From Yinghuangia seranimata (GTDB lineage Bacteria > Actinomycetota > Actinomycetes > Streptomycetales > Streptomycetaceae): 64,000 bases of DNA. The stretch lies in assembly GCF_029953285.1 (NCBI RefSeq), contig NZ_JASAOI010000081.1, positions 1 to 64,000 on the forward strand, in the 5' to 3' direction. Under the pieces are notes generated by a model, which worked only from the letters and a program-made list of their open reading frames with translations, did not search any database and was not told the origin of the DNA. The position numbers and the translations under genes were made by a program. Shown here one piece after another: positions 1 through 64,000 of the stretch (its first letter is position 1; each line of letters begins with the position of its first letter).

Positions 1-508
1 GGGCCGCGCCGCGCAACCCGTACACAACCAGGCCATCGAAATCGGTCCCATGCCGCAGGTCGGCTCATCGCATGAATCAGCGAAGGCCCACGTACACGAC
101 CAGCGTCGCCCGACAAGGGCGGCGCAACCATCCGCCGATCCCGCCCACAGATCGGCAATAGCTCTGCTGAGCAAGGGCTCTGGCGCGGCGCCGACGACGG
201 AGGCGCCGCGCAACCGTTGGAAATGCGCGCAGGATCACGCCGATCTCGGTGGCGGATCCGGCGCCCACCACCTCGCTCACGCCATCGGCGTGCCCGCCGA
301 GTCGGCGGGCGCGCAACGCCGGGCCTCAGACCACCGCCCGAGTGCGCCTCACGCGCGGAGCGTCGTGGGCGTACGTCTCAGGCTCACACCGCAGACGGGT
401 CATTGCGCGGGACGCCGACGGCCGAGCAGTGCGGATCGGGCTGCGTGCGCCAGTGGTGGCCCTGTACCGCAGGAAACGGCTCTTGGTGGGGGCGTGCCGG
501 GGCGTTCG
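1..508. other. No supportable gene
   Basis: Open frames here are ordinary high-GC by-products: they overlap on both strands, have no recognisable domain, and lack a convincing ribosome site. No repeat or RNA gene was recognised. The stretch lies 3' of the minus-strand DNA glycosylase and could hold its terminator or the edge of a gene outside the window. Confidence 0.4.
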
Positions 509-1423
509 TCAGATACGGGAGTAGTCGCGTGGGGCGAAGCGTGGGGCGCGGCGTGGGACTCGGCTTCCTGACCTGCGGATCAGGAGTGCCGCGCGGTGGC
601 GGTGGCCCCGATAGGGCTCGAGGAGTTCGAGCATGCGGGCGTCGTCGCCCGGGGTGCCGGTCAGGGCGTGGCAGACCTGCTTGCAGAGGTGCAGGTCGCC
701 GACGGAGACGGCGTCCGCGTCGCCGTGGCTGCGCTGCATCGTCTCGGCGGTCGTCCACACGCCGATGCCGGGGACGAGTTTGAGGATCCGCGAGGCCTCC
801 GGGTTGGGGAGCTCCGCGGTGCGTTCTAGGGCCGGGGCGACGCGCAGGGCTTCCATGATCGTGCGGGAGCGCTTGTGGTCGACGCCGGCGCGGTGCCAGT
901 CCCAGGTGGGGATCCGCGCCCAGGTGGCGGCGTCCGGGATGACGCGGAGCCCTGCCGGAGCCGGGCCGGGCGCGGGCTCGCCGTACCAGGTCACGAGCAT
1001 TTTGAAGGCGCGGCGGGCCTCGATGGTCGTGACCTTCTGCTCGAGTATCGACGGGATCAGCGCCGCGAGGACGAGCCCGCTGCGCGGCATGCGGAGGCCG
1101 GGACGCTGCCGGAACCCGTCGTGGACGAGCTGGTGGTGGTGCGAAGGGAAGGCGTCCGGGTCGTCGTCCTCGCCGAGCAGCCGCGGGAGCCGGTCGAGCT
1201 GCCATTCGGCGCCGGGGCCCCAGGCCTGTGCGGTGACCTCGCCGAGCGCGGGGCGGGCGGTGATGCGGAGTGCGCACGGCCCGTCGGGCGTACGTGCGCT
1301 GCGCCACACCGCCCCGTCGTCGGCCACGCGGTACGTGGGGTCGCTGTTGCCCCGCTGCAACTGCCCGAGCGTGAGCCGGACGTCGAGTTCGTGGGAGGGG
1401 CGGTAGACGCGTGTCTGTTCCAC
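509..1423 (-). CDS. DNA-3-methyladenine glycosylase family protein (AlkA-like, HhH-GPD)
   Basis: Predicted base-excision-repair glycosylase that would remove alkylated purines. The product is about 304 residues. The C-terminal half holds the helix-hairpin-helix motif LVPGIGVWTT near residue 219, followed by a VGDL segment whose Asp near 233 sits where the AlkA catalytic Asp lies. The tail, ending APRFAPRDYSRI, is typical of actinomycete members. The GTG start at 1423 is preferred over the longer frame to 1495 because AAGGAG lies 6-7 bases upstream. It is a single gene, divergent from the glycosyltransferase at 1557. The family call is firm; the substrate range is inferred. Confidence 0.85.
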   Translation of the reverse strand: MEQTRVYRPSHELDVRLTLGQLQRGNSDPTYRVADDGAVWRSARTPDGPCALRITARPALGEVTAQAWGPGAEWQLDRLPRLLGEDDDPDAFPSHHHQLVHDGFRQRPGLRMPRSGLVLAALIPSILEQKVTTIEARRAFKMLVTWYGEPAPGPAPAGLRVIPDAATWARIPTWDWHRAGVDHKRSRTIMEALRVAPALERTAELPNPEASRILKLVPGIGVWTTAETMQRSHGDADAVSVGDLHLCKQVCHALTGTPGDDARMLELLEPYRGHRHRAALLIRRSGSRVPRRAPRFAPRDYSRI

Positions 1424-1556
1424 GCCCCACTCCTTCTGTGTCCGCTGCGCCGTCCTGTGCGATGCCGCCGACCGGCCCGCACCTGGCGGCCTCACCGTAA
1501 CATCGGCACGTCCCTACATCTGGTCTTCGGGCCGTCACGCTGCGCACAATCGGCTT

Positions 1557-2690
1557 ATGCGGGTGATGGTGTTCGGCACGTACGACGCGACCGTGCACCC
1601 CCGGGTCGGGATCCTCGTCGAGGGTCTGCAGCGGCAGGGGGTCGACGTCGTCGTGTGCAACGCGGCGCTCGGCATCGACGACGCGGGCCCGGCGCGTCCG
1701 CCGCGCAGGCGCGAGGGCGTCGCGCGCGCCCGGCTGCGCCACGTCGCCAGACTCGCCGAACTCGCCTGCCGCGCACGGCGGTTACCGCGCCCCGACGTGG
1801 TCCTGTGCGGCTACCGGGGCCGGGTCGACATCCAGGTGGCGCGCCGCCTGTTCCCGCACGTACCGCTGCTGCTCGACCACCTGGAGAGCGTGGACGACGC
1901 CGCCGACCGCACCGGGCGCGCGCCGCGTGCTGGCCTGCGGTTCGCGACGCGGGTGGAGGCGTCCGCGATCCGCGCGGCGGACCTGGTCCTCGTGGACACC
2001 GAGGAGCACCGCCGTGTGCTTCCGGCGCGGGACCGCGACCGCACGGTGGTGGTGCCGATCGGCGCGGCCCCGGTGTGGTTCGACGCGGGCCGCGCGCTGG
2101 GCGACGGCGAGCCTCCGGCGGTGAAGCCGGTGAGTGCCGAGAACCCGCTGCGGATCGTCGCGTTCGGCCACTACTCCCCCGTGCAGGGCGCGCCGGTGAT
2201 CGGCGCCGCGCTGCGCCAGCTCGACGGCTACCCGCTCGCGGTCACGATGGTCGGCCGCGGCCTCCAGCTCCAGCGCACCCGCGACCTGGTGGGGCGGGAC
2301 CCGCGGGTGCGCTGGCACGCCTGGGTGCCCGGATCGGAGCTCCCGCGCCTGGTGGCGCGGCACGACGTGTGCCTGGGGGTCTTCGGTACGGGCGCCAAGG
2401 CGTTGCGGCTGGTCCCGAACAAGGTGTTCCAGGGCGCCGCGGTGGGCTGTGCCGTGGTGACGTCCGACACCGCGCCGCAGCAGCGCATGCTCGGCCGCGC
2501 GGCCCGGTTCGTGCCGGCGGGCAACGCGGACGCGCTCGCCGACACCATCCGTCGGCTGGCCGGGCATCCGGCCGACGTGGCCCGGCTGCGCGCGGCGGCG
2601 GTGGAAGTGGCGCGCGAACGCTTCACGCCGCAGGCGGTCGTCGAACCGCTGGTGGAACGGCTGGAGCGGATGGTGGGGAAGGGGTCCTAG
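1557..2690 (+). CDS. Glycosyltransferase, family 4-like (GT-B fold)
   Basis: Predicted cytoplasmic glycosyltransferase of 377 residues. The N-terminal Rossmann-like half begins MRVMVFGTYD. The donor-binding half starts near residue 200 with IVAFGHYSPVQGAP, and PNKVFQGAAVGCAVV (about 287-301) occupies the place of the nucleotide-sugar-binding E-x7-E region. There is no signal peptide or membrane segment. It stands alone between a repair gene and a convergent amidase gene, 12 kb from the main glycosyltransferase array, so its acceptor cannot be deduced. The fold assignment is good; donor and product are unknown. Confidence 0.8.
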   Translation: MRVMVFGTYDATVHPRVGILVEGLQRQGVDVVVCNAALGIDDAGPARPPRRREGVARARLRHVARLAELACRARRLPRPDVVLCGYRGRVDIQVARRLFPHVPLLLDHLESVDDAADRTGRAPRAGLRFATRVEASAIRAADLVLVDTEEHRRVLPARDRDRTVVVPIGAAPVWFDAGRALGDGEPPAVKPVSAENPLRIVAFGHYSPVQGAPVIGAALRQLDGYPLAVTMVGRGLQLQRTRDLVGRDPRVRWHAWVPGSELPRLVARHDVCLGVFGTGAKALRLVPNKVFQGAAVGCAVVTSDTAPQQRMLGRAARFVPAGNADALADTIRRLAGHPADVARLRAAAVEVARERFTPQAVVEPLVERLERMVGKGS

Positions 2691-2748
2691 GGGCTGCCTC
2701 GGAGCGACGGCGGCCCCGCCGCTCGGCCCCGCGCTTCGGCTCGGCCCT

Positions 2749-4008
2749 TCACAGCCCCATCGCCCGCTGCGCGCCCCGCCGCAGCCGCGACAGGTCGTCG
2801 TAGAGGCGTTGCCCCGGGCACTCCGTGGCGAACGCGTCCCGGTGCCCGGAGACGACGTTGAAGCGGACGTTCGTGCCCGCCGGGAACCTGCTGCCGCTGT
2901 CCCCCGACGTGAGCTGGTCCTGCCCGAGCGGGTCGCGCCCGTACAAGCTGAGCTTCCAGGCGATCACCCGGGCGAGGCCGTCGATGAGCGCGTCCGGGGC
3001 CGGGGTGTCGGAGTACGTGCCCATGGCGGCGACGGCGGCGGTGTCGGTGTTGAAACCGAGCGTGTGCGCGCCCTTGACCGGCTGGTCGACGCCGCCCGCG
3101 CGGCCTTCGTAGATGGTGCCGCAGCGGTCGACGAGGAAGTTGTAGCCGATGTCGGCCCAGCCGTTGGTCTTCACGTGGTAGCGGTAGATCGAGCGCAGCA
3201 CGGCGGGCGAGTCCGCGCAGGTGAACTCGTTGCTGTCCGCGGTGTGGTGGACGAACATCACCTTGACGGTGTTCGTGTACTTGAAGTCCCGGTCGCGCAG
3301 CGACTCGTCGGCGCCCCACTCGGCGCGGCTGACGATGACGGGGCGGGCGACGGGCGTGTCGTCGCCCGGCACGACCGGGCCGGGGCCGCGCGGTACCGCC
3401 GCGTCGGCGGCGGAGCGCCCCGGGTCGACGAGCTCGAGCCGCAGCCCGGCGGGGAGTTCGCCGCCCAGGACGCTCACGCGTGCCTGCACGCCGTCCGACC
3501 GCCCGACCCACAGCGGTTCGCTCGCGCCGCGGGCCGCCGCGGACCGGGCCGCGTCCTCGGCGTACTGCCCGGCGCTGTCGCCGTCGAGCCGCAGAGGTCG
3601 CCACGGGCCCCAGCCGGACCGGGACTTGGTGCGCACGGTGACGGCGAGGAACGGGTGCACGGCCGGGTCGTCCCACGAGACGCCGAGCAGTGCGAACGGG
3701 GCGGTGGCGGACGGCGCGGTCAGCACAGCGGTGCGCCCGGGACCGGCCACGGGGGTGCGGGCGGCCGCGGTGTCCGCGCCGCGCAGCAGGAGGGTGTGCG
3801 TCGCACCGGCGACGGCGACCGGGCGCGCGGACGGGGCGGCGGCCTGGGCCGGCGGGGCGAGCACCGGGAGGACCAGTGCCGGAGCCGCGAGCAGTGCGGC
3901 GAGCGCGGTGCCGCGGCGGAAGGGCCGGGTGTGCCGTGCGCGCGGGACGCGCCCCTGCCGGACCTGCGGGCGCGACGGTGAGATGGACGTGGACGTGCGG
4001 GAGTTCAT
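2749..4008 (-). CDS. Secreted N-acetylmuramoyl-L-alanine amidase (PGRP/amidase_2 type)
   Basis: Predicted exported peptidoglycan hydrolase that cleaves the MurNAc-L-Ala bond. The 419-residue product has a basic N-terminus, a hydrophobic core at about 33-50 and an Ala-rich cleavage region near 57. A beta-rich linker domain (about 60-200) precedes the catalytic domain (about 222-412). Zinc ligands are visible: His254 in MFVHHT, His389 in VVSGHRDAF and Cys397 in TECPGQ, plus GYNFLVD near 289. The ATG at 4008 has GGAGGT five bases upstream, which fixes the start. A short CCCCG/CGGGG inverted repeat lies at 4027-4044 in the leader. Single gene, presumed to act in wall turnover. Confidence 0.92.
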   Translation of the reverse strand: MNSRTSTSISPSRPQVRQGRVPRARHTRPFRRGTALAALLAAPALVLPVLAPPAQAAAPSARPVAVAGATHTLLLRGADTAAARTPVAGPGRTAVLTAPSATAPFALLGVSWDDPAVHPFLAVTVRTKSRSGWGPWRPLRLDGDSAGQYAEDAARSAAARGASEPLWVGRSDGVQARVSVLGGELPAGLRLELVDPGRSAADAAVPRGPGPVVPGDDTPVARPVIVSRAEWGADESLRDRDFKYTNTVKVMFVHHTADSNEFTCADSPAVLRSIYRYHVKTNGWADIGYNFLVDRCGTIYEGRAGGVDQPVKGAHTLGFNTDTAAVAAMGTYSDTPAPDALIDGLARVIAWKLSLYGRDPLGQDQLTSGDSGSRFPAGTNVRFNVVSGHRDAFATECPGQRLYDDLSRLRRGAQRAMGL

Positions 4009-4165
4009 CGGATACCTCCGTGCGTACCCCGACTACAGCCGGGGGAGTAAACGGATCGCCCGCGTAGTGGGGCAGGGATAAGCGCTTCGCCGCCAGGGCG
4101 GAACGTCATTCGTGGGGTGGCCGTCGCGTCGGCCGGTGTCGGTGGTGTGGGTTACCGTGCGGGCC

Positions 4166-5413
4166 GTGTCCACGAAGTCCGTGAAGCGGGCGTTCAAATA
4201 CCGCTTCTACCCCACCGACGCGCAGGCGGCCGAGCTGTCGCGCACGTTCGGCTGTGTGCGGAAGGTCCACAACCTGGCGCTGGCCGCCCGCACCGAGGCC
4301 TGGACACAACGACAGGAACGGGTGAACTACAACGCCGCCTCGGCGATGCTCACCGCGTGAAAGAAATCCGGGGAACTGGCCTACCCGTCCGAGGTCTCCT
4401 CGGTTCCGTTGCAGCAGTGCCTGCGGCACTTGCAGACGGCGTTCGCGAACTTCTTCGCCAGGCGCGCCGGATACCCGCGCTTCAAGTCGCGGAAGAAGTC
4501 CCGGAAATCCGCCGAGTACACCACCTCCGGTTTCCGGTTCCGTGACGGGAAGCTCACGTTGGCGAAGATGGCGGAGCCTCTGCCCATCGTGTGGTCCCGT
4601 CCGCTCCCCGAGGGGACAACCCCGTCCACCGTGACGGTCTCGCAGGACGCGGCCGGCCGCTGGTTCGTGTCCATGCTGTGCGACGACCCGACGATCCAGG
4701 CGCTCCCCGCCACCGGTCCAGCGGTCGGCGTCGACGTGGGCCTGGACCACCTGCTGACCCTGTCCACCGGCGAGAAGATCGCCAACCCGAGGCACGAACG
4801 CCGCGACCGCGTCCGGCTTGCCAAGGCCCAGCGGGAGCTGTCCCGCAAGGCCCAGGGCGACGGCGCCAACCGGCGCAAAGCCCGGACCCAGGTCGCCCGG
4901 ATCCACGCCCGGATCGCCGACGGTCGCCGGGACCACCTGCACAAGCTCACCACCCGACTCGTGCGTGAAAACCAAACGCTCGTGATCGAGGACCTGGCCG
5001 TGCGCAGCATGGTCAAGAACCGGAGCCTTGCCCGCGCCATCAGCGACGCCGCGTGGGCCGAGTTCCGGAGCATGCTGGCCTACAAGGCGGATTGGTACGG
5101 GCGGGACCTGGTCGTCGTCGACCGGTTCTTCCCTTCTTCCAAGCTGTGCTCCGCCTGTAGCGCCCTGCGGACGCAGATGCCACTGCACGTCCGCATCTGG
5201 ACGTGCGACTGCGGTACGACCCATGACCGGGATGTGAACGCCGCGAAGAACCTGCTGGCCGCCGGACTGGCGGTGACAGCCTGTGGAGACGGTGTAAGAC
5301 CTCAACGGAGCCTTCCGGGCGGGCGGTCGTCGGTGAAGCAGGAAGTGGTCCCACCGCAGCGCGCGCCGGGCCTGGCGGCCCTCCCAAGCGCAGCGGCTCA
5401 GCCGCGAGGCTGA
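4166..5413 (+). pseudogene. tnpB: IS200/IS605-family TnpB, interrupted by an in-frame TGA
   Basis: RNA-guided nuclease of the TnpB/OrfB family. The sequence reads in one frame from GTG 4166, but codon 65 (4358-4360) is TGA. Related proteins usually have Trp in this segment (LTAWKK), so a single G-to-A change explains the stop. Downstream the frame is intact with the RuvC-like triad: Asp in GVDVGLDHL (about codon 190), Glu in VIEDLAV (about 274) and Asp in HDRDVNAAKN (about 355). Zinc-finger cysteines CSAC and CDCG follow. No tnpA lies nearby, so this is a tnpB-only (IS1341-like) element. GTG 4181 is an alternative start. It is probably inactive unless the TGA is read through or an internal start is used. 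Confidence 0.9.
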
Positions 5414-5445
5414 GGGGAATTCCCCTCCTTCCGGAGGGGGAGAAG
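5399..5445 (+). repeat. Right end of the tnpB element (hairpin, possible omega-RNA 3' part)
   Basis: Immediately after the tnpB frame come GGGGAATTCCCC (5414-5425) and the overlapping hairpin CCCCTCC/GGAGGGG (5422-5439, loop TTCC), then AGAAGGTCAAG. Subterminal hairpins are characteristic of IS200/IS605 right ends, and in TnpB systems this region forms the 3' scaffold of the guide RNA. The exact element end and any guide are not determined. The left end, probably between 4080 and 4166, is not recognisable. Confidence 0.55.
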
Positions 5446-5650
5446 GTCAAGGGGTGTTGGTTCCTCGGTGGGAGGCGCCTAGTGCTCGCGCGACGAACGC
5501 CACACGGATGGCGCAGCCGCGGGGGCGCGGACCAGGTGGGAAGGGCGGCGGTCGGTCCGGCGGCTGGCGGCGCGGACCCGGCCGCGTGGTCGGCCCGGCC
5601 GTGGGACGGCGCGGCGCGGGGTACCGTCCCCGCCTCCGTACAGTGGGCGG

Positions 5651-6406
5651 ATGCCCGAGACTCCTTCCACCCTCTTCCAGGCCGCGCTGCGCTCCGACGC
5701 TACGCGTCCTTTCACCACGTTCCACGACGACGCGACCAGCGAGCGCGTCGAGTTGTCGGTGGCCACCTTCGACAACTGGGTCGCCAAGACCGCGAACCTC
5801 ATCCAGGACGAGCTGGCGGCCGAGCCCGGCGAGCGCGTCGCGCTGCTGCTGCCCGCGCACTGGCAGACCCAGGTGTGGCTCATGGCCTGCTGGTCGGTCG
5901 GCCTCGTCGTGGTGCCGGGCGGCGACCCGGCGGGTGCGGACCTGGTGGTGTCCGGGCCGGACACGCTCGCGGCGGCGCTCGACTGCGAGGGGCAGCGCGT
6001 CGCGCTGTCGCTGCGGCCGATGGGTGCGCGGTTCGCGGAGCCGCCCGCCGGGTTCCTCGACTACGCCGCCGAAGTGGCGGGGCACGGCGACCGGTTCGTG
6101 CCGTACGCGGCACCGCGGCCGACCGACCCCGCGCTGGAGCTCGGCGGCCGGACGTACTCGGGCGCGGATGTGGCGGCGCTCGGCGCGGACGCGGCGAAGG
6201 GCTGGGAGCTGGGGAGCGGGGACCGGGTGCTGTCCTCGCTCGGGTTCACTCATGAGGGTGGACTCTCGGCGGGCCTGCTGGCTCCGCTCGCGGCGTCCGT
6301 ACCTGTGGTTTTGTGCCGAAACCTCGAACTGATCGACGAATCCGCCCTGGAACGACGGATTTCGACCGAGCGGGTCACCCGTACGATCACTGATTCCGAA
6401 GGCTGA
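5651..6406 (+). CDS. TIGR03089-family protein (AMP-ligase-like N-terminal fold)
   Basis: A 251-residue actinobacterial protein of unknown function. It resembles only the N-terminal part of adenylate-forming enzymes, with TFDNWVAKTANLIQDELA (about 38-55) and ERVALLLPAHWQTQ followed by a hydrophobic MACWSVGLVVVPGG. The AMP-binding core and the C-terminal lid are absent, so it is unlikely to be an acyl-CoA ligase. It ends 47 bases before the first LCP gene on the same strand, an arrangement that suggests cotranscription. Its ribosome site is weak. Family assignment is from motif memory; its role is unknown. Confidence 0.75.
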   Translation: MPETPSTLFQAALRSDATRPFTTFHDDATSERVELSVATFDNWVAKTANLIQDELAAEPGERVALLLPAHWQTQVWLMACWSVGLVVVPGGDPAGADLVVSGPDTLAAALDCEGQRVALSLRPMGARFAEPPAGFLDYAAEVAGHGDRFVPYAAPRPTDPALELGGRTYSGADVAALGADAAKGWELGSGDRVLSSLGFTHEGGLSAGLLAPLAASVPVVLCRNLELIDESALERRISTERVTRTITDSEG

Positions 6407-6453
6407 TCCCCGGTCCGCCCGGGGTCTCGCACGCGGGAGAGGTGGGACGGGGC

Positions 6454-8148
6454 ATGGCCAGGAGGCGAACTCCGTCCGGAGACGCGGCGGACGGCGCGGC
6501 AGAGGGCACGGCGAGCGCCGGCGGCCGGGCCGCCGTCCGGCGAGCGCGCCGCAAGCGCAACCGACGCCGCAAGATCGTCATCCCGGTCGTCGTGGTCGGC
6601 GCGGTGCTGCTGCTCACCGGGGTGGCCGGCGCCTATGTCGCGTACCGCACGCTCAACGGCAACATCAAGACCGACGCGGTCGAGGGCAAGCTGAGCGACG
6701 ACCGCCCCGAGGCGGGCGGCAACGGCAAGGGCCGCCCGATGAACCTCGTCGTCATCGGCTCCGACTCGCGGGCGGGCGCCAACAAGGCGCTCGGCGGCGG
6801 CAGGGACGAGGGCGAGCGTTCCGACACCACGCTGCTGCTGCACCTGACGGCCGACCGCAAGCGCGCGATGGTGCTGAGCATGCCGCGCGACCTGCTGGTG
6901 ACCGTGCCGCCGTGCGTCCTGAAGAACGGCACGAAGTCGCCCGAGCGCACCCGGCAGATGTTCAACTCGGCGTACGAGCTCGGCGGCGCGGCCTGCACGC
7001 GCAACACGATCGAACGGCTGACCGGGCTGCGCGTCGACCACCACATCATCGTCGACTTCTCCGGCTTCAAGGGGATGGTGGACGCGGTCGGCGGCGTCGA
7101 GATCTGCCTGCCGCAGGCGGTCGCCGACCGGACCGGCAGGATCACGCTCGCCGCGGGGCGGCGCACCGTCCGCGGCAAGGAGGCGCTGGACTTCGTCCGG
7201 CTGCGGCACGACGAGACGATCGGCGGGAACGGCAGCGACCTGGGGCGGATCAAGCGGCAGCAGGCGTTCATCGCGTCGCTGGCGAAGCAGATCACCAGCA
7301 GCAAGGTGCTGTTCAACCCGGCGCGGGCGTTCAACCTGGCCGACGCGCTGACCAAGTCGATCCGCGCCGACGAGGGGCTCGCGTCGGTCAGGGCGCTGGT
7401 CGACCTCGGGCGCAGCATGCAGGCGGTGAAGACGTCGGACATCACGTTCGTCACCGCGCCGGTGATCGACTCGCCGACGGACAAGAACCGGCTCGAGCTG
7501 ATCCAGCCGGACGCGAACCGGCTGTTCCAGGCGGTCAACACCGACCAGCAGTTGGACGGCAGGAAGCTCGGCGGCGGGGCCCCCGCGGCGGGCAGGCCGG
7601 GGGCGCCGGCCCCCGCCGCGCCGAGTCAGCCGGGTGCGGCGCCGGGTGCCCCGGCCGCGCCGGCCGCCTCCGGGCCACCGGCCGTGCCGGGCTCCCCCGC
7701 GGCCACGGGCACGCCGGGGCCTGCGCCGTCGCAGGTCCACGTGCGGGTGCTGAACGGCAGCGGCAGGCCTGGCGTCGCCCGCGAGGTCGGCGACGAACTC
7801 ACGAAGCAGGGCTTCGTCGTCGACTCGACCGGCAACGCGCCGGCCATCGCGAAGACCACCACGATCGAGCACGCCCCCGACCTGTCCGGCCAGGCCCGCA
7901 CGCTCGCGGCCGCCGTCCCCGGCGCCGAACTCGAACCCCGCGCGACGGCGAGCCCGCAGCAGCAGGTGGTCCTGACGGTCGGCAGCTCGTACACGGGCGT
8001 CACGCCGCCGGGAGCCGTGCCGGCCTCGGCCGGGTCGGCGGGTTCAGCGGGTTCAGCGGGGTCGGCGAGGCCGGGCGCGCCGTCGTCGGCGCCGCCGTTG
8101 AAGATCGCGACCAGGGACGCCGACCAGGACATCTGCAAGGCGACCTGA
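6454..8148 (+). CDS. LytR-CpsA-Psr (LCP) family ligase, with LytR_C domain
   Basis: Predicted membrane-anchored phosphotransferase joining an undecaprenyl-linked glycopolymer to peptidoglycan. A basic cytoplasmic N-terminus is followed by one membrane segment (about 41-62) and an extracytoplasmic LCP domain with VVIGSDSR, RSDTTLLLHL and MPRDLLV. A Pro/Ala-rich linker follows, then a LytR_C domain beginning VHVRVLNGSGRPG. The tail ends in DQDIC. ATG 6454 is preferred; GTG 6442 is in frame, but the GGGAGAGG element is too close to it. First of four LCP genes in tandem. Confidence 0.9.
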   Translation: MARRRTPSGDAADGAAEGTASAGGRAAVRRARRKRNRRRKIVIPVVVVGAVLLLTGVAGAYVAYRTLNGNIKTDAVEGKLSDDRPEAGGNGKGRPMNLVVIGSDSRAGANKALGGGRDEGERSDTTLLLHLTADRKRAMVLSMPRDLLVTVPPCVLKNGTKSPERTRQMFNSAYELGGAACTRNTIERLTGLRVDHHIIVDFSGFKGMVDAVGGVEICLPQAVADRTGRITLAAGRRTVRGKEALDFVRLRHDETIGGNGSDLGRIKRQQAFIASLAKQITSSKVLFNPARAFNLADALTKSIRADEGLASVRALVDLGRSMQAVKTSDITFVTAPVIDSPTDKNRLELIQPDANRLFQAVNTDQQLDGRKLGGGAPAAGRPGAPAPAAPSQPGAAPGAPAAPAASGPPAVPGSPAATGTPGPAPSQVHVRVLNGSGRPGVAREVGDELTKQGFVVDSTGNAPAIAKTTTIEHAPDLSGQARTLAAAVPGAELEPRATASPQQQVVLTVGSSYTGVTPPGAVPASAGSAGSAGSAGSARPGAPSSAPPLKIATRDADQDICKAT

Positions 8149-8290
8149 GGAAACGCGGCGCCCGCGCCCTCACCACCGTCCGCGACCGTTCCGTTGCCCG
8201 CTCTGGACGTCGATGCGTCGACTTGTCCCCCGGGTGAATACCGCCGAACGCGGCAAAGTACCGTGCCTGCATCCTGATGACGCCTGACGA

Positions 8291-8317
8291 CACATCATGT
8301 CACCGCATCGTGATGTG
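8291..8317. promoter_or_regulatory. Inverted repeat CACATCA-N13-TGATGTG upstream of an LCP gene
   Basis: A perfect 7-base inverted repeat with a 13-base spacer lies in the 291-base gap between the first and second LCP genes, about 120 bases before the second start. A second palindrome, GTCGA-TGCG-TCGAC, lies at 8209-8222. The spacing suits a dimeric repressor or activator site. The regulator is unknown and the call is inference. Confidence 0.35.
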
Positions 8318-8439
8318 ACTTGCGCCACAGGGTCGTGTCGGGGTGCAACTCCGCCGGTCCGCCGGGACGTCTATCTGGACACCGGCCACCGGACGTTCGC
8401 CATCGCGCACAACCGGACGCGGAGGCTGAACCATGTCGC

Positions 8440-9987
8440 GTGGCAGAGAGCGGATACCTCGTGGGTGAAGTCGAGCAGGAGCACGGCGAGTCGGGCGACG
8501 GTCCCGCGGTGGACGCGGGACAGCCCGAGACGCAGGACGCTCCGATACCTCCCGCGCGCCGCCGCAGGCGGTGGAAACGGGTGCTCGTCAGCATGGCCGT
8601 CGCGATGGCGGTGCTGCTGGCCGGCGCCGGCGTCACCGCGTACGTGCTCTACAAGCGGCTCGACAACCAGATCACCAAGGAAGAGGTCGCCGAGAAGATC
8701 GGCCCCGAGCGCCCGCCGGTGATGCCCGAGGCGTACGGCGCGGTCAACATCCTGCTGATGGGATCGGACGACCGCACCGGCGAGAACATCGAGTACGGCG
8801 ACATCGGCGAGGGCACCAAGCGCTCGGACACGACGATCCTTCTGCACCTTGCCGCGGACCGGAAGAGCTCGGTCGCGGTGAGCATCCCGCGCGACCTGAT
8901 GGTGCAGATCCCCTCGTGCGTCCGCGAGGACGGCACGCAGTCGCGCGCCTACAAGGACCAGTTCAACCACGCCTTCGAGATCGGCGGTTCCGCCTGCACG
9001 ATCAAGACGATCGAGCAGATGACGCAGATCAAGGTCGACCACCACATCGTCGTCGACTTCACCGGGTTCAAGCACATGGTGGACGCGGTCGAGGGCGTCG
9101 AGGTGTGCGTGTCGAAGCCGATCAAGGACCGCTCGTCGAACCTGGACCTGCCGGCCGGCCGGCAGAAGCTGGACGGCGAGCAGTCGCTGGCGTACGTGCG
9201 GGCCCGCAAGGCGCTCGACGACGGCAGCGACACGCAGCGCATGACGCGCCAGCAGCGCTTCCTGGCGTCGCTCATGAACAAGGTGAAGTCGAACGGCGTG
9301 CTGTTCAACCCGGTGAAGCTGTACCAGCTGGTCGACGCCGGCACCCGGTCGATCACCGCGGACCCGGGCCTCGCCTCGCTCGACGACCTGACCAAGCTGT
9401 CGCGCAGCGTCTCGAACATCCCGAGCGACAAGTCGGCGTTCCTGACCGTGCCGCGCCAGCCGTACCGCTACGACGGCAACCGCGACGAGCTCGTGCAGCC
9501 GGGCGCGGACGCGCTGTTCACCGCGATCCGGTACGACCGGGTCGCGGTCGGCAAGGCGGCGCCGGGCGAGACGGTCGACCCGGGCGGCAGCGTGCGAATA
9601 GACGACGCGGCCGCGGCCGGACAGCCGGCCGGCAAGCCGACGCCGTCGACCACGTACGACGAGGACGGCAACCGCATCACCCTGCCGCCGACGAGCAAGC
9701 CGACCGGGTCCGACAAGCGCTCCCCGTCGCCGACGGCGACCGAGCACGCGACGGACGGCGCCACGAGCACGGACGACCCGGCGGGCACACCGTCGTCGTC
9801 CGCGACGGAGACCGCGCGGGACCAGGCGTCCCCGTCCGGTTCCGCGACCGGAACCCCGTCGGGCACGCCCACCGGGTCGCCCGGCGCGTCGCCGTCGGGA
9901 ACCGCGTCCGCGGGCCCGTCGTCCCCTCCTGCGGGCCCCATCGTCACGGTGACGGGCCGGACGCCGGATCAGGACGTGTGTGCGTGA
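8440..9987 (+). CDS. LCP family ligase with Ser/Thr/Pro-rich tail
   Basis: Predicted glycopolymer-peptidoglycan ligase. The membrane segment lies about 47-70 residues from GTG 8440. The LCP domain shows LLMGSDDRTG, RSDTTILLHL, SIPRDLMV, VDHHIVVDFTGF and YVRARKALDDGSDTQRM. Unlike its neighbours it has no LytR_C domain. After residue about 370 it becomes a low-complexity Ser/Thr/Pro/Gly tail of more than 100 residues, probably extending through the wall, and ends PDQDVCA. The start is uncertain: GTG 8440 has GGAGG 14 bases upstream, and GTG 8461 is also possible. Confidence 0.88.
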   Translation: MAESGYLVGEVEQEHGESGDGPAVDAGQPETQDAPIPPARRRRRWKRVLVSMAVAMAVLLAGAGVTAYVLYKRLDNQITKEEVAEKIGPERPPVMPEAYGAVNILLMGSDDRTGENIEYGDIGEGTKRSDTTILLHLAADRKSSVAVSIPRDLMVQIPSCVREDGTQSRAYKDQFNHAFEIGGSACTIKTIEQMTQIKVDHHIVVDFTGFKHMVDAVEGVEVCVSKPIKDRSSNLDLPAGRQKLDGEQSLAYVRARKALDDGSDTQRMTRQQRFLASLMNKVKSNGVLFNPVKLYQLVDAGTRSITADPGLASLDDLTKLSRSVSNIPSDKSAFLTVPRQPYRYDGNRDELVQPGADALFTAIRYDRVAVGKAAPGETVDPGGSVRIDDAAAAGQPAGKPTPSTTYDEDGNRITLPPTSKPTGSDKRSPSPTATEHATDGATSTDDPAGTPSSSATETARDQASPSGSATGTPSGTPTGSPGASPSGTASAGPSSPPAGPIVTVTGRTPDQDVCA

Positions 9988-10230
9988 CGCCACAGTACGG
10001 GCCAGGATCCCGCCTGGGACGATCAGCGACGATCGCCAAACGGCAGGTTCGCTACGTATGGTGTCTGTCGGCTTCGCCCGGCCCGGTCGGCACCGGCGGC
10101 GGCTCGGAACTTCCCCGCTAGGGTGGCAGTTTCGTAAATCGGACCAGTACAGCGCGAGCGGGGGACTGCGCCGCAAGGCACACCACACCAGGCACGGCAC
10201 CAGAAACAGGATCGGGAGGGGAAGCGGGTC

Positions 10231-12066
10231 GTGAACGCAGGCAACGCACCCAGGCACGGCGGGCAGGGGAACGGACTCGAGTCCCTGAACGACGCCGACG
10301 TCGCCGACCTGTGGGTCATGGACCCGAACACCGGCAGCTACCGGCTCCGCACCCCCGAGGGACAGGTCCCGGCGCCCGGCGCGGCCCCGGAGGACGACGC
10401 CTTCGCGGGGCTGTACCGCGACTCCGACAGCAGCGGCCGCGCCGACCGCCGCCGCGCCGCCGCCGCGACCGCCACCGAGGCCCCTCCGGAGGCGCCGCCG
10501 TCGCGCACCACGCGCCGTACCGCGCCGCCGCCCAAGAGCAAGCTGAAGAAACGGCTCAAGTGGACGGCGCTCGGCCTCGTGCTGACCCTGGTCATCGTCG
10601 CGGGCGCCGCGTACGGCTACTACCTGTACCTCAACAGCCGGATCAAGAAGACCGCCCGCAGCGGCAACAACGAGGTCCCGGCGGCTGCGGCGGACGACCA
10701 GGGCCGCACGCCGCTCAACGTGCTGCTGATCGGTTCGGACAGCCGGCTCGGCAAGGGCAACCAGGGCTACGGCGACGACGACCACCCGGGCCTGGCCGAC
10801 ACCACGATCCTGATGCACATCTCCGCGGACCGCTCGAACGCCACGATGGTGAGCATCCCGCGCGACACGATGGTCGAGCGCCCGAAGTGCACAGTGAACG
10901 GCAAGACCGCCGAGGCGTCGAACGGCCCGTTCCCCTTCAATGAGACCCTCGGCGACAGGTACGGCGGCGCCCCCTGCACCGTCGCCACCGTCGAGCGCAT
11001 GCTCGGCGTCCGAATCGACCACTACCTGATGATCGACTTCAACGGCGTCAAGGAGATGACCAAGGCGGTCGACGGCGTGCCGATCGTGCTCTGCGACCCG
11101 ATCAACGACCCGGTGCGCCCGAACCACGGCGGCGGCACGGGCCTCGTACTGACGGCCGGCCCGCACACGCTCGAAGGCAACGACGCGCTGCAGTTCCTGC
11201 GCGCCCGCCACGCGTTCGGCGACGGCAGCGACCTGGCGCGCATCGAGGCGCAGAAGAGCTTCCTGATGGCGCTCGCGCGCGAGATCAAGAGCAACGCCAA
11301 GTGGAGCAACCCCAAGGCGCTGTTCGACATAGCGCAGGCCGCGACCGGCAACCTACAGGTCGACGAGGGCCTGGGCACGATCGACAAGCTGGTCAGCCTC
11401 GGCAACCAGATCAAGAAGGTGCCGGAGAACCGGATGGCCTTCACCACGCTCCCGAACGAGCCGTACCCGCCGAACCCCGAGCAGCGCGTGCAGCCCGCGC
11501 AGCCGGACGCCCGCAACCTGTGGGCCGCGCTGGCGAAGGACCAGCCGGTGACCAAGGGCGACCCGACCGCGCCCGCCGACCCGAACGCGGCACCGCAGAC
11601 CGCCGCGCCCGCGCCGCCTCCGCCCGCTCCGGTGGACCCCGCGACGATGAAGGTCAGCGTCCGCAACACCACCAAGGCCAAGAAGGCCACCTCGGTCGTC
11701 GAGCAGCTGAACGCGCTCAAGTACAAGGCGTCGGTGGACACCACGAACGACGGCCGGGTGCGGGACAACAGCGTGATCCGCTACCCGAAGGGGCAGTTGG
11801 ACGCGGCCAAGCAGCTCGCCACCGCGGTCGGGCTACCGGACACCGCAATCGAGGAAAGCACGCTCAAGACGACCACGTTCGAGCTGGTGATCGGCTCGGA
11901 CTTCCCGAACCTCAACTCGCCGACCGCGAAGATCCCGGGCGCGACCGCGAACACCTCGACGGCGCCCGCGTCGGGCGCACCCGTCACGGTGCCGCCGGCG
12001 GAGGACCTCAAGCTGAACACGGCCGACAACACCAAGTGCATCTCGACCGGCAAATCGAAGAAGTAG
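10231..12066 (+). CDS. LCP family ligase with LytR_C domain
   Basis: Predicted wall glycopolymer ligase, 611 residues. A long cytoplasmic N-terminus contains DADVADLWVMDPNTG, shared with the next gene. A basic KSKLKKRLK stretch precedes the membrane segment (about 111-131). The LCP domain has LLIGSDSRLGKG, ADTTILMHI, SIPRDTMV, DHYLMIDFNGVKEMTKA and FLRARHAFGDGSDLARIE. After a Pro-rich linker, a LytR_C-like domain begins near VSVRNTTKAK, and the C-terminus has TADNTKCIS. GTG 10231 follows GGGAGGGGAAG. Very close paralogue of the gene at 12183, presumably a tandem duplicate. Confidence 0.9.
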   Translation: MNAGNAPRHGGQGNGLESLNDADVADLWVMDPNTGSYRLRTPEGQVPAPGAAPEDDAFAGLYRDSDSSGRADRRRAAAATATEAPPEAPPSRTTRRTAPPPKSKLKKRLKWTALGLVLTLVIVAGAAYGYYLYLNSRIKKTARSGNNEVPAAAADDQGRTPLNVLLIGSDSRLGKGNQGYGDDDHPGLADTTILMHISADRSNATMVSIPRDTMVERPKCTVNGKTAEASNGPFPFNETLGDRYGGAPCTVATVERMLGVRIDHYLMIDFNGVKEMTKAVDGVPIVLCDPINDPVRPNHGGGTGLVLTAGPHTLEGNDALQFLRARHAFGDGSDLARIEAQKSFLMALAREIKSNAKWSNPKALFDIAQAATGNLQVDEGLGTIDKLVSLGNQIKKVPENRMAFTTLPNEPYPPNPEQRVQPAQPDARNLWAALAKDQPVTKGDPTAPADPNAAPQTAAPAPPPPAPVDPATMKVSVRNTTKAKKATSVVEQLNALKYKASVDTTNDGRVRDNSVIRYPKGQLDAAKQLATAVGLPDTAIEESTLKTTTFELVIGSDFPNLNSPTAKIPGATANTSTAPASGAPVTVPPAEDLKLNTADNTKCISTGKSKK

Positions 12067-12182
12067 TCGCCGCGAGCTGACAAGGCTGCGGCGGAGCGCC
12101 GCGGATCGGGAGCACACGAGCCCCGCGGGACGCGCCGTCGCGCGCCGTTCCCGGGCACACGACGCCGGAGGGGATGCACGGC

Positions 12183-14018
12183 ATGGGTTCGGGCAACGGG
12201 GAACCGGACGCAGGACGCGGAGCCGGGCGGCAGGAGCCGCCCGGCGGACGGCACGGGGCGTCGCACGGACCGGGCGAACCCGACGGCCTCGCCTCCCTGG
12301 ACGACGCCGACATCGCGGACCTGTGGGTCGTCGACCCGCAGACCGGCGAGTTCCGGATGCAGACTCCCGACGAAATCGCAGCGATCGCCGCAGCGGCGGA
12401 CGCCGCGGTCGTCGTGGAGCCGGCCGAGGCCGCCTCGGTTCCGGTGCAACGGGGGCGCGCCGGGCGAGGCCGGGACGCCGCGCCATTCCCGCCCAAGAGC
12501 AAGCTGAAGAAGCGGCTCAAATGGACGGCTATCGGGCTGACCATCACGCTGGTCGCCATCGTCGGTGCCGCATACGGCTACTACGAGTACCTCAACAGTC
12601 GGATAAAGACCGGCGATCCGAGCGCCGCAGTCACCCGCCCACCGGATGCGCCGGTCGACGCCGAAGGCCGCAAGCAGATGAACATCCTGCTGATCGGGTC
12701 CGACTCGCGGGTGGGCGAGGGCAACGACGGCTACGGGGACAAGGGCAGCACCGGCCACGCCGACACGACGATCCTGCTGCATCTCTCCGCGGACCGCTCA
12801 AACGCGACACTGGTGAGCATTCCCCGCGACACCAAGGTGTACAGGCCCGCGTGCAAGAAGGACGGCCAGCCGACCAAGCCCGAGGCCAAAGAGTCGTGGT
12901 TCAACGACAGCATGCTGCAGCCGTACGGTCCATCGTGCACGGTGGCGACCGCCGAGTGGATGCTAGGCGTCAAGATCGACCACTGGCTGATGATCGAGTT
13001 CAAGGGCGTCAAGGAGATGACCAAGGCCGTCGGCGGCGTGGAGGTCAATCTGTGCGACCCTCTGGACGACCCGGTCCTGCCGAACCACGGAGGCGGAACC
13101 GGACTGCATCTGCCAGCCGGCAAGCACCCGATCGAAGGCGAGGACGCCCTCAACTTCCTGCGCGTCCGGCACGGTTTCAAGGACGCCAGCGACCTGGTGC
13201 GCATCGAAGCGCAGAAGGCGTTCCTCGGCTCGCTGGTGCGCGAGATCAAGAACAACGCGAAGTGGAGCAACCCCAAGGCGGTATTCGACATCGCGCAGGC
13301 CGCGACCGGCAACCTGACGGTGGACACCGGGCTCAATCGGATCGAGAAGCTGGTCTCACTTGGCAACGAGATCAAGAAGGTGCCGGAGAGCCGGATGGCG
13401 TTCACCACGCTACCGGTCATCGACGTCCCCAACGAGAACCCCCGCACTCACGTACAGCCGATCGAGCCTAAAGCCACCAATATGTGGACCTCGATCCGCA
13501 ACGACGTGCCGTTCACTGCAGGCGACCCGAACGCCCCGCCGACCTCGGAGCCGCCGCCCGCGCCTGCGACGACCGGTCCGCCGCCCGCACCTCCCGTCGA
13601 CCCGTCGACGATCAAAGTCACGGTGCGCAACTCGACCAAGACCCCCCGCGCCAAGGCGGTGGCAGACCAGCTGAAGGGGCTGCGCTACCAGGCGACCGCA
13701 GACACGAAGAATATTCCGGAACAGCCGAACAGTTCGATCACCTATCCGAAGGGCCAACTGGACACGGCGAAGCAACTCGCGGCGGCAGTCGGCGTCCCGG
13801 AAACCCGGTTGACCGAAGCCACCAAAGGCGAGACGACGTTCACGGTCACTATCGGCCTGGATTTCCCGGCCGCCCAGGCCACTCCGAAGCCCGGCGTGTC
13901 GGCGTCGGGCCCGGTCCTCCCGACGAATCCCACAGCACCCGCGCCGCCGCCCGCAGCAGATGTGAAGCTGAAGACCGCGGACAACGACTCCTGCATCAAG
14001 ACGAGCCACTCGAAGTAA
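12183..14018 (+). CDS. LCP family ligase with LytR_C domain (tandem duplicate of the upstream gene)
   Basis: A 611-residue LCP protein matching the preceding gene along its full length: DADIADLWVVDPQTG in the cytoplasmic part, KSKLKKRLKWTA before the membrane segment, LLIGSDSRVGEG, SIPRDTKV, DHWLMIEFKGVKEMTKA, FLRVRHGFKDASDLVRIE, and a LytR_C domain beginning VTVRNSTKTPRA. It also ends with a TADNDSC tail. ATG 12183 has GGAGGGG about 10 bases upstream; ATG 12174 is too close to that site. By eye its wobble positions are less strictly G/C than in the sister copy, as if it has drifted or was exchanged with a divergent allele. Confidence 0.9.
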   Translation: MGSGNGEPDAGRGAGRQEPPGGRHGASHGPGEPDGLASLDDADIADLWVVDPQTGEFRMQTPDEIAAIAAAADAAVVVEPAEAASVPVQRGRAGRGRDAAPFPPKSKLKKRLKWTAIGLTITLVAIVGAAYGYYEYLNSRIKTGDPSAAVTRPPDAPVDAEGRKQMNILLIGSDSRVGEGNDGYGDKGSTGHADTTILLHLSADRSNATLVSIPRDTKVYRPACKKDGQPTKPEAKESWFNDSMLQPYGPSCTVATAEWMLGVKIDHWLMIEFKGVKEMTKAVGGVEVNLCDPLDDPVLPNHGGGTGLHLPAGKHPIEGEDALNFLRVRHGFKDASDLVRIEAQKAFLGSLVREIKNNAKWSNPKAVFDIAQAATGNLTVDTGLNRIEKLVSLGNEIKKVPESRMAFTTLPVIDVPNENPRTHVQPIEPKATNMWTSIRNDVPFTAGDPNAPPTSEPPPAPATTGPPPAPPVDPSTIKVTVRNSTKTPRAKAVADQLKGLRYQATADTKNIPEQPNSSITYPKGQLDTAKQLAAAVGVPETRLTEATKGETTFTVTIGLDFPAAQATPKPGVSASGPVLPTNPTAPAPPPAADVKLKTADNDSCIKTSHSK

Positions 14019-14024
14019 CGAAAC

Positions 14025-14760
14025 GGCCTCAAGCGCTGCGCGGCCCTCGGATTCCCCTGCTCCGCAGGGGACTTCGGGGCGCGTACGTGATCATCCAGGC
14101 CAGGCCCGGCCCGGCGGTGTGCCGCATGACGACGCGTTGGCCGCCCACCACGACGCAGTCCACGGGTGCGCAGCGTGGCCGTCACGAGCATGCCGTCAGT
14201 CAGGTCGAGAACGCTTGGGCCGAACTCCCGGCCAGGTAGCGCTGAATCGCGCCAGCGAGGGAGCTCAACTCGGGGCAGGTGCCAACCACACGAGTGTGCC
14301 GTTGGCGACGCGGCGTCCGCGTCGGCCCCCGAGGCGACGAGCATCAGCCCGCCGCCAAACGGCGCGCCGCAGCGGCGTGGACTCGCCCGGGCGGCACGCC
14401 GCGAGCCGGCCCGGCGGCGCGACGTACGCGAGGCGGCCGTCGGAGACGATGTCGGTCCCCTCGCCGTCGATGCCCCGTCTGCGGGTGACCCGCAGCCTGT
14501 GGACGACCGGCGTGGCCCGCGAGTCCGACCATCAGCACGGTGCGCGGCCGCCCGGCCAGCGTGGTGGCCCAACCGGGGTCCGTGTCCGCGGCGGGCCCGG
14601 ACGCGGGGCCGCGACGGCGGTCGGCACGACGTCGACCGAGCGGCACCACTGCAGGGGCGGGTCGCTTCGCGCATCCTGTGGCGCTGACCGTTCCGCCCCT
14701 CGTACATCGCGATCTTGTCCGGGACGTCGCCGAGGCACGGCCGCCCATCGTGACCATCAC
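14025..14760 (-). pseudogene. Decayed copy of the beta-propeller gene at 15804-17183
   Basis: The stretch matches the intact minus-strand gene to its right, from the C-terminal end (APKSPAEQG, near 14050) to an N-terminal-half segment (DKIAMYEGRNGQRH, near 14700). The coding frame is broken by several shifts. An internal deletion of roughly 100 bases joins what corresponds to 16636 and 16737 in the intact copy. Recognisable pieces such as FGPSVLDLTDG and LMLVASGADAD fall in different frames. No start or signal segment remains. This is a duplication remnant; the outer limits are approximate. Confidence 0.8.
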
Positions 14761-14869
14761 CTGTGGCGACACACTGGCACGCCATCCGCCGGACCCGCGC
14801 CGCCAAGAGCCACCACCAGAGCCGTGACGACCCACTGTCTGCTCGCCCTCGCCCCAAGACCTGAGACTG

Positions 14870-15331
14870 CAGAACTTACCTCGCACTTTTGCAAATACTC
14901 GGAATTATCCCCCGCATCGCAGGCATAAAAATCTTGATCACATCAAAAAATGACGCAAACCCTCAGAAAGCCCCTTTGCCAACTTCGCGTCATTGCCCGC
15001 AACCAGGCCAACCAACTAAGCTTTCTGATCTCCGGGGCACAACCGGGTCACAACTTCCGGTCCAGTCGGCCAGCACCGGAATGACAGCAGCCGTCGGATC
15101 CAGCGCCACTCAAACGAGCGGCGTCTGAAACCGCTCTGGGAATACCAGAGAGGCTGACATAATTACTCCGCCTCGTATTTTGAGAGTTTCATACCTATGC
15201 CCCTGGACAATACATCAACTAGCGGCGGGGGCATGGGCAGCTACTTGCAGTTTGAACCTCACTTCGCTTGCGACAAAAACCCGCGTTCAGGCAATGGTTA
15301 TGCGCGCAAGCAGGACCTCCACGGAGCAATG
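14870..15331. other. AT-richer intergenic segment, probably acquired DNA
   Basis: Runs such as TAAAAATCTTGATCACATCA stand out against the rest of the window. The segment sits between the decayed beta-propeller copy and the SapA-like gene and contains no convincing coding frame. It probably holds the promoter of that gene. No terminal inverted repeats, integrase or target duplication were recognised. Confidence 0.55.
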
Positions 15332-15754
15332 ATGAAGAACATCGTCCGGCGAACAGCTACATTCAGTGGTGCGGCCCTGCTCTTGGCAGGGGGTGCCCTC
15401 GCCGCAGCGCCATCCGCTTCCGCTGCCACAACCACCGCATACAACGGTGCATGCGGCAGCGGATATCGCGTAGTCCGCACCATGGATATGGGTTGGCGCG
15501 GGAGTGCATTTCTGACCTACAGCTCCACCACTGGGAAGAACTGTGCAGTCGCCGTCCGCGACCCCGGGGACACGCGGGCCAGCGTTGGCATGAGCGTCCG
15601 CCTGTACACTGACAGCGATTGGCAAGAAGACAACGGTGTCTACACCAGGTATGCCGGGCCCGTCTACGTTTACGCCCCTTCGGGGACGTGCGTAAACTGG
15701 GGTGCAGTGATAGACGGCTACTCGAAGCACGAGGAAAACGTCGCCTGCGGCTAA
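15332..15754 (+). CDS. Secreted SapA-like (spore-associated protein A) protein
   Basis: A 140-residue exported protein. A signal peptide (MKNIVRRTATFSGAALLLAG and an Ala-rich stretch to about residue 31) is followed by a small beta-rich domain with YNGACGSGYRVV, SAFLTYSSTTGKNCAVAV, YTRYAGPVYVYAPSGTCVNW and a final CG. Four cysteines are spaced as in the spore-associated SapA family of streptomycetes. ATG 15332 has GGAG five bases upstream; the longer frame from 15197 has no ribosome site. Codon use is less G/C-biased than its neighbours. It lies between a pseudogene and that pseudogene's intact parent, which suggests arrival by insertion. Function is unknown; spore-coat association is family-based inference. 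Confidence 0.75.
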   Translation: MKNIVRRTATFSGAALLLAGGALAAAPSASAATTTAYNGACGSGYRVVRTMDMGWRGSAFLTYSSTTGKNCAVAVRDPGDTRASVGMSVRLYTDSDWQEDNGVYTRYAGPVYVYAPSGTCVNWGAVIDGYSKHEENVACG

Positions 15755-15803
15755 TTCATTCGCCAGCCCAGCAAATTCCAGGACGAAAACTCGAAGTACC
15801 GCT

Positions 15804-17183
15804 TCAGCGCTGCGCGTCTCCCGAAGTGCCCTGCTCCGCAGGGGACTTCGGGGGCGCGTACGCGATCGTCCAGGCGAGTCCCGGCGCTGCGGTGTGCTGC
15901 ACGACGACGCGTTGGCCGCTCACCACCACGCGGTCCACGGGTGTGCGCAGCGTGGTCGGCACGGGCGCGCCGGTGGCGAGGTTGACCACGTGGGGGCCTG
16001 AACTCCCGGGCAGGTAGAGCCGGGTCGCGTCGGCGCCCGCGTCGGCGAGGGAGCTCAGCTCGGGGGCGGGCGCGAACCACGCCGGGGTGCCGTCGACGAC
16101 GCGGTAGGCGGCGACGCCGCGGACGCCGTCCCGGGTCTCGGCGACCAGGACGCGCGGGCCGGCGGTCAGCACCGGTCCGCCGGCGGCGCGCGACCACGCC
16201 TGGCGGCCGGTGGAGTCGTAGGCGGCGAGCACGGTGTCCGCGCCGGAGCCCGAGGCGACCAGCACCCGGCCGTCCTCGACGGCGCGGAACGCGGTCGGCC
16301 CGGCGGGTTCCGGCAGCGCCGCCCGCCACACCGGCACCGACTCCCCCGGGCGGAAGGCCGCGAGCCGCCCCGGGGCCGCGAGGTACACGAGCCGGCCGTC
16401 CGAGGCGATGTCCGTCCAGTCGCCGTCGACGGGCCACCGCCGGGTGACCCGCCCGCTGACGGTGTCTTCTTCCACAGCCTGTGGACGACCGGAGCGGCCC
16501 GACCGGCCGACGAAGAGCACGGTTCCGGGGCGGCCGGTCAGCCCGGTGGCCCAGCCGACGTCCGTGCCGCCGCCGGACCCGGGTGCCGCGGCGGCGTCGG
16601 CGCTCGGCACGACGTCGACCGAGCGGCACCACTGCAGGTAGCCGGAGCGGGCGTCCGCGCCCGTCACCCGGGTCGTGCCGTCCGGGCCCGGCACGATCGT
16701 GAGGGCCCGCAGGTTCTTCATGAAGTAGGCGGTGGGGCGGGTCGCTTCGCGCATCCAGTGGCGCTTGCCGTTGCGCCCCTCGTACATCGCGATCTTGTCC
16801 GGGTCGCCGTCGGCGCGTGCGGCGAGCAGGCCCAACTCGTCGGTGAGCGCGGGGTTTCCGTCCTGTGCGGCGATGGTCCAGACGGGGACGCCGAGTGCGC
16901 CGTCGCCCTCGAACGCGGCGGCGGCCTGGAAGCCCGGGTCACGGCGCGCGGCCCGTAGCGCGGGGTCGTCGAAGGTGGCGAGCGTCGTCACCGGGAACGC
17001 GTCGGGGAACACGGCGTTGTCGGTCAGTTTGTCGAAGTCGCGCCAGCACGGGGCCACTTCGTGCGCCTGGACGGCGACGACGCCAAGTGCCGCGAGCATC
17101 GCGACCGCGCCGCCGCCCGCGACGAGTTTCCCGACCGGAAGCCGCCTCCCGCGCCACCGGCGCGGCGTGCCCACCGAGCGCAC
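15804..17183 (-). CDS. Membrane-anchored PQQ-like beta-propeller protein
   Basis: A 459-residue protein with a basic N-terminus, one membrane segment (about 18-40, KLVAGGGAVAMLAALGVVAV) and an extracytoplasmic region of repeated beta strands, for example VLFVGRSGRSGRPQAV, LVYLAAPGRLAAF, VLVASGSGADTVLAAYDSTG and PHVVNLATGAPVP. This resembles PQQ-binding-like propellers that act as binding scaffolds; no enzyme residues are evident. GTG 17183 begins 21 bases after the stop of the nucleotide-sugar dehydrogenase, so it is probably the last gene of the wecB-dehydrogenase operon and may assist wall-polymer handling. A decayed duplicate lies at 14025-14760. Confidence 0.72.
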   Translation of the reverse strand: MRSVGTPRRWRGRRLPVGKLVAGGGAVAMLAALGVVAVQAHEVAPCWRDFDKLTDNAVFPDAFPVTTLATFDDPALRAARRDPGFQAAAAFEGDGALGVPVWTIAAQDGNPALTDELGLLAARADGDPDKIAMYEGRNGKRHWMREATRPTAYFMKNLRALTIVPGPDGTTRVTGADARSGYLQWCRSVDVVPSADAAAAPGSGGGTDVGWATGLTGRPGTVLFVGRSGRSGRPQAVEEDTVSGRVTRRWPVDGDWTDIASDGRLVYLAAPGRLAAFRPGESVPVWRAALPEPAGPTAFRAVEDGRVLVASGSGADTVLAAYDSTGRQAWSRAAGGPVLTAGPRVLVAETRDGVRGVAAYRVVDGTPAWFAPAPELSSLADAGADATRLYLPGSSGPHVVNLATGAPVPTTLRTPVDRVVVSGQRVVVQHTAAPGLAWTIAYAPPKSPAEQGTSGDAQR

Positions 17184-17204
17184 CCCGGTCGGGCGCGCGG
17201 TCCG

Positions 17205-18512
17205 CTAGCGCCCGCCGCCGATCGTGCGCCACGCGACGCCCGCCCAGCGCTCCGGGTCGGTGACGCGCCGCCCGTCGACGATCGCCCGCACACCGGGGAA
17301 CTCCCGTGCGGAGATGGTGCGGTACTCGGCGTGGTCGGTCTGCACGATCACCGCGTCGACGGGGTCACCCTGGTGGTAGGGGGTCAGGCCGAGCGCGGTG
17401 ACCTCGTGGTCGCCGTACAACGGGTCGGACACCAGCGCCTCGGCCCCCGCCGCGCGGAGCGCCTCGACGACGGGGAACACGCCGGAGAACGCGGTCTCCT
17501 TCACGCCCCCGCGGTACGCCATGCCCAGCACCGCGACCCGCGCGCCCGCCAGACCCGCGCCGCCGTCCCGGCTGAGCAGGCCGTCGAGCAGCCCGACCGC
17601 GTAGCCCGGCATGCCGGCGTTCGTCGTGCGGGCGGCCTTCACGATCGTCGCGTCGGGGTCGTTGAACGCGTAGAACCGCGGGTAGACCGGGATGCAGTGC
17701 CCGCCGACGGCGATGCCGGGGCGGTGGATGTGGCTGTACGGCTGCGAGTTGGCCGCCTCGATGACGGCGGCGATGTCGATCCCGGTGCTGTCCGCGAACC
17801 GCGCGAACTGGTTGGCGAGGCCGATGTTGACGTCGCGGTAGGTGGTCTCGGCGAGCTTGGCGAGCTCCGCGGCCTCCGCGCTGCCCATGTCCCACACGCC
17901 GTTGCCGCGCGCGAGGTCGGGGCGCGGGTCGAAGTCGAGGACCGCCTCGTAGAACGCGACGGCGCGCTTCGCGCTCTCCTCGTCGACGCCGCCGACCAGC
18001 TTGGGGTAGCGGCGCAGGTCCGCGAAGACCCGGCCGGTGAGCACGCGTTCGGGGCTGTGGCACAGGAAGAAGTCGGTGCCGCAGACCAGCCCGGACGCGG
18101 CTTCGAGGCGGGGCAGGAAGCGGCTGCGCGTGGTGTGCACGGGCAGCGTCGTCTCGTAGGACACCAGCGTTCCGGGGCGGAGCCCGGCGGCGATCGCCTC
18201 GGTGGCGGCGTCCATCGCGCGGAAGTCCGGGCGCGCCTCGGCGTCCACGACGACCGGGACCACGACGACCACGTAGTCGCTCGCGGCGACCGCCGCGGTG
18301 GTGTCCACGGTGGCGGTCAGCGCCCCGGAGTCGATGACGCCGCGCAGCCGCGTCTCCAGCTCGGCCTCGCCGGGGAACGGCTCGACGCCCTTGCCGACCA
18401 GGTCGACGGTCGCGGCGTTCACGTCCGCCCCGACGACGTCGTGCCCCTTGCCGGCGAACTGCACGGCCAGCGGAAGACCGATCTTCCCGAGCGCGACGAC
18501 ACAGATCTTCAC
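17205..18512 (-). CDS. Nucleotide-sugar 6-dehydrogenase (UDP-HexNAc dehydrogenase, WecC/WbpA type)
   Basis: Predicted NAD-dependent four-electron oxidation of a UDP-HexNAc to the uronic acid. From GTG 18512 the product is 435 residues. The Rossmann motif ALGKIGLPLA lies at about 7-16, and the catalytic Cys is near 273 in GGHCIPVYP. The C-terminal UDP-binding domain has LGMAYRGGVKE. An AAAGGTG site precedes the start; the longer frame from 18581 has none. It follows the 2-epimerase gene and precedes the beta-propeller gene. With the genes at 20382-23166 it would supply the UDP-GlcNAc uronate step (WbpA role); with the epimerase alone it could make UDP-ManNAcA (WecC role). Sequence alone does not decide. 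Confidence 0.85.
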   Translation of the reverse strand: MKICVVALGKIGLPLAVQFAGKGHDVVGADVNAATVDLVGKGVEPFPGEAELETRLRGVIDSGALTATVDTTAAVAASDYVVVVVPVVVDAEARPDFRAMDAATEAIAAGLRPGTLVSYETTLPVHTTRSRFLPRLEAASGLVCGTDFFLCHSPERVLTGRVFADLRRYPKLVGGVDEESAKRAVAFYEAVLDFDPRPDLARGNGVWDMGSAEAAELAKLAETTYRDVNIGLANQFARFADSTGIDIAAVIEAANSQPYSHIHRPGIAVGGHCIPVYPRFYAFNDPDATIVKAARTTNAGMPGYAVGLLDGLLSRDGGAGLAGARVAVLGMAYRGGVKETAFSGVFPVVEALRAAGAEALVSDPLYGDHEVTALGLTPYHQGDPVDAVIVQTDHAEYRTISAREFPGVRAIVDGRRVTDPERWAGVAWRTIGGGR

Positions 18513-18530
18513 GATGGGCCACACCTTTGA

Positions 18531-18560
18531 ATGGACGGGAATCGACGGGAATCGACGGGA
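18531..18560. repeat. Three tandem decamers (ATCGACGGGA) before the dehydrogenase start
   Basis: Two perfect copies (18541-18560) and one with a single mismatch (18531-18540) lie just upstream of the start at 18512, in the 170-base gap after the epimerase gene. They could be a regulator-binding array or simple slippage. No known operator matches. Confidence 0.5.
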
Positions 18561-18682
18561 CAACCGCGTCATGCGCGCCATGCCGGGGTCTTCCGGACAC
18601 GACCGCGCTCAGCGTACCGGCCGGAAATGCGTTGGGGCGAAGTGTGATTCGTCGCTGGAAATGATGAAATCACCGGTGTGGA

Positions 18683-19765
18683 TCAGCCGGCCGCCAAGGC
18701 CTCGACCACCTGTTCGGACGCGAGGCCGGTGCCGTAGGGGTGGCCGGGGGCCGCCGCCGGCGGGTGGCGGCGGACGGCCTCGGCGAGCGCCCCGGGGTCG
18801 GGGCACAGGACGTTCCAGCCGCCCTCGAGCGTCTCGGGCCACTCGGTCTCGGTGCGCAGCGTCGTGCAGGGGCGGCGCAGCAGGAAGGCCTCCTTCTGGA
18901 GGCCGCCGGAGTCGGTGACGACACCGCGGGAGCCGAGCACGGCGCGGACCGTGTCGGGGTACGGGAGCGGCCGGACGAGCCGGACCGCGCCACGCGCCGG
19001 CTCGACGCCGGCCGCGGCGGCCTTGGCGCGCAGCCGGGGGTGGGCGAGCAGCAGGACGGGCAGCGGGAGTTCGGCCAGCGCGTCGAGGACCGCGCGCAGC
19101 CGCTCCGGGTCGTCGGTGTTCTCGGCCCGGTGCACCGTGGCCAGCAGGTAGCCGCCGTCGCGGAGTTCGTCGCCCGGCGGGTCGGGGAGCGCGAGCGGAA
19201 GGCCGGCGACCGCGTCGCGCACGCGCAGAAGCACGTCGGTCATGACGTCGCCGACCATCCGGGCCCGCGCGGCCAGCCCCTCTCCGGCCAGGTTGCGGAA
19301 CGCGAGCGGTGTGGGGGCGAGCAGCAGGTCGGCGGCGTGGTCGGTGAGGACGCGGTTGTGCTCCTCGGGCATCGCGCGGTTGTGCGAGCGCAGGCCTGCC
19401 TCGAGGTGCGCGAGCGGGAGGTGCAGTTTGGCGGCGGAAAGCGCGGCGGCGAGCGTGGAGTTGGTGTCGCCGTAGACCAGGATCCAGTCGGGGCGTCCGT
19501 CGCACAGCCCGGGGTCGGTGAACACGTCGTCGAGCGCGGCGAGCATCGCGCCGGTCTGCGCGCCGTGGCCGCCCGAGCCGATGCCGAGGTGGACGTCGGG
19601 GGCGGGGATGTGCAGGTCGGCGAAGAAGACGTCGGAGAGCTCGGCGTCGTAGTGCTGACCGGTGTGCACGATGCGGTGGGTGTGCCCGGTCCCCGCGAAC
19701 GCCGCCGACACGGCCGCGAGTTTGACGAACTGGGGGCGGGCGCCGACGACGCTGACGACCTTCAC
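18683..19765 (-). CDS. wecB: UDP-N-acetylglucosamine 2-epimerase (non-hydrolysing)
   Basis: Predicted to interconvert UDP-GlcNAc and UDP-ManNAc, or the 2,3-diacetamido uronate equivalent (WbpI type). The 360-residue product is of normal length with family motifs GARPQFVKLA, HTGQHYDAELSDVFF, YGDTNSTLAAAL, HLEAGLRSHNRAMPEEHNR, TVHRAEN and DSGGLQKEAFLL. GTG 19765 is the start. It is the first gene of the minus-strand group with the dehydrogenase and propeller genes, and diverges from the phospholipase gene. WecB and WbpI enzymes share these motifs, so the substrate is inferred from context. Confidence 0.88.
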   Translation of the reverse strand: MKVVSVVGARPQFVKLAAVSAAFAGTGHTHRIVHTGQHYDAELSDVFFADLHIPAPDVHLGIGSGGHGAQTGAMLAALDDVFTDPGLCDGRPDWILVYGDTNSTLAAALSAAKLHLPLAHLEAGLRSHNRAMPEEHNRVLTDHAADLLLAPTPLAFRNLAGEGLAARARMVGDVMTDVLLRVRDAVAGLPLALPDPPGDELRDGGYLLATVHRAENTDDPERLRAVLDALAELPLPVLLLAHPRLRAKAAAAGVEPARGAVRLVRPLPYPDTVRAVLGSRGVVTDSGGLQKEAFLLRRPCTTLRTETEWPETLEGGWNVLCPDPGALAEAVRRHPPAAAPGHPYGTGLASEQVVEALAAG

Positions 19766-19841
19766 GCGGCCAGCCTAAATCGCGCGACACGCGCCGCCGG
19801 GCGACGCGGGCTCCTCGAACGGGTGACTACTGTCCGTGTTC

Positions 19842-20273
19842 ATGAAGACACGCATCCGTCTCAGCGTCCTGGCCGCCTCCGTGGTCGGCGCGGTGACCCT
19901 GAACCTGGCCCCCGCGTTCGCCGCCGACGCCGCCGACCCCGTCGCGGCCGTGGACCGGCTGATGTTCTCCGACAGCCTGTCCGCCTTCGTGGGGGCTCGG
20001 GCGGCCGCCGACCGCCCGGCGAACCTGGACTGGTCGTCGGACGGCTGCACGGGCGTTCCGGACGCGCCGTTCGGCTACGACTTCACGACGGCCTGCTGGC
20101 GGCACGACTTCGGCTACCGCAACTTCAAGGACCAGGGCCGCTTCACCGAGGACGCGCGCGGCGACATCGACGACGTCTTCCGCAAGGACATGCACCACCT
20201 GTGCGACGGCCGCCCGCTGTGCGACGCGACCGCCGAGCTGTACTCCGGGGGGGGGCCCCCGCTCGGGGGCTGA
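19842..20273 (+). CDS. Secreted phospholipase A2, actinomycete/prokaryotic type
   Basis: Predicted exported calcium-dependent lipase acting on the sn-2 ester of phospholipids. ATG 19842 opens a signal peptide ending near AFAADA (residue 28). The mature protein carries the catalytic pair His88-Asp89 in CWRHDFGYRNF, the DWSSDGCTGVPD segment and four cysteines expected to form two disulfides. The product is 143 residues. The end is odd: a run of nine G and five C at 20247-20260 encodes SGGGPPLGG, so the C-terminus may be shifted by slippage or sequencing error. It interrupts the sugar-gene region on the opposite strand. Confidence 0.85.
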   Translation: MKTRIRLSVLAASVVGAVTLNLAPAFAADAADPVAAVDRLMFSDSLSAFVGARAAADRPANLDWSSDGCTGVPDAPFGYDFTTACWRHDFGYRNFKDQGRFTEDARGDIDDVFRKDMHHLCDGRPLCDATAELYSGGGPPLGG

Positions 20274-20301
20274 CGCCGGGGTTCCCGCCGGTGGTGTGAG
20301 C

Positions 20302-20376
20302 CGCGGAGGCCGGGCGGTGTGTGCGACCGCCCGGCCTCCGCGCGGGCCGGCCCGGACGGGGGTGGCCGGGCCGGCC
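20302..20376. terminator. Double hairpin between convergent genes
   Basis: A perfect 17-base stem (20302-20318 with 20326-20342, 7-base loop) is followed by a perfect 11-base stem (20345-20355 with 20366-20376, 10-base loop). They separate the phospholipase gene from the end of the long minus-strand sugar/glycosyltransferase operon. Neither has a T-run, as is usual in actinomycetes. Confidence 0.75.
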
Positions 20377-20381
20377 GTTCC

Positions 20382-21389
20382 TCAGGCGTCGACGGCGACC
20401 GTGAGGCCGCCCGACGCCGAGTCGAGCATCGCCTGGGCGACGACGACGTTCACCAGGCCCTGCCGCATCGTGACGATGTCGGTGTCCTTGCCGAGCACCG
20501 CGTCGCGGAAGGCCTCGTGTTCGGTCAGAAGGGGTTCGGGCTTGGCGATGGCGTACCGGATCATGTCGCCCTCGGAGACGCCGCGGAAGTTGCGCAGCGC
20601 CTCCCACTGGGTGAGCATCTCGGCGTTGTTGTGGAAGGACAGGTCGACGTTGAGGGTGTCGGCGATCAGGCAGCCGCGCTCCCCCGTCACCACGGTGACC
20701 CGCTCCTTTATCGGCGACAGCCAGTTGACCAGGTGGTTCGTGACGGTGCCGTCGGCGAGTTGGCCGACGACGGCGACGAGGTCCTCGAAGTCGCGGCCGC
20801 TCTTGTACGCGGTGCGGGCGGAGACCGAGCGGTAGCTCTGTCCGGTGACCCACGCGGTCAGGTCGATGTCGTGGGTGGCCAGGTCCTTGACCACGCCGAC
20901 GTCGGAGATGCGGTTCGGGAACGGACCCTGACGGCGCGTCACCACCTGGTAGACGCTGCCGAGCTGGCCTTCCTCGAGGCGCGCGCGCAGCTGCTGGAGC
21001 GCGGGGTTGTAGCGCTCGATGTGGCCGACCGCGCCGATCAGGCCGGCGTCCTCGAAGGCCTGGGCGACCCGGCGCGCGGACGGGATGTCCTGCGCGAGCG
21101 GCTTCTCGACGAGCGCGTGCACGCCGGCCGCGGCGAGCGCGAGGCCGAGTTCCTCGTGGCACGCGGTGGGCGCGGCGACGACGCAGTAGTCGAGGCCCAG
21201 CGCCAGGAGTTCCTCGACGGTGCGGCACAGCGGGACGCCGACGGCGACGCCGTGCGGGTCGCCCATGGGGTCCGCGACGCCGACCAGGGTGACGTCGCTG
21301 AGGCCGCGCAGCACCCGGGCGTGGTGGCGGCCCATCATGCCCAGGCCGATGAGCCCCGCGCGCAGCGGGGCTCCGGCGATCGGGCTCAC
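20382..21389 (-). CDS. Gfo/Idh/MocA oxidoreductase (WbpB-like sugar 3-dehydrogenase)
   Basis: Predicted NAD-dependent oxidation of C3 in a UDP-GlcNAc uronate before amination. The 335-residue product starts with the Rossmann motif LIGLGMMGRHHARVL and has the family signature VEKPLA (about residue 100), followed by HIERYNPALQQL and KDLATHDIDL in the substrate domain. GTG 21389 overlaps the aminotransferase stop by four bases (GTGA), implying translational coupling. Its place next to an aminotransferase and a left-handed beta-helix acetyltransferase is the WbpB-WbpE-WbpD arrangement. Final gene of the long operon. Confidence 0.82.
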   Translation of the reverse strand: MSPIAGAPLRAGLIGLGMMGRHHARVLRGLSDVTLVGVADPMGDPHGVAVGVPLCRTVEELLALGLDYCVVAAPTACHEELGLALAAAGVHALVEKPLAQDIPSARRVAQAFEDAGLIGAVGHIERYNPALQQLRARLEEGQLGSVYQVVTRRQGPFPNRISDVGVVKDLATHDIDLTAWVTGQSYRSVSARTAYKSGRDFEDLVAVVGQLADGTVTNHLVNWLSPIKERVTVVTGERGCLIADTLNVDLSFHNNAEMLTQWEALRNFRGVSEGDMIRYAIAKPEPLLTEHEAFRDAVLGKDTDIVTMRQGLVNVVVAQAMLDSASGGLTVAVDA

Positions 21390-22474
21390 GGCGCGACCAC
21401 CGCTTCCACGATCGCCTTCAGGTGGCTTTCCTTCAACGCGGGGTGGACGGGCAGCGACAGCGCCTCGCGCGCGGCGCGCTCGGTCTCCGGCAGGTCGAGT
21501 CCGAGCCGGAACGAGGGCAGCCGGTGCACCGGCACCGGGTAGTAGACGCCGGTGCCGACGCCGCGGTCGGCCAGCCGCGCGGCGAACGCGTCGCGGCCGC
21601 CGGGGAAGGCGTCGTCGGTGACGCGGATCGTGTACTGGTGCCACACGTGCGTCGCGCCCGGGGCGACGGTGGGGGTGGTGAACGGCGAACCGGCCAGCCC
21701 GGCGGTGAGGAACGCCGCGTTGGCCTGCCGCTGCGCGGTCCAGCCGGCCAGCCGGGTCAGCTGGACGCGGCCGATCGCGGCGTGCAGGTCGGTCATGCGC
21801 GTGTTGAAGCCGACGATCTCGTTCTCGTACCGCTTCTCCATGCCCTGGTTGCGCAGCAGGCGCAGGGTGCGGGCGATCGCCGGGTCGTCGGTGACGACCA
21901 TGCCGCCCTCGCCGGAGGTCATGTTCTTCGTGGGGTACAGGCTGAACACCGCGGTGCGGCCGAACGCGCCGACCGCGGTGCCGTTCAGCGTGGCGGCGTG
22001 CGCCTGGCAGGCGTCCTCGATCACGGCGAGGCCGTGCCGTTCGGCGACGGCGCCGATCCGGTCCATCGCGGCGGGGTGGCCGTACAGGTGCACCGGCATG
22101 ATCGCCGCGGTGCGGGGGGTCACCGCCGCCTCGACGGCCGCCGGGTCGAGGCAGAAGTGCGTGGGCTCGATGTCCGCGAAGACCGGCGTGGCGCCGACCA
22201 GCGCGACCGCGTTGGCGGTCGCCGCGAAGGTGAACGACGGCACGATGACCTCGTCGCCCGGACCGATGCCCATGGCCAGCAGCGCCATGTGCAGGCCCGA
22301 GGTGCCGGAGTTCACGGCGACTGCGGTGCGTCCGTCGACGATCGCCGCGAACTCCCTTTCGAACGCGGCGACCTCGGGTCCCTGGGCGACCATGCCGGAG
22401 CGCAGCACGCGGTCGACCGCGTCGCGCTCCTCGACGCCGAAGAGCGGCGCGGCGGCGGGGATGGATCCAACCAT
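21386..22474 (-). CDS. DegT/DnrJ/EryC1/StrS aminotransferase (WbpE-like)
   Basis: PLP-dependent sugar aminotransferase, predicted to aminate the 3-keto UDP-sugar using glutamate. The 362-residue product shows VNSGTSGLHMALLAMGIGPG, VIEDACQAHAA and SLYPTKNMTSGEGGM, where Lys183 is the expected PLP Schiff-base residue. WHQYTIRV and a GVYYPVPVHRLP segment lie in the C-terminal half. ATG 22474 has GGAGG about 12 bases upstream and overlaps the preceding gene's TGA by one base. Coupled at both ends, it sits centrally in the three-gene amino-sugar set. Confidence 0.88.
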   Translation of the reverse strand: MVGSIPAAAPLFGVEERDAVDRVLRSGMVAQGPEVAAFEREFAAIVDGRTAVAVNSGTSGLHMALLAMGIGPGDEVIVPSFTFAATANAVALVGATPVFADIEPTHFCLDPAAVEAAVTPRTAAIMPVHLYGHPAAMDRIGAVAERHGLAVIEDACQAHAATLNGTAVGAFGRTAVFSLYPTKNMTSGEGGMVVTDDPAIARTLRLLRNQGMEKRYENEIVGFNTRMTDLHAAIGRVQLTRLAGWTAQRQANAAFLTAGLAGSPFTTPTVAPGATHVWHQYTIRVTDDAFPGGRDAFAARLADRGVGTGVYYPVPVHRLPSFRLGLDLPETERAAREALSLPVHPALKESHLKAIVEAVVAP

Positions 22475-23166
22475 CAGGGGAAAACCTCCGAGAGGGTCTC
22501 GTCGGACTCGATGTAGCGCGCCCCGGTTTCCGGGCACACCCACCGGCTGACGGCCGGGTTCCGGTCGCCGCCTCCGCGCTCCCCCGAGTCGGTCCCGGTG
22601 TCCTCGGCCGCGCCCTCGCTGAGGTCCGCGACCAGGGGGACACCGGCCTTCCCCACCCACTTGACGCGTCGTGCCGGTACTCCCGCAACGAGTGCGAAGT
22701 CCGGTACGTCACGGGTGACGACCGCGCCCGCCGCGATCAGGGCCCACCGGCCGACCGTGACGCCGGCGACGATGACGGCGCGCGCGCCCACCGCGGCGCC
22801 CTCGCGCACCGTGACGCCCTGGGCCTCCCAGTCGCCGCCGCGCTTGAGCGTGCCCTCCGGGTCGACCGAGCGCGGGTACATGTCGTTGGTGAGCACCGCG
22901 GCGGGTCCGACGAACACGCCGTCCTCCAGCCGCGCGGGCTCGTACACCAGCGCGTAGTTCTGGAGCTTGACGTTGTCGCCGAGCACCACGTCGGGCCCGA
23001 CGTAGGCGCCGCGCCCGACGATGCAGCCGCTCCCGAGCACCGCCCCCTCGCGGACCTGCGCGAGATGCCAGACGACGGTGCCGTCCCCGAGCTTGGCCCG
23101 GTCGTCGACATCGGCGCTCGGCATGATGCGCGCACCGGAAGGGTCAACGTTGCCCATGGACTCCAC
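22474..23166 (-). CDS. Sugar N-acetyltransferase, left-handed beta-helix (WbpD-like)
   Basis: Predicted acetyl-CoA-dependent acetylation of the 3-amino group of the UDP-sugar uronate. Hexapeptide repeats run from about residue 15 to 165, for example GDGTVVWHLAQVREGAVLG, IVGRGAYVGPDVVLGDNVK and GARAVIVAGVTVGRWALIAA, followed by VPDFALVAGVPARRVKWVG. A further tail of about 60 residues contains WVCPETGARYIE, also seen in related WbpD/WlbB proteins. GTG 23166 (AGGGAG six bases upstream) is preferred over ATG 23157. One-base overlap with the aminotransferase. Confidence 0.85.
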   Translation of the reverse strand: MESMGNVDPSGARIMPSADVDDRAKLGDGTVVWHLAQVREGAVLGSGCIVGRGAYVGPDVVLGDNVKLQNYALVYEPARLEDGVFVGPAAVLTNDMYPRSVDPEGTLKRGGDWEAQGVTVREGAAVGARAVIVAGVTVGRWALIAAGAVVTRDVPDFALVAGVPARRVKWVGKAGVPLVADLSEGAAEDTGTDSGERGGGDRNPAVSRWVCPETGARYIESDETLSEVFP

Positions 23167-23186
23167 GCGGCACTCCCTAGGTCTCG

Positions 23187-24407
23187 TCAGGAACTGCGCG
23201 TGGCCGCACGGACGAGATCCCCTGTGGTGCGGGCGAGTTCGTCGGACGGCGAGGCGCCGGCCAGGTTCCCGACGGACCACGCCACGGCGGCCGTGCGCAG
23301 TGCCCGGAGCTCCTCGGGGCGGTCGGCCCACGCGCGGAGGATTCGTCCGGCATCCTCGGCGTCACGGACCACCCGCCCGGCCCCGGACTCGTGGACGATC
23401 CTAGCCATTCGCGGCAGGGGGGTGGCCAGCACCGCCAGTCCGCTGCCTAGGTATTCGTAAAGCTTCGTCGGCACCGCTTCGCGGAACGCGGGGGTGTCGT
23501 GCAGCAGCGCGAACCCGGTCCACGCGCCGCGCGCGATCCGCCACGCCTCGCCGGGGGCCTGGCGGCCGTGCAGCCGGACGCGGTCGGCGGCGGGCGAGCC
23601 GGCCCGCCAGTCGTCGAGCCAGGCGCGGTCGGCGGCCGCGACCGGGCCGACGATGTCGAGTTCCCACGGCGCGGCGGACTCGATCGCGGCGAGCATGGTC
23701 GCCAGTCCGCGGGAGCGGCGCACGTCGCCGATGTAGACGGCGCGCGGCACCGCGTCGGGTTCGCCGGGCTCGGGCAGGTAGCCGCGGTCGGGCAGGTTCT
23801 TGACGACGAGCCGGCGGCGCGCGGTGAGCGGCGGCACGTGGTCGTCGGCGACGACGGTGACGTCGGCGCGCCGGCTGACCGCGGTGCACAGCCGCACCAG
23901 CGCGCGGCCGAGCCGGCCCTTCCACGACGCGCCCCACGGGCGGTCGCGCAGCAGTTTCGCGTAGTCCTCGTGGACGTCGACGACGAGCCTGCCGCGGCGC
24001 AGCAGCCGCACGGCGGCGGCGACCGGCACCAGGTCGGGGTCGAGCGTCACGAGCACGCGGCCGCGGGCGCGCAGCGGAACGGCCAGGTCCCGGCGGGCGC
24101 GGGCGAGCGCGCCGCCGCGCGGTCCGAGAGCGACCACGCGGACGCCCGCGGGGGCGGCGACCGGGTCCCCGAGGCCGATCGCCTCGACGGTCAGGCCGGC
24201 CCGCAGCAGGGCGGCGGCGGTGCGGTGCAGGCGAGCGTCGGCGAGGTCGTGTCCTGAACTGATGATGCTGACGTCGCAGCGTCCGGCGACCGGCGGCGCC
24301 GGCGGCGGGACTTCGAGGAGCGGGGCCGGGTGCGGCACGGGAAGGAACGGAACATCCGATTCCGTTTGGGCGGCACGGGTGTCCGCCGCGGCGGAGGTCT
24401 CGGTCAT
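23187..24407 (-). CDS. Glycosyltransferase, family 4-like
   Basis: A 406-residue predicted cytoplasmic GT-B transferase. After a Pro-rich N-terminal stretch (about 1-42), a Rossmann half begins CDVSIISSGHDLADARLH. VDVHEDYAKLL (about 140-150), the hinge segment AVYIGDVRRSRGLATM and PTKLYEYLGSGLAVLAT (E-x7-E region, about 315) follow. No membrane segment. It sits between the acetyltransferase and the ABC exporter ATPase, 10 bases downstream of the latter. It probably adds one sugar of the exported polymer; donor unknown. Confidence 0.82.
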   Translation of the reverse strand: MTETSAAADTRAAQTESDVPFLPVPHPAPLLEVPPPAPPVAGRCDVSIISSGHDLADARLHRTAAALLRAGLTVEAIGLGDPVAAPAGVRVVALGPRGGALARARRDLAVPLRARGRVLVTLDPDLVPVAAAVRLLRRGRLVVDVHEDYAKLLRDRPWGASWKGRLGRALVRLCTAVSRRADVTVVADDHVPPLTARRRLVVKNLPDRGYLPEPGEPDAVPRAVYIGDVRRSRGLATMLAAIESAAPWELDIVGPVAAADRAWLDDWRAGSPAADRVRLHGRQAPGEAWRIARGAWTGFALLHDTPAFREAVPTKLYEYLGSGLAVLATPLPRMARIVHESGAGRVVRDAEDAGRILRAWADRPEELRALRTAAVAWSVGNLAGASPSDELARTTGDLVRAATRSS

Positions 24408-24417
24408 GGTCGGCGGG

Positions 24418-25203
24418 TCACACGTCTTCCATGGCGAACGCGTCCTCGCCCACCTCGAGGAAACGCATATAGGCGGCGATGATCGCCTCGGGCTCGCCCT
24501 GGTCCATCAGCTTCCCTTTGTGCAACCACAGGCAGTGGTTGGCCATTTCGCGGACACTGGCCATGCCGTGGCTGACCAGGATGATGGTGCGCGCGGCGCG
24601 GCAGAGCTCGTCCATCTTGCGGGCCGCCTTGCGCTTGAACGCCGCGTCGCCCGCGGACAGCGCCTCGTCGACCAGCAGGATGTCCGGGTCCATGTGCACG
24701 CCGACGGAGAACGCGAGGCGCTGGTACATGCCCGAGGAGTACGACTTCATGGGCATGTCCATGAACTCGCCGATGTCGGCGAACGCCGCGATCTCCTCGT
24801 ACTTCTCCTCGACCTCGGCCTCCGCCTTGCCCTGCGCGAGGCCGCCGAGGATGACGTTCTCGCGGCCGGTCAGCTGGCTGTTGAAGCCGACGCCGAGCGC
24901 GAGGAGCGTGCTCACCCGGCCGTGCACCTCGATGCGGCCCCGGGTGGGCGGCAGGATGCCGGCGATGGCGCGCAGCATGGTGGACTTGCCGGCTCCGTTG
25001 GCGCCCACCACGCCGAGCACCGTGCCGTGGTCGATCCGCCACGACACGTCGCGCACCGCGGCGATCTCCTTGACCATGCGCTCGCGGCGGCCGGCCCGTT
25101 TGATGGCGCTCTTGAGGGTCGGCACCTTCTCGACCGACGCGCGGTAGGTGATGGACAGGTGCTCGACCTTGACCGCGAGCTCAGATGCGGTAGGCAAATT
25201 CAC
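24418..25203 (-). CDS. ABC exporter ATPase (Wzt/TagH type)
   Basis: Predicted nucleotide-binding subunit driving export of a lipid-linked polysaccharide or teichoic-type polymer. 261 residues: Walker A GANGAGKS at 67-74, Q-loop region GVGFNSQLTGREN, signature SSGMYQRL at about 155-162, Walker B ILLVDEALSAGD at about 175-186 and a switch His in LVSHGMASV. The short N-terminal strand and the absent C-terminal carbohydrate-binding extension are as in teichoic-acid TagH-like or short Wzt proteins. The start overlaps the end of the permease gene by 23 bases, implying coupled translation. Confidence 0.9.
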   Translation of the reverse strand: MNLPTASELAVKVEHLSITYRASVEKVPTLKSAIKRAGRRERMVKEIAAVRDVSWRIDHGTVLGVVGANGAGKSTMLRAIAGILPPTRGRIEVHGRVSTLLALGVGFNSQLTGRENVILGGLAQGKAEAEVEEKYEEIAAFADIGEFMDMPMKSYSSGMYQRLAFSVGVHMDPDILLVDEALSAGDAAFKRKAARKMDELCRAARTIILVSHGMASVREMANHCLWLHKGKLMDQGEPEAIIAAYMRFLEVGEDAFAMEDV

Positions 25204-26089
25204 GCTCCCGGGAGAGGAAGAACCAGGCCCCGCCGACCAGCGAGACGAGCGCCCACGCGGTGCCGTAGAGCATGAGGACGGCGTCCGGCGCGCGGTCCTC
25301 GAGGATCACCTGGTTCCACGAACCGATGATCGGATAGAGGGGGTTGACCTTGAAGATCCACAGCAGCCAGGTGTTCCCGGCGAGTTTGAGCTTCGCCTGC
25401 GAGACGGTGAACAGCACCGGCGACAGGTAGATCCAGATCCGCAGCGCGTACGGCAGCAGGCTCGAGGTGTCGCGGAAGTACACCGCCATGGCGGCGAACA
25501 GCAGGCCGCAGCCGAAGCTGAAGACGGTCTGCACGACGAAGATGGGCACCAGCCATGCGAACGCCAGGCCGACGGCGCGGCCGGCCGCGAGGTGCGCGAC
25601 GGCGTACACGACGAGCGTCGGCCAATACATCATGAACGACGAGAACAGCGACGAAAGCGGCAGCAGCGCCTTCGGAAACGCCATGTTCATGATCATCTTG
25701 CCGCCGCCGGTGATCGACGTCGACGACAGCTGGATGATGTTGCGCGTGTAGTAGTAGGAGAACAACCCGGACAGGATCACCGTGAACCCCATGAGCGGGT
25801 TGCGGTGCTGCGACCCCGCCAACACGGTCACCAGCATGAAGTACACGGCGGCCAGCAGCAGCGGGTTGATCACCAGCCACAGCTGGCCGAACACCGTCTC
25901 GTAGTTGCGGCCCTTCAGCGTGGCGTGCGCCATCCGGTAGGCGAACCGGCGCCGCTCCCCCACCTCGCGCAGGTATGTGCGCAGTGGGGGGAGGTGCGCC
26001 GCGTACGGCTCGTAGACGTGCACAGGCACGCCCTCCACCGCCCCGGCCCTGCCTGCGACCTGCGACGCCTCGGCGTCCAACACCACCAC
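25181..26089 (-). CDS. ABC exporter permease (Wzm/TagG, ABC-2 type)
   Basis: Predicted six-helix membrane channel partner of the adjacent ATPase. 302 residues: an amphipathic TYLREVGERRRFAYRMAHA interface helix (about 39-57), then hydrophobic segments beginning LWLVINPLLLAAVYFMLVTV and including LMGFTVILSGLFSYYY and a C-terminal LYGTAWALVSLVGGAWFFL. The family segment LKGRNYETVFGQLW is present. GTG 26089 has GGAG eight bases upstream. Together with the ATPase it makes a complete exporter for the polymer built by the surrounding transferases. Confidence 0.9.
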   Translation of the reverse strand: MVVLDAEASQVAGRAGAVEGVPVHVYEPYAAHLPPLRTYLREVGERRRFAYRMAHATLKGRNYETVFGQLWLVINPLLLAAVYFMLVTVLAGSQHRNPLMGFTVILSGLFSYYYTRNIIQLSSTSITGGGKMIMNMAFPKALLPLSSLFSSFMMYWPTLVVYAVAHLAAGRAVGLAFAWLVPIFVVQTVFSFGCGLLFAAMAVYFRDTSSLLPYALRIWIYLSPVLFTVSQAKLKLAGNTWLLWIFKVNPLYPIIGSWNQVILEDRAPDAVLMLYGTAWALVSLVGGAWFFLSREREFAYRI

Positions 26090-26237
26090 TACCGGTTCTC
26101 CTCGGCTGCGGGGTACACCCCTCGGAACTTGTGGGACGTGCGAATGAAACGCTCCGTACGGGTGGATAACGACGGCAGCCGCGAAACCGTACGCCGCGGG
26201 TCGAAGTGAATCCGGAACGTCCCGGAATCGCCGGGGA

Positions 26238-27767
26238 TCAGGCCGGTATGGCGGAGGACCGGCCCGGTGCCGGCGCGGGTTCCACGGCGGTCTCCGCGAA
26301 CGGACGCCGCCCCGGCCGGGGTTCCGGCGTACGGCCGACGAGCCGCGCGTACAGGCCGACCAGCACGGCGGCCTGGCCCTCCCACGAGTTCTCGGCGAGC
26401 AGCGCCTCGTCGTAGGCCGCCGCGTACCCCGCGCGGTCCGCCAGCACCTTGCCCACCGCCTCCGCGAACGCCTTCGCGTCGCGCCCGCGCAGCCGCGCGT
26501 CGTCGGCGTCCCCGGTCGCGCGCACCGGGAACACCTCGCCGCAGCGCAGCTCCGCGGTCTTGTCGGCCATCGCGGTGACGTCGGAGACGACCAGCGGGAG
26601 CCGCGCGTGCATGTACTCGTAGTACTTGGTGATCAGGGCGATCTCGTGGTTCACGGTGTGCAGGATCGGGATCACACCGACGCTCGCCGACGCGAGGAAC
26701 TCCGGTACCCGGTGCGGCGCGACGTACGGCGCGGTGTGCAGCCGCCCGGCCGCGCCGATTTCACCCGCACGTGCGACAAGGGAGCGCACGTACGGGTCGC
26801 CCTGGTCGCCGCACACCACCACCGCGTGCACGCCCGGCAGCAGCGGCAGCGCCTCCACCATGACGTCGACGCCGCGCGCGGGCGAGACCGCGCCGCTGTA
26901 GACCAGCAGCGGGACGTCCGCGCCCAGGCCCAGCACGTCGCGCAGCCCCGGCCCGGCCTCCTGGGCCGCGTCCCGCGGCAGGCCCGTCATCGGGGCGTTG
27001 GCCACGACCGTCGGACGCTCCGGCAGCCCGTACTTGTCCTGGAGCATCGCGGCCAGCGTCGGCGACACGGTGGCGACCGCGTCGGCGCGGCGCACGAACT
27101 CTCGTTCCAGGCCCGTGTAGGCGAGCTTGCGCTGGGTGGGCATGTGCACGCCGTCGACGTACTCGTGCGCGTCGTACACGACCTTGGGCCGGGTGCCGCC
27201 GCGCCGGGCGACGCGGTCCGCGATCCGCACGCCGATGCCGGGGGTGTGCATGTCGTGCGCGTGGATGACGTCCGGCCGGAACTCCTCGACCAGCGCGCTC
27301 CACGCGTCCTCGAGCAGCAGCAGATGGCGCGCCGTGCGCCGCCAGTCACCGCCGCGGATGTAGACCTTCCACAGCGTCTCCTTGGCCTTGGCCTTGACGC
27401 CGGGGCCGCCCGTGCCGGGCTCCTTGACGCTCTTCATCAGGCGGCGCCGCACCTTGTAGTCCACGCCCACCGCGAAGCTCGCCGCGCGCAGCGCCCCGGC
27501 CCGCGCCCGGTCGGCCGGCGCGGTCGAACCCGCGTACCGGGCCGAGCGGATCCTGAAGCGGTTCGACAGGCCGGTCCGCACGACGCGGGCCGCGCCGATG
27601 TACGTCACCTCGGCGGGCGACCCGGCGGGCGTCGCGGGCGTGTTCGGGTCGTAGCCGAGCAGGAGGACCTCGAACCCGGCCTCCGCCGCCGAGTACGCCG
27701 CCTTCTGCACCCTCGAGTCCCGCGTGATGTCGTTGGCGACCAGCATCGCCACGCGCGGGCGCGTCAC
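26238..27767 (-). CDS. Glycosyltransferase family 4, 'type A' module
   Basis: A 509-residue GT-B transferase. The N-terminal domain starts VAMLVANDITRDSRVQKAA. DVIHAHDMHTPGIG and VVYDAHEYVDG are followed by the donor domain with VPLLVYSGAVSPARGVD and the E-x7-E-type segment KYYEYMHARLPLVVSD (about 385-400). GTG 27767 overlaps the stop of the upstream gene by four bases. The same A architecture recurs in the N-terminal half of the 29343-32750 protein and in the gene at 32750-34306, so the three arose by duplication. Confidence 0.85.
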   Translation of the reverse strand: MTRPRVAMLVANDITRDSRVQKAAYSAAEAGFEVLLLGYDPNTPATPAGSPAEVTYIGAARVVRTGLSNRFRIRSARYAGSTAPADRARAGALRAASFAVGVDYKVRRRLMKSVKEPGTGGPGVKAKAKETLWKVYIRGGDWRRTARHLLLLEDAWSALVEEFRPDVIHAHDMHTPGIGVRIADRVARRGGTRPKVVYDAHEYVDGVHMPTQRKLAYTGLEREFVRRADAVATVSPTLAAMLQDKYGLPERPTVVANAPMTGLPRDAAQEAGPGLRDVLGLGADVPLLVYSGAVSPARGVDVMVEALPLLPGVHAVVVCGDQGDPYVRSLVARAGEIGAAGRLHTAPYVAPHRVPEFLASASVGVIPILHTVNHEIALITKYYEYMHARLPLVVSDVTAMADKTAELRCGEVFPVRATGDADDARLRGRDAKAFAEAVGKVLADRAGYAAAYDEALLAENSWEGQAAVLVGLYARLVGRTPEPRPGRRPFAETAVEPAPAPGRSSAIPA

Positions 27768-29350
27768 GGGGAGACCCCGAGGAAGTCCGCCAGCACCCGC
27801 GCGCTGCGCGTGCCGTCGTGGTGCTCGCGCACATACGCCGGGCCGCGCGCCGCCAGGGCCTTCGCGTCGTCGCGCTCCGCCAGCACGCGCTCGAGTTCCT
27901 CCCGCAGGGTCTCCGGGTTCGCGTTCACCAGCGGCACGTCTTCGGGCAGGTGCTCGGCCGTCGACTCGTGCACGTAGCAGAACGTCAACCGGCCCGCGGC
28001 CATCGCCTGCACCGACATGACGCCGTACGCGCCGAACACGAACTGGTCCAGCACGATGTCCGCGTCGGCCATCAGCGCCGGCATGTCGGCGTGCGACACG
28101 CCCTTGATCCGGCGGTACTCGATCACGCCCGCGTCGTGCAGCTCCTGCACGACCGGCTCGATCAGCGCCGTGCCCTTGGTGAAGGGGCTCGACGGCGCGT
28201 GCACCACCACCGGCCGCTCCCGCTCAAACGGTTCGCGGTCGCACGCCCACGCGTCGGGATCGACGACCACGGGAAGCCAGGCCGCGTCCGGCACGTCGTG
28301 CAGCAGGTCCGGCGTCGACACGAACTTCGGCACGTCCATCGCCCGGACCACCGGCGCGAACCGGTCGACCTTGCTCTGCAGCGAACGCGTCAGCTCGTGG
28401 TCCGGGTCGAACGGCGAGAACGGCACCCGCTCGCGTTGTTTCGCGGGGTCGCGGATCTCCGAACCGTGGAACGCCAACGCGAGCGCGACACCGGCCGCGC
28501 GCAGCTCGGCGGCGTCGGCGTTCGCCCACGGGCCGTTCAGCCGGCCGAACGGGGGGTGCGCGCACTCGGCCAACACATGCGTGAAGTTGTCCAGCACATG
28601 CGCGAGTTGGCCCAGCTGCCAGGTGCGCGACAGCCACTCGTCCGTCGACACGCTGCGGTCCGCCGGGTAGCCGAACGTGTTCGTCGAGCTCAACGCCCAG
28701 GTCTCGGTACGCACGCCCGGCAGGTGCGCACGCACCGCGCCCGCCCACGCGTGGCCCTGGCCGGCGGTGTTCGTCGGGCCGACGCCGAGCACGACGCCCT
28801 CAGGCTGGGCGGCCTTCGCGTCCAACGTGGCCGCCTTGCCCGACGAGGCCTGGGCGACGGGCGCGAACGCCTCCACGTACGGCTGATAGGCGGCGTCACA
28901 GCGGACCGCCCAGCCCGCGTCGGCCGCGGCCTCGGCCCACACGTCCCGCCGCACCGTCTCCAACCGGCGGCGGGCCATCCTGCGGCGCATCCCCGTCACC
29001 AGCCCCGGGCCCGCGAGCGCCGCGACGTCCGCACGGGCCAGGGCGATCTCGGCCGCCGCGGCGGCGTCCACCGGCACCGTGAGCAGCCGCACCACACCCG
29101 CGCCCACCACCTCCGCGGACGTCGCCGCCTCGGCGGCCTCCGCGGGCGTCGCCAGCAGCACGTAGTTCCCGGCCTCGGCCAGCGCGCGGGCCTCCGCCGT
29201 CACCGCCCCGGACGGATCGGCGGGCGCGTCCGCAGCCAGGACGACGCGCGGGAGGCCCGCCGGGGGCGGCGCCGCGACCTCGGGCGTCTCCGCCTCCGGC
29301 TCGGGCTCCGGCGCGACGGTCGCGACGGTCTCGGATTCCGTGTCAGCCAT
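27764..29350 (-). CDS. Glycosyltransferase-like protein, 'type B' module
   Basis: A 528-residue predicted transferase. Residues 1-40 are acidic and Pro-rich, followed by a Rossmann-like domain (about 33-130) and a GT-B-like C-terminal part with GVGPTNTAGQGHAWAGAV, LAFHGSEIRDP, FVSTPDLL, WLPVVVDPDAW, VVVHAPSSPFTKGT and DIVLDQFVFGAYGVMSVQAM. The same motif order occurs in the C-terminal half of the upstream fusion and in the gene at 34457. ATG 29350 overlaps the fusion gene by eight bases, which makes longer readings through to 29827 unlikely. Activity is inferred. Confidence 0.75.
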   Translation of the reverse strand: MADTESETVATVAPEPEPEAETPEVAAPPPAGLPRVVLAADAPADPSGAVTAEARALAEAGNYVLLATPAEAAEAATSAEVVGAGVVRLLTVPVDAAAAAEIALARADVAALAGPGLVTGMRRRMARRRLETVRRDVWAEAAADAGWAVRCDAAYQPYVEAFAPVAQASSGKAATLDAKAAQPEGVVLGVGPTNTAGQGHAWAGAVRAHLPGVRTETWALSSTNTFGYPADRSVSTDEWLSRTWQLGQLAHVLDNFTHVLAECAHPPFGRLNGPWANADAAELRAAGVALALAFHGSEIRDPAKQRERVPFSPFDPDHELTRSLQSKVDRFAPVVRAMDVPKFVSTPDLLHDVPDAAWLPVVVDPDAWACDREPFERERPVVVHAPSSPFTKGTALIEPVVQELHDAGVIEYRRIKGVSHADMPALMADADIVLDQFVFGAYGVMSVQAMAAGRLTFCYVHESTAEHLPEDVPLVNANPETLREELERVLAERDDAKALAARGPAYVREHHDGTRSARVLADFLGVSP

Positions 29351-32300
29351 CGGAAGTCTCCTTGGAGTCGAGCGGCGGACCTGACGAAACGGCGAGGAAC
29401 TGCGCGAGCACGGCCGCCGAACGCCGGCCGTCGTGGTGCAGGGCCACGAACCCCGGCCCCTCGGCGGCCAGTCGGCGGGCCGCGTCACGGTCGTCGAGAA
29501 CGGCGGCCAACGCGGCGCGCAACGTGCGCGGCGTCGCCTCCCATTGTGGGAGCGCGGGCGTCCCGTAGCGGGCCCGAACCGCAGACGCGGTGTGCCCGAC
29601 CACAAGCCGGCCCGCGGCCATCGCCTGCGCGGCGAGGACGCCGACGTTGCCGACGGCCAACTGGTCGACGACCACATCCGCGTCCGCGACCAACGCCGGC
29701 ATGTCGGCGGGCGGCACCCCTTCGACCCGCCGGTACTCGACGAGCCCGCGCCCGGCGAGCTCGCCGACCACGGCGTCCACCACCGACGAGCTCTTGAGCG
29801 CCCCGCGCGACGGAGCATGGAGCACAACGGGCCGAGCCCGCCTCAGCGGCTCCGCCCCGGGCCCGAACCGCGCCACGTCGACAACCACCGGCAGCCAACG
29901 GGCCTGCGGCCACCGGTCGAGGACGAAGTCGAGCAGATCAGGCGTCGACACGAACACCGGCCCGTCCCACCCGACGAGATCGGCGACCCGGGCGTCGACC
30001 TTGGGCTGGAGCTCCTGCGACACCTGCGCGTTCGGATCCGCGAACGGCGACTCGGCGTAGAGCTGACGATGCCGCCGCGGGTCCCGGATATCCGACCCGT
30101 GAAAGACGAGCCCGACATCGAGCCCCGCCTCCCGCAGCACCCGAGCCTCCGCAGCCACGGACCCGGCCGCCCTGCCGGTGAGCGGCAGCCCCGACTCGAT
30201 CAGCACATGGGTCGCCGCCCCGACGAGGTGCCGACGCAGCGCGAGATGCACGGACGCGGACTCCCACCCGCCGGAGGACAACCACCGGTCAGCGGGAAAC
30301 GCCAACGGCCCTTCCCGCCGCAAAGCAAGCACCTCCGCCCGCGCCGAGGGGAGAGCAGCCTCAACGCTACGAGCCCACGCCCAACCCTGCCCGGCCATAT
30401 TGGCGGGCCCGATGACGAGGGACGGCGGTTCGTCGCCTCGCGACTTCGCGCGTGCTCGTCGGCCGCGCGGGCCGTCGGCCCGCTCCGTCCCCTCGTCGAG
30501 CACCCGGATCTCGTCGGCGCGTGGCAGGCACGTCCGTTCCATCGCCTTGAGCGCTCGCCGGACGAGCCGACGTTCGTCGGGCGGCGCCGCGGGTCGGTGG
30601 TAGGTGACGCGCGTGGATCGGAGGGTGTGTGCGGCGTGGGACGCGATCATCAGCGCCACCGGGTCGCACGCGTGGATCGTCTGTGGGGCCAGCGCGCGCA
30701 GGACCGGTGTGAGCGCCACTTCGGCGTCGACGGCGTCCGGCAGGGCGTTCGGCCAGGTCAGGGGTGGGAGGGCCGGGATCCTGCGGCGGGGTGGTTCGTG
30801 GCCGACGAACTCGGCGTAGATCCGGGCGGCTCGGGCCTGGGTCTCGTCGGTTCCGCGGCGGCGGTCGCGGCCGGCGGCGACCGTTCGGGGGGTCGGCACG
30901 CTGAGGAGTTGGACGGCGTCGGGTGCGGCCACCGGGTCGCGGGTGCTCGCGCCGGGGCCGCCCGGGTCGGGGGCCATCAGCACGACGTCGAGGCCGTCGG
31001 CGCGCAGGCCGGCGGCGAGGGACCGGACCCCCGGGCGGTCGAGGCCTGCCGGGCTGCCGACCAGGACGACGGCACGGGCGGGGGGTGCCTCTACGTTTGC
31101 GGCGTCGGTGAGTTCGCCCGGAGGTCTGCCCAGCGCGGGTACCGCCGTCGCGTCGGCGTGTTCGACCGTGGTGGCCTCGTCGGAGGCGAACCACCCGTCG
31201 GGCGCCGGTTCGTCGGCCAGGGTGCCGCCCGCGCCCGGTTCCGGCCTCAGGCCCGTCAGGCGCTCGTACAGGTCGGCCACGTTGTCCGCCTGCCGGTCCC
31301 ACGAGTGCTCCGCGAGCAGCCCGTCCTCGGCGTACGGCTTCACGTAGCGGGCCCGGTCGTCGAGGACCTTCCGTACCGCGGCGGCCAGTCCCGCCGCGTC
31401 CCCTGCCCGGAACACCTCGCCGCAGCCGAGGGACCGGGTGAAGGCCGCCATCGTCTTGACGTCCGACACGACGATCGGCAGTCCGGCGTGCATGTACTCG
31501 TAGTACTTGGTGATCAGCGAGATCTCGTGGTTCGGCAGGTGCCGCAGCGGGATGATCCCGACGGTCGCGGTCGCGAGGTGGTCGACGACGGCTTCCGGTT
31601 CGACGTAGGGCACGAAGTGGAACCGGCCCGCGACCCCCAGTTCGTCGACCCGTGCCTCAAGTTCGTCGAAGTAGGGCCGCCGGTCGCCCGCCACGACCAC
31701 GGCGTGCGCCTCCGGCAGGGAGACGAGTGCCTCGGCCAGGGTGTCGACGCCGCGTTCCGGCGCGAGCCAGCCCGAGTAGACCAGGACCGGGACGTCGTCG
31801 GGCAGCCCCGCCGCACCCCGTACGCCGCCGCCGGGCGCGGCTCCTTCGGGCCTGGCCAGCCGGGGCGCGTTGGTGGCGACGGTGGGTCGCGCCCGCAGCC
31901 GGTGCCGGGCCTTGAGCAGGTCGGCGAGCGTGCCGGAGACCGTCACGACGCCGTCGGCGCGGCCGATGAGTTCGCGTTCCAGGCCGACGTAAGCGGCCTT
32001 CTGCACCGGGTCGGGGTACCCGGCTCCCGGGATGAACTCCTGTGCGTCGTAGACCAGGACGGTCGGGAGCCCGGCTTCGCGGGCGCGGCCCACGGCCCGG
32101 GCGCCGACGCCGAGCGCCGTGATGTCCTGGGCGTGGACGACCGCAGGCCGCAGCGCGTCGATCTCGGGCCCGAACGCGGCCTCGAAGTCGACCAGTTGGG
32201 GCTGTGTCGCCCGCCAGCCCGAGCCTTCGGCGAGCCACGTGTAGACGGCCGCGCGGGCCTTCGCGCCGGGGCGTGCGACGCGGGCGATGTGCGCGCTGTG

Positions 32301-32750
32301 CCGCCGGGTCGCGGTGCGCCGCAGCATGTGCCGTGCGCGCGCCGCGTTCACCCCGGCCCGTTTGAGGCCGTGCACGGCGCGTGCCGTGGCTGTGGTCGCC
32401 TGGCCCTGGTCGGCGGCGAGTTCGCGGCGTTTGAAGTTCACCGCGGCACGGTCGGCGACCTCGTCGTCGCGGCTGAGGAACCCGACGCGCCCCAGCACGC
32501 CGCGTTGCCGCAGGGCGCGCCGGTACGGTGCGGCGAGTGCCGGCACCGGCACGCGGATGACGGTCGCGGCCCCGGGCCCCGGCCCACCCAGCACGGTGAC
32601 CTCGCGCGCGTCGGTGCGGGAGCGACCTAACACGACGACGTCCCAGCCGCGTTCGGCCATCGCGAGGGCGAGCTTCTGGACCCGCGAGTCCCCGGTGATC
32701 CAGTTCATCCGCAGCAGCACCAGGCGCGGTGCCGCCGCCTCGCCGGCCAT
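29343..32750 (-). CDS. Bimodular glycosyltransferase (type A + type B fusion)
   Basis: A 1135-residue protein made of two transferase modules. The N-terminal module (about 1-480) has LRMNWITGDSRVQKLAL, VVHAQDITALGVG, VYDAQEFIPG, VLVYSGWLAPERGVD and KYYEYMHAGLPIVVSD. A linker of about 80 residues follows, rich in Ala/Asp. The C-terminal module (about 560-1135) has VIGPANMAGQGWAWARSVE, FHGSDIRDPRRHRQ, FVSTPDLLDFV, WLPVVVDVARF, VVLHAPSRGALKSSS and VVVDQLAVGNVGVLAAQAM. The two halves match the separate genes on either side. One-base overlap with the upstream gene. Fusion could channel two consecutive sugar additions. Confidence 0.82.
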   Translation of the reverse strand: MAGEAAAPRLVLLRMNWITGDSRVQKLALAMAERGWDVVVLGRSRTDAREVTVLGGPGPGAATVIRVPVPALAAPYRRALRQRGVLGRVGFLSRDDEVADRAAVNFKRRELAADQGQATTATARAVHGLKRAGVNAARARHMLRRTATRRHSAHIARVARPGAKARAAVYTWLAEGSGWRATQPQLVDFEAAFGPEIDALRPAVVHAQDITALGVGARAVGRAREAGLPTVLVYDAQEFIPGAGYPDPVQKAAYVGLERELIGRADGVVTVSGTLADLLKARHRLRARPTVATNAPRLARPEGAAPGGGVRGAAGLPDDVPVLVYSGWLAPERGVDTLAEALVSLPEAHAVVVAGDRRPYFDELEARVDELGVAGRFHFVPYVEPEAVVDHLATATVGIIPLRHLPNHEISLITKYYEYMHAGLPIVVSDVKTMAAFTRSLGCGEVFRAGDAAGLAAAVRKVLDDRARYVKPYAEDGLLAEHSWDRQADNVADLYERLTGLRPEPGAGGTLADEPAPDGWFASDEATTVEHADATAVPALGRPPGELTDAANVEAPPARAVVLVGSPAGLDRPGVRSLAAGLRADGLDVVLMAPDPGGPGASTRDPVAAPDAVQLLSVPTPRTVAAGRDRRRGTDETQARAARIYAEFVGHEPPRRRIPALPPLTWPNALPDAVDAEVALTPVLRALAPQTIHACDPVALMIASHAAHTLRSTRVTYHRPAAPPDERRLVRRALKAMERTCLPRADEIRVLDEGTERADGPRGRRARAKSRGDEPPSLVIGPANMAGQGWAWARSVEAALPSARAEVLALRREGPLAFPADRWLSSGGWESASVHLALRRHLVGAATHVLIESGLPLTGRAAGSVAAEARVLREAGLDVGLVFHGSDIRDPRRHRQLYAESPFADPNAQVSQELQPKVDARVADLVGWDGPVFVSTPDLLDFVLDRWPQARWLPVVVDVARFGPGAEPLRRARPVVLHAPSRGALKSSSVVDAVVGELAGRGLVEYRRVEGVPPADMPALVADADVVVDQLAVGNVGVLAAQAMAAGRLVVGHTASAVRARYGTPALPQWEATPRTLRAALAAVLDDRDAARRLAAEGPGFVALHHDGRRSAAVLAQFLAVSSGPPLDSKETSDG

Positions 32751-34306
32751 CAGGGCACCAGCCGCTCGTACAGTCCGAGTAGGGCGGGCACCTGTGCCTC
32801 CCAGGTGTTGCGGTCGAGGAGGTCGCCCGCGTAGGGCTTGGTGTAGCGCGCCCGGTCGGCGAGCACCGTGGTGACGGCGGCGGCGAACGCGGCGGGGTCG
32901 CCCGCGGGGTAGACCTCGCCGATGCCCTGCTCGCGGGTGAAGGCGCCGACCGTGCGCAGGTCGGAGACCACCAGCGGGAGCCGCGCGTTCAGGTACTCGT
33001 AGTACTTACTGGGCAGCGACAGCTCGTAGTTCGGCGAGTGCAGCGACGTGACGACGCCGACGCTTCCGCCCGCCAGGTGCGCGACCAGCCGCCGCGGTTC
33101 GACGTAGGGCAGCATGTGCAGCCGGTCGGCGACACCGAGCCCCGTCGCCTGCGCCTCGAGCGCGTCCACGTACGGGTTGCGCGCGGTGACCATCGCGAGG
33201 TGGACGCCGGGAAGCGCCGGGAGCGCAGCCACGGCGGTGTCGAGGCCGCGCTCGGGGGCGGTCATGCCGGAGTAGACGAGCAGGGGCACGTCGGGGCCGA
33301 GCCCTGCGGCCTCGCGCACGTCCGGCAGCGGCTCCGCGTCGTCCCCGGCCGCGAGTTCGGCCACCGTCGGGGCGTTGCACACGACGGTGGGCGGCTCGGC
33401 GAGCCCGTGGTCGTCGGCGAGCAGCCCGGCGATGGTGTCGGACACGGTGACGACGCCGTCCGCGAGCCGGATGTACTTGCGCTCCTGCGCCGCCATGGCG
33501 GGACGGAACGCCGGGTCGCCGGGGCGTTCCCAGCCGGCGATGTACTCGTGCGCGTCGTACACGACCTTGACGGGGTGCCCGGACGCGCGCAGTTTGAGGG
33601 CGGCTCGGGTGGCGAGGCCGATGGTGTCGAAGTCGTGCGCGTGCAGCAGGTCGGGCGCCAGTTCGGCGATGACCGGGGCGAACGCCGCGTCGAAGTCGAC
33701 CAGTTGGGGCTGGGTGAGCCACGCGCCGCCGTCCCGGCCGAGGCCCACGGCGAGGCGGGTGCGGGTCGGGCCGCCGGCGCGCGCGGCGGACCGGTCGTAC
33801 AACCGGCGGCGGGCCTCGATCCAGTAGCCGCGCGCGCGGTCGACGGCGGTCAGGCCCGTGACGCGCAGGCGGGCCGCCAGGTCGCCGTCGAGTTCGGCGA
33901 GGCGGCGTTCGACGGCGAGGTCGGCGCGCAGCGCGCGGCGGGCGTCGACACGCATGCGCGCCTGCTCGCCCGAGCGGTAGCCGAGCCGGCCGGCGACGCC
34001 GCGCGGCGGGTGGTCCCTGCGGAAGGTCTGCGCCGTCATCCGAAGGGGGAGGCGAATCACCCGTGCGGGTCCGATCGCGTACTCCTCACGAGTGACCCCG
34101 CGCGCCCGGCCGAGCAGCACGACGTCCCAGCCGGCCTCGGCGACGGACCGCGCGGTCTTCTGCACGCGCGAGTCCCCGTCGACGAAGTTGCCGACGACCA
34201 TGACCGCGCGCCGCCGCCGTTCCGGGCCGGTCGCGGCGCTCTCCGGCGCGCCCGCCGCGGGCCCGCCTGGTGCTGCCGGATGGCTCAACTGCTCGCTCGC
34301 TCTCAC
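32750..34306 (-). CDS. Glycosyltransferase family 4, 'type A' module
   Basis: A 518-residue GT-B transferase. After a Pro/Ala-rich N-terminus (about 1-32) comes MVVGNFVDGDSRVQKTA, then LLHAHDFDTIGLATR, VVYDAHEYIAGWE, VPLLVYSGMTAPERGLD and KYYEYLNARLPLVVSD in the donor domain. It resembles the N-terminal half of the next gene downstream; even the WLTQPQLVDFDAAFAPVI segment corresponds to RATQPQLVDFEAAFGPEI there. One-base stop/start overlap with the fusion gene shows tight coupling. Donor and acceptor unknown. Confidence 0.85.
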   Translation of the reverse strand: MRASEQLSHPAAPGGPAAGAPESAATGPERRRRAVMVVGNFVDGDSRVQKTARSVAEAGWDVVLLGRARGVTREEYAIGPARVIRLPLRMTAQTFRRDHPPRGVAGRLGYRSGEQARMRVDARRALRADLAVERRLAELDGDLAARLRVTGLTAVDRARGYWIEARRRLYDRSAARAGGPTRTRLAVGLGRDGGAWLTQPQLVDFDAAFAPVIAELAPDLLHAHDFDTIGLATRAALKLRASGHPVKVVYDAHEYIAGWERPGDPAFRPAMAAQERKYIRLADGVVTVSDTIAGLLADDHGLAEPPTVVCNAPTVAELAAGDDAEPLPDVREAAGLGPDVPLLVYSGMTAPERGLDTAVAALPALPGVHLAMVTARNPYVDALEAQATGLGVADRLHMLPYVEPRRLVAHLAGGSVGVVTSLHSPNYELSLPSKYYEYLNARLPLVVSDLRTVGAFTREQGIGEVYPAGDPAAFAAAVTTVLADRARYTKPYAGDLLDRNTWEAQVPALLGLYERLVP

Positions 34307-34456
34307 GCTTGTGGGCGGTCGGCTCGGGTGCGCGGCCCGGCTCCCGCGGCCAGTGTGCCACGGCGGACGGTACGCGCCGGGGGCTTCGCGACCGGGTGTC
34401 AGGGAATCACCAAACCATCACGAAACGGATCGAAAGCCACCCGCAAGTCGCGGGCA

Positions 34457-35740
34457 TCACGCCGTGTTCTTCGGGGCCTTCCCGGCCTGTGTCCGCACGG
34501 CCGCCCGCAGCCGCCGGCGCAGCGCGTCGAGCCGCCGGACCAACAGGTGCAGGCGCGGCCGGTCTTCGACCCGCGCGCGGGCCGAGCGCGGCGGAACCGT
34601 CGCGGCGCGCGCCCCGTGCCGGCCGAGGGCCTGGCGCAGCCGCGAGATCTCCGCCTCCAGCGCGGTCACCCGGCCTCGTCCGTCCACCAGCGGCCAGTCG
34701 GGGCGGTCCGCGACGACGGGGACCGGCGGTTCGCGGTACGCGGCCAGCAACTGCCGGGCCACCGCGCCCACGTCGTGCCGCTTGGCGACCCACGCCACGG
34801 ACTCCTCTCGCAGCCGAGCCCGTTCGTCGGGGTCGGCGGCCAGCGCCCGCACCACGTCGGCCAGGTCCGCGCCCACCGCCTCCACCACCGGGCAGCCGGG
34901 CGTACGCGCACGGTTGCGCTCGTGAACGTGCGCGACCGCGATCGCGCCGCACGCCATCGCCTCCACCGCCACCATGCCGTGGTCGCCGATCGTCAGGCTG
35001 TCCACGACGATGTCCGCGCGCGCGAACTCCGCCGCGACCTCGGCGCGCGACAGGCCCGACAGCGGGCGGTACGCGACGACGCCCTCCGCGTCGAGCGGGC
35101 GCAACGCGGCGTCCACGAGGTGCGAGCCTTTCGTCGCACGCTTCGACGGCAGGTGCACCACGACCGGCACCGCCGGCTCCGTGCCGCGCGCCGTCGCCCA
35201 CTGGGCGGGGTCGATCGCCAGCGGCACGAGCTCGGCGTCCGGCACGTAGTCGAGCAGGCCCGGCGTCGACACGAACATGCGGTCGCAGTACCGGCGGGCG
35301 ATCTCCACCATCGCGTGGATGCGCGCCTCGTCGACCACCGCGTCCTTCAGGTACGAGTCCGGCTCGCGTTCCATGTGCACACTGCGCAGCCTCACGTCCG
35401 AGCCGTGCCAGTGCATGAACACCTTCTTGCCCAGCGACCGCAGCAGCGGGACGTCCCACAGCGCAGGAAGCAGCGGCTCGTGCGCGTTGAGCAGCGAACG
35501 CCCGTACTGCAGGTGCACGACGTCGAAGCCGCGCACCGCCCGGTCGAGTACCTCCCAGCGGTACGCCGGATCGGCCAGCAGGCGGTCGGCGTCCCACACC
35601 CGGTCGGCCACCAGGCCGAAAGCGGGCTCGCCGAAGCTCCACACCTCGGCGTGGACGCCCAGCGCGCGCAGGCCGCGCGCCCACGTACTGGGTTGTCCGG
35701 CGATGTCGCGGGGGGCGTACAGCACGCGGAGTCGCGTCAT
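34457..35740 (-). CDS. Glycosyltransferase-like protein, 'type B' module with basic coiled-coil tail
   Basis: A 427-residue predicted transferase starting RLRVLYAPRDIAGQPSTWA. Motifs follow in the type-B order: FDVVHLQYGRSLLN, HWHGSDVRLRSVHM, FVSTPGLLDYV, LVPLAIDPAQW, VVVHLPSKRATKGS and DIVVDSLTIGDHGMVAVEAM. The last 70 or so residues form a probable helix with heptads (VTALEAEISRLRQAL) and many Arg, perhaps for membrane or partner binding. It lacks the extra N-terminal domain of the 27764-29350 protein. A 150-base gap separates it from the type-A gene downstream. Confidence 0.75.
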   Translation of the reverse strand: MTRLRVLYAPRDIAGQPSTWARGLRALGVHAEVWSFGEPAFGLVADRVWDADRLLADPAYRWEVLDRAVRGFDVVHLQYGRSLLNAHEPLLPALWDVPLLRSLGKKVFMHWHGSDVRLRSVHMEREPDSYLKDAVVDEARIHAMVEIARRYCDRMFVSTPGLLDYVPDAELVPLAIDPAQWATARGTEPAVPVVVHLPSKRATKGSHLVDAALRPLDAEGVVAYRPLSGLSRAEVAAEFARADIVVDSLTIGDHGMVAVEAMACGAIAVAHVHERNRARTPGCPVVEAVGADLADVVRALAADPDERARLREESVAWVAKRHDVGAVARQLLAAYREPPVPVVADRPDWPLVDGRGRVTALEAEISRLRQALGRHGARAATVPPRSARARVEDRPRLHLLVRRLDALRRRLRAAVRTQAGKAPKNTA

Positions 35741-35770
35741 GGTGGCGGTCTTTCCGTTCCGGCTGCTGGA

Positions 35771-36952
35771 TCAGGGCGCCGACGGGTCGGCGGGCTTTTC
35801 GGCCAGCGTGGCGTACACGCCGAGCAGGACCTCGGCGTCGTGCTCCCATGACAACAACGGCTCGGCGGCCCGGACGTTGTCGGTCAGTTCGGGGTAACGC
35901 GCGATCGCCTCACGCACCGCCGCCGCCAACGACTCCGGGTCACCCGGCCGGTACAACGTGCCGAGGCCGTGCTCGCGCACCACACGCGCGAGTTCACGCA
36001 CGTCGGTGGCGACGACCGGGACACCGGCACGGACCGCGTGGAAGAGCTTGTTCGGCATCGCGAGGCGGTGGTTCTCCCACCGGTCCGAGTGGGTGACCAG
36101 CGCGAGCCCGGCCCGCCGCAGCAACGCGTCGACCTCGTCGACGGGCAGCGCCTCGCGCAACCGCGCCGGGCCGCGGTCGAGCGCGGCGACATAGGTGTCG
36201 TCCGACGGGCCCACCAAGGAGATCTCCAGGCCCGGCAGTTGCCGCGCCGCGGCGACGATGGCCTCGATCTCGCGGTACGGCGCGACCCGACCGGCGTACA
36301 CCGCGCCCACCGGAGACGTGGGCAAGGGAACATCTTCAGCGGCAGTCCCGCGCGGAAACGAGTTGTGCACCACCGTGACGTGCGGCCAGCCGTACCGTCG
36401 ACGCAACGCCTCGGCGATCCCTTGCCCCACGGTCAGCACCGCGGCGGCCCGACGCCCGAGTTCGGCCTCGGCCCTCGCCTCACGCACCGAGCGCACAGGG
36501 GTGGGCCGACCGACGCGCGGCCTGCCCGACCAGAGTTCATGCGTGTCGTAGACCAGCGGGACACCGCGTTCCCGGGCCAGTTCGGCGCCGAGCTCCAACG
36601 TGTTGAAGTCATGCGCGTGCACCACGTCGAACGCCCGGTCCCCCGCGTCCCCCCGCGCCGCCCGCGCCCACGCCGCGAACGCCGAAGCCCGATGCTGCGG
36701 CAACAACGCCCACCGCGCCGCCCTCAGGTGCACCGGCAACACCCGCCCACCGCCGACCGGCGCCCCAGCCTTCTGGAACACCGACGCCCCGCCCACCGAC
36801 GAAACCGTCACCCCCACCGGCGCCACCCAATCGAGCGGCACCCCACGCCCGATCACATGAACCTCATACCCGGCCCCCGCCAACGTCGCCGCCTCCCGCA
36901 CAACGCGGGTATCGGTCGCGACCGACGTGATCACGAGCATGAGGACCTTCAC
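35771..36952 (-). CDS. Glycosyltransferase family 4
   Basis: First gene of the long minus-strand operon. 393 residues from GTG 36952, opening KVLMLVITSVATDTRVVREA, with VVHAHDFNTLELGAELA, VYDTHELWSGR, VGAVYAGRVAPYREIEAI at the domain hinge and MPNKLFHAVRAGVPVVATD in the donor site, where Glu of the usual E-x7-E is replaced by Asn/His positions. The longer frame to 37024 has no ribosome site. It resembles phosphatidylinositol-mannosyltransferase-like enzymes in outline only; substrate not assigned. Confidence 0.84.
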   Translation of the reverse strand: MKVLMLVITSVATDTRVVREAATLAGAGYEVHVIGRGVPLDWVAPVGVTVSSVGGASVFQKAGAPVGGGRVLPVHLRAARWALLPQHRASAFAAWARAARGDAGDRAFDVVHAHDFNTLELGAELARERGVPLVYDTHELWSGRPRVGRPTPVRSVREARAEAELGRRAAAVLTVGQGIAEALRRRYGWPHVTVVHNSFPRGTAAEDVPLPTSPVGAVYAGRVAPYREIEAIVAAARQLPGLEISLVGPSDDTYVAALDRGPARLREALPVDEVDALLRRAGLALVTHSDRWENHRLAMPNKLFHAVRAGVPVVATDVRELARVVREHGLGTLYRPGDPESLAAAVREAIARYPELTDNVRAAEPLLSWEHDAEVLLGVYATLAEKPADPSAP

Positions 36953-37878
36953 GACGACCTGCTCCAGACCGCTGGCCAGGCGGCACTCCCACAAGCGCCC
37001 ACACCCACCCCGCTCCCCCACCAAACGACCCGCCCCACGCCAAGGTCACCGTCCGATCCCGTGAGGGCACCCCCGAGCGGCCCACATCGACACCCCGACC
37101 ACGGCGCCGCCCAGGCACAAAGCACACGTCGCGCCCCAGCGCAGGCTCAGAGCACGCCGAACACGCGACGCAGGACCGCCTCATGGCCACGCAACGACCC
37201 GACCCGCACGCCACGGCACGGCACGGCACCCAGCGCAGCACGGGCTCAGAACACCCGCGCGTTGATGTGGCCACGCTCGCCGGGCCTCCGCGCAGCAGCG
37301 CCACCCGGCCGACGTGTGCGTCGGCAAGGCGCGGCGCGGCGGCAGCACCTCCCCGTGTAAGGCCGCCTCCGTCACGCTCGTCCGACCTGGCGTCGGGCAC
37401 GGCTCGTTCAGCCGCCGCGCCGCGTAACCAGGCACGGCAGAGCGGCAACGGCTGACGCGCGGAGCCGGTCGCCAGCGCGCGTGCGCTACTCACAACCTCG
37501 GCGCGTGGACCGTCACGGCTACCCGACCGTCGTCCGACCTGGCTCCGGGCGCGGCCCGGGTGAGCCGCCGTGCGGCTCCACGATTCACACGTCGGCCGCC
37601 GCGCGGCAGCGCGGACTCAGAGCACGCCGAACACCAGCGCAACGACCTGGACCGCGGCCCGGTCCGTGCAAGCGGCTTGCGCCTGGCCGCAGCAGCGCCA
37701 ACCGGCCAACGCGTGCGTCGGCAAGGCGCGGCGGCAGCGCCTCCCCCCGCGAGGGCTGAGCGACCGTCCGTCCCTCGGTTCCGTCGGTCCGTCGGGTCGG
37801 TCAGCCGGCTGCCGTCGGGGCGTCGCGGGTGTGACGCTGGGCGCGTTGGTCACTCGTCGGGCGTTCGGTGCCGGCGGG
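36953..37878. repeat. Gene-free stretch with degenerate direct repeats
   Basis: No convincing gene: the open frames lack family motifs and ribosome sites. Shared blocks recur. CTCAGAGCACGCCGAACAC is near 37147 and 37618, with a variant near 37246. GCAGCAGCGCCA plus GCGTCGGCAAGGCGCGGC is near 37291-37340 and 37697-37735. CGTCCGACCTGG is near 37378 and 37532. Together they form two composite copies about 390 bases apart and a partial third. It lies between the promoter side of the glycosyltransferase operon and the 3' end of the GT2 gene, so the operon promoter must be here. Confidence 0.6.
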
Positions 37879-39018
37879 TTACCTCGCGTCGGGGGCGGAT
37901 TCTGCGTCGGGTTGGGGTGGGACGTCGGCGACGGGGCGGATGGAGACCTGGTCGGCCAGGCTGCGGGGGCTGGTCAGGAAGCCCCAGCCCCAGGAGCCGT
38001 GCATCGTGGCCAGGGCGATCGGGAGGCGGGCGAGGGCTGACGGGCGCATGCCTCGGCCTTCCCAGGCGGCGCCGCCGAGGATGGCGGCGGCGTAGCCGGC
38101 GGGGAGGACGAAGGCGGCGGTCAGGGCGCCTCGGCCGGCGACGGCTCCGACGGTTCCGACGACCGTGCCGCCGGCGACCGCGAGGAGGGCGGCGGGGGCG
38201 GCGAGGTAGCGGGGGTTGACGGAGCCTCGGTGGTGGCGGGTGACGACGCGGCGCCAGCGGCCGTAGTCGCGGTACTGCTTCGCCAGCGCCTTGACGCTCG
38301 GGCGCGGCCGGTAGGAGACGCGCAGGTCGGGCGAGAACCAGATCAGGTGCCCGGACTGGCGGATGCGGTAGTTGAGCTCCCAGTCCTGGGCGCGGACGAA
38401 CTCCTCGTTGTAGCCGCCGAGCCGGTCGAGCACCTCGCGGCGGAAGACGCCGAGGTAGACCGTGTCGGCCGGCCCCGCGCCGCCGCCGGTGTGGAAGCTC
38501 GCGTTGCCGACGCCGAGCTTGGAGGTCATCGCGCGGGCGACGGCGTCCTCGAAGTCGGTGGTGCCCTCGGCGGCCATGATCCCGCCGACGTTGGCCGCGC
38601 CGGTCTCGTTGAGCAGGTCGACGGCGACCCGCACGTAGTCCGGCGGCAGGATGCCGTGCCCGTCGACCCGTACGACGACGGGGTGCCGCGCCACGCCGAT
38701 CGCGGCGTTGAGCGCGCTCGGCGTGCGGCCGCTGGGGTTGGGAACGGTCCGCACCCGCGGGTCCTCGGCGGCGAGCCGGGCCGCGATCTCGTCGGTGTCG
38801 TCGGTCGACGGGCCGAGCGCGATCACGAGTTCGAGCTCGCCCGGGTAGTCCTGGGACAGCGCCCTGCGGACGGCCTCGGCGAGATGGCGGGACTCGTTGA
38901 GCACCGGCATGACGATGGAGACCGGCGGGTTCGGCGGGAGCGGCGGCAGGTCGCCGAGCCGCCCGGCGGGTGCGGGCGTCGGCGCGGTGGCGGCGGGCTC
39001 AGGGGACGTGGGGTTCAT
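37879..39018 (-). CDS. Glycosyltransferase family 2 with C-terminal membrane segments (ExoA-like)
   Basis: Predicted membrane-associated GT-A transferase, 379 residues. After a Pro-rich N-terminus, the GT2 domain begins VSIVMPVLNESRHLAEAVRR (about 33-52). VRVDGHGILPPDYV carries the DxD-type metal site, and FVRAQDWELNYRIRQSGH (about 223-240) has the acceptor-side ED motif. KQYRDYGRWRRVVTRHH precedes hydrophobic segments near 270-320. This order is that of succinoglycan ExoA-like enzymes. It diverges from the LCP gene at 39310. Confidence 0.85.
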   Translation of the reverse strand: MNPTSPEPAATAPTPAPAGRLGDLPPLPPNPPVSIVMPVLNESRHLAEAVRRALSQDYPGELELVIALGPSTDDTDEIAARLAAEDPRVRTVPNPSGRTPSALNAAIGVARHPVVVRVDGHGILPPDYVRVAVDLLNETGAANVGGIMAAEGTTDFEDAVARAMTSKLGVGNASFHTGGGAGPADTVYLGVFRREVLDRLGGYNEEFVRAQDWELNYRIRQSGHLIWFSPDLRVSYRPRPSVKALAKQYRDYGRWRRVVTRHHRGSVNPRYLAAPAALLAVAGGTVVGTVGAVAGRGALTAAFVLPAGYAAAILGGAAWEGRGMRPSALARLPIALATMHGSWGWGFLTSPRSLADQVSIRPVADVPPQPDAESAPDAR

Positions 39019-39084
39019 CGAGACCCGAGCGTACTGCGGATGGGCCCGGCGACCGACCGGCCGGCGGCGGAACCGGGCCCGGCA

Positions 39085-39172
39085 CGGGGCCGGCCCGGTT
39101 ACGGGCGGGCCGGATGCGGGGCCGGCCCGGGGCGAGCCCGGTTACCGCCGGGCGCAGGTGACCGCCGGGCGC
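39085..39172. promoter_or_regulatory. Repeated palindromic element in a divergent promoter region
   Basis: CGGGGCCGGCCCGG occurs twice (39085-39098 and 39117-39130), each containing the palindrome GGGCCGGCCC, with a 32-base period. ACCGCCGGGCGC follows twice (39144-39155 and 39161-39172, period 17). They lie between the divergent GT2 and LCP genes, where operators for both would be expected. Function is inferred from position only. Confidence 0.4.
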
Positions 39173-39309
39173 GTCTGCCGTCCCGTGCGCGGAGGTCACC
39201 CTAAGGTGGGATGTCCGCAACCGGTCACGCGGCCCAATACGTCCTTCTTTCGAGGGCCTTTGGGGCCCTCGGGGCCATCGCACCGGCCGCAGGAGGGGAA
39301 GAGCAGGGC

Positions 39310-40851
39310 ATGGCGACGCGCAATTCGGCGGCCAAACGGACCCCGCCTCCCCCTCCCCCGGCGCGGCGCTGGCCGATGACGCTGGCCGGCCTCCTCGCCG
39401 TGCTGGTGCTCGTCACCAGCGGCGTCGGCTGGGCGTGGGTGAAGTACCTGGACGGCAAGATCGACCGCATCAACCCGTTCGCGGGGCTGGGCGACCGGCC
39501 GGACACCGGCGCCTCGGACGACGCCACGTTCCTGATCGTCGGCACGGACAGCCGCGAGGGCGTGCCGAAGTCGACGTTGAACCAGTTGCACGCGGGCGGC
39601 GACTCCTGTGACTGCACCGACACGATGATGCTCGTCCACCTGAACGCCAAGCGGGACAAGGCGACGGTGGTGAGTGTGCCGCGCGACAGCTACGTCACGT
39701 TCCCGGCGCACAAGGACAAGAACACCGGCAGGGACGTCGGCGAGTCCAAGGGCAAGATCAACGCGGCCTACACGCTCGGCGGCGCGCCGCTGACGGTGGC
39801 GACGGTGGAGCGGGCGACGAACGTCCGGATCGACCACTACATAGAGGTCAACTTCCTCTCCTTCGTGGGCGTCGTCGACGAGATCGGCGGGGTGGACATG
39901 TGCACGCCCATCGCGCTCAAGGACCCGAAGTCCGGCCTGGACCTGCCGGCGGGCACGACGCACCTGGACGGCGTGGAGGCGCTGAAGTACGTCCGCGCCC
40001 GCTACATCTCCAGCGACCCGACGGGCGACATCGGCCGCACGCAGCGCCAGCAGAAGTTCATGACGCAGGTGCTGGCCCGCGCCACGAGCACCGGCACGCT
40101 CACCAACCCGCTCAAGCTGAAGGGCGTGCTGGACGCGGTGCTCGGCTCGATCAAGGTCGACGAGGGCCTGAGCGCGCAGGCCCTGCTGGACCTCGGCACG
40201 AAGCTGAAGGGCCTGTCGAACTCGGGTGTCACCTACGCCCAGATCCCGCTGAAGACGATGGACTACCAGGTGAAGGACTGGGGTTCGACGGTGCTGTGGG
40301 ACGACGCCGCGGCGCGCGTGCTCTTCGACGCGATCCGCGACGACCGCGACGTGGCGAACCCCGGCAAGTCCACGACCCCGCCGGCCAAGGGCGGCTCGCC
40401 GTCGGGCGGCACCGCGGGCGCTGCGACGACGGTCGAGGTCGCGCCGTCGGACGTGTGGCTGCAGGTCTACAACGGCACGACCACGCCGGGCATGGGCGGC
40501 AAGGCGTACGACGCGCTCGCCGGGCTGGGCTTCAAGATGAGCGCGCCCGCGAAGGGCGGTCAGGCGATCGGTGTGACCGACGCGACGCAGACGGTCGTCC
40601 GGTACGACCCGCGCTGGGACCGCTCGGTGCAGACCGTCGCGGCGGCGCTGCCCGGTTCGCGCCTCGAGCCGGTGGACGGCCTCGGCCGCACCATCGAGGT
40701 GGTCGTCGGCTCGTCGTACACCGGGGTGACGCAGGTCGCGGTGGCCCCCGCGGCACCGAACGCCGGCAAGTCGCCCGGCGCGGGCGGTCCGTCGGCGGCG
40801 CCCAGCCCGTCGTACACCACCACAACCGGCGACAAGGTGGTCTGCAAGTAG
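39310..40851 (+). CDS. LCP family ligase with LytR_C domain
   Basis: Predicted glycopolymer-peptidoglycan ligase, 513 residues. A short cytoplasmic part precedes one membrane segment (about 21-43). The LCP domain has FLIVGTDSREG, TDTMMLVHLNA, VSVPRDSYVTFP, INAAYTLGGAPLTVATVE, DHYIEVNFLSFVGVVDEIGG and YVRARYI. A LytR_C-type domain begins near WLQVYNGTTTPGMGG, and the end is TGDKVVCK. ATG 39310 has AGGAGGGG about 10 bases upstream; the longer frame to 39211 does not. Divergent from the GT2 gene. Confidence 0.9.
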   Translation: MATRNSAAKRTPPPPPPARRWPMTLAGLLAVLVLVTSGVGWAWVKYLDGKIDRINPFAGLGDRPDTGASDDATFLIVGTDSREGVPKSTLNQLHAGGDSCDCTDTMMLVHLNAKRDKATVVSVPRDSYVTFPAHKDKNTGRDVGESKGKINAAYTLGGAPLTVATVERATNVRIDHYIEVNFLSFVGVVDEIGGVDMCTPIALKDPKSGLDLPAGTTHLDGVEALKYVRARYISSDPTGDIGRTQRQQKFMTQVLARATSTGTLTNPLKLKGVLDAVLGSIKVDEGLSAQALLDLGTKLKGLSNSGVTYAQIPLKTMDYQVKDWGSTVLWDDAAARVLFDAIRDDRDVANPGKSTTPPAKGGSPSGGTAGAATTVEVAPSDVWLQVYNGTTTPGMGGKAYDALAGLGFKMSAPAKGGQAIGVTDATQTVVRYDPRWDRSVQTVAAALPGSRLEPVDGLGRTIEVVVGSSYTGVTQVAVAPAAPNAGKSPGAGGPSAAPSPSYTTTTGDKVVCK

Positions 40852-40862
40852 TCGAAAGGCGC

Positions 40863-40891
40863 ACGCGCCGTCACCATGGGTGACGGCGCGT
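40863..40891. terminator. Hairpin after LCP gene
   Basis: A perfect 13-base stem, ACGCGCCGTCACC with GGTGACGGCGCGT and a 3-base ATG loop, begins 12 bases after the stop of the LCP gene. It suggests that the next LCP gene has its own promoter or depends on read-through. Confidence 0.75.
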
Positions 40892-40968
40892 ACCAACCGG
40901 GACACAGATGCGTCCGAGTCCCGTACAGCGTTTGCCCGACGGCGCGCGCCGATGGCAGGTTCTAAGCC

Positions 40969-42426
40969 ATGAACTCATGGCCGCCCGGTTGGGCCGAGGA
41001 CGACGCGCGCCGAGGCGGGCCGCCCCGCGACGACGCGGGCGACCCGCCCGCCGGCGAGCCGACTTCCGTGCTGCCGCGGGACCGCTTCGGCCGCCCGATA
41101 CCGCCGCCCGGAACCACGCCGGACCGCCCGGCCGGGACACTCCCGGCCCCCGGCGCGCCGCCGGCCGCGCCCGGCGCCGGCGGTGTGCCGCCGCGTCCGC
41201 ACAGCGCCCCGTCGCCGGCGTCGCCGGACGCCCAGCCGACGCAGGTCATGCCGGGCCGTTCGGGCGTGCCGGGGCAGCAGGCGTCCGGCTATCCGACGCA
41301 GCCCCCGCCCGCGGAGGCCGCGCGCCAGGCCGCGGGGCCGGCCGTCGTCCCGCCGCGGACCGAGCCGAGGCCGCAGGGCCCGGACGGGCCTTCGGGCCCG
41401 GGCGGCCCGGGTGAGGGCGAGGGCCCGCGCCCGCCGGGACGCAAGCCGAACTGGAAGAAGCGCATCCTCATCGGCACCGCGGTGTTCCTGGCGCTGGTGC
41501 TCGCGTTCGTGACGTTCACGTACTTCTGGCTGGACTCGAAGATCCAGCACGAGGACGTGCTCAAGGACTACCAGGGCCGCCCCGCCTCGACCGCGGGCAC
41601 GACGTGGCTGATCGTCGGCTCCGACAGCCGCGAGGGCCTGTCGAAGGACGACAAGCAGAAGCTGCACACCGGCAGCGCCGAGGGCAAGCGCACCGACTCG
41701 ATCATGCTGCTGCACAAGGGCGACGGCGGTACGTCGCTCATCAGCATCCCGCGCGACTCGTACGTGGAGATCCCCGCGTACACGACGCGCGACGGCAAGC
41801 AGATGAAGGCGCACAAGGACAAGATCAACGCGGCGTTCGAGCTGGGCGGCGCGCCGCTGCTGGCGCGCACCGTCGAGCAGGTCACCGGCATGCGGCTGGA
41901 CCACTACGCCGAGCTGGGCTTCGCCGGGTTCGTCGACATCGTGGACGCGCTCGACGGCGTGAACATCTGCCTGGACTCCGACGTCAAGGACCCCAAGTCG
42001 GGCGCCGACCTGAAGGCGGGCTGCCAGACGCTGAACGGCCCGGAGGCGCTCGCGTTCGTGCGGTCGCGCTACTACAACCCGGCCGAGTCCGACTTCGCCC
42101 GCATGGGCAACCAGCAGAAGTTCCTCGCGGCGGTGGCCAAGGAGGCCAAGTCGACGTCGGTGATCCTCAACCCGTTCAAGTCGTTCCCGTTGGCCGACGC
42201 GGGGCTCGGCGCGCTCATCGTCGACGACGACGCGGGCCTGTTCGACATCTACGACCTGTTCAAGTCGATGGGCGGGGTCTCGGACAGCGAGGGCGGCACC
42301 ATCACCGCGCCGGTCAAGAGCCGTTCCTGCTACCCGTCGGCGAGCAACTGCGGACTCCAGCTGGACGACGCCAAGATGAAGGCCCTCTTCGACGCACTGC
42401 GGGCGGGCAAGCCGGCTCCCCGGTAA
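40969..42426 (+). CDS. LCP family ligase without LytR_C domain
   Basis: A 485-residue LCP protein. An unusually long Pro/Gly-rich cytoplasmic N-terminus (about 1-160) precedes the membrane segment (about 165-187). The LCP domain has WLIVGSDSREGLS, TDSIMLLHKGD, SIPRDSYVEIP, INAAFELGGAPLLARTVEQ, DHYAELGFAGFVDIVDALDG, FVRSRYYNPAESDFARMGN and a disulfide-capable CYPSASNC near the end. There is no LytR_C domain and no terminal Cys tail. Second of a tandem LCP pair. Confidence 0.9.
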   Translation: MNSWPPGWAEDDARRGGPPRDDAGDPPAGEPTSVLPRDRFGRPIPPPGTTPDRPAGTLPAPGAPPAAPGAGGVPPRPHSAPSPASPDAQPTQVMPGRSGVPGQQASGYPTQPPPAEAARQAAGPAVVPPRTEPRPQGPDGPSGPGGPGEGEGPRPPGRKPNWKKRILIGTAVFLALVLAFVTFTYFWLDSKIQHEDVLKDYQGRPASTAGTTWLIVGSDSREGLSKDDKQKLHTGSAEGKRTDSIMLLHKGDGGTSLISIPRDSYVEIPAYTTRDGKQMKAHKDKINAAFELGGAPLLARTVEQVTGMRLDHYAELGFAGFVDIVDALDGVNICLDSDVKDPKSGADLKAGCQTLNGPEALAFVRSRYYNPAESDFARMGNQQKFLAAVAKEAKSTSVILNPFKSFPLADAGLGALIVDDDAGLFDIYDLFKSMGGVSDSEGGTITAPVKSRSCYPSASNCGLQLDDAKMKALFDALRAGKPAPR

Positions 42427-42467
42427 CCGCACCGCCGCGTCCCGGTGTGACGCAACGCACTTCGCTT

Positions 42468-42497
42468 CGGCGGGGCCGCTATTGGGTGGCCCCGCCG
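42468..42497. terminator. Hairpin between LCP and Hsp90-like genes
   Basis: CGGCGGGGCC and GGCCCCGCCG form a perfect 10-base stem around a 10-base loop, 41 bases after the LCP stop. It covers the earliest possible start of the next gene, which argues for a start at 42503 or later. Confidence 0.7.
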
Positions 42498-42523
42498 TCG
42501 CCGTGTCGGACATCATCACGAGC

Positions 42524-44380
42524 ATGCCCGACGCCGTGGAGAACGCCCCGCGCACCGCCGCCGACCACACCTTCCAGGTCGACCTGCGCGGCCTCGTCGA
42601 CCTGCTGTCCCACCACCTGTACTCGAGCCCTCGGGTGTACCTGCGCGAACTGCTGCAGAACGGCGTCGACGCCATCACCGCGCGGCAGGCCGCCGACCCC
42701 GGGGCTCCCGCGGCGATCCGGCTGACCGCGGCCGACGGCGGGCTGCGCGTCGAGGACACCGGCGTCGGGCTGACCGAGGCGGACGTGCACCGCTTCCTCG
42801 CGACCATCGGCCGCAGCTCCAAGCGCGACGCCCTGGAGACCGCGCGCCGTGAGTACCTCGGCCAGTTCGGCATCGGGCTGCTGGCCTGCTTCGTGGTCGC
42901 CGACGAGATCACCGTGGTGACGCGCTCCGCGACCGCGCCGGACGCCCCGCCCGTCGAGTGGCGCGCGGGCGCCGACGGCCGCTACACCGTGCGCGTGCTG
43001 CCCGACGACGCGCGGCCCGAGCCCGGCACCACGGTGCTGCTCGCGCCGCGGCGCGGCTCCGAGGACTGGTTCGCGCCCGACCGCGTCGTCGAACTCGCCC
43101 GCGACTTCGGGGCGCTGCTGCCGTACGACATCACGGTCACGGACGCCGCCACCGGCCGCACCCTGCCCGTCACCGACACACCCGCCGTGTGGGACCGGCC
43201 GTTCGCCACCCCGGACGCCCGCCGCGCCGCGCTGTCCCGCTACTGCGACGAGACGCTCGGCTTCGTCCCGCTGGACGTCATCGACCTGGACGTGCCGCTC
43301 GCCGGCGTGCGCGGGGCCGCGTTCGTGCTGCCGAGCGCGGTCAGCCCGGCCATGCGCGGCCGGCACCGCGTCCACCTCAAGGGCATGCTGCTCACCGAGA
43401 CCGCCGACGCGCTGCTCCCGGACTGGGCGTTCTTCGTGCGCTGCGCCGTCGACACCGAGGCGCTGCGGCCGACCGCGTCCCGCGAGAACCTGTACGACGA
43501 CGAGGCGCTGGCCGCCGTCCGCGACGCGCTCGGCGTGCGCCTCCGCGACTGGCTCACGGGGCTGGCGGCGAGCGAACCGGAGCGGCTGCGGGACTTCCTG
43601 CGGGTGCACCACCTCGGCGTCAAGGCGATGGCCCGGCACGACGACGAACTCCTGGCGCTGATGCTGCCGTGGCTGCCGTTCGACACCACCGACGGCCAGG
43701 TCGGCCTGGAGGAGTTCGCGCGCCGTCACGCGGTCATCCATCTGACGGACACCGTCGAGGAGTTCCGGCAGATCGCGCCGATCGCGGCGGCCGCCGGGCT
43801 CGGCGTCGTCAACGGCGGCTACACGTACGACGCCGACCTCGTGCGCAGGCTGCCGGTACTGCGGCCCGGCACGGTCGTCGACCGGCTGGACCCGGACACC
43901 GTCACGGCGCACCTCGACTCCGTCGACCCGTCGGTCGAACTCGCCGCCGGGCCCTTCCTCGCGCTGGCCCGCGGCGTCCTCGAACCGCTCTCGTGCGACG
44001 CGTCGTTGCGCGCGTTCCACCCGGTGACCGTCCCGGCGCTGCTGCTCGACGGACGCGACGAGCGCAACGAACGCACGCGCGCCCAGGCCGAGTCCGACGC
44101 GACCGCGGCCGGCGACGACCTGTGGGCGGGCATCCTCGGCTCGCTGCGCGGCGGCGCGCCGCGCGCCCGGCTCGTGCTCAACCACCTCAACCCGCTCGTC
44201 CGCCGGATGACCTCGGTGTCCGACCCGGGCCTCGCCCGCACCGGCGTCGAAGGGCTTTACGGGCAGGCGCTGTTGATGAGCCGCCGCCCGATGACGGCCG
44301 CCGAGGGCGCGCTGCTCAACCGCTCGTTCCTCGGGCTGCTGGAACGCGCCCTGCACGAGCCGGCGACCGAAGACAAGTGA
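42524..44380 (+). CDS. Hsp90-family (HtpG-like) ATPase
   Basis: An actinomycete Hsp90-type GHKL ATPase, about 618 residues. The ATP site is complete: YLRELLQNGVDAI (Asn-containing N-box), DTGVGLTEAD and GQFGIGLLACFVV. The middle domain carries HRVHLKGMLL and RPTASRENLYDDEAL, the position of the catalytic-loop Arg. The N-terminus VDLRGLVDLLSHHLYSSPR matches this lineage rather than classical HtpG. ATG 42524 is chosen; GTG 42503 is possible. It is followed by a large TPR-like gene at a GTGA overlap or a 14-base gap. Client and role unknown. Confidence 0.88.
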   Translation: MPDAVENAPRTAADHTFQVDLRGLVDLLSHHLYSSPRVYLRELLQNGVDAITARQAADPGAPAAIRLTAADGGLRVEDTGVGLTEADVHRFLATIGRSSKRDALETARREYLGQFGIGLLACFVVADEITVVTRSATAPDAPPVEWRAGADGRYTVRVLPDDARPEPGTTVLLAPRRGSEDWFAPDRVVELARDFGALLPYDITVTDAATGRTLPVTDTPAVWDRPFATPDARRAALSRYCDETLGFVPLDVIDLDVPLAGVRGAAFVLPSAVSPAMRGRHRVHLKGMLLTETADALLPDWAFFVRCAVDTEALRPTASRENLYDDEALAAVRDALGVRLRDWLTGLAASEPERLRDFLRVHHLGVKAMARHDDELLALMLPWLPFDTTDGQVGLEEFARRHAVIHLTDTVEEFRQIAPIAAAAGLGVVNGGYTYDADLVRRLPVLRPGTVVDRLDPDTVTAHLDSVDPSVELAAGPFLALARGVLEPLSCDASLRAFHPVTVPALLLDGRDERNERTRAQAESDATAAGDDLWAGILGSLRGGAPRARLVLNHLNPLVRRMTSVSDPGLARTGVEGLYGQALLMSRRPMTAAEGALLNRSFLGLLERALHEPATEDK

Positions 44381-44394
44381 CGGGGGCACCAGGC

Positions 44395-47300
44395 ATGTAC
44401 GACGACATCCGGGACGAGAACCGTTTCTGGAACGCGCTCTGGGAGACCGACGACGAGCCGTACGGAACGGCCCGCAGCGCCCGTTCCGAAGCCCTCGTCG
44501 GCACCGCCGAACGCCTCGGGCGCGACGACCTGACCGCGTGGGCGCTCGTCCACCTCATCAAGTCGTACAACTACGGCGGCGAGTCCCCCAAGGGCCCGGT
44601 CGCGATGTCCCGTCTGCTGCGGCTGTACGACGAACGGCCCGGAGCTTTCGACGAGCGGCTCACGCACAGCCTGTTCTGGCACCTGAAGTGGATCACCTCG
44701 TCGCTGATGGCCGTGCCGGAGGTGCCGCTCGCGACGATCCGCGGCTACCAGGCGGAGATGGAACGCCGCTACCGGGCCGCGGGCCACAGCCTGCGGCCCG
44801 TCCACCAGAGCGCCTTCTACCTGGCCCGGCACGTCGGCGACGACGACGAGGCCCGGCGCCGGTTCGCGGCGTGGCTGGCCGCCGACCGGGACACGCTCAG
44901 CGACTGCGACGCGTGCGAGCGCCGCGAACAGGGCCGCTGGCTCGTCCGGCAGAGCGACGACGCGGGCGCGCTGGAGCTGTTCGCGCCGACCCTCGCGGGG
45001 TCGCGCACCTGTGCCGAGGAGCCGCAGCTCACGCTCTCCACGTCGATGATCCCGCTTCTACGACTGGGCCGGACCGACGAGGCACGCTCGCACCACCTGC
45101 GGGGATACCGGCTGGTGCGGGGCAAGGTGAGCACCTACGACACCGTCGCCGAGCACATCGAGTTCTGCGCGCTGACCGGCAACGAGGGCCGCGGCGTCGA
45201 GATCCTCGCCGAGCACCGCGCGTGGCTCGCCGCGCCGCACAGCGACCTGCTGGACCACCTCGGCTACCTGGAGGGCGCGACGGTCCTGCTGCGGCGCCTG
45301 GCGGCGCTCGGGCGGGGCGACGTGCCGGTGGCCGACGTACCGGGCACGGACGGGACGGCGGGCGCGCTCCTCGCGCGCTGCGAGGCCGAGATCGCCGGCA
45401 TCACCGCCCGGTTCGACGCCCGCAACGGCACCGACGCGGTCACCACACGCACCCGCGAACGCCTCGAACGGGCGCCGCTGATCGGCTCGTTGCGGTTGGG
45501 GCTGCGGTCGGTGATCCCCGCGCCGACGGGTCCGGTGCCGGAGGCGGCGCCCGCGGTCGGCCCGGCCTCCGACGAGGAGTCCTCGTCGGCGGAGCCCACC
45601 ATTCCGGCCGACCTCAAGGCCCGCGCCGAGTCCTTGGACGAGCGTGGCCACCCTGACGCCTCGCGGGCGTGGCAGCGGTACTTCGCCGCACTCGACGAAG
45701 GGCGAGTCCCGTCCACCGAGGAGGACCTCGGGCATCGCGCGACCCGGCGGGCGCACGACCTGGCGACGGAGGGCGACCGCGCCGGCGCGGCCCGGGCGTA
45801 CGACGAGGCGGCGGCCCGGTTCCGCGCCGCGCGTCTGCCCGGCAGGGCCTTGGCCGCGGAGGCGCGCGCGCAGTACGCCCGGCTCGTGGCCGCGCTCGTC
45901 CAACGTCACCGGGCGGCCTCGGAGGACGCGGAGCAGACCGTCGAGGAGGCGGAACTGGTCGAGTCGGAGCTGGCCGATGCGCTTCCGCTCGGCGAATCCG
46001 TCGACAGCGACGAGGTGTTCGTCGACGAGCTGGTCGACGTCGAGCCGGTGGGCGGTGTCGACGCCACGGGATCGACCGCTCATGTCGCGGCCGACGCGGC
46101 CGCCACCGCACCCTCCACCACGGCCGCGCCGGTCGACCGCGTCGCGATGCACGCCGACTTCGCCCTCCTTCGGAGGGAAGGCGCGTCGCTGCTCGCCGCG
46201 CGGCAGGCCACGGCTCGCGAGTACCTCGTGATCCTCACCTGCGCCGCCGCGGCGGCCGTCAACACGGTCCCGGTGGACAACGGTCCGGACCGCGCCGACG
46301 CGCTCGACCGCCTCGACGCCTTGTGCACCGAACTCCGGGAGGCCGCACGCGAACACGACCTGCCGAACCGGGAGATCGAGGCCGAGGAGATGGCCGCGCA
46401 GGCCGACCTCGCGCGCGGTCGGCACGACGACGCCGTCGAGCACCTTCGCGCCGCCGTCGCCGTCGCGCGTGCGGCCGACCGTCCGTGGCCGGCCCTCGGC
46501 CCGTTGGCCACCCTCGGCTCCGTCCTCCAGTCGCACGGGCGGGTCGCCGAGGCCGAACCCGCCTTCGCCGAGGCGGTCGAGGTCGCCCGTGCGTACCCGG
46601 ACCCGCGGTTCCCGCTCGGCCAACTGCTGGTCGACGCGGCGAACTGCGCGTCCGCGCTGGACCGGATCGACGACGCGATGACCCGCGCGAGCGCGGCCGC
46701 CGACTGGTTCGACACCGCCGACGACCCGGCGATGGCCGCGAACTGCCGCCTGACGGTGGCCAACTGGCTACGGCACCAGGACCGGGTCGCGGACGCCGTG
46801 GCGTACCTGGAGGAGCTGCTGCCGGACGTCGACCGCTACCTGGACCCGCCGACCGCGCTGCGCGCGCACTGGATGCTCGGCACGGGCCTGGCCCGGACCG
46901 GCGAGCCCGCGCCCGCCGCGGAACAGCTCGTGCTGGCGGCCGGACTCGCCGAGACGCACGCCCCGCCGGAGACCAGGGCGGAGATCGCGTCGGAGGCCGC
47001 GCACGCGCTGAGCCTCGCGGGGCGCCGCGACGCGGCGGAGGCGGCCTTCGGCGCGGCACTGGCCCAACTGCGCGGGCTCGGCCTGACCGGTGACGCCGTG
47101 CGCATGCTGCGCGCCTCGGCGTGGAACCTCGTCGACGGCCGCGAGTCGCGCGCGCCCGACGAGCACGCGGAGCTGGTACGGGCCGCGGTCGCACGTTTCA
47201 ACGAGGCCTTCGCGCTCCTCGACGCGGCTCCCGCCGACACCCAGGACCTGGATCGTGCGCACGAGCGCGTCCAGACGGAATGGCAGCTCGCCCAGATCCT

Positions 47301-47553
47301 GTGGAACGCGGACGAGGACGACGAGGCCCTTCGCGTGGCCGACCGCGCGGCCGCTCGCCTCGAACTGACGCTCCCGCGGTTCGAGTCCGAGTACGCGCAG
47401 ATGGTCGAACTCGCCGCCCGCGTCGAACACCACGTCCTCGACATGCCGGCCCTCGCCGCCGCCCGCCTCGACGACGCCCTCCTGATCTGCCGCACCACCC
47501 GCGCCACTAAGGCCGCCGACCACCTGACCCGGCTCCGCACCGAACTCGCCTGA
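44395..47553 (+). CDS. Large TPR-like repeat protein partnered with the Hsp90-like ATPase
   Basis: A 1052-residue, mostly helical, soluble protein. The N-terminal part (about 1-370) begins MYDDIRDENRFWNALWETDD and includes CDACERREQGRW, a possible metal or redox site. A variable acidic, Pro/Ala-rich linker lies at about 375-560. Repeated helix pairs run from about 590 to 1050, with TPR-like alternation of Ala, Leu and Glu, for example GRVAEAEPAFAEAVEVAR and RRDAAEAAFGAALAQLRGLG. GTG 44377 is an alternative start overlapping the Hsp90 stop. TPR proteins are common Hsp90 cochaperones in eukaryotes; partnership here is inferred from linkage. Confidence 0.75.
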   Translation: MYDDIRDENRFWNALWETDDEPYGTARSARSEALVGTAERLGRDDLTAWALVHLIKSYNYGGESPKGPVAMSRLLRLYDERPGAFDERLTHSLFWHLKWITSSLMAVPEVPLATIRGYQAEMERRYRAAGHSLRPVHQSAFYLARHVGDDDEARRRFAAWLAADRDTLSDCDACERREQGRWLVRQSDDAGALELFAPTLAGSRTCAEEPQLTLSTSMIPLLRLGRTDEARSHHLRGYRLVRGKVSTYDTVAEHIEFCALTGNEGRGVEILAEHRAWLAAPHSDLLDHLGYLEGATVLLRRLAALGRGDVPVADVPGTDGTAGALLARCEAEIAGITARFDARNGTDAVTTRTRERLERAPLIGSLRLGLRSVIPAPTGPVPEAAPAVGPASDEESSSAEPTIPADLKARAESLDERGHPDASRAWQRYFAALDEGRVPSTEEDLGHRATRRAHDLATEGDRAGAARAYDEAAARFRAARLPGRALAAEARAQYARLVAALVQRHRAASEDAEQTVEEAELVESELADALPLGESVDSDEVFVDELVDVEPVGGVDATGSTAHVAADAAATAPSTTAAPVDRVAMHADFALLRREGASLLAARQATAREYLVILTCAAAAAVNTVPVDNGPDRADALDRLDALCTELREAAREHDLPNREIEAEEMAAQADLARGRHDDAVEHLRAAVAVARAADRPWPALGPLATLGSVLQSHGRVAEAEPAFAEAVEVARAYPDPRFPLGQLLVDAANCASALDRIDDAMTRASAAADWFDTADDPAMAANCRLTVANWLRHQDRVADAVAYLEELLPDVDRYLDPPTALRAHWMLGTGLARTGEPAPAAEQLVLAAGLAETHAPPETRAEIASEAAHALSLAGRRDAAEAAFGAALAQLRGLGLTGDAVRMLRASAWNLVDGRESRAPDEHAELVRAAVARFNEAFALLDAAPADTQDLDRAHERVQTEWQLAQILWNADEDDEALRVADRAAARLELTLPRFESEYAQMVELAARVEHHVLDMPALAAARLDDALLICRTTRATKAADHLTRLRTELA

Positions 47554-47717
47554 GGCATTCCGTTTGTGAATGTTGAAAGCTCGACACGTGCCGACCAACC
47601 GAATCGGTGGATTTCCGCCGGACCCCGTGCCAGGCTCCACGCGCACCACACGAATGCGGCACGCCGTCCGCATGGTGGAGCGTCGGTCGCCGCCTGGATA
47701 CGGAGGGATCGCCAACC

Positions 47718-48170
47718 ATGAACAAGCGAGTCATCAGCAAGGCACTGGCCGCAGCCGGAGCAGCGGTCGGACTCATCGCCGCCGGGCAGGGCCAGGCCGG
47801 CGCGGCCGCGCAGGCATGGAGCCTTCATGGGACCAACCTGGGCTCCGCAGTGTGCTCCGAGGCGTTCAACCCGACGCCGGACAGCGCGATCATGGCCTGT
47901 CTCACATACTCGGGCTCGTACGTCGTGCCGTACTCGATCTTCGTCAACGGATCGACCGACGCGCGTCTGAACCCCGCGACGACGGTGGCGATCCCCTTCG
48001 GTTCGACCAGCAACACGTGTCCGGCGGAGGCGCCGGGCCAGGGCTGGCGCTACTGCAACGGGCCGCTCCAGAAGATCGGCGGCGGATGCTTCGACATCGT
48101 GGGCGTCGCCCAGTTCACGTGGTACACGGACCGGCAGCTGGTGTCGCCGCCGGTCCGGATCTGCGGTTGA
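47718..48170 (+). CDS. Small Cys-rich secreted protein, unknown function
   Basis: A 150-residue exported protein. A signal peptide (KRVISKALAAAGAAVGLIA, Ala-rich to about residue 31) precedes a domain of about 120 residues with six cysteines, in VCSEAF, MACLTYS, NTCPAEA, RYCNGPL, GGCFDIV and the terminal RICG, enough for three disulfides. ATG 47718 has GGAGGG 10 bases upstream. It stands alone, ending in a strong bidirectional terminator. No family was recognised; an extracellular binding or inhibitory role is possible but unsupported. Confidence 0.75.
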   Translation: MNKRVISKALAAAGAAVGLIAAGQGQAGAAAQAWSLHGTNLGSAVCSEAFNPTPDSAIMACLTYSGSYVVPYSIFVNGSTDARLNPATTVAIPFGSTSNTCPAEAPGQGWRYCNGPLQKIGGGCFDIVGVAQFTWYTDRQLVSPPVRICG

Positions 48171-48181
48171 TCCCGTGACAC

Positions 48182-48218
48182 AGCGGCCCCCGCGGACGAA
48201 CCGTCCACGGGGGCCGCT
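48182..48218. terminator. Bidirectional terminator between convergent genes
   Basis: AGCGGCCCCCG-C-GGAC and GTCC-A-CGGGGGCCGCT form a 16-base stem with one mismatch and a short loop, between the stops of the secreted protein and the acyl-CoA dehydrogenase. Confidence 0.85.
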
Positions 48219-48238
48219 GAGCCGATCCGACGACCCGC

Positions 48239-49399
48239 TTACTTCGGCAGGTTGCGGGCCATGACGATGCGCTGGACCTGGTTCGTGCCCTCATAAATCT
48301 GGGTGATCTTCGCGTCGCGCATCATGCGCTCGACCGGGTAGTCGCGGGTGTAGCCGTAGCCGCCCAGGAGCTGGATGGCGTCGATGGTGACCTCCATCGC
48401 GACGTCGGACGCGTAGCACTTGGCGGCGGCGCCGAAGAAGGTCAGGTCGTTGTCACCGCGTTCGGACTTGGCCGCGGCCTGGTAGGTCAGCGCGCGGGCG
48501 GCCTCCAGCTTCATCGCCATGTCGGCGAGCATGAACTGGATGCCCTGGAAGTCGGCGATGGCCTTGCCGAACTGCTTGCGCTCCTGGACGTAGCCCTTGG
48601 CGTAGTCGAGCGCGCCCTGGGCGATGCCGAGGGCCTGCGCGGCGATGGTGACGCGGGTGTGGTCGAGGGTGGCCATCGCGGTCGCGAAGCCGGTGCCCTC
48701 GTCGCCGATCATCCGGGAGGCGGGGATGCGCACGTTGTCGAGGTAGACCTCGCGGGTCGGCGAGCCCTTGATGCCGAGCTTCTTCTCCGGCGCGCCGAAG
48801 GAGACGCCCTCGTCGGACTTCTCGACGACGAACGCCGAGATGCCCTTGGAGCGCTTCTCGGGGTCGGTGACGGCCATGACGGTGTAGTAGTCGGACACGC
48901 CGGCGTTGGTGATCCAGCGCTTGACGCCGTTGAGGACGTAGTCGTCGCCGTCGCGGACCGCGCGGGTCTTCATCGAGGCGGCGTCCGAGCCCGCCTCCGG
49001 CTCGGAGAGGCAGTAGGAGAACATCGCCTCGCCGCGCGCGACGGGCGACAGGTACTGCTTCTTCAGGTCCTCGGACGCCGACAGCACGAGCGGCAGCGAG
49101 CCGAGCTTGTTGACGGCGGGGATCAGCGAGGAGGACGCGCAGACACGCGCGACCTCCTCGATCACTATGACGGTGGCCAGCGCGTCCGCGCCGGCGCCGC
49201 CGTACTGCTCGGGGATGTGCACGGCGTGCAGGTCGGCCGCGGTGAGCGCGTCGAGCGCCTCCTGCGGGAACCGGCCCTGCTCGTCCACCTCGGCCGCGAA
49301 GGGCGCGATCTTCGCCTCGGCGAGCGCGCGGACGGTGTCGCGGAGCATCTCGTGCTCCTCGCCGATGCGGAACAGATCGAAGTCGCCTCGTCCTGCCAC
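48239..49399 (-). CDS. Acyl-CoA dehydrogenase
   Basis: Predicted FAD enzyme of fatty-acid or branched-chain acyl-CoA oxidation, 386 residues from GTG 49399. Motifs: YCLSEPEAGSDAASM (FAD/substrate loop), RWITNAGVSDYYTVMAVTDP, LGIKGSPTREVYLDNVRIP, ERKQFGKAIADFQGIQFMLA, LLGGYGYTRDYPVERMMRDA, and the catalytic Glu near 370 in IYEGTNQVQRIV, in the position typical of short-chain enzymes. A frame to 49441 exists, but AGAGAGGC lies just upstream of 49399. Chain-length preference cannot be read from sequence. Confidence 0.93.
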   Translation of the reverse strand: MAGRGDFDLFRIGEEHEMLRDTVRALAEAKIAPFAAEVDEQGRFPQEALDALTAADLHAVHIPEQYGGAGADALATVIVIEEVARVCASSSLIPAVNKLGSLPLVLSASEDLKKQYLSPVARGEAMFSYCLSEPEAGSDAASMKTRAVRDGDDYVLNGVKRWITNAGVSDYYTVMAVTDPEKRSKGISAFVVEKSDEGVSFGAPEKKLGIKGSPTREVYLDNVRIPASRMIGDEGTGFATAMATLDHTRVTIAAQALGIAQGALDYAKGYVQERKQFGKAIADFQGIQFMLADMAMKLEAARALTYQAAAKSERGDNDLTFFGAAAKCYASDVAMEVTIDAIQLLGGYGYTRDYPVERMMRDAKITQIYEGTNQVQRIVMARNLPK

Positions 49400-49592
49400 G
49401 TGCGGCCTGCCTCTCTTGACGTCGAGACTTTTGTTACTCACCGGTAAACATCAGGTGAGCCGATTCTATGCCGATTCGGACCAGCGGAGCGCCCGTGGAC
49501 CGGACGGATCGCGACTACCATCCGTGGAGAACGCACGACCCGCGTTCGAGCACCGGCGCTCGACCGCGCAGAGACCCCTGTCTGGAGGCGGT

Positions 49593-50918
49593 GTGGCCCC
49601 CGCGCCCCGCATCACCGTGATCGGCACCGGCTATCTCGGCGCGACGCACGCCGCGTGCATGGCCGAGCTCGGGTACGAGGTCCTCGGTGTCGACGTCGAC
49701 CCCGACAAGGCCGCGGCCCTCCAGTCCGGGCGGCTCCCGTTCTACGAGCCGGGCCTGGAGGAGCTGCTCGCGCCGCACCTGGAGTCCGGGCGGCTGCGCT
49801 TCACCACATCGGCCGAAGAGGCCGCCGAATTCGGCGACGTGCACTTCGTGTGTGTCGGCACGCCGCAGCGCAAGGGTGAATTCGCCGCCGACACCAGCTA
49901 CCTCGACGCCGCGATCGACGCGCTCGCGCCGCACCTGACCCGGCCCTGCGTCGTGGTCGGCAAGTCCACCGTGCCGGTCGGCACCGCGGCCCGGCTCGCC
50001 GAGCGGCTGGAGGCGCAGGCGCCCGTCGGGGCCGACGCCGAGATGGCCTGGAACCCCGAGTTCCTGCGCGAGGGCCACGCCATCAACGACACGCTGCACC
50101 CAGACCGGCTGGTCGTGGGTGTCCGCAGCGAGCGCGCCGAGGCCGCGCTGCGCGAGGTGTACGCGCCGCTGATCAGCGCCGGAGTGCCGTTCCTGGTCAC
50201 CGACTTCGCCACCAGCGAGCTGGTCAAGGTGTCGGCGAACGCCTTCCTCTCGACCAAGATCTCGTTCATCAACGCGATGGCCGAGGTGTGCGAGGCGGCC
50301 GGGGCCGACGTGACCCAGCTGTCGCAGGCGCTGTCGTACGACCCGCGGATCGGCGGCCTGTTCCTCAACGCCGGGCTCGGCTTCGGCGGCGGCTGCCTGC
50401 CCAAGGACATCCGCGCGTTCATGGCGCGGGCCGGCGAGCTGGGCGTGGACCAGGCGCTGACGTTCCTGCGCGAGGTCGACGCGATCAACATGCGGCGCCG
50501 CTTCAAGATGGTCGACGTGGCCCGTGAGGCGTGCGGCGGCGGCTTCCTCGGCCGCCGCGTCGCGGTGCTGGGCGCGGCCTTCAAGCCGGAGTCCGACGAC
50601 ATCCGCGACTCGCCGGCCCTCAACGTCGCCGCCCAGGTGCAGCTGCAGGGCGGCGAGGTGACGGTCTACGACCCCAAGGCGACCGACAACGCCCGCAAGA
50701 TGTACCCGGGGCTGGCCTACGCGGAAACCGCCTTCGGCGCCGCCCACGGCGCGCACGTCGTCCTCCATCTGACCGAATGGCGCGAGTTCCGCGAGATCGA
50801 CCCGGTCGCGCTGGGCGACGTGGTGGCCGAGAAGCACATCATCGACGGCCGGAACGCGCTGGACGCCGTGCGCTGGCGGGCGGCGGGCTGGACGTTCCGC
50901 GCACTCGGACGGCCCTGA
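49593..50918 (+). CDS. ugd: UDP-glucose 6-dehydrogenase
   Basis: Predicted NAD-dependent oxidation of UDP-glucose to UDP-glucuronate. 441 residues: Rossmann motif VIGTGYLGATHAACMAELGY (about 9-28), VGKSTVPVGTA, NPEFLREGHAINDTLHPDR, TSELVKVSANAFLSTKISF and the catalytic Cys268 in FGGGCLPKDIRAF. LGAAFKPESDDIRDSPALNV opens the C-terminal UDP-binding domain. GTG 49593 follows GGAGG. Divergent from the acyl-CoA dehydrogenase. It may feed glucuronate to the surface glycans; distinct from the HexNAc dehydrogenase at 17205. Confidence 0.92.
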   Translation: MAPAPRITVIGTGYLGATHAACMAELGYEVLGVDVDPDKAAALQSGRLPFYEPGLEELLAPHLESGRLRFTTSAEEAAEFGDVHFVCVGTPQRKGEFAADTSYLDAAIDALAPHLTRPCVVVGKSTVPVGTAARLAERLEAQAPVGADAEMAWNPEFLREGHAINDTLHPDRLVVGVRSERAEAALREVYAPLISAGVPFLVTDFATSELVKVSANAFLSTKISFINAMAEVCEAAGADVTQLSQALSYDPRIGGLFLNAGLGFGGGCLPKDIRAFMARAGELGVDQALTFLREVDAINMRRRFKMVDVAREACGGGFLGRRVAVLGAAFKPESDDIRDSPALNVAAQVQLQGGEVTVYDPKATDNARKMYPGLAYAETAFGAAHGAHVVLHLTEWREFREIDPVALGDVVAEKHIIDGRNALDAVRWRAAGWTFRALGRP

Positions 50919-50924
50919 CCTCCC

Positions 50925-50944
50925 CCCGTCCTGTGGTGGACGGG
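50925..50944. terminator. Short hairpin after ugd
   Basis: CCCGTCC and GGACGGG pair around a 6-base loop just after the ugd stop. It is weaker than the other terminators listed, with a 7-base stem. Confidence 0.45.
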
Positions 50945-50969
50945 CGGTCCTCGGGGCACGATTGGCCGC

Positions 50970-51401
50970 ATGGCATATGTCGCTGACGGGGTCATCACCG
51001 ACGACACCGCGATCCGGGACCTCCTGATCGTCCATCAGACCTGGGCCGTGGTCGGGCTGAGCCAGAACATGGCCCGGCCCGCCTGGGGTGTCGCCGGATT
51101 CCTGAAAGGCCACGACAAGCGCATCGTCCCGGTGCATCCAAAGGCCGAGACGGTGCACGGCGAGCCCGGCTACCCGACGCTCGCCGACATCCCGTTCCCG
51201 GTCGACGTCGTCGACGTCTTCGTCAACGCCCATTTGGCCGAACAGGTGACGGCGCAGGCCGCGGCCGTCGGCGCCAAGGCGATCTGGTACCAGCTCGGCG
51301 TCGTCAACGAGGACGCGATCAAGCTCGCCCTCGAGGAGGGGCTCCAGGTCGTCGTCGACCGCTGCCCCGCGATCGAATGGCCCCGGCTCATCGGCGCCTG
51401 A
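50970..51401 (+). CDS. CoA-binding protein (YccU-like), first of a tandem pair
   Basis: A 143-residue single Rossmann-fold protein of the small CoA-binding family. Motifs: TWAVVGLSQNMARPAWGVAG (nucleotide loop), KRIVPVHPKAETVHGEPGY, LADIPFPVDVVDVFVNAHLA, AIWYQLGVVNEDAI and a C-terminal VVDRCPAIEWPRL. No catalytic extension is present. It is followed 44 bases later by a close paralogue. The family is linked to CoA or acyl-CoA binding; the physiological role is unknown. Confidence 0.85.
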   Translation: MAYVADGVITDDTAIRDLLIVHQTWAVVGLSQNMARPAWGVAGFLKGHDKRIVPVHPKAETVHGEPGYPTLADIPFPVDVVDVFVNAHLAEQVTAQAAAVGAKAIWYQLGVVNEDAIKLALEEGLQVVVDRCPAIEWPRLIGA

Positions 51402-51445
51402 GGCGCCGCTCCCGCAACACACCCCAACACCGTGAGGGGCACAGC

Positions 51446-51865
51446 ATGCCGTACGGCGACGAGGCGACCATCCGGCGCATCCTCTCCCAGCGCACGTGGG
51501 CGGTCGTCGGCCTCAGCACCAACTCCCACCGCGCGGCGTACGGGGTCGCCGCCCACCTGCAGCAGTGGGACAAGCGCATCGTCCCGGTGCACCCGAAGGC
51601 CGAGACGGTGCACGGCGAACCCGGGTACCGGACGCTGGCCGACATCCCGTTCCCGGTCGATGTCGTACAGGTGTTCGTGAACTCGACGCTCGCCGGGGAC
51701 ATCGCCGACCAGGCGGTGAAGGTCGGCGCGAAAGCCGTGTGGTTCCAGCTGGACGTCGTCGACGAGGACGCCTACGAGCGCACCATGGCGGCCGGTCTCG
51801 ACATGGTCATGGACCGCTGCGCCGCGGTCGCCCTGCAGCGCATCGGGCTGACCAGCGTCGTCTGA
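51446..51865 (+). CDS. CoA-binding protein (YccU-like), second of a tandem pair
   Basis: A 139-residue paralogue of the preceding gene with the same motif order: TWAVVGLSTNSHRAAYGVAA, KRIVPVHPKAETVHGEPGY, LADIPFPVDVVQVFVNSTLA, AVWFQLDVVDEDAY and MVMDRCAAVALQRI. The segment KRIVPVHPKAETVHGEPGY is identical in both. ATG 51446 has GAGGGG seven bases upstream, and an in-frame upstream extension to 51377 is not needed. Probably cotranscribed with its partner; the pair could form a heterodimer. Confidence 0.85.
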   Translation: MPYGDEATIRRILSQRTWAVVGLSTNSHRAAYGVAAHLQQWDKRIVPVHPKAETVHGEPGYRTLADIPFPVDVVQVFVNSTLAGDIADQAVKVGAKAVWFQLDVVDEDAYERTMAAGLDMVMDRCAAVALQRIGLTSVV

Positions 51866-51870
51866 CGCAC

Positions 51871-51897
51871 CGCGGGCCCGCACCAGGCGGGCCCGCG
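51871..51897. terminator. Bidirectional terminator between CoA-binding gene and purE
   Basis: CGCGGGCCCGC and GCGGGCCCGCG form a perfect 11-base stem with a 5-base loop, between convergent stops. Confidence 0.85.
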
Positions 51898-51922
51898 TGA
51901 GTTCCTCCGTGCCTCCGGGCTC

Positions 51923-52434
<512 letters not shown>

Positions 52435-52438
<4 letters not shown>

Positions 52439-53574
52439 TCGGTGATGCTCCCTCGCAGATAGGCCGCGGCGTGGCCGGCGCGCTCGCGCACGTCGGCCAG
52501 GTCGTCGCCGGACACCGTGACGTGTCCGACCTTGCGCCCGGGCTTGACGTCCTTGCCGTACATGTGGACCTTCACGCCCGGGTCGCGCGCCATGACGTGC
52601 AGGTACGCGTGGTACATGTCCGGGTAGTCGCCGCCGAGCACGTTGACCATCACGGTCCACTTGGCGCGCGCCCGGGGGTCGCCGAGCGGCAGGTCCAGGA
52701 CGGCCCGCAGGTGGTTCTCGAACTGCGAGGTCACCGCGCCGTCGATGGTCCAGTGGCCCGAGTTGTGCGGGCGCATCGCCAGCTCGTTCACCAGGATGCG
52801 GCCGTCGCGCGTCTCGAACAGCTCGACCGCCAGGTGGCCGGTCACGCCGAGCTCGCCGGCGATCGCCAGGGCGATGCGCTGCGCCTCGAGGGCGCGCTCC
52901 TCCGGCAGGTCCGGCGCGGGCGCGATGACCTCGTGGCAGATGCCGTCGACCTGGATGCTCTCCACGACCGGGTAGGCGACCGCCTGGCCGTGCGGCGAGC
53001 GGACCACGCAGGCGGCCAGCTCGCGGACGAAATCCACCTTCTCCTCGGCGAGCACCGGGACACCCGCCCGGAACGGCGCGGCGGCCTCCTCGAGGCCCCG
53101 CACGACCCACACGCCCTTGCCGTCGTATCCGCCGCGCACCGTCTTGAGGACCACGGGCCAGCCGCCGACCTCGTCGGCGAACGCCGCGACGTCCTCGGGG
53201 CCGGCCACGATCCGGTTCCGCGGGCACGGCACGCCGATCTCCGCGAGGCGGGCCCGCATGACGCCCTTGTCCTGCGCGTGCACGAGCGCGTCCGGGCCGG
53301 GCCGCACGGCGACGCCGTCGGCCTCGAGGGCGCGCAGGTGGTCCGTGGGGACCTGCTCGTGGTCGAAGGTGACGACCGCGGCACCGCGCGCGAACTCGCG
53401 CAGGTCGGCCAGCGCCTTCTCGTCGCCGAGCACGACGTCGCCGACCACCTGGGCGGCGGACTCGTCCGGGGCGGCCGCGAGCACGCGGAAGCGGACACCG
53501 AGGGGAATAGCGGCCTGATGGGTCATGCGGGCGAGCTGGCCGCCTCCGACCATGCCGACGATCGGGTATGTCAC
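52435..53574 (-). CDS. purK: 5-(carboxyamino)imidazole ribonucleotide synthase
   Basis: ATP-grasp enzyme that carboxylates AIR with bicarbonate, providing the PurE substrate. About 379 residues. The N-terminal [18 protein letters not shown] is diagnostic. [20 protein letters not shown] is the ATP-grasp glycine-rich loop, and [20 protein letters not shown], followed by [20 protein letters not shown], carries metal and substrate residues. GTG 53574 is preferred; GTG 53580 and TTG 53583 lie two and three codons upstream and cannot be excluded. Confidence 0.95.
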
Positions 53575-53785
53575 GGGCACCAAGGGTATCCGGCCGCCGG
53601 GGCGCGGCCTGCCGCGGCCTCGCGGCCCTTACAACACAGCCAACCCGGCAAACCGGAACCGCGGCCGGGCGGTCCGTTCACCAAACGGTCAAGAGTGTGT
53701 AACCGGTCCGTGCCCTGCTTGGGGGAGGCGCCCGGAATTGCGGCTACCCTCGTCGGGTGAGTCATACGTACCGCCAGAGGCGCCG

Positions 53786-54283
53786 GTGAGCGGCACCCCT
53801 GAGCTTTCCCGGCGTCCTGGCCGCCTCTCGCGCATGCGCGGCGAGGTCGCCCAGTTCCTGATCGCGGGCGGACTCGCGTACGTCGTCGACGTGGCGGTCT
53901 TCAACCTCGGCCTGTACCTCGGCCTCGACGGCGTCACCGCGAAGATCGTCTCGTCGGTGCCGGCGACCATAGTCGCCTACATCGGCAACCGGTACTGGAC
54001 CTACCGGCACCGCGAGCGGACCGGCGTCGGCCGCGAGTACACGATGTTCTTCCTGCTCAGCGCCATCGCGGCGGGAATCCAGGCAGGTTGCGTGTTCGTC
54101 TCGAACCACGTCATGGGCTACACCAGCCCGCTTGCCGACAACATTTCCGGCAACATCGTAGGTATGGCCCTGGGGACCCTGTTCCGCTTCTGGGCGTTCC
54201 GCACCTTCGTGTTCAAGCACAAGGAACCGGAGCCGGCGCGCCCGACCGCGCCCGCGATGTCGAACGCGGGCGGTGAGTCGTGA
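53786..54283 (+). CDS. GtrA-family membrane protein
   Basis: A four-helix membrane protein of 165 residues, of the family implicated in flipping or handling polyprenyl-linked sugars. Helices begin at VAQFLIAGGLAYVVDVAVFN, IVSSVPATIVAYIGNRYWTY and YTMFFLLSAIAAGIQAGCVF, with a last one ending GTLFRFWAFRTFVFKH, the family signature. GTG 53786 has AGAGG six bases upstream. Divergent from purK. It overlaps the next GtrA gene by four bases, so the two may form a heteromer serving the surface-glycan pathway. Confidence 0.88.
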   Translation: MSGTPELSRRPGRLSRMRGEVAQFLIAGGLAYVVDVAVFNLGLYLGLDGVTAKIVSSVPATIVAYIGNRYWTYRHRERTGVGREYTMFFLLSAIAAGIQAGCVFVSNHVMGYTSPLADNISGNIVGMALGTLFRFWAFRTFVFKHKEPEPARPTAPAMSNAGGES

Positions 54284-54780
54284 CGGGGATCCGCGGGTTC
54301 TACGGGCGCTTCCGCCACCTGGTGCACGAACTGCTGAAGTTCGGCGCGGTGGGTGGATTCGGCGTGATCGTGAACGTCGTCGTGCTCAACCTCTGCCTCG
54401 ACCACCTGGACCTCGCGCCGGTGCGCTCGACGATCATCGCGACCGCCGCCGCCATCGCCGTGAACTACCTCGGCAACCGGTACTGGGCCTACCGCCACAA
54501 GGGCTCCGAGGACCGGCGGCGCGAGATGGTGCTGTTCCTGGTCTTCAGCGGCGTCGGCATGGGCATCACCGCCGGCATCGTCGCGGTCTCGAACTACGCG
54601 CTGGGCTTCACCAGCCTGCTGGCGAACAACATCGCCAACTACGCGATCGGCCTGCCGATCGGCACGCTGTTCCGGTTCTGGTCCTACCGCACGTGGGTGT
54701 TCACCGGGACGCGCGCGCGCGACATAGACCGCGAGGCCGAGCAGCTGGTCGAGGAGTCGACCACCCGGACACGGTCCTAG
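54280..54780 (+). CDS. GtrA-family membrane protein (second of a tandem pair)
   Basis: A 166-residue four-helix paralogue of the preceding protein: LLKFGAVGGFGVIVNVVVLN, TIIATAAAIAVNYLGNRYWA, MVLFLVFSGVGMGITAGIVA and GTLFRFWSYRTWVFTG. GTG 54280 overlaps the upstream stop (GTGA). The acidic C-terminal tail (DIDREAEQLVEES) is not seen in the first copy. Confidence 0.88.
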   Translation: MTGIRGFYGRFRHLVHELLKFGAVGGFGVIVNVVVLNLCLDHLDLAPVRSTIIATAAAIAVNYLGNRYWAYRHKGSEDRRREMVLFLVFSGVGMGITAGIVAVSNYALGFTSLLANNIANYAIGLPIGTLFRFWSYRTWVFTGTRARDIDREAEQLVEESTTRTRS

Positions 54781-54796
54781 CCGGACCGACCCTCGC

Positions 54797-54814
54797 CGGC
54801 CCGTTCCCGGGCCG
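54797..54814. terminator. Hairpin between GtrA and histidine kinase genes
   Basis: CGGCCCG and CGGGCCG pair around a 4-base loop between convergent stops; further GC-rich pairing follows. Likely bidirectional. Confidence 0.6.
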
Positions 54815-54829
54815 CGTCCCGGCCCCGGG

Positions 54830-56089
54830 TCAGTCGTCGGCCGGCTTGGCCGCCAGGAACACCGCGAACACCGGCGGGCGCAGCTGGAGCAGCTCCAGGC
54901 GCCCGCCGTCCGCTTCCGCGAGGTCGCGGGCCACGGCGAGGCCGAGACCGGTCGAGTTGCGGCCGCTGACCGCGCGTTCGAACACCCGAGCGCCCAGCAC
55001 GTCCGAGACCCCGGCGCCCTCGTCCTCGACCTCGACGACCACCGACGTGCCGGTCCGGCGCGTCCTGATGGTCACCGTGCCGCCGCCGTGCATGAGCGCG
55101 TTCTCCAGCAGCGTCGCGAGCACCTGCGCGAGCGCCCCGGGCGTCGCCACGGCCTCCAGGCCGCCCTCCCCCGCGACCCGGATCGCGCGGTGGGCGCCCA
55201 CCATCGCCGGGCGCCACTCGTCGACCTGCTGGCGCACCACGTCGTCCACCCGCACCGTCACCGCCGAAGCGGTGCGCGGGTCGCGCCCGGCCGCGCCGCG
55301 CCGGGTGCTGGTCAGCAGCCGCTCGACCACCTCGGTGAGCCGCTCGACCTGGGACAGCGCGATCGCGGCCTCCTCCTTCACGGTCGCCGGGTCCTCGGTG
55401 ACGATGATCTCCTCGAGGCGCATCGACAGCGCGGTCAGCGGCGTACGCAGCTGGTGCGAGGCGTCGGCGGCGAGCCGGCGCTCCGCGGTCAGCATGCGCG
55501 CGATGCGCTCGGCGCTGGTGTCCAGCACCTCGGCCACCCGGTCCAGCTCCGGCACGTCGTACCGGCGCTGACGCGGCCGCGGGTCGCCCGAGCCGAGCCG
55601 TTCGGCGGTCTCCGCGAGATCGGTCAGCGGACGCGCCAGGCGGCGCGCCTGCCACACCGCGAGCGCCGTCGCCGCGGCCACCGCGAGGAGCGCCACGCCG
55701 AGGATGAGCAGCAGCGACTCGCGCACGTCGCGCGTGACGCGGTCGCGCGACTCGCCGACGGTGACGGTCTCGCCCTGCGGGCCCGTCATCGTCACCTCGA
55801 ACGTCTTGCCGCCCGGCTTGTCGCCGAACTGCAGCGGCGCCCGCTGCGGGATCGCCACCGTCGCGTAGCGGCCCTCCGCCACCTGGCGCTGCAGCACCGC
55901 CACGTCCGGCTGGTCGCCCGACGACAGGCGCAGGTCGACGATCTCCAGGAGCCGTGAGGCCTCGGCCTTCAGGTTGTCCCGGGCGGTCGTCTCGATGGCG
56001 CGCGTCTCGACGAACGCCAGGGGAATGCCCAGCACGGCGACGACGACGAGCACCACTCCCAGCGTGGTGTTGATGAGCCTGCGGCGCAC
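54830..56089 (-). CDS. Sensor histidine kinase (two-component, HAMP-HisKA-HATPase)
   Basis: A 419-residue membrane kinase. Membrane segments at about 8-28 and 124-146 flank an extracytoplasmic sensor of about 95 residues. A HAMP region (about 147-200) precedes the H-box DASHQLRTPL with His212. The ATP site has ENALMHGGG (N-box), VEDEGAGVSD (G1) and STGLGLAVARDLAEADGG (G2). It is 34 bases downstream of its response-regulator gene on the same strand. The small sensor domain and nearby surface genes make an envelope signal plausible, but the ligand is unknown. Confidence 0.92.
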   Translation of the reverse strand: MRRRLINTTLGVVLVVVAVLGIPLAFVETRAIETTARDNLKAEASRLLEIVDLRLSSGDQPDVAVLQRQVAEGRYATVAIPQRAPLQFGDKPGGKTFEVTMTGPQGETVTVGESRDRVTRDVRESLLLILGVALLAVAAATALAVWQARRLARPLTDLAETAERLGSGDPRPRQRRYDVPELDRVAEVLDTSAERIARMLTAERRLAADASHQLRTPLTALSMRLEEIIVTEDPATVKEEAAIALSQVERLTEVVERLLTSTRRGAAGRDPRTASAVTVRVDDVVRQQVDEWRPAMVGAHRAIRVAGEGGLEAVATPGALAQVLATLLENALMHGGGTVTIRTRRTGTSVVVEVEDEGAGVSDVLGARVFERAVSGRNSTGLGLAVARDLAEADGGRLELLQLRPPVFAVFLAAKPADD

Positions 56090-56123
56090 GGATACGGCCG
56101 TTCCGGGTTCCTTTCGGTCCGCT

Positions 56124-56795
<672 letters not shown>

Positions 56796-56919
56796 GTGCC
56801 CGATCGTAGAACCCACGGGCCCGCTGGTCCCGTACCTGTCCCCACCTGTCCACTCCCGATCGCCTCCCGAGCACCCCCGACGGGCCCTGTGGAGGCCGGA
56901 AAACGCGCAGCCGGAAGCC

Positions 56920-56946
56920 GCCCCGCGGCGCTGGAGGCCGCGGGGC
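56920..56946. terminator. Terminator of the surface-protein cluster
   Basis: GCCCCGCGG and CCGCGGGGC form a perfect 9-base stem around a 9-base loop, 45 bases past the last gene of the cluster and before the response-regulator start. It separates the two transcription units. Confidence 0.7.
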
Positions 56947-56990
56947 CGGTGGTCACCGGGCCGCGCTGCGCGCCCGCCGGTTCGTCCGGG

Positions 56991-57842
56991 TCAGTCGTCC
57001 TCGGTGTGGCGGCGCCACGACAGGAGCATCGTCACGACGGCCATCGCCAGGACCAGGACGCCCGCGCCGATGCCGAACAGGGCGGCGCCGGACATGCCGC
57101 CGCCGTCCGAGGACGATGCCGCGCCGCTCGCCTTCAGGGTCGCGCTGGAGCGCTCCGGTTCGGGGGCTCCGGTGCCCGTCGCGGTGCCGAATGCCGGGGG
57201 CGACTGCGGAGCCACCGGCACGGCGGCCTGGGGGCTCTGGCTGGTGCTGGTGCCCGCAGGGCCCTGCGCCGGGTTCGGCGGGGCGTCCTGCGCGGTGATC
57301 CGGATGACCGTCGAGACGCCGACCGGGGAGGTCGGGAAGCACGTGGTGATCTGGTCGCCGAAGGTCTGCGTGTTGGTGACCATCTTCCCCGGGGTCAGCG
57401 AGATGTCGCCGCGCGCCTCTATGGGGATGCTCAGTTCGCCCTCGTAGGGCGGGACCACGATCTGGTGGGGCGCGCCCGGGATGTCGACGCGCATCTGCGG
57501 TCCCTGGAGGCGCACCGTGCCGCTCGCGCCGCCCGACATCGTCAGGTCGATCGACGGTGTGAGGAGCGTGCCGGGGAACGGGATCGGGCTGGTGCCCGCG
57601 TTGGGGCCGAGGGTGACGCGGATCTTCACCTTGGCGCCGGGCCGCACCGCCTCGGCGGGGCCGTCCAGCGTGACCAGCTGTTCGCCCTCGATCGCCGGTT
57701 GTTCAAGCGGCAGTTCGCAGTGCACCTGCATGGGGACCGTCGTCCCGGCGTACGCCGTCGGCGCGAGGCCGATCACCGACGCGGCCACGCTCGCCGACGT
57801 CAGTCCCAGGACGAAACCGGCCCTCGCTATACGTCGAGCCAT
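56991..57842 (-). CDS. Secreted, C-terminally membrane-anchored protein sharing a domain with its neighbours
   Basis: A 283-residue exported protein. A signal peptide (MARRIARAGFVLGLTSASVA, to about residue 32) is followed by one domain with VHCELPLEQPAIEGEQ, SIDLTMSGGASGTVRLQGP and GDISLTPGK. The order resembles LTLSMSGAATGTVSLAGP and GDIQFTPTG in the 57999-59846 protein. A Ser/Pro/Ala-rich stalk (about 190-245) and a C-terminal membrane helix with an RRH tail follow; there is no LAxTG motif. ATG 57842 has AAGGGA 12 bases upstream; ATG 57863 is possible. Perhaps a DUF6801-like domain; function unknown. Confidence 0.7.
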   Translation of the reverse strand: MARRIARAGFVLGLTSASVAASVIGLAPTAYAGTTVPMQVHCELPLEQPAIEGEQLVTLDGPAEAVRPGAKVKIRVTLGPNAGTSPIPFPGTLLTPSIDLTMSGGASGTVRLQGPQMRVDIPGAPHQIVVPPYEGELSIPIEARGDISLTPGKMVTNTQTFGDQITTCFPTSPVGVSTVIRITAQDAPPNPAQGPAGTSTSQSPQAAVPVAPQSPPAFGTATGTGAPEPERSSATLKASGAASSSDGGGMSGAALFGIGAGVLVLAMAVVTMLLSWRRHTEDD

Positions 57843-57915
57843 CGGAAATCGCGGTCCCTTCATCGGTTCTACGGTGGCTGCCGAGCGCCGGTCTTCGCAG
57901 GGCACAGTACGCGAA

Positions 57916-57952
57916 GGGTCCTCCCTCCGGGGAGATTCCGGAGGGAGGACCC
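57916..57952. terminator. Strong hairpin between two surface-protein genes
   Basis: GGGTCCTCCCTCCGG and CCGGAGGGAGGACCC form a perfect 15-base stem with a 7-base loop, 47 bases after the stop of the 57999-59846 gene. It suggests the 56991-57842 gene is expressed separately or at a lower level. Confidence 0.8.
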
Positions 57953-57998
57953 GCCTAACGCTTGGGCGTCATCTCACGCCCGCCTGCCCGTCGTCGCC

Positions 57999-59846
57999 TC
58001 AGCCGCGGGCCTGCAGCCGCCGACGCCGGTACGGCACCAGCAGCAGCGTGCCGACGGCCGCGAGCACCGCGGTGCCGGCGACCAGCGCGAACGCGCTGAT
58101 GGTGTCCCCACCGGAACCGGTCTTGGCCAGGTCGCCGCCGGTCGCGGACGTGCCGCCGCTGGACTCCGCCGACGGGGGCGGGGTGCCCTTGTCACCGGAC
58201 GCGAGCAGCTGCGCCGACACATCGGTCTTCTGGGCGGTGCACTTGGTCATTGAGGTGATCGTCTGGCCGCCCAGCGGAACCTCGGTCTGGATGGTCAGCG
58301 TGCCCGGCGAGAACGAGAACATGCCGCCGCCCCACACCTTGAAGGTGCCGGTGAGCGCGCCCGCGGTGGTGAGGTCGTCACCGGGGCTCACGGTGATCTC
58401 GTGCTTGGGCTCGGTCACCTCGAACGACGAGGTGTCGGTGCCCTGCACGACGTCGACGGTGAGCTTCGGCGTGACGAAGAGCTTGCTGTTCGCCGGCACC
58501 ATGCTCGGGGCCTTGCCGATCACGTTGCCCTGGATCTCCGCCTTGACGTCGACCGTGTCGCCGCCCGCGGCGTTCGCCGGAACGGTGAGCTTGATCGGCA
58601 CGGTCGTCTGCATCGCCGGGATGTCGATGTCGATGCCGGTGACCGTGGTCTTGCACTCGTACTGGACGTCGACCTGCCTCGGATCCATCGGCTTCTCGCC
58701 GGAGGGCGGCGTGGTCACCGTGAAGGCGGCGCCGTCGGCGCGGTCCGTGTTGTTCTTCTCCGCGACGCCGATGCCGACCGTGCTCGGGTCCTTGACCACG
58801 AACTCGACGTCCTTGATCTCACCCTTGGCGTCCGCCTTGACCTGGACGACCGGGTCGGTGGACTTGTCGCCCTTGCCGTCAGCGCCGGGGACGGCGCCGA
58901 ACACGATCAGGTCCGCGTTCGGGGTGAACGACTTGCCGCTGACCTTGACCTTGGTGCCGACCGGGCCGGAGGACGGGTCGATCCCCACCTTGGGCTCGGC
59001 CGCGGGCGCCTTCTTCACCTTGAGCGGGGCGGTCTTGTTCTTGTCGCCCGAGCTCACCTTGACCGTGTAGTCGCCGTCCGCCGTGCCGGCGGCGACGGTC
59101 GCCTTGCCGGACAGCGTTCCGTTCGCGACCGACGGGGACTTGGCGGAGAAGCCGTCCGCCTTGCAATTGGCGCCGGCCGCGTCGCACAGCTCGACGGTCG
59201 GCGTCCCGGCGGGCCAGCCGGCGCCGCTGAGGGTGATCTCGTTGCCGGGCTCCACGGTGCCGGGCTGGACGTCGAGCGTCACGGCGCCGGCCGGCGGGGA
59301 GTCGGCGGTGAACGTGGCGACGACCCCGTTGGCACCCGCGTACGTGCACGGCGCGGTCTGCTTGCCCAGCCCTGGGAGGTCCGTCACGTTGGCGGTGCCG
59401 GTCGGCGTGAACTGGATGTCGCCCACGGCCGCCGCCGGGATCGTGAAGGTCGCGGTGTACGGCGCGGGGTCGATCGGCACGTCGGCGGCGATGTCCAGGG
59501 TCACCTCGGGGCCGGCCAGGCTGACGGTGCCGGTCGCGGCGCCGCTCATGCTGAGCGTCAGGGTGCTCTGCGCCTTGGCGCCCTTGAAGGCCATCGGGCT
59601 GGTGATGGGCGGCGGGCCGAGGTCCACGGTGGCCGTGACGGTGACGCCCCCGGGCCCGGTCGTCTTGTCGAAGTCGACCTTGATCGTCTGGGGGCCCGTC
59701 TTCTTGCCGATGACGGGTACATCGCACGTAGCGTCTCGCGTCACGCTGCCCGCGTACGCGGAGGACGCGATGGCGGTCAGGCCCGCCGTCCCGGCGATTG
59801 TCACCGCCCCCAGGAAGGCGGCGGTTCTCCTACTGACTCTCATCAT
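57999..59846 (-). CDS. LAxTG-anchored multidomain surface protein with IPT-like domain
   Basis: A 615-residue exported protein. Signal peptide to about 32; first beta domain at about 33-192 with CDVPVIGKKTGPQTIKVDF. An Ig-like domain follows at about 193-290 (VEPGNEITLSGAGWPAGTP, neocarzinostatin-like), then an IPT/TIG-like domain at about 290-397 (GIDPSSGPVGTKVKVSGKSF). A second copy of the first domain type lies at about 405-553 (VQYECKTTVTGIDIDIPAM). The Ser/Gly-rich stalk ends in LAKTG (573-577), a hydrophobic helix and RRRR. This is a sortase-class-E-type LAxTG signal, so the protein is probably linked to peptidoglycan. Ligand unknown. Confidence 0.8.
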   Translation of the reverse strand: MMRVSRRTAAFLGAVTIAGTAGLTAIASSAYAGSVTRDATCDVPVIGKKTGPQTIKVDFDKTTGPGGVTVTATVDLGPPPITSPMAFKGAKAQSTLTLSMSGAATGTVSLAGPEVTLDIAADVPIDPAPYTATFTIPAAAVGDIQFTPTGTANVTDLPGLGKQTAPCTYAGANGVVATFTADSPPAGAVTLDVQPGTVEPGNEITLSGAGWPAGTPTVELCDAAGANCKADGFSAKSPSVANGTLSGKATVAAGTADGDYTVKVSSGDKNKTAPLKVKKAPAAEPKVGIDPSSGPVGTKVKVSGKSFTPNADLIVFGAVPGADGKGDKSTDPVVQVKADAKGEIKDVEFVVKDPSTVGIGVAEKNNTDRADGAAFTVTTPPSGEKPMDPRQVDVQYECKTTVTGIDIDIPAMQTTVPIKLTVPANAAGGDTVDVKAEIQGNVIGKAPSMVPANSKLFVTPKLTVDVVQGTDTSSFEVTEPKHEITVSPGDDLTTAGALTGTFKVWGGGMFSFSPGTLTIQTEVPLGGQTITSMTKCTAQKTDVSAQLLASGDKGTPPPSAESSGGTSATGGDLAKTGSGGDTISAFALVAGTAVLAAVGTLLLVPYRRRRLQARG

Positions 59847-59907
59847 GAGCTGGATGTCCCAATCTCGAAGTGGAGCGACCCCGTTATCGCGAAGCGGTGA
59901 AGCGGTG

Positions 59908-60801
59908 TCAGGTCTGGGCGCGGCGCCCGCGGCGGTGCGGGAGGGCGAGGATCACGGCCAGGCCCGCCATCAGTAGGGAGGCCGTGAAGAACGCGAAGGC
60001 GGTCAGGCCCGGTCCGCCGCCGCCGGTGTGGGCGAGGTCGCCGCCGGAAGCGGAACTCGTGCCCGACGAGCCGGTGGTGGCCGTCGCGGTGTCGGTCGCG
60101 GTGGGCGTCGGCGTGCCCGTCCCCGCGTCCTTCACGCCGCCCTGCACGTCCTGCTGCAGAGTGCGCTGTTCACTCGGCGAGGCGCTGGTAGGCGCGTCCT
60201 TGGGCGCCACCACGACGGTCGCGCCGTGGTCGCCCGGGTCGGAGGAGCACTGCATGCGACCGAACTCGCCAGCCCCGGAGGGTTCGGACAGGAAAAGGGA
60301 GAAGGTGGTCGGGGCGATGCGGTAGGTGCCCGCGTCGCCCAGCTTCACCTTGGCGGTGAACTCGTCGGCCACCGCGTACTGTCCGTCGGCCTGCGGGGTC
60401 GTCTGTGCGGCGGGCGGCTGGAGGTCCGCGGTCTTGTCGGCCGCGCCCTGCCGCGCCATCCGGATCCGCAGGCCCTGCGTCACCGCGACCTGGGCCGGCG
60501 GCGACTGGAGCCGCGCGGTGACCGCCAGGTCGGAGCTGACCGCCACGCGCACGGTGAACTCCACGCCGGCGACGGCGTTCGCGGGCGCGTTGACGACCAC
60601 CCGGGTGGTGAACGTCGACGGCACCTGGGTGCCCGGCTGGGACGCGTCCGCGAACGAGCACGAGTACGTCTGGTCGAACGGCCCGTCCGCATCGGCGGCT
60701 TGCGCGGTGAATGCCGATGCCAGCAGTCCCCCCGACGCGAGAAGCACGCTCGCGGCGGCGGCTGCCACCGTGGGCGCGATCCCGGTCCTCCTTGCGATCA
60801 T
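59908..60801 (-). CDS. LAxTG-anchored secreted surface protein
   Basis: A 297-residue exported protein. A signal peptide ends near AFTAQAADA (residue 36). A single beta domain (about 40-205), with YSCSFADASQPGTQVPSTF, EFTVRVAVSSDLAVTARLQS and YRIAPTTFSLFL, resembles the repeated domain of the two downstream proteins. A Thr/Ser-rich stalk leads to LAHTG (256-260), a hydrophobic helix and RRGRR, a sortase-type sorting signal. It begins 31 bases after the WxL-like gene, in the same operon. Function unknown. Confidence 0.78.
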   Translation of the reverse strand: MIARRTGIAPTVAAAAASVLLASGGLLASAFTAQAADADGPFDQTYSCSFADASQPGTQVPSTFTTRVVVNAPANAVAGVEFTVRVAVSSDLAVTARLQSPPAQVAVTQGLRIRMARQGAADKTADLQPPAAQTTPQADGQYAVADEFTAKVKLGDAGTYRIAPTTFSLFLSEPSGAGEFGRMQCSSDPGDHGATVVVAPKDAPTSASPSEQRTLQQDVQGGVKDAGTGTPTPTATDTATATTGSSGTSSASGGDLAHTGGGGPGLTAFAFFTASLLMAGLAVILALPHRRGRRAQT

Positions 60802-60832
60802 CGGTTTCCCTACTCCTTTCCGCCGAGGTGGG

Positions 60833-61615
60833 TCAGACGAGCGTGAGGGTCAGCGTGGCCGTGTAGGAGCCGGGCACGACGCCCGACGCCGGCAGCCGCA
60901 GCGAGAAGTCGCCGCCGACCTCGAACTGCCCGCCCGTCACCTCTCGGTCCGACGGCGTCGAACACAGCAGTGCGGTACGGCTCTTGTCGGTGCGCGATCC
61001 GGGGACCGCCTTGCTCGGGTACGGCCCCGCGCCGTCGCGCGGGGCGCAGCGCGGCTGCCAGTCCAGTCCGTCGGCGCCGAGCTTGTCGCCACGAGTGGTC
61101 GCGAAGTCCGACATGGTCGCGGTGAGCGACCAGCCGAGCCGCGAGCCGCGGAAGTCCTGGACCAGCAGCGCCGGGAGCGTTCCGACGGCGGTGCGGGTCA
61201 TCGGCATGACGACGAGCTTGGGCTCGCCCGACGCCTCGGTCTCCCGGACGGTGAACGGGCCCGCGAGGATCCGGGCGCCGACCGGGGCGACCTGGATGCC
61301 GCCCGGGTCCGCCGGGCCGGCCTGGACGACCCGGGTGTCGTAGACCAGCGACGTGCCGTCCTGGCCCGGCGCGGCGGGCGTGCTCGGGGGCGGTGCCTGC
61401 GGCGGCGCGGGGGGCGGCGTCTCCGGCATGACCCCCGGGGTGTCCCGCGGTTCCGCGACCGACTCGACCTGCGGGTCCGCCGCGTCGCCGCAGTCGGGCC
61501 CGGCACAGCCGCCGGCCGGGAAGAGCAGGAAGGTCGCCAGGACCAGCGTGCTGACGCAGACGGCGAACGCCGTCCCCAGCAAGGCCGCGGTCCCCCGCCC
61601 GGGCCGGTACGACAT
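60833..61615 (-). CDS. Secreted protein with WxL-like C-terminal domain
   Basis: A 260-residue protein with an N-terminal membrane or signal segment (about 11-33), a Pro-rich spacer (about 60-85) and a C-terminal beta domain. LLVQDFRGSRLGWSLTATMS carries the first WxL-type motif (Trp162-Ser-Leu164), followed by SDF. The end, GVVPGSYTATLTLTLV, sits where the second WxL motif falls in Firmicutes proteins, but Trp is replaced by Leu. WxL domains bind the peptidoglycan surface non-covalently. The start overlaps the upstream gene by one base; the upstream-next gene is DUF916-like, the usual WxL partner. Confidence 0.7.
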   Translation of the reverse strand: MSYRPGRGTAALLGTAFAVCVSTLVLATFLLFPAGGCAGPDCGDAADPQVESVAEPRDTPGVMPETPPPAPPQAPPPSTPAAPGQDGTSLVYDTRVVQAGPADPGGIQVAPVGARILAGPFTVRETEASGEPKLVVMPMTRTAVGTLPALLVQDFRGSRLGWSLTATMSDFATTRGDKLGADGLDWQPRCAPRDGAGPYPSKAVPGSRTDKSRTALLCSTPSDREVTGGQFEVGGDFSLRLPASGVVPGSYTATLTLTLV

Positions 61616-62970
61616 CAGGCATCGTCTCCCTCGCCGGGGTTCCAGGCGAGGCCGCGCGCGACGTCCTCGGGTCTGACGACCCGGCGTCCGGGCGCGGGTT
61701 CGGGCGAGGGCGGTGCGACGGGCGGCGGCGCGGGCACGGCGGTGGACGAAGTGGTGTCCACCGCAGGGGAGTCCGAAGCGGGCGACGGCTTGGCCGACGA
61801 CTCGGAGAACAACGGACCGCTGATGACCACGGTCTCGGAGACCGAACGGCGCGGTGTCCCGCCGCCGACCGCGAGCACCGGCTCACGCGCGGGCTCCGGA
61901 GCCGTCGCGGGCGACGGGGTCTCCGCCGGCGCGGATCCGCCGCGTTTGCCGGCCGCCTCCTTGATGACCGAGCCTCCCGGCAGCCCGACCGCGCGGTCCT
62001 TCTCGATGGCGCGTTCCTCGCGGTTGCTGCGGACGGCTCCCACCAGCGAGACGCCGAGCCGCCACACCGTCATCGGGGCGACGACGATCAGGAGGCCGCC
62101 GAACAGGTAGACGCCCCAAGGCCGTCCGACGTTGAGCACCTGCTCGTCGACGACCTGGTTCTCGTACATCACGCGGTAGCGGAACTGGCCGTGCTGGCGC
62201 GGCTCCAGTTCGATCGGGATCTTGACGGTGACGCGCTGGCCCGGGTTGATCGTGCCCTGCCAGTCCCACGTCGACCAGGTCGGCGCGAACACGCCCTCGA
62301 ACGTGGCGATCTTGAACCGCGGGTTGACGATCGGGCTCTGGCCCATGTTGCCGACCTCGATCTCGAACCGCCGGCTGACCGGCGACCCGAACCAGGTGAA
62401 CAACGTGTCCTTGCCGGTCATCTTGCTGGTGAGGAACACCAGGCGGCCGGGCGTTTTCACGTCCGCCGGCAGCGCGGCGAACGGCGCGCCCTCGATCTCC
62501 AGCGGGGCGGTGTGGTCCTGCTGGTCGGTGCCGGTGACCGTGACCGCCCGCACCACGCACGGGCACGGGACGGGCGGCAGCGCGACCTTGAGCGACACGT
62601 TGATCATGCCGGCGTCGCTGACGGGCGTCTGGACGGCTGACGGCAGCGCGCAAGTACGGGTGCCGCCGAGGGCGTTCTGACCGCACACGGAGATGTTCAC
62701 GAGCGCGCCCTTGGGCCAGCCGGCGCCGGTGACGCGGACGACCGCGTCGGCCTTGCTCTTGCCGGGGTCGAGGGACAGCGATGCGGGCCCGGTCCCGTTG
62801 TCGGACGCGGACGGCTTCGGGCTGGGAGCGGAGGTCGCCGCCGTGGCGGGCGCCGCGAGCGCGGCGAGCACGAGTCCGAGGAACGCGAGCACACACAAGA
62901 ACGCCCCCGGGCGCGGTCGGCTGACCGCCGACCGCGCCGGAGGTGTGGAGCGGGGAGGTGCGAAGGACAT
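61615..62970 (-). CDS. Exported Ig-like protein with one membrane helix and long Pro-rich tail
   Basis: A 451-residue protein. Signal segment at about 20-45; an Ig-like domain with VVRVTGAGWPKGALVNISVC and CPCVVRAVTVTG (about 65-160) resembles neocarzinostatin-type folds. A second beta region includes FEIEVGNMGQSPIVNPRFKI and PGQRVTVKIPIELEPRQHGQ (about 190-275). A membrane helix near 290-310 (YLFGGLLIVVAPMTVWRLGV) is followed by an intracellular Arg/Glu segment and a Pro-rich tail. One-base overlaps link it to both neighbours, indicating one complex or pathway. No enzymatic motif seen. Confidence 0.68.
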   Translation of the reverse strand: MSFAPPRSTPPARSAVSRPRPGAFLCVLAFLGLVLAALAAPATAATSAPSPKPSASDNGTGPASLSLDPGKSKADAVVRVTGAGWPKGALVNISVCGQNALGGTRTCALPSAVQTPVSDAGMINVSLKVALPPVPCPCVVRAVTVTGTDQQDHTAPLEIEGAPFAALPADVKTPGRLVFLTSKMTGKDTLFTWFGSPVSRRFEIEVGNMGQSPIVNPRFKIATFEGVFAPTWSTWDWQGTINPGQRVTVKIPIELEPRQHGQFRYRVMYENQVVDEQVLNVGRPWGVYLFGGLLIVVAPMTVWRLGVSLVGAVRSNREERAIEKDRAVGLPGGSVIKEAAGKRGGSAPAETPSPATAPEPAREPVLAVGGGTPRRSVSETVVISGPLFSESSAKPSPASDSPAVDTTSSTAVPAPPPVAPPSPEPAPGRRVVRPEDVARGLAWNPGEGDDA

Positions 62971-64000
62971 CAGCCGCCGACCCCCGCCGGGTCGGCGGTG
63001 GGCTCCTGCTGGGGCGTGCCGCCTCCGGCACCGCCGCGCTTCTTGTCCTTCTTCGCGGGGGAGTTCGGCTCGTCGGCCGCGTTGTCGCCCGGCGTGTCGG
63101 GCTTCTTGGGCTTGGCCCCGTCGCCACCGGAACTTCCGCCCTTGGCACGGCGGTTGCGCAGGTACGACCAGGCGAACCCGGCGACGACGAGCAGGAACGC
63201 CAGGGTCACGAGCGCGGGCCACGGCACCGCCGTGTAGCTGGTGCTCTCGCTGTCCTCGAGCTTCTGGCCGTTCGACTGGGAGATGACCTTCACCGACACC
63301 GAGACGTGGTCCATGAGCGGCGCGTCGTTCCACACCTGCGAGAGCTCGACGCTCTGGCCGGGCAGCAGCGGTTCGGGCGCGGTGCTGGTCTTGTTCAGCA
63401 GCTTGCCGAACAGGCCGTCGGCCTTGAGCACGTAGCTCGGCGTGATCATGACGTTGCCGCGGTTGACCACCGTGTAGTGGATGACGGCCTTGTCCGAGCC
63501 GAAGAAGTCGCCGAAGCCGGTGCTGCGTTCGACGCGCACGTCGCGGACCTCGACACCGGGCAGCGCGTCGCCCGCGACCCGCAGGTAGATGCGGGCGCCG
63601 ATCTGCATCTGCTCGTCGACGCGGAAGTCGCCCTTCTGCTCGCGCTTGTACACCTCGGTGTTGAGCGCGGTCATGGCGCCGGCGTGGTCGCCGGGGCGGG
63701 CGTTCGGCGGGATCGTGATCGTGAACGGGATGGTCGCCTGCTGGTTCGGCTTCAGCGTGACCTCGGTCTGGCCGCCGGCCACCTTGAGCCACAGGCCGAC
63801 GTCGGTCTGCTGGTCGGTGATCTGCCTGATGCCGAAGGCGCCGTCGCGCGGCGTGTTGTACGCGTCCGAGCCGAACAGCTTGAACGTCATGTCGTGGTCG
63901 GAGGTGTTCGAGAGGACGGCCACGTCCGAGACCGTGGTCCCGGGGGCTCCGTCCAGGAAGAAGTAGCGCCGGTCGTTCTGCTTGTTGGCGTCGGTGACCA
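62970..64000 (-). CDS. DUF916/WxL-interacting-type membrane protein (5' end beyond window)
   Basis: Partial: the coding frame runs off the right edge, so the signal peptide is not seen. The visible 340 or so residues open with RRYFFLDGAPGTTVSDVAVL, then the DUF916-type region with GVWLKVAGG-like VGLWLKVAGGQTEVTLKPNQ and FTITIPPNARPGDHAGAM. A second beta domain includes VIHYTVVNRGNVMITPSYVL and GLFGKLLNKTSTAPEPLLPG. A C-terminal helix (ALVTLAFLLVVAGFAWSYL) and a Lys/Gly-rich tail follow. In Firmicutes such proteins bridge WxL proteins and peptidoglycan. First visible gene of the cluster. Confidence 0.82.
   Translation of the reverse strand, partial: VTDANKQNDRRYFFLDGAPGTTVSDVAVLSNTSDHDMTFKLFGSDAYNTPRDGAFGIRQITDQQTDVGLWLKVAGGQTEVTLKPNQQATIPFTITIPPNARPGDHAGAMTALNTEVYKREQKGDFRVDEQMQIGARIYLRVAGDALPGVEVRDVRVERSTGFGDFFGSDKAVIHYTVVNRGNVMITPSYVLKADGLFGKLLNKTSTAPEPLLPGQSVELSQVWNDAPLMDHVSVSVKVISQSNGQKLEDSESTSYTAVPWPALVTLAFLLVVAGFAWSYLRNRRAKGGSSGGDGAKPKKPDTPGDNAADEPNSPAKKDKKRGGAGGGTPQQEPTADPAGVGG

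Follow-up and report, generated by a model that had tools for sequence, protein, structure and literature searches.

A probable actinobacterial branch of the WxL/WxLIP surface-display system in Yinghuangia seranimata

Genes and domains of the locus

The window analysed here is a stretch of 64,000 nucleotides of Yinghuangia seranimata, a relative of Streptomyces that lives in soil (positions 1 to 64,000 of contig NZ_JASAOI010000081.1, here C68). Towards its right-hand end lies a minus-strand run of genes for a WxLIP (DUF916) protein, a neocarzinostatin-like membrane protein, a small WxL protein, two LAxTG proteins, a membrane-anchored paralogue with the domain here called LA, a response regulator and a histidine kinase. 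The features are as follows.

62970–64000, continuing to 64169, minus strand: WxLIP homologue with a DUF916/PGBD domain, a second Ig/HBD-like domain, a TM helix and a basic tail (PF06030, AF2, Foldseek, VIA)
63576–63686, minus strand: long β-hairpin of the WxLIP, residues 162–198 (AF2 model, hairpin-length comparison)
61615–62970, minus strand: first domain neocarzinostatin-like and with four invariant Cys, next one resembling the second Ig domain of WxLIP, then TM and a long proline-rich tail (PF00960, hhalign, hydropathy)
60833–61615, minus strand: small WxL protein, 260 residues, an N-terminal hydrophobic segment and one WxL domain (PF13731, hhalign, AF2)
61124–61132, minus strand: first WxL motif, W162-S163-L164, with D154 (W-8) and R156 (W-6) (aligned domains)
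60839–60847, minus strand: position of the second WxL motif, L257-T258-L259 (hhalign to the Bacillota Trp)
59908–60801, minus strand: LAxTG protein 1, 297 residues, LAHTG at 60022–60036, domain too divergent for the LA profile (motif and tail)
57999–59846, minus strand: LAxTG protein 2, 615 residues, LAKTG at 58116–58130, two LA domains around a middle stretch (LA profile)
56991–57905, minus strand: LA protein 3, LA domain at 57279–57749, C-terminal TM, no sorting motif (LA profile, E 1.7e-34)
56124–56816, minus strand: OmpR-type response regulator (PF00072, PF00486)
54830–56089, minus strand: histidine kinase with a DraK-type sensor domain (PF18092, E 2.9e-20; PF00512, PF02518)

The last three of these genes extend the run beyond those of the original prediction. 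The one-base overlaps described there for the first two junctions are found at 62970 and 61615. A further 309 contig bases to the right of position 64000 complete the edge gene (62970–64169, minus strand, 399 residues); the contig stops 140 bases upstream of it and carries a single WxL gene. By a published definition (PMC10599100), a WxL gene cluster has a WxLIP and two or more WxL in a span of four genes, and two WxL genes are present in the relatives' loci L062, L063, L064 and L110. The end of contig C13 of the same genome cuts an LA-WxL gene, and the gene order there is that found upstream of the WxLIP in relative G005; from this order, C13 may lie upstream of the window. The ends of C13 and C68 have no common word longer than 11 bases. 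In a scan of the operon products, matches to FlgD_ig (E 0.69) and UpsA (E 0.07) were set aside.

The edge gene had been read as coding for a DUF916-type membrane protein, and PF06030 does match its product above the cut-off (E 3.2e-9, 37.3 bits, cut-off 27.3), as it does all 37 aligned WxLIP members. Comparison of the actinobacterial WxLIP with three Bacillota WxLIPs by hhalign gives 98.5% over residues 26–283. The AF2 model (pLDDT 81) has the E. faecium WxLIP as its best Foldseek match (9i1y/9i25, E 1.4e-14), and VIA superimposes the two at Z 18.4 and rmsd 5.0 over 239 residues comprising both Ig domains. Chain 9i25_C covers model residues 49–316, so that the second Ig domain (HBD) stands where WxLIP has it. 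The Pfam model for DUF3324 (PF11797), a part of the Bacilli protein, leaves the window WxLIP unmatched and recognises the second Ig domain in just one of the 37 actinobacterial members (E 0.0026). The C-terminal helix comprises residues 317–344 of the model, with a hydropathy peak at 319.

In the small WxL protein the expected motif is found as WSL at residues 162–164. Its Trp, and the Asp and Arg eight and six residues before it, are each present in 46/46 aligned domains, and the Trp in 153/153 readable distinct domains; all three are also kept in the Bacilli csc proteins. The second motif had been called degenerate. LTL does stand at residues 257–259, but it is not peculiar to this gene: a second Trp is present in 0/152 readable distinct actinobacterial domains (4/156 were unreadable), its place being taken by L in 115, H in 12, I in 10, V in 5, E in 4, F in 3, T in 2 and Q in 1. 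A local degeneration is thus ruled out. The five Bacillota WxL proteins, by contrast, all have the second Trp. A third Trp, W186, occurs in 39/46 aligned domains, 82/83 readable rows of the named set and 127/153 readable distinct domains, with a counterpart in none of the five Bacillota proteins aligned, and is a candidate stand-in for the lost second Trp.

The Pfam WxL model, PF13731, matches the window protein below its cut-off of 25 bits (E 8.3e-4, 19.8 bits). Of its two same-genus orthologues, that in G001 scores 28.5 bits, above the cut-off, and that in G002 is unmatched at E ≤ 0.001; 38 of the 46 homologous domains are matched at E ≤ 0.01. Against the five Bacillota WxL proteins hhalign gives a probability of 97.7% (E 1.5e-12) over 140 columns that include both motif positions. 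The structure search is neutral: the solved WxL chain 9i25_A is absent among the best 50 Foldseek and VIA matches listed for the WxL model, which are pilins, CBMs, hydrolase domains and AP2 mu2 (VIA Z at most 7.2), and the WxL sequence profile finds 9i25_A weakly (E 0.068) over the first-motif stretch only. As to a WxL fold, then, profile homology speaks for it, and the structure search neither confirmed nor excluded it. Because the second Trp-x-Leu motif is absent, the protein is not classed as a canonical dual-motif WxL protein; as judged from its sequence, it is a member of a homologous single-Trp branch.

Linkage of WxLIP and WxL domains across genomes

The association of DUF916 with WxL proves to be conserved. 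A WxL domain lies within 3.5 kb of 124/130 distinct WxLIPs (132 rows before duplicates were removed; 12 rows of loci selected through WxL are not among them). Selection by similarity to the WxLIP gave 85 loci with 83 WxLIP matches (82 actinobacterial and one from Pontibacillus; two other Bacillota loci were unmatched by the profile at the coverage used), and upstream of every one of these matches a WxL domain lies no more than 1.2 kb away. Wherever a relative has a WxL profile match, it also has a WxLIP match (28/28). Eleven relatives have a WxLIP-profile match and no WxL match, of which two (G015 and G027) do hold divergent WxL domains. The Pfam WxL model matches just 15/396 genomes of the phylum and 16/61 relatives. 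The genome of Y. seranimata itself has one WxLIP and eight WxL places, of which one runs off the end of contig C13; those on C66 and C110 score the same, and one duplicated region may account for both.

The WxLIP hairpin is of particular interest. It is 29–46 residues long in the 124 WxLIPs with a WxL domain within 3.5 kb, and 22 residues long in five of the six that have no WxL neighbour; the sixth, in locus L098, keeps a hairpin of 35 residues. The long hairpin is likewise absent from three split WxLIP matches with no WxL neighbour. The short-hairpin WxLIPs come from five genomes with no WxL match, all of one clade, and count as one event. Within this single clade, shortening of the hairpin where WxL is missing is consistent with the hairpin holding the WxL domain. 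What has been shortened may be either the WxL-inserting hairpin or the 'buttressing loop' of the published WxLIP description.

LA domains and the remaining genes

The two LAxTG proteins of the original prediction have the sequences LAHTG and LAKTG, and in both a hydrophobic stretch and then a basic tail come after the motif. These features, and the presence of three class E sortases above cut-off in the genome, make them predicted class E sortase substrates. They were thought to replace the usual LPxTG partner. LAxTG partners are indeed present here, but a strict replacement does not hold, since the LA domain of relatives carries both signals (22 LPxTG and 24 LAxTG frames). The occurrence of both fits the preference of class E sortases for LAxTG, which is one recorded in PMC5148588.

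The LA domain has about 150 residues and is found fused to WxL, to LPxTG or LAxTG signals, or to a membrane anchor, as in LA protein 3 of the window (TM-like stretch at residue 277). In LAxTG protein 2 the LA profile matches at 59292–59756 (E 2.5e-31) and 58188–58685 (E 4.6e-24). A relationship to WxL was rejected on an hhalign probability of 0.4%. Assignment to a known family was rejected, the best Pfam match being DUF7104 (3/31 members at 7.8e-4) and the best NCBIfam match having E 0.006, as was a likeness to Ika8/Ika4, for which the PDB matches span just 16 residues.

The second gene (61615–62970, 451 residues) had been taken to encode an Ig-like membrane protein, as it does, with a TM-like stretch at residue 293. 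PF00960 matches below its cut-off of 25 (E 0.0032, 17.9 bits), and 18/20 members of the family are matched at E ≤ 0.1; the first domain is likely to be related to the neocarzinostatin family, membership of which is not assigned. A second domain resembles the second domain of WxLIP (hhalign probability 89%, E 2.1e-6). Such a gene follows the WxLIP in only 14/83 loci.

A response regulator and a DraK-type kinase also follow the third LA gene in the relatives' loci L061, L062, L063, L064 and L110. In G002 the third LA gene is followed by another LA-WxL gene, and the contig ends before any regulator.

A display system and its alternatives

WxL surface systems are known so far mostly from bacteria of the gut and of food, such as Enterococcus and Lactobacillus. 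Among the literature matches listed, no description of such a system in actinomycetes was found in the open literature; DUF916 is mentioned beside Actinomycetota-restricted Ang-2 genes in PMC12537917, and public records already have the DUF916 label on Streptomyces and Clavibacter genes.

The locus resembles the csc clusters of Bacilli (cscA–D, with a WxLIP of DUF916, DUF3324 and TM) in its two-Ig DUF916 protein with TM, its adjoining WxL genes and its sortase-anchored partner. It differs from them in the LA domain common to WxL and sortase partners, in the additional neocarzinostatin-like membrane protein and in the two-component system at the operon end. The sortase partners are also longer, 297 and 615 residues as against 90–140 for CscD of Bacilli (PMC1534035). 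The PF06030 match, the WxL profile homology and the conserved linkage support the original reading of an actinomycete variant, and we consider it probable, at about two chances in three, that the locus represents an actinobacterial branch of surface display by WxL and WxLIP (csc), in which one receptor has several clients.

We hypothesise that the products of the operon may form one multiprotein complex. The DUF916 protein would be the receptor, with its C-terminal helix as an anchor in the membrane of the bacterium. The first Ig domain would use its long β-hairpin to complete the unfinished β-sandwich of WxL, a contact already predicted in print for Bacilli, so that WxL-tailed proteins would be held at the cell surface with no covalent bond. 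One WxLIP could serve several clients: the operon's small WxL protein, and LA-WxL proteins encoded at other places in the genome. The LA domain, possibly a surface coat or an adhesin, would in other proteins be linked to the wall covalently through class E sortase (LAxTG), or would have a membrane anchor of its own. The neocarzinostatin-like protein may be another membrane-bound partner. Expression of the operon is probably under the control of the adjoining DraK-type two-component system.

A doubtful alternative is that the locus makes a coat for hyphal development or surface hydrophobicity, like the SrtE-anchored chaplins or CwpA/CwpB, with WxL as merely a second anchor. LAxTG/SrtE substrates of actinomycetes function in aerial growth (PMC5148588) and in sporangium formation, and CwpG, a candidate sortase substrate, has a neocarzinostatin-like domain (both PMC13251363). 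The LAxTG proteins share with chaplins ChpA–C of S. coelicolor a signal sequence, LAxTG, TM and a basic tail, but differ from them in their LA domains and their linkage to WxL genes, and the patchy spread of the system (PF06030 in 28/61 relatives) is ill suited to a core developmental part. It is unlikely that the locus serves mainly to acquire plant polysaccharides, with LA and other domains holding carbohydrates or enzymes at the surface, a role proposed for the csc clusters of Lactobacillus (Siezen 2006, PMC1534035). A Streptomyces goshikiensis plasmid has a glycoside hydrolase near its DUF916 gene and an adjoining RICIN protein, and a Clavibacter plasmid has two GH43 genes and sugar transporter genes near its own. 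However, the operon products scanned match no carbohydrate enzyme, lectin or sugar transporter, and among 31 LA domains none matches a family of carbohydrate-binding domains from Pfam or NCBIfam, although Cbm74 is matched by one of 20 neocarzinostatin-like members (1.7e-4).

That the WxLIP helix enters a host membrane, a proposal made for Bacilli (Hassan 2023, PMC10599100), is very improbable here. Over the 14 residues that begin at position 334, where the TM helix ends, the net charge averages +4.8 with a minimum of +1; it is thus positive in 37/37 members, as is normal for a stop-transfer anchor in bacteria. CscA was already taken as membrane-anchored by Siezen 2006 (PMC1534035). Most of the 80 named loci, moreover, are from Streptomyces. 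Members of this genus are mostly free-living soil bacteria. Finally, it is scarcely credible that WSL arose by chance in an Ig-like domain of other descent, despite the sub-threshold PF13731 score, the missing second motif and the solved WxL chain not being among the fold matches listed, given the invariant D, R and W, the profile match spanning both motif positions, the G001 orthologue and the conserved DUF916 linkage.

Within the display-system reading, a further and tentative idea, which we rate below even odds, is that WxL and WxLIP are a Gram-positive counterpart of pilin and pilus chaperone. A membrane-anchored, PapD-like receptor would donate a hairpin strand to interchangeable clients and would lose the hairpin where the WxL clients are lost; the actinomycete locus would be a display hub showing LA by WxL strand donation, by sortase or by membrane anchor. 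WxLIP itself apart, the VIA matches that rank highest over both domains are chaperone-usher chaperones (CfaA, CsuC, FimC; Z 11–12), which likewise combine a pair of Ig domains with a long hairpin in the first. Pilins (FimA, CfaB) rank among the top matches of the WxL model (Z 6–7). The WxLIP differs from the chaperones in being membrane-anchored. The likeness is one of fold only, at 7–14% identity, and homology is not claimed. It is also unspecific, because Vpr, RbmA, transglutaminase 2, CEP192 and GH2 domains are matched too (Foldseek, VIA), and other Ig proteins score about equally. In the solved structures of E. faecium WxLIP1, alone and bound to a long WxL (9i1y, 9i25), the fold of both WxLIP domains is alike, at 17% identity.

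A version of the system in soil actinomycetes argues that its basic job is surface display and not host binding, and that the WxLIP helix is lodged in the membrane of the bacterium itself. Of the two motifs that gave the domain its name, the second is the dispensable one, as the consistent lack of its Trp shows, and the shortened hairpin of WxLIPs that have no WxL partner makes the strand-donation model testable.

The operon and its membrane proteins

The operon runs along the minus strand from the end of contig C68, which has 64309 bases (the window covers bases 1-64000) in a genome of 9.8 Mb. Reading to the right of 64000 shows that the first gene extends to 64169, and the one-base overlaps at the first two junctions are present as described in the original prediction. 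The genes are as follows.

64169-62970, minus: DUF916 protein (WxLIP), starting beyond the window edge, within C68
62970-61615, minus: Ig-like membrane protein, 451 residues
61615-60833, minus: WxL protein, 260 residues
60801-59908, minus: LAxTG protein 1
59846-57999, minus: LAxTG protein 2
57905-56991, minus: LA protein 3, a paralogue whose anchor is a plain membrane segment
56816-56124, minus: response regulator
56089-54830, minus: histidine kinase with a DraK-type sensor domain

Two neighbouring GtrA/DPMS-type membrane proteins on the plus strand (53525-54283 and 54280-54780, overlapping by four bases) are convergent with the histidine kinase.

The edge gene had been called DUF916-type, and its product matches PF06030 above the cut-off (E 3.2e-9); among the matches listed, from which the nearest records may have been excluded, the best named one is from Streptomyces sp. 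SID3343 (49% identity). In the AlphaFold2 model, built on 37 homologues (mean pLDDT 81), two domains are Ig-like and residues 317-344 form a helix. Foldseek places the E. faecium WxLIP at the top, both alone (9i1y) and bound to a long WxL (9i25), at E 1.4e-14, followed by Vpr, RbmA, transglutaminase 2 and CEP192, with pilus chaperones from rank 12 on. VIA-align gives Z 18.4 against 9i25_C (rmsd 5.0 over 239 residues); the next matches, at Z 11-12, are pilus chaperones that span both domains, but GH2 domains and transglutaminases stand among them with scores of about Z 11. The resemblance to the chaperones is thus real without being specific. With the E. faecium WxLIP as best match in both searches, the protein has the two-domain WxLIP arrangement, despite the lack of a match to the DUF3324 Pfam model, which finds just one of the 37 WxLIP members (E 0.0026). 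The net charge at the helix end is positive in all 37, which suggests that the WxLIP is held in the membrane with the helix as its anchor. Insertion of the helix into a host membrane, as proposed for Bacilli, is unlikely here.

The second protein was correctly placed as an Ig-like membrane protein. In its first domain, a relative of neocarzinostatin (matched by 18 of 20 members at E<=0.1), four cysteines are invariant (96, 107, 136 and 138; 20/20). The second domain resembles its counterpart in WxLIP (hhalign 89%, E 2.1e-6), and a TM-like segment and a long proline-rich tail follow. The protein has the look of a second WxLIP whose first domain has been altered.

The WxL domain and its missing second tryptophan

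The window WxL protein matches PF13731 weakly (E 8.3e-4; 19.8 bits, under the cut-off of 25). One same-genus orthologue passes (28.5 bits), and the other has no PF13731 match at 0.001. The model matches 38 of 46 homologous domains at E<=0.01, and reaches the E limit in just 16/61 relatives and 15/396 genomes of the phylum. The proposed homology to Bacillota WxL is borne out by profile comparison of the family with five Bacillota WxL proteins, from Enterococcus, Melissococcus and Pontibacillus plasmids (97.7%, E 1.5e-12). The AlphaFold2 model is reliable over roughly residues 120-260 only; pilins, hydrolase domains and AP2 mu2 are among its VIA matches (Z <=7.2), so the fold search decides nothing on this protein.

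The first Trp, with Asp at -8 and Arg at -6, is among the features described for Bacilli WxL (PMC9772566), and all three residues are invariant in the 46 homologous actinobacterial domains. The same profile comparison aligns the window LTL with the second Bacillota motif. LTL had been read as a degenerate second motif; the Trp is indeed absent, but this holds for every readable actinobacterial domain and is not peculiar to the window gene. The loci read gave 156 distinct actinobacterial domains once near-copies (>=99% identity) had been removed; 19 of these were picked by the Pfam model from 396 phylum genomes, independently of the domain in the window. Of the readable domains, 153/153 carry the first Trp and 0/152 the second (L 115, H 12, I 10, V 5, E 4, F 3, T 2, Q 1), whereas both are present in 5/5 Bacillota proteins.

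A third Trp of the window protein, W186, is kept in 39/46 actinobacterial domains and 127/153 readable distinct ones, and in 0/5 Bacillota proteins; it may take the place of the second Trp that was lost. Domains with His at the second position (L224, L225, L227, L228, L205, L209) form a divergent group mostly adjoining divergent WxLIPs. A shortened WxL domain directly follows the WxLIP in G038 (L075:10812-11228), with a motif-position spacing of 77 compared with 90-117.

Linkage of WxLIP and WxL

PF06030 is found in 28/61 relatives and in 28/296 genomes across the phylum. The 85 named-record loci (80 from genome contigs, 5 from plasmids) contain 83 WxLIP matches, 82 actinobacterial and one from Pontibacillus. 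As the loci were chosen by WxLIP similarity, it is within that selection that all 83 have a WxL domain <=1.2 kb upstream; 14 have a neocarzinostatin-like gene downstream. A wider set, from which near-copies, 14 partial rows and 12 rows from WxL-picked loci were dropped, comprises 130 distinct WxLIPs; for 124 of them a WxL domain lies no more than 3.5 kb away, confirming the expected conserved linkage. Among the 61 relatives, all 28 with a WxL profile match also match the WxLIP profile. A further 11 match the WxLIP profile without a WxL match; two of these, G015 and G027, do contain a divergent WxL domain, missed because in most genomes the scan scored just a subset of the candidates.

The own genome has one WxLIP and 8 WxL places, of which C66 and C110 score equally and are perhaps one duplicated region, and one is cut by a contig end; G002 (same genus) has 12 and two, and G005 nine and two. 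Further own-genome LA-WxL genes lie in L103 (G000:C13:42000-56909) and L102 (G000:C22:366000-382000). The end of C13 falls inside an LA-WxL gene, and the genes there are arranged as they are upstream of WxLIP in G005. DUF916 genes on plasmids of Clavibacter phaseoli (L109) and Streptomyces goshikiensis (L108) lie near GH43, sugar transporter, glycoside hydrolase and RICIN genes, neighbours that a role in carbohydrate biology would fit.

Between H162 and V198, WxLIP has a long hairpin. Across the 124 distinct WxLIPs that have a WxL domain nearby it measures 29-46 residues; among the six that do not, it has 22 residues in five and 35 in the other (L098). The five short-hairpin genomes (G006, G008, G014, G026, G034) gave no WxL match in the profile scan of relatives. 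Most of the hairpin is likewise missing from three additional WxLIP-like proteins that have no WxL neighbour (split matches, outside the 130); one of them comes from G010, where a full WxLIP is encoded next to a WxL gene elsewhere. In a tree whose alignment kept the hairpin columns, the five short-hairpin WxLIPs group in a single clade (100/100) that lies within the WxL-linked WxLIPs, and the joint loss is therefore one event. This loss fits a prediction in PMC10599100 that a long WxLIP hairpin inserts into WxL, a parallel strand completing its sandwich, although we do not equate the H162-V198 hairpin with that of the paper. Contact between hairpin and WxL is inferred.

Short-hairpin WxLIP-like proteins without a WxL neighbour occur in Streptomycetaceae loci L217, L218, L219, L072, L089, L220, L221 and L223; L072 and L089 retain neocarzinostatin-like and LA genes.

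The LA domain and surface display

A domain of about 150 residues (LA), with two invariant cysteines, is common to LAxTG protein 2, LA protein 3 and many WxL proteins. Searches of Pfam, NCBIfam and the PDB gave nothing convincing for it. Its profile was applied to 131 loci, giving 260 open frames with LA or WxL, some counted twice where loci overlap: 104 LA+WxL, 22 LA+LPxTG, 24 LA+LAxTG, 64 LA without WxL or sorting signal, 42 WxL alone, and 4 open-ended or double-WxL. On these architectures, a single domain is joined to different anchors: WxL, a sortase signal or, in the case of LA protein 3, a membrane segment. The window's LAxTG protein 1 has no match to the LA profile; its G002 orthologue matches the second LA domain of LAxTG protein 2 (8.7e-6).

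LAxTG is described as preferred by class E sortases (PMC5148588), and three of the nine sortase matches in the genome exceed the class E cut-off. The response regulator and DraK-type kinase come after the third LA gene in five loci (L061, L062, L063, L064, L110), three of them from one genus, and this adjoining two-component system probably regulates the operon. In G002 (L060) another LA-WxL gene follows the third LA gene instead, and then the contig ends.

The original prediction of an actinomycete variant was right in its main lines, and the finding is real. The system is a new variant of WxL/WxLIP surface display, and because the published dual motif fails we do not class it as a canonical WxL cluster. 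In the most likely mechanism, the DUF916 protein, held in the membrane, docks WxL-tailed proteins through strand donation, and the LAxTG proteins take part of the display work via sortase; we infer a role for the LA domain.
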